Shown: positions 1-20,264 of the stretch, piece by piece | How the letters are laid out: the number at the start of each line of letters is the position of its first letter | Position numbering within the stretch: position 1 is the stretch's first letter | Virus record (IMG/VR): IMGVR_UViG_3300044251_000007 | Coordinates: 1-20,264 of that record | DNA: 20,264 nt | DNA from: a virus | Reading direction: 5' to 3' (one strand) | Program-made: the position numbers and the translations under genes | The notes under the pieces: generated by a model | Databases searched by the model: none | What the model was told of the DNA's origin: nothing | Seen by the model: only the letters and a program-made list of their open reading frames with translations

Positions 1-390
1 GACGCGCAGAAGCAGCTCAAGGAACTTCAGGACAAGGACAAGACAGAGAGCGAGCGTCTCCAGGAGGCCCGCGACTCGTTCAAGTCCGAGGCCGAGAAGT
101 CCTCAACCGAACTTCGGCGCTTCAACGTGGCCATCGAGACCGCTCCGGAACACGCCACCCTCGCTCAGCTGCGCAAGGTAGCCAAGCGTCTTCGTGGTGA
201 CTCCGACGACGACCTCGAAACGGATGCCAAGGAACTGTGGGGCGACTTCGCTCCCGAACCGAAGCACTCCACGGTCGCGGGAAAGCCGAAGGAGAAGCTG
301 GACCGTCCGCGCGGTGGTTCCGACCCCGACGACGCTCCGGAAGAGATGAACCCCGCAAAGCTCGCCGCTTTGATTCCCAGGGCGCGCTGA
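1..390 (+). CDS. Scaffolding protein, C-terminal part (5' end outside window)
   Basis: The frame is open from the first base and ends at TGA 388-390, giving 129 residues without a start, so the gene begins upstream of the window. The first ~45 residues are almost all charged or polar and rich in K, E, D, Q and R, as in a long coiled-coil helix. The tail is acidic and ends in a short basic segment with the residues NPAKLAALIPRAR. Scaffolding proteins guide assembly of HK97-fold capsids, are usually helical and charged, and are encoded just before the major capsid gene, as here (69 bases before it). The GTG at 127 lies inside this frame and is not the start. Assignment rests on position and composition, since no catalytic motif is expected. 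A fusion to an upstream protease cannot be excluded. Confidence 0.8.
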   Translation, partial: DAQKQLKELQDKDKTESERLQEARDSFKSEAEKSSTELRRFNVAIETAPEHATLAQLRKVAKRLRGDSDDDLETDAKELWGDFAPEPKHSTVAGKPKEKLDRPRGGSDPDDAPEEMNPAKLAALIPRAR

Positions 391-459
391 AGTACACCGC
401 ACGGCTGTAGCCACGGCCGACAGCGGTACCCAATCCCCTAGGACCCTTGGAGGTCTGTC

Positions 460-1680
460 GTGGCTAACACTTTCATCAAGCCGGAGAAGATCACGGCTGC
501 TGGCCTTGGTCTTCTCGAACGCGAGATTGTGCTCCCCGCACTCGTCTGGAAGAACGCTGGCGGATCGTTCGTCGGTGTTGCTGGTGACACGATCACCATG
601 CGCGTCCCGGCGCGTACCCAGTCCCGTAGCCGCACGCTGCGAGGCCAGCGGGGTCTTGCCTCTGAGGGCACCGGCATCATCCAGATGGACGAACTGACCG
701 AGACCAGTGTCGATGTGACACTGGACGAGGACATCTACTCGGCCATCCCGATCACGGATGAAGAGCTGACGCTGGACATCTCGGACTTCGGTTCGCAGAT
801 TCTCGGTCCGCAGGTGCGCGCGGTGGCAGAGGGCCTGGAGAACAAGCTGGCCGAGGAGATGACCTCCGCGACCTACGCACACTCGGTCTCCATCCCCGCT
901 GCTGATGGCGACCCGGCTGAGAACACCGGTGTCTACCAGGCGATGATCAAGGCCCGGCGGTACCTGAACGAGGCGAACATCCCGATGTCTGACCGCATTG
1001 TGGTCATGGGCACCGGCATGGAAGAGCGCTTCCTTGTCGACTCCCACCTGCACGAGGTAGACCGTTCGGGCTCTGAGTCGGCGCTGCGTGACGCGACCAT
1101 CGGTCGTATCGCGGGTTTCGGCACCGTCGTGGTATCCCAGGCCCTGCCGGCCGACGTCGGTTTCGCCTTCCACCGCACCGCCTACGTCCTGAACCTCCAG
1201 GCGCCGGTTGTCCCGAGTGGCGTGCCGTTCGGTGCTTCGCAGTCCTACCAGGGTCTGGCGATGCGCTGGCTGCGTGACTACGACTTCCGCAACGTCCAGG
1301 ACCGGTCACTGGTGGACCTGTACGCGGGGACCAACATCGTCGCTGACGGTGTTGTGTCCGAGGTCCAGACGGTTACCATCTCCGGCTCTCCGACGGGCGG
1401 CACCTTCGCTCTGACCGCTCGTGGTCGTACCGTCTCGGGTATCCCGTTCGACGCGTCGGCTTCGGCTGTTGAGGCTGCTCTGGCCTCGTTGCCTGGTGTG
1501 TTCGTCTCGGTGGCCAAGGCGTCCAACGTCTACACCGTGACGTTCAAGCAGTCCGGGCCGGTTGCCGCGATGACCGCCACCAGTGCCCTGACCGGTGGTT
1601 CCTCGCCGGCCGTGGCTATTGCGACCACGACCGAAGGGGCACCTACCTTCGTTCGCGCGGTCAAGCTGACCCTGGCGTAA
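460..1680 (+). CDS. Major capsid protein with C-terminal Ig-like domain
   Basis: A 406-residue protein starting at GTG 460, six bases after a strong GGAGG (449-453). Residues 1-300 look like the coat proteins of actinophages in the P22/HK97-fold group: an N-terminal segment with GLLEREIVLPALVW, then the T-x-R-x-P strand (TITMRVPAR), and a C-terminal core with MRWLRDYD. Residues 301-392 form an extra domain with the signature EVQTVTISG...GGTFALT...DASASAVEAAL...TGGSSPAVAIATTT. This is a beta-rich Ig-like module of the kind found on phage head and tail proteins, and it is shared with the major tail protein in this window. Such domains sit on the particle surface and often bind carbohydrate weakly. 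Placement between the scaffold and the connector genes supports the call. I cannot name the exact coat family with certainty. Confidence 0.93.
   Translation: MANTFIKPEKITAAGLGLLEREIVLPALVWKNAGGSFVGVAGDTITMRVPARTQSRSRTLRGQRGLASEGTGIIQMDELTETSVDVTLDEDIYSAIPITDEELTLDISDFGSQILGPQVRAVAEGLENKLAEEMTSATYAHSVSIPAADGDPAENTGVYQAMIKARRYLNEANIPMSDRIVVMGTGMEERFLVDSHLHEVDRSGSESALRDATIGRIAGFGTVVVSQALPADVGFAFHRTAYVLNLQAPVVPSGVPFGASQSYQGLAMRWLRDYDFRNVQDRSLVDLYAGTNIVADGVVSEVQTVTISGSPTGGTFALTARGRTVSGIPFDASASAVEAALASLPGVFVSVAKASNVYTVTFKQSGPVAAMTATSALTGGSSPAVAIATTTEGAPTFVRAVKLTLA
1360..1635 (+). other. Ig-like surface domain in capsid protein (residues 301-392)
   Basis: This segment encodes a compact Thr/Ala/Val-rich domain appended in frame to the coat protein. 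It aligns along its length with residues 182-286 of the major tail protein: EVQ[TS][VI]xI[ST]G at the start, GGTF[AT]LT, then [DN]ASA[SA]AV at the centre, and TGG[ST]SPAV followed by a TTT run at the end. The tail copy has a few extra residues in the middle. Confidence 0.8.
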
Positions 1681-1682
1681 TC

Positions 1683-2159
1683 GTGGATGCACTGACTCCG
1701 CTCGCCGAGAGAAGCGACCTCGAAACTCGCATGAAGCGGGTCTTCGAGACATCCGAAGACGAAGACGAAGCGGATTCAGTGCTCGACGAAGCATCGGAGA
1801 TTGTCCGGGAAGAGTCAGGTCAGACTTGGCTTGACCCGGACAATCCCAGCATCGTCACCGCACCACGCATCGTCCGGATCATCACGCTGCGAGTGGCGGA
1901 ACGCCGGCTTCGAAACCCAGATGGACTGAGCGCGGAAACAGCGGGCGACTACTCGTATCAGCGCAACGGCGTTGGTGCGGACGGGTCGTCGTACCTGACG
2001 GAGTGGGAGCTCGGTGTGCTGCACAAGTACGCCGGCCGCACCGGGATGTGGAACCAGCCTCTGACCAAGGGTGACTGCTACGCGGACATGGTGTTCCTCG
2101 AAGACTCATTCGGTCTGGAGCTGTTCCCGGTCGGCGACGTCGGTATCTACCCGTACTGA
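1683..2159 (+). CDS. Head-to-tail adaptor protein
   Basis: A 158-residue protein beginning at GTG 1683, two bases after the capsid stop codon. The start has no strong ribosome site, so translation is probably coupled to the capsid gene. The sequence is acidic at the N terminus (a D/E run around residues 25-45), then has a helical middle with RIITLRVAERRLRNPDG and a C-terminal part with DSFGLELFPVGDVGIYPY. Adaptor proteins of the gp6/gp15 type form a ring under the portal and are helical, 100-160 residues long, and placed just after the capsid gene. The middle segment with the arginine-rich helix followed by the GDYSYQ stretch fits actinophage adaptors. It is assigned by size, order and pattern rather than by a diagnostic motif. 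Confidence 0.8.
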   Translation: MDALTPLAERSDLETRMKRVFETSEDEDEADSVLDEASEIVREESGQTWLDPDNPSIVTAPRIVRIITLRVAERRLRNPDGLSAETAGDYSYQRNGVGADGSSYLTEWELGVLHKYAGRTGMWNQPLTKGDCYADMVFLEDSFGLELFPVGDVGIYPY

Positions 2160-2170
2160 GAGGCGATCTT

Positions 2171-2542
2171 GTGAGTCTCGTCAGGAACGGCCCGCACACC
2201 GTCACCGTGTTCACCGAGGAAGAGTCCACCGACTTTCGCGGCAACATCGTGATGCGACCCAGCAGGAACCCGGTCGTGATCAGCGGTTGCATGATGCAGC
2301 CGCTGGCCAGTACTCGAGGTGCTTTCGCGGCGCTGCGGGTGGCGGATGGTCAGAACGTCGCGGTGGCGTTCAAGTTGTTCTGCGCCCCCGCGACGGTGCC
2401 GGTCGAATGGTGGGTCCGAGTCGAGTGGTTGGACCCGATCACCAAACGACTGCGCAAGTTCTCGGTCCTGGGTGGTCCGATGCCCCGAGCATTCAGCGGT
2501 CCGTCGGATCATCTGTCCATCACTCTGTCGGAGATGCGCTGA
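2171..2542 (+). CDS. Head-to-tail stopper (head completion) protein
   Basis: A 123-residue, beta-rich protein starting with GTG 2171. It follows the adaptor by 11 bases and its TGA (2540-2542) overlaps the next ATG by one base. The first half has the pattern HTVTVFTEEESTDFRGN, which recalls the stopper family in which a strand pair opens with a threonine/valine-rich segment. The second half ends in a proline-rich strand (VLGGPMPRAF). Stopper proteins of the SPP1 gp16 / HK97 gp7 type close the connector after DNA packaging and provide the docking site for the tail. The call relies on gene order (adaptor, stopper, gp10-like, terminator) and size. Confidence 0.72.
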   Translation: MSLVRNGPHTVTVFTEEESTDFRGNIVMRPSRNPVVISGCMMQPLASTRGAFAALRVADGQNVAVAFKLFCAPATVPVEWWVRVEWLDPITKRLRKFSVLGGPMPRAFSGPSDHLSITLSEMR

Positions 2543-2850
2543 TGGCGAAGATCGAGTACATGATGGCGACCAAGGACCTCAACAAGAAGATCGCCCATCT
2601 CTCCGAGACCAAGCGCGCGATCCGCAAGGCGGCCAGTGTCCTGGCTGAGATCGCTCGAGGTCAGTTGGCCACGGCTCGCAAGGGCCAGGGTGACGCGAAG
2701 ATCATCCTGGAGAAGGCCAACTCGGTCGACTACTACGTGACGCTGTCCGACGAGTCGGGCGACAACGCGGCGGCGGCCATCGAGTACGGCCACATCGCCC
2801 GCAACGGCCGGTTCGTCGATGGTATCCACGCGCTGACCGGGGTCCTGTAA
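2542..2850 (+). CDS. Small neck/tail-completion protein (HK97 gp10-like; possibly DUF5403)
   Basis: A 102-residue protein starting at ATG 2542, which overlaps the previous stop codon. A CGGAG site lies about nine bases upstream. It has a basic helical N-terminal half (LNKKIAHLSETKRAIRKAA) followed by a strand segment with VDYYVTLSD and a C-terminal AAIEYGH motif. The EYG(H/T) element is common in the small proteins that sit between stopper and tail terminator in siphoviruses and that resemble HK97 gp10. From memory, proteins like this in actinophages are placed in DUF5403, which I cannot check here. Its role is presumably in joining head to tail. The same stop codon is reached by a longer frame from 2071, but that start is inside the adaptor gene and has no support. 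Confidence 0.72.
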   Translation: MAKIEYMMATKDLNKKIAHLSETKRAIRKAASVLAEIARGQLATARKGQGDAKIILEKANSVDYYVTLSDESGDNAAAAIEYGHIARNGRFVDGIHALTGVL

Positions 2851-3314
2851 TGCGCGTCGCGCCGTTCGTGGACGGCATCGGGGTCCTGCTGTGGCTGCTG
2901 CGTAACCCGCTGGCCGACATCCGAACCGAGCTCGGACTGACACCGGTGCGGGTGTTCGAAGACCTGCCCGACCGGCTCAGCGACTACGTACCTGTTGTGA
3001 AAGTACAACGCACTGGCGGTGCCTCGGACGCACCGTTGTTCTACTCCCAGTTCTGGTGCTCGGTGAACGTGTGGTCAGGTCCCGAAGTCAGCAAGAACTG
3101 GGACGCACACCAGGCCGCGTTCGAACTGGCGAACCAGGTGGCCAGGACGTTGTACTTCGCCCAACGGAACCAGACGCTCACCCCGTCCGGCTCCATCTCC
3201 AAGTGGCGGGAGTCGACCGGGTTTCGCAAGTTCGACGACCCGGAGCTTCCGCACATCTCCCGGCAGGTCGCCACCTACGACCTCTTGATCCGGAACCCCA
3301 GAATCCCCGCGTGA
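2850..3314 (+). CDS. Tail terminator protein
   Basis: A 154-residue protein whose ATG at 2850 shares a base with the preceding TAA (2848-2850), a typical translational coupling arrangement. It has the order expected of tail terminators (lambda gpU / SPP1 gp17 group): an N-terminal helix, the segment VRVFEDLPDRLSDYVPVVKVQRTGG, then FWCSVNVWS, a helix with HQAAFELANQVARTLY, and a final strand. The motif 'P...VVxVxRTGG' followed by an aromatic strand is widely seen in these proteins. It stops the growing tail tube at its final length and binds the stopper. It is directly followed by the major tail protein after 56 non-coding bases. Confidence 0.82.
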   Translation: MRVAPFVDGIGVLLWLLRNPLADIRTELGLTPVRVFEDLPDRLSDYVPVVKVQRTGGASDAPLFYSQFWCSVNVWSGPEVSKNWDAHQAAFELANQVARTLYFAQRNQTLTPSGSISKWRESTGFRKFDDPELPHISRQVATYDLLIRNPRIPA

Positions 3315-3370
3315 CCCATCCACCCATATGCCTGTGCTAAACCGCCGGGCACCCATCAGGGAGAACGCAA

Positions 3371-4231
3371 ATGGCTCTCGATGATGCTGCTGTCATCGTC
3401 CCCGGCACCGGGCATATCTACGTGGCCCCGGCCGGAACCCCCAAGCCCGCCAACCTGACCGACCCGGAATCGCCGTGGCGCGACCTGGGCCACACGTCCG
3501 TCGACGACGGTCTGACCATCACCAAGGATGGTGGCGACTCCAACATCCTGGGCACCTGGCAGAACCCGGCGCTGCGTGACCGTCGTGACCCGGTGACCTT
3601 CGCCCTGACCGCGCACCTGCTCCAGCTGTCCAACGACACGCTGAGCATGTACTTCGGTGGCGGCGACATCTCCGTGGCCGGCGTCTTCGGTGTCAACCTG
3701 ATCCCGCAGCCTGTCGAGCTCGCCATGTTCATCCGGATCGTCGACGGTGAACACGAGGTTCCGCTGTACATCGCGCGTACCTCGATCTCCTCCGACGACG
3801 ACGTTGAGGTTGACGTCGAGAACTTCTTGTCCTTCCCGATTCGCGCCACGATCCTTGGTGCTTCCGGTCAGGCCCTGATGGAGTTCTACGGCGAAGACCT
3901 GGGTCAGCTGACCAACGAGGTCCAGTCGATCGCCATCACCGGAGCTCCCGTGGGCGGCACGTTCACCCTGACCTTCGACGGCGAGACGACCGACGACATC
4001 GCCTACAACGCCTCCGCTGCCGCTGTGAAGACCGCGCTGACCGCGCTGTCCAACGTTGGTAACGGTGACGTGGCGACCAGTGGCGGTGCGCTGCCGACCA
4101 GCCCCGTCGTGGTCACGTTCCAGGGCGACCTGGAGAACGCGGACGTCCCGCAGATGACGGCTACCGGAACGTTCACCGGTGGCACCAGCCCGGCGGTCAC
4201 GGTCACCACGACCACACCCGGCGGCGCCTAA
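3371..4231 (+). CDS. Major tail (tube) protein with C-terminal Ig-like domain
   Basis: A 286-residue protein starting at ATG 3371 behind AGGGAG. Residues 1-180 are the tube domain. Features typical of actinophage tube proteins are the opening VIVPGTGHIYVAPAGT, the 'PWRDLGHTSVDDGLTI' element, and alternating short strands thereafter. Residues 182-286 are an Ig-like domain with NASAAAVKTALTAL and GGTSPAVTVTTTT, homologous to the capsid C terminus. The protein stacks as hexameric rings to build the tail, and the extra domain should decorate its outside. A terminator-like hairpin follows directly, which fits a highly expressed gene. The domain is read in frame here and needs no frameshift. Confidence 0.92.
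   Translation: MALDDAAVIVPGTGHIYVAPAGTPKPANLTDPESPWRDLGHTSVDDGLTITKDGGDSNILGTWQNPALRDRRDPVTFALTAHLLQLSNDTLSMYFGGGDISVAGVFGVNLIPQPVELAMFIRIVDGEHEVPLYIARTSISSDDDVEVDVENFLSFPIRATILGASGQALMEFYGEDLGQLTNEVQSIAITGAPVGGTFTLTFDGETTDDIAYNASAAAVKTALTALSNVGNGDVATSGGALPTSPVVVTFQGDLENADVPQMTATGTFTGGTSPAVTVTTTTPGGA
3914..4228 (+). other. Ig-like domain in major tail protein (residues 182-286)
   Basis: This is the second copy of the domain found on the capsid protein. It contains EVQSIAITGAPVGGTFTLTF, then YNASAAAVKTAL, and near the end MTATGTFTGGTSPAV plus a threonine run. It is about ten residues longer than the capsid copy between the central helix-like segment and the last strands. Nucleotide identity is clearly lower than the shared protein pattern, so the two copies separated long ago or came in separately. 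Confidence 0.8.
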
Positions 4232-4235
4232 GACA

Positions 4236-4279
4236 GCTGGCGGCCGGCGTACCTGCGCGGGGAAGTGCCGGCCGTCAGC
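4236..4279 (+). terminator. Terminator-like hairpin after the major tail gene
   Basis: Bases 4236-4248 (GCTGGCGGCCGGC) pair with 4267-4279 (GCCGGCCGTCAGC) through 13 positions with one G-T wobble, around an 18-base loop. The hairpin starts five bases after the major tail stop codon. It is followed by CCCTTAGTACG, which has no real run of T, so a classical intrinsic terminator is not certain. It may instead stop or slow polymerase, or protect the 3' end of a strongly expressed mRNA. Confidence 0.5.
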
Positions 4280-4292
4280 CCCTTAGTACGAA

Positions 4293-4312
4293 ATTCCCCG
4301 CGATTCCCCGCG
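4293..4312. repeat. Perfect 10-bp tandem repeat in the spacer before the chaperone gene
   Basis: ATTCCCCGCG occurs twice in direct succession (4293-4302 and 4303-4312), 23 bases before the GTG start of the tail assembly chaperone and downstream of the hairpin. It lies in one of the longest non-coding spacers of the window (104 bases). It could be a binding site for a regulator or just a slippage product. No promoter hexamers are recognisable around it. Confidence 0.75.
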
Positions 4313-4335
4313 CAAGTCGATAGGAGTTACCCCGC

Positions 4336-4935
4336 GTGAGCAACCACATTCCGTACAACCAGTCGCTCCCGATGCCGGCGACCGACCTGCGCAACCCTGA
4401 GGTCGGCAGCCCGATCCGTCGTGGCGAAACCGTGACCATGGTCGACGTCCAGGGCAATCCGGTGGAGGAATACCACGTCGAGATGCCCCGACCCAACACC
4501 GGCTACCTGGTTCCCCCGGGCCTGGCGAAGCAGGCTGAGCAGCAGCGGCAGGCCGAGGAGACTCCGAAGCCGACCGCGACCGACTTCATCGCTCAGGACG
4601 CGGCGCCGCCGGAGTACCCGGAAGGTTCCCCCGAGCTGGTCCCGCTGTACAAGCTCTCCTTCTCCAAGCGCGCGGACGCCATGGACTCCTTCGCCAAGCT
4701 TGAGAAGATGGACGTCGGCCTGAAGGAAGGCGAAGAGCTGACGATGTCGAAGGTCGCGGAGCAGTACCGGGCTCTCGCTGAGATCGACAAGTTCCTCGCC
4801 TCGGTCGCGGTCAACGCTGAGGACTACTACCGGTGGATCGCGGGACCGGGTCTCGACGAAACCACGTTCGGGCAGCTGTGGGCCGCGTACCAGGCTCGGA
4901 TGCAGCCGGGGGAAGCTCAGCGCTCGTCAAGCTGA
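4336..4935 (+). CDS. Tail assembly chaperone, short form (gpG-like)
   Basis: A 199-residue protein starting at GTG 4336 behind TAGGAG. The first ~100 residues are polar and proline-rich with a Gln/Glu-rich stretch (KQAEQQRQAEE). The second half is helical, with FSKRADAMDSFAKLEK, LAEIDKFLASVAV and LWAAYQARMQPGE. This is the upstream product of the two-frame chaperone system that coats the tape measure protein during tail assembly and is absent from the virion. It lies between the major tail protein and the tape measure gene, as in lambda G/T and in most siphoviruses of Actinobacteria. The stop codon at 4933-4935 is reached only by ribosomes that do not shift at 4908-4914. Confidence 0.88.
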   Translation: MSNHIPYNQSLPMPATDLRNPEVGSPIRRGETVTMVDVQGNPVEEYHVEMPRPNTGYLVPPGLAKQAEQQRQAEETPKPTATDFIAQDAAPPEYPEGSPELVPLYKLSFSKRADAMDSFAKLEKMDVGLKEGEELTMSKVAEQYRALAEIDKFLASVAVNAEDYYRWIAGPGLDETTFGQLWAAYQARMQPGEAQRSSS

Positions 4936-5303
4936 TCGACGAACACGGATCGGCGGTGTTCTCGGACCTGAAGCGCTACTACGGCGTGGACATCCGGGAC
5001 CTGTGGCGGGACAACTCGACACTCACACCCCGGTTCGTGCTCTGGCTTGTCGAGCACTTGCCCGAAGATGCAGCGCTATTGGCGAGTATGCGTGGCGGCA
5101 GGAAGTTCCGGCCGTGGACCACCGAGACGCAGATTCTCGCCGCGATGGCGAACCTGCTCGCCGGGGCCAACTTCCAGCGCGCGGGCAAGAAGATGCGTAA
5201 ACCGATCGTCCAGATGCCCAAGCCAACCCGACGTCGGGTCGCTGGCCGTCGTATATCCCTGGCGAACCTGCCATCCGCACGGCGTGTGAAACGACCACTG
5301 TAA
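4336..5303 (+). CDS. Tail assembly chaperone, frameshifted long form (gpGT-like)
   Basis: The second frame is open from about 4833 to TAA 5301-5303 and has no good start of its own. It lies in the -1 frame relative to the upstream gene. If ribosomes slip at 4908-4914, residues up to about 193 are joined to 129 more, giving a protein of about 322 residues. The added part begins with SSALVKLIDEHGSAVFSDL and contains a YYGVDIRDLW element, then a helical stretch with WLVEHLPEDAALLASM, and a very basic C terminus (RRRVAGRRIS...RRVKRPL). Short acidic/helical T-domains that bind the tape measure are the rule in this family. The coordinates given span the whole frameshifted reading. Confidence 0.85.
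4908..4914 (+). other. Probable -1 ribosomal frameshift site (GGGGGAA)
   Basis: In the zero frame the codons are CCG GGG GAA. A five-G run (4908-4912) lets the P-site tRNA move back one base onto another GGG, and GAA re-pairs as GGA. This joins the chaperone frame to the overlapping -1 frame 21 bases before the zero-frame stop. A small stem (TCAGC 4917-4921 with GCTGA 4931-4935) lies just downstream and could help, but it is weak. The heptamer is not the canonical X XXY YYZ in all positions. Confidence 0.72.
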
Positions 5304-5321
5304 CCGGGAGGTGATCTTGAC

Positions 5322-8300
5322 GTGGGTAGCCCCGGTGGGTCCGAGGTCGCACGGATCAGCGTCAAGGTCGTCCCTGATATAACAGGTTTCGCCAAGGAGC
5401 TGAAGGACAAGCTCAAGGCGGTCAAGGAGAAGGTCAAGGTAGGCGTCGACTGGGATGTCGACTCTGCTGCCCTGAGGGCGAAGATTGCCGCGATGAAGGT
5501 ACCTGAGGTCAAGGTGCCGGTGACCTTCAACGTCGACAAGCTGAAGCAAGCCACGATCAAGGTCGACGCGGACACCACCGCCGCCAAGGCGAAGACCGAC
5601 GCGGAAGTAGCGGAGATCAACGCCAAGAAGGCGAAGATCAAGGTCGATCTCGACAACACGGCGCTGAACGAGCTGAAGGCGAAGCTCCTCTTTGAGGACC
5701 TGACCGCGCACGCGAAGCTCGACCTCGACACCACCGCGTTCAGGGCACAGTTGGCGGCAGCCGAGGCGTCGACCAAGGCGATCGGTGACATCAAGATCAA
5801 GATTGATGCCGACCGGTCCCCCATCATCAGGGCGCTGTCGACCATCGGCAACCTCGGCGAGACCATCTTCAGCGGAATCGGACAGTCGGGTAACTCTGCC
5901 TTCACCCAGGTAGGCGCCTCGGCCACACAGTTCAAGAGCGAAATGAGCGGCGTAGCGGGGCCGATCTCGCAGGTCGTGTCAGGCCTGATCTCGGCGGGTG
6001 GTTACGCGACCCTGTTTGCCTACGCTGGAGCGGGCATCACCGCAGCCTGGGGCCTGGTATCCACGGCGATTGCGGCGGTCCCCGCTGCTATCGGTCTGAT
6101 CGGTGCGCCCATCGCGGCCGTGATGCTCGGTATGAAGGGCATCGAGGCTGCGGCGAAGACGATCAAGCCGGAGTTCGACAAGCTCAAGGCGGCCATCTCC
6201 GCCACGTTCCAGCAGGGCCTGACCCCTGTCTTCAAGCAGCTGACGACGATCTTCCCAACCCTTCAGTCCGGGTTGCAGGGAATCGCCCAGTCCCTTGTCG
6301 GGATGGCTACCCAGATCACCGCTTTCGTCACTTCCGCACAAGGCGTGGCGACGCTTCAGACTCTGTTCAGCAATGTGCGCTCGGCGCTGTCCTCGATCAG
6401 CCCGGCGATCACCTCGATCGTCTCCAGCTTCCTCAAGCTCGCGGGCACGCAGGCAGCTCTGAGCGTCCTGGTGACGGTTGTCAACAACGTGGCGACGGGC
6501 CTGGAAACGATCGCCAACAACGCCAACCTCACGGCGGCATTCCAGGGGCTCGAAGGCGTTCTCGGATCGCTGACCACGGGGTTCATGAACCTGGTCAACA
6601 ACGGCATCAATCTGTTTGCTGCCGCCGCTCCGGGTGTGCAGGCAGTGATCGACGCACTGTCCGGGTTCTTCAACCAGTTCGACTTCGCGTCGCTCGGCGC
6701 CTCGGTCTCCGGTGTGTTCACTGGCATCGCCAATGCGATCAAGGCGATCCCGCCCTCGACGATCACCGCCATTCAGACGGCGTTCGCCAACCTCTCGGCC
6801 ACCTTCAGCAGCCCCGGGTTCACCGCCGCGCTGACCAACATCGCCAACAACCTGCCGGCCGTGATCGACCTGATCGGCAAGCTCTCCGACGCCTTCATCA
6901 AGTCGGTGTCGGCGATCAGCACCGCAATCGGGTGGTACAACAAGGCCGACGACGCGGTCAACAAGTTCACCGACTGGATCGGACTGACCGACGGGGCCGC
7001 CAAGGCCCTGGACACGGTCCCCGCCGCGATGACCACGTCGGGCGAAGCCACGATCACCGCTGCTGGGACCACTCTCGGCCAGGTACCGGCCGCTGTAGCC
7101 GGCGCGCTGTCACCCGTGGTCACCGAGACCGGCAAGGTCTTCGACTCGATCCCCCAGGGTGTCGTCAGCTCGCTGTCCCCGGTTGCCCAGCTTGCCGGCT
7201 CCACGCTGAACGGCGTCCCGACAGCGGTCTCCTCAGCACTGAACCCCATCACCACCATGACCGGTGCGGTGTTCAACAAGATTCCGCAGGACGTGGTCAG
7301 CTCTCTGTCCCCGGTCGCGCAGCTCGCGGGTTCGTCGCTCAGCGGGGTCCCGACCGCGATCAACACGGCTCTCGGGCCTATCGCCACCGACACCGGTGCT
7401 GTCTTCGCCAAGATTCCTCAGGGCGTAGTTAGCTCCCTTACCCCGGTGGCGGGTCTCGCGGGCGCCGCGATGAACGGGGTCCCGACTGCGATAGTTTCCC
7501 CGCTCTCCCCGATCGCTGGTCAGGTCACCGGTGCGATGTCGCCGGTTGCTGCCGCTGTAACGAAGCCTCTGGCCGGAACTCCGGCAGCCGCTGGTGCTGC
7601 CATGGCCCCGACAGCAGCGGCGATCGTCAAGCCGCTGACGCCAGTTGCTGGTCAGGTGGGCACGGCGGTTGCAGGCGTCAGCAACGCAGTCAAGGTCGGC
7701 CTCGAGCCCATCCCGGACCAGGCGATGGTGATCATCGGGTCCCTGGGTCCGCAGATGGTCACCGCCTTCAACGGGCTGGCTGTCTACGCCTCGGCCGGCA
7801 TGGTCACGATCTCCAATTCGATCTCAGCCGGCGCGACCGCTCTGACGACTTCGATGACCACCGCGTTCGCTGGCCTCGGCCCCGCGATCCTGACCTCGCT
7901 GAACACGATCACAACCAGTGTCGGCACCTTCACCAGCAACATCCAGTTGCTGTTCGATCAGACCTGGTTGGGTATCAGCACCGGAGCGACCACGGCATTC
8001 ACCACGCTGTCAACGACGGTCACCACCGGTCTTACACTGGTCACGACGGCGATCCAGACATGGGCGACCGGGCTAGCGCTGATCTTCACCAACGCCTGGC
8101 TCGCGGTGCAGACATCCACCACCACGGCGCTGACCACCATGAACACGGCGGTCGTCGCTGGTCTCGCGTTGATCACCACGAGCTTCACCACGTGGGGCAC
8201 GACGCTGACCACCACGCTGACTACCACCATGGCCACGCTGAACACCACCATCACCACCGGCATGGCCACGGCGGCTGCGTCGATGACTACCGGCGTCGCG

Positions 8301-8960
8301 GCGATCAACACCGCCATGACCACCGCCAGCACCACCATGGTAACGACGATGACCACGACGATGACCAACATCAACACGGCGGTCACCAACGGCGCGACAG
8401 CGGTTGTTGCTTCGTTCGCCACGATGGATACCCAGATCATCGCGGAGGTCAACAAGGTCCCGGCGCAGATGACGGCCATCGGCACCAACATCGTCACGAG
8501 TCTGGCCAACGCCATCACCGCTGGACAGTCGCAGGTGGTCAACGCGATGACGGCGATGGTTCAGGCAGCGATCACGGCGGCCCAGTCGGCGCTTCAGATC
8601 AACTCTCCGTCGAAGGTCTTCGCGTGGATGGCCGACATGACGGTCAAGGGTTACGTCGACAACGTGCTCGCCGGCAAGAAGTCGGTCGCCGACTCGATCA
8701 CCACCGTGATGGACGCCGCTATCAACGCCGGCACCGGAATCACCATCCCCGGGCCGACATTCGACGGGGCGACCGGCATCAGCGACTCGGCCATGGCGTC
8801 CATCTCCGCGACCACGATGGGCGGCGACGGAGCTTCCTCCCCGACCGGTGGCGTGGTCAACAACTACAACATGGTCAAGCAGGTGACCGCGACGGAGCTG
8901 GCGAACCGGATGAACTTCGAGAAGCGTCACAGCAGGCGAGGAGTCCACAGTGGTCGCTGA
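5322..8960 (+). CDS. Tape measure protein
   Basis: The largest gene, 1212 residues, starts at GTG 5322 behind GGGAGG. Residues 1-170 are rich in Lys/Asp/Val, with repeated KVDxDTTAxxAK-type stretches. About residues 226-272 are strongly hydrophobic (AAWGLVSTAIAAVPAAIGLI and onwards), as expected for the segment that enters the host membrane. Residues 566-1093 form 24 consecutive 22-residue repeats: the first half proline/alanine-rich, the second threonine-rich with four spaced tryptophans. The repeats end at the NSPSKVF motif (1094-1100), a hallmark of tape measure C-terminal regions. The gene lies between the chaperone pair and Dit. At about 0.15 nm per helical residue a tail of roughly 180 nm is predicted; this is a rule-of-thumb estimate. 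The stop overlaps the next gene by 11 bases. Confidence 0.96.
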   Translation: MGSPGGSEVARISVKVVPDITGFAKELKDKLKAVKEKVKVGVDWDVDSAALRAKIAAMKVPEVKVPVTFNVDKLKQATIKVDADTTAAKAKTDAEVAEINAKKAKIKVDLDNTALNELKAKLLFEDLTAHAKLDLDTTAFRAQLAAAEASTKAIGDIKIKIDADRSPIIRALSTIGNLGETIFSGIGQSGNSAFTQVGASATQFKSEMSGVAGPISQVVSGLISAGGYATLFAYAGAGITAAWGLVSTAIAAVPAAIGLIGAPIAAVMLGMKGIEAAAKTIKPEFDKLKAAISATFQQGLTPVFKQLTTIFPTLQSGLQGIAQSLVGMATQITAFVTSAQGVATLQTLFSNVRSALSSISPAITSIVSSFLKLAGTQAALSVLVTVVNNVATGLETIANNANLTAAFQGLEGVLGSLTTGFMNLVNNGINLFAAAAPGVQAVIDALSGFFNQFDFASLGASVSGVFTGIANAIKAIPPSTITAIQTAFANLSATFSSPGFTAALTNIANNLPAVIDLIGKLSDAFIKSVSAISTAIGWYNKADDAVNKFTDWIGLTDGAAKALDTVPAAMTTSGEATITAAGTTLGQVPAAVAGALSPVVTETGKVFDSIPQGVVSSLSPVAQLAGSTLNGVPTAVSSALNPITTMTGAVFNKIPQDVVSSLSPVAQLAGSSLSGVPTAINTALGPIATDTGAVFAKIPQGVVSSLTPVAGLAGAAMNGVPTAIVSPLSPIAGQVTGAMSPVAAAVTKPLAGTPAAAGAAMAPTAAAIVKPLTPVAGQVGTAVAGVSNAVKVGLEPIPDQAMVIIGSLGPQMVTAFNGLAVYASAGMVTISNSISAGATALTTSMTTAFAGLGPAILTSLNTITTSVGTFTSNIQLLFDQTWLGISTGATTAFTTLSTTVTTGLTLVTTAIQTWATGLALIFTNAWLAVQTSTTTALTTMNTAVVAGLALITTSFTTWGTTLTTTLTTTMATLNTTITTGMATAAASMTTGVAAINTAMTTASTTMVTTMTTTMTNINTAVTNGATAVVASFATMDTQIIAEVNKVPAQMTAIGTNIVTSLANAITAGQSQVVNAMTAMVQAAITAAQSALQINSPSKVFAWMADMTVKGYVDNVLAGKKSVADSITTVMDAAINAGTGITIPGPTFDGATGISDSAMASISATTMGGDGASSPTGGVVNNYNMVKQVTATELANRMNFEKRHSRRGVHSGR
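7017..8600 (+). repeat. 24 consecutive 22-residue (66-bp) repeats in the tape measure protein
   Basis: Counting from residue 566, the sequence can be cut into 24 blocks of 22 residues without a single insertion or deletion, ending at residue 1093. Hydrophobic residues recur at block positions 1, 5, 9, 12 and 16, a 4-4-3 spacing that corresponds to two hendecads (11 residues each). Blocks 3-8 (7149-7544) are the clearest: they alternate in two types, so the higher-order unit is 44 residues (132 bp), with prolines at positions 2 and 11 of each block. Blocks 15-18 repeat the alternation with tryptophan at positions 9, 19, 9 and 19. Synonymous sites differ widely between copies, so these are old repeats kept by selection. 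Confidence 0.85.
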
Positions 8961-9843
8961 GCTCGGTGAGCTGATGTACGACCTGGACGGTTTCGTCTTC
9001 GGAGACACCACTCCGTGGGTTGCTACGAACATCGACTACGGCGTCGCGGACATCATCACCAACGACACCCCCGCGCCGCGACAGGACGGGATGACCTACG
9101 GCCGTGACTTCGTGTCCGGGCCGTCGATGCTGTTCGACATCACGGTGATCCCGGACTACCCGCTCTACGGCAACGGAGTGGAGGCCACCGACCTCTGGGG
9201 GAAGTTCAAGAGCAAGTGGCGCTCCGACAAGGTGCGGGCGACCCCCGGCGCGATGTCGGTGCTGCGGATGTCCCGAAACGGCCGCACCCGGCGGGTCTAC
9301 GGTCGAGCTCGTCGGTGTGCCCCACAGCCGGAGAAGGACGTCAACGGCTGGTGGATCGGTACCGCCGAATTCCAGGCCAGCGACGACTACTTCTACTCCG
9401 ACGCGGAGCGCACCAACACCGTGTCGATCGTCCCGCCCGGCGCCGGTGGCTACGTGGTCCCGGTGCTCGATCCGTGGACGTCGATCGGTGTCAGCTACGC
9501 ACCTGGGGTGTGCCACGTCAACGGGGATGACCCGGCGTGGATGTGCTTCATGGTCCGTGGCCCTATCGAGCGGCCGGTGATCGAGGTCGTCGGCAAGTGG
9601 GCCATCGGTCTGAACGTGACGCTGCGCGAAGGCGAGTGGATCGGAATCGACCCTCGGCCGTGGAGTCGCGGGGTCCGGACCAGCTCGGGCTTCGATCTCG
9701 GTGGCTCATTGCTCCCCGGGTCCCCGGTGCTGTCCCAGGTCCGTCTCGACCCCGGTACCTACGAGATCGTGCTGCGCGGCTATGACGCCACTGGAACGGC
9801 GTCGATGACCACCGCGTGGCGCGAAACCTACTCCGTTATCTGA
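8950..9843 (+). CDS. Distal tail protein (Dit-like minor tail protein)
   Basis: A 297-residue protein starting at GTG 8950, inside the end of the tape measure gene, with GAGGAG (8938-8943) six bases before. The first ~150 residues match the distal tail protein pattern: an opening with FVFGDTTPWVATNIDYG, a GRDFVSGPSMLFDITV strand pair, then RVYGRARRCAPQPEKD and GWWIGTAEFQASDDYFYSD. The C-terminal part is beta-rich, with GEWIGIDPRPWSRGVR and YEIVLRGYDATG, and may be a galectin-like or carbohydrate-binding extension, as in the long Dit proteins of Gram-positive phages. Dit forms a hexameric hub at the tail tip and is normally encoded directly after the tape measure gene. Confidence 0.85.
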   Translation: MVAELGELMYDLDGFVFGDTTPWVATNIDYGVADIITNDTPAPRQDGMTYGRDFVSGPSMLFDITVIPDYPLYGNGVEATDLWGKFKSKWRSDKVRATPGAMSVLRMSRNGRTRRVYGRARRCAPQPEKDVNGWWIGTAEFQASDDYFYSDAERTNTVSIVPPGAGGYVVPVLDPWTSIGVSYAPGVCHVNGDDPAWMCFMVRGPIERPVIEVVGKWAIGLNVTLREGEWIGIDPRPWSRGVRTSSGFDLGGSLLPGSPVLSQVRLDPGTYEIVLRGYDATGTASMTTAWRETYSVI

Positions 9844-9856
9844 GAGGCAACAAACC

Positions 9857-10921
9857 ATGACGTGGGATGACGGTGTTCCGTGGGCGATCGGTGGCGGCAG
9901 CGCCATGCCCGCCGAGATTCTTCGGTTGGTGTCGTGGGCCGCGCTCGGTGGCCAGGAGGGTGTGTTCTCCAACGCTGACCTCCGAGTCTCCGCGCTGGAG
10001 ACCCCGGGCACCGCGTTCCGAGTGCTCCCCGGTGCCTGCTCCATCGGCAACCGCGCGTTGAACGCCTCGAAGGAGCTCTACATTCAGCGGCTGTTCAGCC
10101 AGGACGTGGTGGACATCGAACCCACTGCCGGTGTCGGTCGTTCAGACCTGATCGTCGCGCAGGTGGAGAACCCCTACATCTCCGGCGAACCGTGGCAGAT
10201 TCCGGAGGACCCGGCGAACGGCCCGTACATCTTCACCCGGATCATCCCGAACGTCGCCGGCAACGTCACCTCGGTCAGTCAGCTGAACCTCGGTATCAGT
10301 GCGATCACCCTGGCGCGCATCGACATCCCACCGTCGACCGGCACGATCATCCAGTCGATGATCCACGACTACCGCACCGTGGTGAACCCGATGACCGGCG
10401 CCGTGCAGCCTCCGATTGATGGAGATGGCGGTGACGGTGATGACGGTGACCCCGTGGTGGTGTGCCCCGGCGGTGACGGAAGCGATGGCGACGACAACGA
10501 CGGTGACCCGTTGGAGAGCACCCAGACCGCGTACCTGAACTGGCCGTTCACCGCGAACACTGATATCCCGGTCCCGTCGTGGGCCAACTACGCGGACGTG
10601 TCCATCACAGTGATCGCGGCGCAGGTCCGGATCGGCAGCAGCGGCCACGACAACGGATTCCTCGGTGGACTGCTCCGGTTGATCTTCGGAGGCATCGCGC
10701 AGGAGGAGCAGGACTGGTCGTGCAACTCCTCCGGCCGACAGGACATCCACTGGAACAAGAAGAACATGCCCATCCCGGCGAACCTTCGTGGCACAACCGT
10801 GCACTGGCATCTCCAGCACAAGATGAGAAGTGCTCTGAACGCCGGCCGGTTGCTGTCCACCAAGTCGACAAAGATCAAGTTCGACGTCAAGTTCAAGCAG
10901 TGCCCCGACTCCGGTAGCTGA
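9857..10921 (+). CDS. Minor tail protein with Asp/Gly-rich linker
   Basis: A 354-residue protein starting at ATG 9857, with GAGAGG about nine bases before. The N-terminal ~185 residues follow a pattern common in actinophage baseplate proteins: LRLVSWAALGGQEGVFSNADLRVSAL, then 'FRVLPGACSIGN', an YIQRLFSQDVVDIEPT segment and GRSDLIVAQVENPYISG. Residues 188-218 form an acidic linker built from GDGxDGDD-type units containing one cysteine. The remaining ~135 residues form a separate beta-rich domain (TAYLNWPFTANTDIPVPSW and onwards) that could be a receptor-binding or structural cap. The position after Dit suggests a tail-tip role. The C-terminal domain has no recognised relative here. Confidence 0.75.
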   Translation: MTWDDGVPWAIGGGSAMPAEILRLVSWAALGGQEGVFSNADLRVSALETPGTAFRVLPGACSIGNRALNASKELYIQRLFSQDVVDIEPTAGVGRSDLIVAQVENPYISGEPWQIPEDPANGPYIFTRIIPNVAGNVTSVSQLNLGISAITLARIDIPPSTGTIIQSMIHDYRTVVNPMTGAVQPPIDGDGGDGDDGDPVVVCPGGDGSDGDDNDGDPLESTQTAYLNWPFTANTDIPVPSWANYADVSITVIAAQVRIGSSGHDNGFLGGLLRLIFGGIAQEEQDWSCNSSGRQDIHWNKKNMPIPANLRGTTVHWHLQHKMRSALNAGRLLSTKSTKIKFDVKFKQCPDSGS

Positions 10922-10953
10922 CAGCCACCCCGCCCTAGCTAGGAGATCATCAC

Positions 10954-11304
10954 GTGACCAGCTACTCACCGACCGCGCGCAACAAGGTCGTCGACTCGAT
11001 CGGTCTGAACGGTGGAGCGGATTGGTTTTCGCTGCACACCGACGACCCCGGCACCACGGGCCTGAACGAGCTGGCAGGTAGTCCTCGCAAGATGGGCGGT
11101 TACCCCGCTGCGTCGGCTGGTGAGGCGACGAACGTCGGGACGCTGCACGACATCCCCGCCGGCTCGACGATCCGCTTCTTCGGCCGCTGGTCGGCGATCA
11201 CCGGTGGCGCGTTCCTGCTCGGTGGACCGCTGCCGGCGCAGGAAGTCTACGGCGTCAATGGTCAGTACCAGTTGAGTAACAAGATCGTTCAGGGCGCCTC
11301 CTAA
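10954..11304 (+). CDS. Small minor tail protein
   Basis: A 116-residue protein starting at GTG 10954 behind AGGAG. It contains the motif WFSLHTDDPGTTGLNELAG near the N terminus, a central YPAAS segment, and IRFFGRWSAITGGAFLLGGPL in the second half. A family of short proteins with LHTxxPG(T)xGxNE and 'HFGxWDAxxGG' motifs is frequently encoded among tail fibre genes of phages infecting Actinobacteria and is usually annotated as minor tail protein. Its molecular role is unknown. It probably forms a beta-sandwich. It lies two bases before the next gene, whose translation may depend on it. Confidence 0.72.
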   Translation: MTSYSPTARNKVVDSIGLNGGADWFSLHTDDPGTTGLNELAGSPRKMGGYPAASAGEATNVGTLHDIPAGSTIRFFGRWSAITGGAFLLGGPLPAQEVYGVNGQYQLSNKIVQGAS

Positions 11305-11306
11305 CC

Positions 11307-13739
11307 ATGGCCGTCCGTCTGTACCTGGCTAACGCCGCCGCCTCGTACACCCCGCCGACGATTCGGGGTACCTGGTCGGACAAGGTCAACACCGCTGCCT
11401 CGAAGCTGATCCCGCGCAAGACCGGGACCGGCGTCACAGCGGCGAAGGCCGAGACTTCGACCTCGAGCTCCTGGTCGGTTCTGTTGCGCCGGTTCGTCTC
11501 CGAGCCGATCAACAATGCGGCGACCCTGAACGGCGCGGCGTCGCTGTGCATTGGCGTGCTCGAGTCCAACGACGCGGCCAACGACTTCTTGCAGTTGCAC
11601 ATGTTCGTCACGGTCGGCAACACCGATGTCGTGCGTGGTGTGCTGACGTCTCTCGCTCTGGTCAGCGCGGCCGAGTTCCCCTCCGGTGGTGCGAACAGCG
11701 CGGGCAAGGCGTCGGGGCAGCTGCTGACCATCGCGTCGTTGACGTCGGTCGGTGCGCAGCCTGGCGACCGGATCGTGCTGGAGCTGGGCTACAAGGCGGC
11801 GAACACCGTCAACACCAGCTACACCGGGACGGTCTACTACGGCGGCACCGGAACTGATCTGTCCGACGGGAACGTCAACGTCACCTCGAGGCCCGGGTGG
11901 GTCGACTTCTCGGCAGCCGGGTTCGACGAAGCGTTCGCTCAGCCGCACCGGTCCGGCGCCACTACGACGACCCTCGGTGTGACCACCACGCTGCCGGTGT
12001 CTCGCAAGAAGATGACCTACCAGAGCGTCACCGAGCTGCACGTCGAGTCGTCGTTGCCGAGTGCGCACAAGTCGATGAAGACGGTCACCACGGTTCGGCC
12101 GCCCGGTCGTCCGCCGGTCGGGACCCCGGAAGAAGGCAGCTTCACCTACGGGTTCCGCTCCGCGAGCGTGGAGACCGAGACGCACCCGACGATCGGCACA
12201 CCCAGCACCGCGTACCACGATTCGCAGGGTGCGGAGTCGCTCACCGACTGCACGGTCTACGACGTCTCCTACGCTTACCTGGCCGGCGATCACGACATCT
12301 CCCCGCCCGATATTGATCTGCTCACTTCGCCGCCCCCACGGCCGAAGGTCTCGCCGGTCCGGTTCATCGCGCAGGACATCCGGACGCACCGGTACCTGAA
12401 CTGGGAACTGCCGCTGGTCGACCCGAAGATCACCTTCACGCTGTCCGGGATGACTTTGCTCAGCGCGGTGCTGCGCCCGGAGTCTCCGTCGCTGCGGGAA
12501 CTGAAGATCAGTCCGTGGGCCACCTGGATTCACATCGAGCAGGGCGGCCAGCTGCTGGGCACGTGTGTTCTGGTGCCGGCCGCGATCGAAGGTGACGAGT
12601 ACACCGTCGAAGCGATCGGGTTCTCCGGATACGCGCAGGACATGCCGTACTTCTCCGAAGACCTCTACGTGAACGCGGACGCCTGCGAGGCCGTGCGGCG
12701 CATCTGGGGTCACCTCCAGAGCTACCCGGACGCCTACCTCGGAGTCGAGTTCGACACCCCCGCTGTCATGTGTGGACTGTTGCTCGGTATCCCGGCACAC
12801 CAGGACCGGGACCCGGACACCGGAGAGCTGCTCTACGACGACGTCACCACTCAGCCGGACGACCCCGAAGACCCGAACGCCGGCACGCAGAAGTCGCACT
12901 CGGTCGGGCGCGGGAGCCGGTGCAACGGTGGCAACGGTGGCGGTGGCACCGGCGGTGGCACGAGCGCGGACCCGAGTACCGACGAGAACGGCGTCATCAC
13001 CGTCCACAACTCGGACGGCTCCACCACGGTCCGGACCCCGAGGATCGTGGAGGCCGACCCGTACGTGTTGGCGTGGTACTCCGACATCGACTGTGGCCAG
13101 GAGATAGATAACCTCGCAAAGGTCGCCCAGTTCGACTATCGTGAGACTGTTTGGTGGGATAACTCCGAAGTGCTTCCGGAGGCCAAACGGAAGATCGAAA
13201 TCGGGTATCCCCGCCTCGGCCGCAAGCGCTTCGACCTCCGGGTCGCGCAGGACGAGAACATGCTCGACGCGATCCCGCTGCGTGAAGACGGGGACTCCGG
13301 CCGTGGCTACGCCTCGCAGATCATGACGCGCGGCAAGGGTGAGGGCCGGGACGCTGTTCGTGGTTACGCCGGCATGCCTGACCCGCACCGCGTTCGCCGT
13401 GTCGGCATCGTCTCGGACAAGACCATCCAGACCCCCGTCCTGGCGAACCAGCACTCGACCGAGGAAGTTCTCCGACGTCGCGCCGCTGTCACCGTCGGCG
13501 AGGTGCTGCTGATGGACTGGCACCCCAACGCCCCGATCGGCAGCTTCCAGGTCGGCGACGAGTTCCTGATCACCGGCTTCGTCGCGTGGGCCGGGTTCAT
13601 CGAGCTCTGGCACCGGATCGTGTCCTACGACTGGGAACCGGACAAGAACCTGATCACCTGCCAGACCCGGCGTAGTGAGCAGTTTGCCTACGGGGACCCG
13701 GCTCGAGTCCAAGCACCGACAGCGGAGACACCCACGTGA
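11307..13739 (+). CDS. Large minor tail protein: adhesin-like N-terminal domain joined to a baseplate protein
   Basis: An 810-residue protein starting at ATG 11307 with only a weak ribosome site, so it is likely coupled to the preceding gene. Residues 1-205 form a beta-rich domain: RLYLANAAASYTPPTIRGTW, a RFVSEPINNAATLNG segment, DVVRGVLTSLALV, and GDRIVLELGYKA. This module also occurs in other actinophage tail proteins and looks like a jelly-roll. Residues 350-810 resemble baseplate-hub-like minor tail proteins such as the ReqiPepy6 gp37-type group, with YLNWELPL, ISPWATWIHI, YTVEAIGFSGYAQDMPY and ACEAVRRIWGHLQSYP. They are interrupted by an acidic then Gly-rich linker (about 500-575, GGNGGGGTGGGTS). 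The C-terminal part has RLGRKRFDLRV and GEVLLMDW. Codons near 13100-13200 are unusually AT-rich. Confidence 0.78.
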   Translation: MAVRLYLANAAASYTPPTIRGTWSDKVNTAASKLIPRKTGTGVTAAKAETSTSSSWSVLLRRFVSEPINNAATLNGAASLCIGVLESNDAANDFLQLHMFVTVGNTDVVRGVLTSLALVSAAEFPSGGANSAGKASGQLLTIASLTSVGAQPGDRIVLELGYKAANTVNTSYTGTVYYGGTGTDLSDGNVNVTSRPGWVDFSAAGFDEAFAQPHRSGATTTTLGVTTTLPVSRKKMTYQSVTELHVESSLPSAHKSMKTVTTVRPPGRPPVGTPEEGSFTYGFRSASVETETHPTIGTPSTAYHDSQGAESLTDCTVYDVSYAYLAGDHDISPPDIDLLTSPPPRPKVSPVRFIAQDIRTHRYLNWELPLVDPKITFTLSGMTLLSAVLRPESPSLRELKISPWATWIHIEQGGQLLGTCVLVPAAIEGDEYTVEAIGFSGYAQDMPYFSEDLYVNADACEAVRRIWGHLQSYPDAYLGVEFDTPAVMCGLLLGIPAHQDRDPDTGELLYDDVTTQPDDPEDPNAGTQKSHSVGRGSRCNGGNGGGGTGGGTSADPSTDENGVITVHNSDGSTTVRTPRIVEADPYVLAWYSDIDCGQEIDNLAKVAQFDYRETVWWDNSEVLPEAKRKIEIGYPRLGRKRFDLRVAQDENMLDAIPLREDGDSGRGYASQIMTRGKGEGRDAVRGYAGMPDPHRVRRVGIVSDKTIQTPVLANQHSTEEVLRRRAAVTVGEVLLMDWHPNAPIGSFQVGDEFLITGFVAWAGFIELWHRIVSYDWEPDKNLITCQTRRSEQFAYGDPARVQAPTAETPT

Positions 13740-13749
13740 GGGGGACCGA

Positions 13750-15444
13750 GTGACGACACCAGAAGCCGACCAGCGGTCCGTCTCCGCAATGGCCAATCAG
13801 ATGGCCGAGATGCAGCGGCGGATGGACCTGCTGGAGATGGGGCAGAACACCAGCAACCTGGGGTTCAGCTCCATCGAGAACGGCAGCCTGGTGGTCTACG
13901 ACGCCAATGGGGACCCGCGCGTAGTCATCGGCAAGCAGGACGATGGCACGTACGTCGGTGGGAGCCCCGTCGGTGTCAGCTCCCCGCCGGAGGTACCCAA
14001 TCCCCCGACGGTGATCGCCGGCTTCGGCACGGTCCGGGTGATGAGCCACGGCAGCTCCGACCCGCCCTGGCCGCGCGACTTCTCCCACCTGAACATCTAC
14101 GTGGCGAAGGGCGCTCCAGGTGGCGGCGACGATGACCCGCTGGAGCCCGGCGTGGTCATGGGGACGATCATCGGGACCCAGGACTCGATGTACGTCATCG
14201 CCGGGCTCGAAGCCGACCTCGAATACCGGGTGTGGCTGACCTCGGTCAACATCTCCACCGCCGAATCGGACCCCTCGGTCGCCGTGACGTTCACCCCGAC
14301 GAAGGTGGTCGGTCAGGACATTCTCGACGGCGCGATCGGTGAGCTCCAGCTGAAAGACGATGCTGTCACCGAGGCGAAGCTAGCGGCCGGCTCGGTGGGA
14401 TCGATCCAGATTCAGGGCGAGATCATCGACGTCACGAAGCTGGCCGACGGATCGGTCGACGGTGACAAGATCATCGCCAGTGCGATCGCCGCAGGGCACA
14501 TCGCGGCCGGCGCCATCACCTCTGTTGCCATCGCGGCGAACGCCATTCAAGCCATCAACATCGCGGCCGACCAGATTCTCGCGGAACACCTCACCGCCGG
14601 GTCGGTCACCGCTGAAGCGATCCTCGCCCTGGCGATCACCGCTGACAAGATCAGGGCCAACGCGGTCACCGCCGGAGCGATCGCGGCCGGCGCGATTACG
14701 GCCGACAAGATTCAGGCCGGCATCGTCATCGCGGATGCGAGCCTGGAGACAGGTACGTCCGGCCGGCGCGTGGTGATCTCCGGACCTGCCAACGAGATCA
14801 GGTTCATGCCGCAGCTGAACGAGGCTGCCTACGGTCGCATCTTCTCCTACGTCTCGAACGAGTACCCAGACGACGTCAACATCGAGTTCCGAGCGATCGA
14901 CTCCGACGAAGTGAACGTTCTCCCTCGGATGTTCCTGACCCCGAACAAGATGTACATGGGCCTGACCGACGCGGCGGACGAGACGATCAACCGTGGCGGC
15001 CGGGTGCAGCTCGAGGAGTCGGTGGCCGCATTCGGCATCGAGAACAACGACGGCACCGAGGCCGGCTACTACGCCTACTCCGACCAGACGTTGAACCTGG
15101 TCGGGATGTTCGACTACTACAACAAGCCGAAGCCGAACGACGCCGTGTTCACCATGAACATCTCGCACAAGAACACCGGTACCGGACCCATCACCGGACT
15201 GGAATTCCTGTACGGGACCACCATGGCGTCCCCGATGGCTCCGGTCATGAGCTGCGGTGTGGTGAGTAGCGCGACGATGGACTACTCGATCCGGGACACG
15301 GCGAACTCACTGACCGGATTCCAGATCACCTTCGGGTACATCAACGGCGGGTACAGCGCGGGGGGAGCACCTGCCTTGGCGGCGGGAGCCACGGTCAAGG
15401 TCAGAGCCTGGGTTTTCCGAACAGCTGTGGAGTATGTCGCCTGA
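13750..15444 (+). CDS. Tail fibre protein with decapeptide-repeat stalk
   Basis: A 564-residue protein. The start at GTG 13750 is chosen because a GAGGGGG site lies five bases upstream. The frame also extends upstream to 13675, but that part overlaps the previous gene. Residues 10-30 form a short helix (MANQMAEMQRRMDLLEMG), followed by the SSIENGSLVVYDANGDPRVV motif common at the start of actinophage fibres. About residues 78-185 look like a fibronectin-III-type domain. Residues 195-334 are 14 decapeptide repeats. Residues 335-564 are the distal part, including TGPITGLEFLYG and a glycine-rich end. Fibres of this kind trimerise and bind the host surface. The distal domain is not assigned to a known receptor-binding family. 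Confidence 0.78.
   Translation: MTTPEADQRSVSAMANQMAEMQRRMDLLEMGQNTSNLGFSSIENGSLVVYDANGDPRVVIGKQDDGTYVGGSPVGVSSPPEVPNPPTVIAGFGTVRVMSHGSSDPPWPRDFSHLNIYVAKGAPGGGDDDPLEPGVVMGTIIGTQDSMYVIAGLEADLEYRVWLTSVNISTAESDPSVAVTFTPTKVVGQDILDGAIGELQLKDDAVTEAKLAAGSVGSIQIQGEIIDVTKLADGSVDGDKIIASAIAAGHIAAGAITSVAIAANAIQAINIAADQILAEHLTAGSVTAEAILALAITADKIRANAVTAGAIAAGAITADKIQAGIVIADASLETGTSGRRVVISGPANEIRFMPQLNEAAYGRIFSYVSNEYPDDVNIEFRAIDSDEVNVLPRMFLTPNKMYMGLTDAADETINRGGRVQLEESVAAFGIENNDGTEAGYYAYSDQTLNLVGMFDYYNKPKPNDAVFTMNISHKNTGTGPITGLEFLYGTTMASPMAPVMSCGVVSSATMDYSIRDTANSLTGFQITFGYINGGYSAGGAPALAAGATVKVRAWVFRTAVEYVA
14332..14751 (+). repeat. 14 decapeptide (30-bp) repeats in the fibre stalk
   Basis: From residue 195 to 334 the fibre can be cut into 14 consecutive blocks of exactly ten residues with the loose pattern A-[IV]-T-A-x-x-I-x-A-[GN], for example AITADKIRAN, AVTAGAIAAG and AITADKIQAG. 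There are no gaps. Such short Ala/Ile-rich repeats are common in phage fibre shafts, where three chains probably pair. Confidence 0.8.
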
Positions 15445-16145
15445 TGGATATCACCGTGCACAACGTGGAGCTCTCAGTCCTGGGGAAACACCAGGTGTTC
15501 GTCATGTCGCTGGAGATCACCAACGGCGACGGTCCCGATCAGCACCTCGCGTGTATCGCCCCGACCGATGTGTTCGAGACCCGGGCCGCTGAGTACGACA
15601 TCGACATGTCCACGGACAAGGGCTGGGACGATGTCCTTCACGTGGTGTTCTACGAGCGGTACCTCGACGACGACCCCGACGAACAGCTGGCAGACCCGGA
15701 CAACCTGTTCAACGCACCCACCGTGGCGGAAGCGCGCAAGGCGTTGCTGAACCGGGTCAAGACACGTCGCGGCGCGGGGAAGCTCCGAGGATCGGTAGGC
15801 GAGCCCATCACCCACCGGTCGATCCTGAACAACGCCACGATGTTGACCCGGACCAGCGACACCGACGACCCGATCCAGTTCATCAAGAACACGGCGCCGA
15901 TGTCGAACGACCACATCATGGTCAAGAAGGAATTCACCCGGCGTCGGCGCAACGGGATCAGGGCACGCCGTCGCGGACGCAACACCCGAGAGATGATCGA
16001 CGAGTCCACGGAGCAGGCGAGACGGGACATGAAGATGGACCGCAACTTCGGCCGCGAGAGCGCGGAGGAACTGGCCGATCAGCTCCTCGGACCGGACAAT
16101 CCCGAGACCCGTACCCCGCCCAACCTGTCACCCCGGGAGCAGTAA
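15444..16145 (+). CDS. Hypothetical protein with arginine-rich segment
   Basis: A 233-residue protein whose ATG at 15444 overlaps the fibre's TGA by one base. The first ~85 residues look beta-rich and acidic, with ELSVLGKHQVFVMSLEI and VLHVVFYERYLDDDPDEQ. A strongly basic stretch with RRRRNGIRARRRGRN lies around residues 169-185, followed by a helical charged tail. It shows no signal peptide, membrane segment or enzyme motif. It is likely transcribed with the fibre, and its neighbours suggest a tail-assembly or virion role, but this is not demonstrated. It could also be a nucleic-acid-binding protein because of the basic patch. Confidence 0.7.
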   Translation: MDITVHNVELSVLGKHQVFVMSLEITNGDGPDQHLACIAPTDVFETRAAEYDIDMSTDKGWDDVLHVVFYERYLDDDPDEQLADPDNLFNAPTVAEARKALLNRVKTRRGAGKLRGSVGEPITHRSILNNATMLTRTSDTDDPIQFIKNTAPMSNDHIMVKKEFTRRRRNGIRARRRGRNTREMIDESTEQARRDMKMDRNFGRESAEELADQLLGPDNPETRTPPNLSPREQ

Positions 16146-16531
16146 TGGCCATGATCCAGTACGCCTCGTTCTCACCTTCTCCTCTGGTCTTCGAGTACAC
16201 CGGCAGCGATGACGATGACGCGCTGGTCGAGTGGGTGACCGAGGTACAGACCGTCGATGATGAGCCGGTAGTTGTTCGCCAGGCGTCGATCAGAGTCGAA
16301 GGTGACCAGACCTACCTGGACTGGCAGGACTACTACCAGGGCGAACCTGAAGGCGACCCGGTGAACGTTCCGATCGGGGTGGGGAGCGTCATCGAGGTCG
16401 GTCCGTTCGTCTACAACCCCGGGCATTCCTCGGCCCGCTTCGTGTCAACTGAGTCCGGCATCCCGGAAGGAACCTGGCGCTGCGACGAGTACGGTCGGCC
16501 GCTCAATGTGAGTGACCTCGAGTCTTCCTGA
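16145..16531 (+). CDS. Hypothetical beta-rich protein
   Basis: A 128-residue protein starting at ATG 16145, sharing a base with the preceding TAA, with GGGAG six bases upstream. It is acidic (a DDDD run near residue 22) and predicted to be mostly strands: LVEWVTEVQTV, ASIRVEG, VNVPIGVGSVIEVGPFV. It has a single cysteine near the C terminus (TWRCDEYG). Neither signal peptide nor transmembrane segment is visible. I do not recognise the family. Tight coupling with the 15444 gene suggests that the two work together, probably as late tail-associated factors. It is the last gene before the envelope cassette. Confidence 0.7.
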   Translation: MAMIQYASFSPSPLVFEYTGSDDDDALVEWVTEVQTVDDEPVVVRQASIRVEGDQTYLDWQDYYQGEPEGDPVNVPIGVGSVIEVGPFVYNPGHSSARFVSTESGIPEGTWRCDEYGRPLNVSDLESS

Positions 16532-16606
16532 CCATGCCCACCGACTCACCCGCCGCGCACGGTGTGATCTTGACGGAGTCCACCGTGTTAGTTGAGGGGG
16601 TGAAGT

Positions 16607-16843
16607 GTGCTCTCGAAGTCGGTCCTCAATGCCATCGCTCTGATCGTGACCATCGTGTGGGTGCTTTCCTTCGTCGCGCAGTTCATTCCGGGGCTGGAAT
16701 ACAAGAGCGACCCACAGATTAACTTGATCTTCGGCACGCTGGTGGGTGGCGCTTTCGCCCTGCCGAAGTTGCTCGGTTCCAAGGACAAGGCCACCGAGCC
16801 GGAGTCCCCTGGCAGACATCGTGCGATCGAGGGTGGTGAGTAG
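16607..16843 (+). CDS. Two-helix membrane protein, holin candidate
   Basis: A 78-residue protein starting at GTG 16607 behind GAGGGGG, six bases away. It has two hydrophobic segments, about residues 7-27 (NAIALIVTIVWVLSFVAQFI) and 38-56 (INLIFGTLVGGAFALPKLLG), separated by a short turn with charged residues, and a polar C-terminal tail rich in Lys, Glu and Arg. Small proteins with two membrane spans after the tail genes are usually holins, which open the membrane for the endolysin or collapse the membrane potential. No endolysin is recognised beside it, so the role is unproven. It could equally be a general envelope protein. It is the first of five consecutive genes for membrane or secreted products. 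Confidence 0.72.
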   Translation: MLSKSVLNAIALIVTIVWVLSFVAQFIPGLEYKSDPQINLIFGTLVGGAFALPKLLGSKDKATEPESPGRHRAIEGGE

Positions 16844-16845
16844 CG

Positions 16846-17199
16846 GTGCAGAACCACGCGGCGTCCGTCTCGCTCTTCACACGAATCGTGAGGTCTGAAG
16901 TGAGTAAGACTGTGTTCGGTCTGGTCATCCTCGCGGCGATGGTCACTTCGGTTCTCTACGTCAACTCGGTCACCTCGTGCCAGACCAACTTCAACGTCGC
17001 CTACTCTGCGGTCACGAGGGAGCGGTCGGAGATTGCGGACCGGTGGCGCGACGAACAGATCGACTACCTGCACACCGTTCGGAACGAGAAGGACCCCGAC
17101 GTCCGTCTCGCGGCACTGGACAAGTACCTGGCCAGCCTTGAATTCGCCGCCGCGCAGCGGGACACCACTCCCCTTCCGGAGGAACCCCGATGCAGGTGA
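16846..17199 (+). CDS. Single-span membrane protein of the envelope cassette
   Basis: A protein of up to 117 residues. GTG 16846 follows the previous stop by two bases and has GTGAG just upstream. A second in-frame start, GTG 16900, has GTGAGG six bases before it and would give 99 residues beginning VSKTVFGLVIL. The membrane segment covers about residues 22-41 (TVFGLVILAAMVTSVLYVNS) and is followed by C45 and a helical, charged domain (about 48-104). A second cysteine is near the end (C116). The charged domain outside the membrane resembles the small partner proteins that accompany holins in actinophages. A lysis-associated role is possible, but no known motif supports it. Confidence 0.68.
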   Translation: MQNHAASVSLFTRIVRSEVSKTVFGLVILAAMVTSVLYVNSVTSCQTNFNVAYSAVTRERSEIADRWRDEQIDYLHTVRNEKDPDVRLAALDKYLASLEFAAAQRDTTPLPEEPRCR

Positions 17200-17981
17200 A
17201 GCCATTGCTCGACAAGATGGGCAAGAAGGTGCCGGCGACGGTTGCCGCTGGATTCGCCATCTTCGCCACCACGGTGATCCTGTCGACGACCTCGATCCAG
17301 ACGACCACCGAGAAGGACGTCGCGGTTGGTAACACCGCCTCGGTCGCGGGTCCACTCGTCAAGCTGTGCAACCGCGACGACGACACCGCGAAGCTGCTGC
17401 GCTCGGCTCGGACACCAGAGGGCAAGGGCCTGTGCGACACGGCGAACGCTGTACTGGCCCGGCCGACCGTGCAGGCAATCGCGCTGACCGATGACCGGGT
17501 GGTCTCGTTGGTCCGTCAGGAACTGGCACGGCAGCCCGCCCCGGCGAGTGTCGCACCTACGTTGTCGCAGGTCACGGATGCGGTCCGCGCGGTTATGACG
17601 ACGAACCCGGTACTCTTCAAGGGCGAGAAGGGCAACACTCCATCTTCGTCGGAGATCAGCTCGATCGTCACCGCGTACATCCGAGCCAACCCGGAGCAGT
17701 TTCGAGGGGAAGCCGGGAAGGACGCGGACACCGCAGGGATGGACGGACGGTTGGCCGCGCTTCAACGGGAGGTTGATCAACTGAAGAGCCGGGGCGCTAC
17801 CGACTCGGGTCGTGAACCCGATCGTGGCAACCCCGATCCCCGCACTCGGGATTCCTCACCCAGGGACCCGAGACCTCCAGTAACCCGAACCCGCCCGACA
17901 CCGACACGTACTGAAGGCCCACCCCCGGCGGAACAGTCACCGAGGGAATCTGGGCCGTCGGGGTCGATCGGAATCAACTGA
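17190..17981 (+). CDS. Anchored envelope protein with duplicated segment and disordered tail
   Basis: A 263-residue protein starting at ATG 17190, ten bases inside the preceding gene, with GGAGG about nine bases upstream. A membrane segment covers roughly residues 15-35 (PATVAAGFAIFATTVILSTT), so most of the chain is probably outside. The region contains C60 and C82. Residues 126-148 and 154-176 are two copies of a segment with the pattern S-x-[VI]-x-x-[AI]-V-x-A-x-[MI]-x-x-NP-x-x-F-[KR]-GE-x-G. Residues 187-199 look like a short coiled coil, and from about 202 to 260 the chain is rich in Pro, Arg, Ser, Asp and Thr and likely disordered, long enough to cross the cell wall. I do not recognise the family, though similar NP...G-rich membrane proteins are seen in actinophages. 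Confidence 0.75.
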   Translation: MQVKPLLDKMGKKVPATVAAGFAIFATTVILSTTSIQTTTEKDVAVGNTASVAGPLVKLCNRDDDTAKLLRSARTPEGKGLCDTANAVLARPTVQAIALTDDRVVSLVRQELARQPAPASVAPTLSQVTDAVRAVMTTNPVLFKGEKGNTPSSSEISSIVTAYIRANPEQFRGEAGKDADTAGMDGRLAALQREVDQLKSRGATDSGREPDRGNPDPRTRDSSPRDPRPPVTRTRPTPTRTEGPPPAEQSPRESGPSGSIGIN

Positions 17982-18013
17982 TCCACCTCGCCCACCGAAG
18001 ATAGGAAGCCACC

Positions 18014-18976
18014 ATGTTCCGCAATCTCGCGGTTGCGGCGCTGGCCGTCCTGGCGCTGAGTAGCGTCGGGATCGGGACAGCGTCTGCGGCCGAACCACAC
18101 CGATGCCCCGACGGGAAGTTCACCAACTCCGTCGCCGAATGTGACACGTCCAAGACTTCTCGCACCGAGGTCAAGAAGGACGCGCCGCTCGTCAACGCTC
18201 CTCTGAACGTCCTCGGGGACCAGGAGAACAAGGACGTTCAGAAGCAGATCACGGAGTCGACCTCCCCGACCAAGCCGGCTGTTGCTGAGCGTCGTGGAAA
18301 CTTCGCGGCGTGCCAGCAGTGGCAGGACCGTGGACCCGGTGACAAGTGCGTCGACCGGACCCGGGGAAACCACTACGGCGGTCACTTCTACAACGACCGC
18401 TTCGAGGGTCGCTACCTGATCATCGACGGCTTCGCGCAGCGTAACGATGTGTGTGCCTACAACTCGTACAACGACTACGCCGGCCGCTACGGAACCTACC
18501 GTGGCCGGGTCGACGCGATGTTCGGCAACGGCAGCAAGTGGGACAGCATCCGCCGGGTGAACAACTGCTCGGTCTCCACTCAGGTTGTGGACAACGGTGA
18601 CTGCACCACCTACGTCACCAGCGCGAACAACTACGTCCGCTACCGTGACGACTGGAACCGCACCTCCCGTGACTACCGCAACCGTGGCATCAAGCTGTCG
18701 GTCGGTAGCCGCGAGCTGCTGAACCTCCAGACGATCCAGCGGGAGCGCGACCGGTGGAGGGGTGACTACGACCGCAACCGCAGCCGCGTGCTGTCCACTC
18801 ACACCACGTGCAACAACGCCCCGGTGGTCAACAACATCACCTACGAGGCACCGCCGGTCAACTACGTGACGCCGGCACCTGCCCCTGTCGCCGCTGCTCC
18901 GGCGCCGCTGAGCACGCAGCTTCAGACCGTGCCCAGTGGTTCGGCATCTACCGGTGACGGGTCGACCGAGAAGTAA
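18014..18976 (+). CDS. Secreted eight-cysteine protein, probable sortase substrate
   Basis: A 320-residue protein starting at ATG 18014 (AGGAAG upstream). Residues 1-25 are a signal peptide with charged start, hydrophobic core and AxA site (T-A-S-A | A-E-P). The mature part has eight cysteines (31, 43, 100, 112, 147, 185, 197, 266), an even number that fits four disulfides outside the cell. The central part is rich in Tyr, Asn, Arg and Asp (GGHFYNDRFEGRYLIIDG, YAGRYGTYRGRVDAMFG). Residues 275-300 are Pro/Ala-rich, a likely cell-wall-spanning spacer. The last residues contain VPSGSASTGDGS (306-317), a TG-type motif without a following membrane helix. The gene for a sortase starts at the base after its stop codon. 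I do not recognise a domain, and the link to the sortase is inference. Confidence 0.82.
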   Translation: MFRNLAVAALAVLALSSVGIGTASAAEPHRCPDGKFTNSVAECDTSKTSRTEVKKDAPLVNAPLNVLGDQENKDVQKQITESTSPTKPAVAERRGNFAACQQWQDRGPGDKCVDRTRGNHYGGHFYNDRFEGRYLIIDGFAQRNDVCAYNSYNDYAGRYGTYRGRVDAMFGNGSKWDSIRRVNNCSVSTQVVDNGDCTTYVTSANNYVRYRDDWNRTSRDYRNRGIKLSVGSRELLNLQTIQRERDRWRGDYDRNRSRVLSTHTTCNNAPVVNNITYEAPPVNYVTPAPAPVAAAPAPLSTQLQTVPSGSASTGDGSTEK

Positions 18977-19657
18977 ATGATCAAGGCACTGCTGGCTATC
19001 CTGTTGCTCGGGTCCGCGCTCGTCGGGTGTTCCCCGGCGACCGGGCAACAGGACCAGCTCCCCGGCTCCGCGCTGAACGACCCCGCAGACCCTCTCCGAC
19101 TTTCTGAACCCCGCGCCATCCGCATCCCTTCGATCAAGGTCGACTACACCGACGACTGGGCGCCACTCGGTATCCAGGGCGCACAGCGTTTCCCCAACTC
19201 GCAGGACAAGACGGTCGTCCCGGTCACCTCGGCGAAGGGTGAGATCGAGGTGCCGGCGTTGGACAAGCCGATGCAGCCTGGTTGGTTCTGCCCGACCGGA
19301 AGCCCTGTGTGTGGCGCTCCGACCCCCGGTGACCTCGGCCCCGCTGTCGTCCTCGCCCACATCAACGGCAAGGGCAAGCAGGGACTGTTCGCCAAGCTCG
19401 CCGACATCAAGAAGAAGGACACCGTAGAGATCGACCGCAGCGACGGGGAGACCGCGCGATTCGAGGTCTACGAGGTCCAGATTCTGAAGAAGAAGACGTT
19501 CCCCACCCAGAAGGTCTATGGCGACACCACGGGACCCGAACTCCGTTTGATCACCTGCGGACCGGGGAAGCTGGTGACACTCCCCGACGGAACCAGGAGC
19601 TACGAGAACCAGACGATCATCTACGCGAAGCTCCTGGAGATCAAACCCACCGTCTGA
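18977..19657 (+). CDS. Class F-like sortase (transpeptidase) with lipoprotein signal
   Basis: A 226-residue protein starting at ATG 18977, immediately after the stop codon of the preceding gene. Residues 1-18 are a hydrophobic signal with lipobox L15-V16-G17-C18, so the enzyme is probably lipid-anchored. Class F features follow: IRIPSIKVDY (39-57), the VVLAHINGKGKQGLFAKL segment with catalytic His128, FPTQKVYGD (175-183), the ELRLITCG segment with catalytic Cys194, and DGTRSYEN with a likely catalytic Arg207. Sortases cleave a C-terminal sorting motif of exported proteins, form a thioester at the cysteine, and transfer the product to an amino group, usually on peptidoglycan. All three residues are present, so the enzyme is probably active. 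Its adjacent partner at 18014 is the best substrate candidate. Confidence 0.93.
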   Translation: MIKALLAILLLGSALVGCSPATGQQDQLPGSALNDPADPLRLSEPRAIRIPSIKVDYTDDWAPLGIQGAQRFPNSQDKTVVPVTSAKGEIEVPALDKPMQPGWFCPTGSPVCGAPTPGDLGPAVVLAHINGKGKQGLFAKLADIKKKDTVEIDRSDGETARFEVYEVQILKKKTFPTQKVYGDTTGPELRLITCGPGKLVTLPDGTRSYENQTIIYAKLLEIKPTV

Positions 19658-19668
19658 CCGGAGGTTTC

Positions 19669-20028
19669 ATGTCTCGCAACCACAGTTGGTTCCGCGCGAC
19701 CATCGAACGCTTCTCAGGTCGGCTTGCTCGACGCCGGCACGAGGAGATCATGGAAAAGTTCTACGAGTTAGGAGTTCAGATGGCTGACGTTGATGCCGCA
19801 CTCGCCGATCTCAACGACGCAACCAATGAGGTTGCCGGGGAGCTCGACGACTTCGGTACTGAGGTAGCGGCGCTGAAGGATCAGATTGCCGCGCTCGACC
19901 CCGATGCCGCCGCCAAGCTGGAGCAGCTCGCTTCCGGTGTCACGGCTGCCGCATCTCGTCTCCGTGGCCTCGCGGCCGACCCGGAGCAGCCGGTACCGCC
20001 GGTTGAAGACGTTCCGGCAGGGGAGTAG
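19669..20028 (+). CDS. Coiled-coil protein with two possible starts
   Basis: A 119-residue protein from ATG 19669 with GGAGG five bases upstream. A second in-frame ATG at 19780 has its own TAGGAG six bases upstream and gives 82 residues beginning MADVDAALADL. The N-terminal 37 residues are basic and possibly amphipathic (RATIERFSGRLARRRHEE). The rest is a regular helix with leucine/valine/isoleucine every third or fourth residue (DLNDATNEVAGELDDFGTEV, LKDQIAAL, AAKLEQLASGV), so it is a coiled coil. The end is a proline/acidic tail (PEQPVPPVEDVP). Short coiled-coil proteins of this sort are widespread in actinophages and have no known function. Confidence 0.72.
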   Translation: MSRNHSWFRATIERFSGRLARRRHEEIMEKFYELGVQMADVDAALADLNDATNEVAGELDDFGTEVAALKDQIAALDPDAAAKLEQLASGVTAAASRLRGLAADPEQPVPPVEDVPAGE

Positions 20029-20033
20029 TTGAC

Positions 20034-20264
20034 GTGGTGGCCCGGTCGCGCCCGCAACGTGTGACCGGGCCATCGCAACCCCGACTTACGGCGATCTTCG
20101 ATGAGATGATGGAAGAGCAGAAATCGAAGAGAGGCAACGTCGTGTACCTCCAGTTGGAAGACCTGCCTCAGGAGAACGTGTCCCACAACCACGGCGACGA
20201 TCTCGACCCGCCGTATCGGACTGCCATTCTTCGCACGGCCGGTGACAAGCTAGGAATGATCAAG
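20034..20264 (+). CDS. Protein of unknown function (3' end outside window)
   Basis: An open frame runs from GTG 20034 to the right edge, 77 codons, with GGGGAG eight bases before the start. Third positions are G or C in about three quarters of the first codons, as in the neighbours. The visible residues include RLTAIFDEMMEEQKSKRGNV and YLQLEDLPQENVSHNHGDDL. A later in-frame start at GTG 20142 has a stronger GAGAGG seven bases upstream and would leave a 113-base gap holding an inverted repeat. I cannot decide between them from this sequence. No family is recognised, and no membrane segment or signal is visible. Confidence 0.5.
   Translation, partial: MVARSRPQRVTGPSQPRLTAIFDEMMEEQKSKRGNVVYLQLEDLPQENVSHNHGDDLDPPYRTAILRTAGDKLGMIK
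20038..20072. repeat. Perfect 10-bp inverted repeat with 15-base loop
   Basis: TGGCCCGGTC (20038-20047) pairs with GACCGGGCCA (20063-20072). It begins ten bases after the stop codon of the coiled-coil gene. No T run follows, so it is not a standard intrinsic terminator. It could fold in the mRNA at the start of the last gene or act as a binding site. Confidence 0.7.

Follow-up and report, generated by a model that had tools for sequence, protein, structure and literature searches.

The closest described counterpart of the locus analysed here is the AbpA/SrtB pair of oral streptococci (Firmicutes), a chromosomal pair in which the substrate gene lies directly before the gene of a dedicated class B sortase. 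The sorting signal of AbpA (LPKTSAVK) is short and C-terminal, without a hydrophobic domain or charged tail; KAGKALPKTSAVK at the very end of the protein directs its anchoring to the wall, and part of the protein is released (PMC4974636). The second comparison is with class F sortases of actinobacteria (Amycolatopsis, Saccharopolyspora, a Cryobacterium plasmid and others), which are chromosomal or plasmid-encoded, stand next to proteins with a C-terminal VPxGxxxTG motif and have no known physiological role (PMC13251363). In the classical LPxTG/SrtA and class E systems, a secreted substrate with a C-terminal TG motif is likewise processed by an enzyme with the sortase fold and catalytic His and Cys residues.

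The locus described here belongs to a phage. It resembles AbpA/SrtB in the adjacent, apparently dedicated sortase and in the tail-less C-terminal motif, but the sortase has class F rather than class B as its best-matching profile, and the motif is VPxGxxxTG rather than LPKTS. It shares the sortase subfamily (by best-matching profile), the motif and the adjacency with the actinobacterial class F pairs, some of which are also tail-less, whereas about 26 of 44 in the sampled host set carry a transmembrane (TM) helix and Arg tail, and no collagen-like TM gene was found near the host pairs. From LPxTG/SrtA and class E systems it differs in the motif, the absence of a retention tail, the predicted lipoprotein anchor, and an Asn/Gln at the column that we align with the catalytic Arg. 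The enzyme family and the short-tail principle are thus known; what is new is their combination into a recurrent pair among the phage genes between the tail and lysis genes. The window, i.e. the whole stretch of DNA that was analysed, is a 20,264-base IMG/VR virus record (IMGVR_UViG_3300044251_000007) from a tailed actinophage, and the pair lies at the far end of its structural genes. The relevant features are the following (G002 and G030 are related viral contigs, G002 with a sortase and G030 without one):

460..1680 (+), major capsid protein, which shows that the contig is a tailed phage (phrog_283, 5.5e-59; 47.7% identity to Streptomyces phage Attoomi)
16607..16843 (+), holin-like small membrane protein, flanking gene (73.6% to G002 and 42.6% to G030, which lacks the sortase pair)
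16846..17199 (+), small protein with one TM segment, flanking gene (homologues in G002 and G030)
17190..17981 (+), TM coiled-coil/collagen-like protein, probable third member of the module
18014..18976 (+), secreted, Cys-rich protein of 320 aa, probable sortase substrate
18929..18973 (+), its C-terminal sorting motif VPSGSASTGDGSTEK, without TM helix or basic tail
18977..19657 (+), class F-like sortase of 226 aa, predicted lipoprotein (lipobox LVGC, Cys18), with His128 and Cys194
19669..20028 (+), coiled-coil protein downstream of the sortase, with an architecture like that of the genes at this place in relatives (sequence match not significant)

The observation made in the preliminary description, a sortase gene starting at the base after the stop codon of a gene for a signal-peptide protein, is confirmed. 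The first open reading frame starts with ATG and encodes a protein with a signal peptide (MFRNLAVAALAVLALSSVGIGTASAAEP), eight cysteines, a Pro/Ala spacer and the terminus VPSGSASTGDGSTEK; the second starts with ATG directly after the TAA. The terminus is not an LPxTG-type pentapeptide: it contains SASTG within VPSGSASTG, so that TG is kept but LP does not directly precede it, and the protein ends 6 residues after TG, with no hydrophobic helix or basic tail. The preliminary description had noted neither the absence of this tail nor the lipobox of the sortase. The first protein matched no Pfam, PHROG or NCBIfam family, and its structural model (pLDDT 33) was of no use. Its homologue in G002 (29% identity by blastp, 34% in a MAFFT alignment) also lies directly before a sortase. 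Promoter and terminator scans were uninformative.

The second protein is a sortase by profile and predicted fold. It matched PF04203 with 57.1 bits (1.9e-15; cut-off 26.6) and, among the NCBIfam classes, class F best by far (NF033748, 7.7e-38, next 5e-05), although its 129.6 bits lie under the curated cut-off of 166. The AlphaFold (AF2) model (pLDDT 81) had sortases A, E and C as its best VIA matches (Z 15.5 to 7cfj and 15.0 to 9j0t), whereas sequence searches of the PDB gave only weak class A/C sortase matches. In an alignment of 110 relatives (30 viral and 80 bacterial), His128 and the TLxTC-type Cys194 are invariant. Arg207, which the preliminary description had named as part of the catalytic triad, is not supported in this role, as it is Arg in only 35 of 110; the near-invariant basic residues are Lys172 (110/110) and Arg190 (108/110). 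In a hand alignment, the column of SrtA Arg197 is Gln212 here and Asn in 103 of the 110 relatives, so the classical triad appears incomplete by sequence. A lipobox was detected by pattern in 21 of the 30 viral sortases; one further pattern hit, in viral sortase locus L064, looks spurious.

The occurrence of the pair elsewhere was then examined. Single-protein scans of IMG/VR with either protein returned nothing, but a scan with the capsid gave 40 related contigs. Five of these carry a sortase, four of them at the same place as in the window: tail genes, holin-like gene, TM coiled-coil/collagen-like gene, secreted protein, sortase, and then further late genes, with an endolysin in several. A second scan with the aligned sortases gave 29 viral loci, including those five, and thus 30 with the window. 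In nearly all of them, the gene directly before the sortase encodes a signal-peptide protein whose last residues are [V]PxG[G/A][V/A]xTG plus two to nine more. By a strict pattern, 24 of 30 upstream genes have the motif within 45 residues of the end; L061, L071, L072 and L080 carry variants or were missed by the automatic gene choice, which brings the number to 28 of 30. Only L066 and L068, two related loci, have a sortase whose upstream secreted protein lacks the motif, ending instead in LAYVLAHARVA. Among the other genes of these loci, about 7 of 499 match the strict pattern (10 of 502 counted, three of which are the substrate genes of duplicate loci; p about 1e-29, a guide only because the sequences are related). 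In sortase-less relatives, 7 of 678 genes match a looser pattern, none of them a convincing secreted protein of this kind. The genes mostly overlap at stop and start by 4 or 1 bases. The bodies of the upstream proteins are diverse, several having an Excalibur domain and that of the window no known domain, while the terminus is kept. Three viral substrates (L060, L063 and L064) have about 22–26 further residues after the motif, starting with GDGSC and ending rich in Arg/aromatic residues but without a hydrophobic helix, possibly a different retention tail. The adjacency in 28 of 30 loci runs clearly against the outcome that had been set beforehand as refuting the pairing, namely that homologues of the two genes never occur together.

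The motif is identified by its host counterparts. Class F sortases of host bacteria and plasmids stand next to proteins with the same motif, often followed by a hydrophobic helix and an Arg tail (for example MPNGGVETGGG...RRRLAARG), the textbook layout of a sorting signal. In the 80 host loci sampled, the directly upstream protein is tail-less in about 18 and TM-tailed in about 26, whereas in phages the ratio is 28 to 1 (p 4e-7, without correction for relatedness); the one exception, L083, sits among bacterial sequences in the tree. Tail-less signals are thus not a phage invention but are almost the rule there.

The gene before the substrate (17190–17981) belongs to a profile family of N-terminally anchored coiled-coil/collagen-like proteins that was found just upstream of the substrate gene in 15 of 30 viral sortase loci and in none of the 80 host loci. 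G030 keeps the two genes before it (homologues of 16607 and 16846) and then runs straight into a coiled-coil gene, so the three genes probably come and go together. Judged by how far the contigs extend, about ten of the 40 capsid relatives reach this place and five have a sortase, so the module is accessory. The phage sortases form two phage-only groups of 10 and 7 sequences (SH-aLRT 91 and 88; that of the window is in the latter) and several singles among mostly Pseudonocardiales sequences, which suggests more than one acquisition but does not prove it. A tyrosine integrase was found in only 5 of 27 sortase-bearing records searched, one of them a fragment. Although this search did not cover serine integrases and the records may be incomplete, the rarity of tyrosine integrases and the position beside lysis genes speak against a mainly lysogenic role, and lysogenic conversion was rejected as the general one. 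A search of 299 genomes of the order of a Crossiella host with the capsid protein of the window gave three distant prophage-like hits.

Precedents among viruses were not found. INPHARED contained no close DNA relatives of the window, and tblastn of three class F sortases, the 18014 protein and the 17190 protein against it (50,697 cultured-phage records) gave no match, or only two insignificant endolysin hits for the 18014 protein; these queries did not cover other sortase classes. A fold search of the predicted viral structures in BFVD returned no sortase (best E 0.13), PHROGs had no family for either gene of the pair, and no paper describing such a pair was found in the library searched. This agrees with the statement in the preliminary description that phage-carried pairs of this kind are hardly described.

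The interpretation given there, that the phage fixes its own protein to the host surface by means of a dedicated sortase, is partly supported: the dedicated enzyme-substrate pair is well supported, whereas attachment to the wall and roles such as blocking other phages remain conjecture. The explanation that we favor, with moderate confidence, is a surface-display pair. In this view, the 18014 protein is exported by its signal peptide, and the sortase, held in the membrane by a lipid on Cys18, recognizes VPxGxxxTG at the extreme C-terminus, cleaves (probably between T and G) through Cys194 and transfers the protein to an amine acceptor in the envelope, most likely a peptidoglycan precursor. Without a membrane-retaining tail, capture would have to happen during or just after export, which coupled translation and 1:1 production with the sortase would help, and part of the product could be released, as AbpA is. 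The analysis itself establishes the export signal, the predicted sortase fold, the conserved His and Cys, the conserved adjacency and tail-less motif, and the position between tail and lysis genes, while catalysis, the cleavage site, the acceptor, late timing and the purpose are inferred. The purpose, most likely a change of the infected cell's surface (bearing on superinfection, loss of progeny on debris, or lysis), is a guess. If this reading is correct, soil actinophages covalently remodel the surface of the cells they are about to lyse. The locus also points to a sorting signal that works without a membrane-retention tail, gives class F sortases a candidate motif, VPxG[AG][PVA]xTG, and yields small, self-contained pairs possibly useful for protein ligation.

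Of the alternatives, all of which we consider unlikely, the one that survives best is that the acceptor is phage-made. The sortase would join the 18014 protein to the 17190 protein or to virions, giving a phage-built surface fibre or a decorated particle rather than a wall protein. The association of the 17190 family with the phage pair but not with host class F loci, and the position of the pair beside tail genes, agree with this. However, half of the phage loci lack a recognizable 17190 homologue, host class F pairs occur without it, and virions assemble in the cytoplasm, away from the exported enzyme. In its furthest form, which is not excluded but is similarly unlikely, a late-expressed, phage-specific three-gene envelope module (lipid-anchored class F sortase, tail-less secreted substrate and TM collagen-like stalk) would couple the substrate to the stalk or to released virions, and would be a covalent protein-ligation system serving the virus itself.

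Slightly less likely is that the two are passenger host genes, picked up from Pseudonocardiales-like hosts and carried without a phage-specific role. The closest cellular relatives are host class F pairs, the tree needs several host/phage changes, and about half of the capsid relatives that reach this place lack the pair. However, its location at the same place in diverse phages, the two phage-only groups, the near-total restriction to tail-less substrates and the phage-only third gene are hard to square with mere carriage. That the genes are merely adjacent, the sortase acting on host wall proteins and the 18014 protein being freely secreted, is improbable: the lack of a tail holding the protein at the membrane and the two loci without the motif would fit, but the motif equals that of TM-tailed host proteins beside class F sortases and is concentrated in the upstream genes (24/30 against about 7/499).

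Two further features were observed. In Amycolatopsis chromosomes (host loci L099, L106, L107, L111, L112, L122, L123, L128, L133, L137 and L146), a tail-less VPSGAAKAGDGSMAG protein, a TM-tailed VPxGAPQTGG protein and a class F sortase are encoded in tandem, an apparent three-gene host surface system. In the window, the capsid protein seems to carry an extra C-terminal domain (residues ∼295–386), probably Ig-like, that matches the ends of major tail proteins and tail sheaths, and the same split is seen in relatives.
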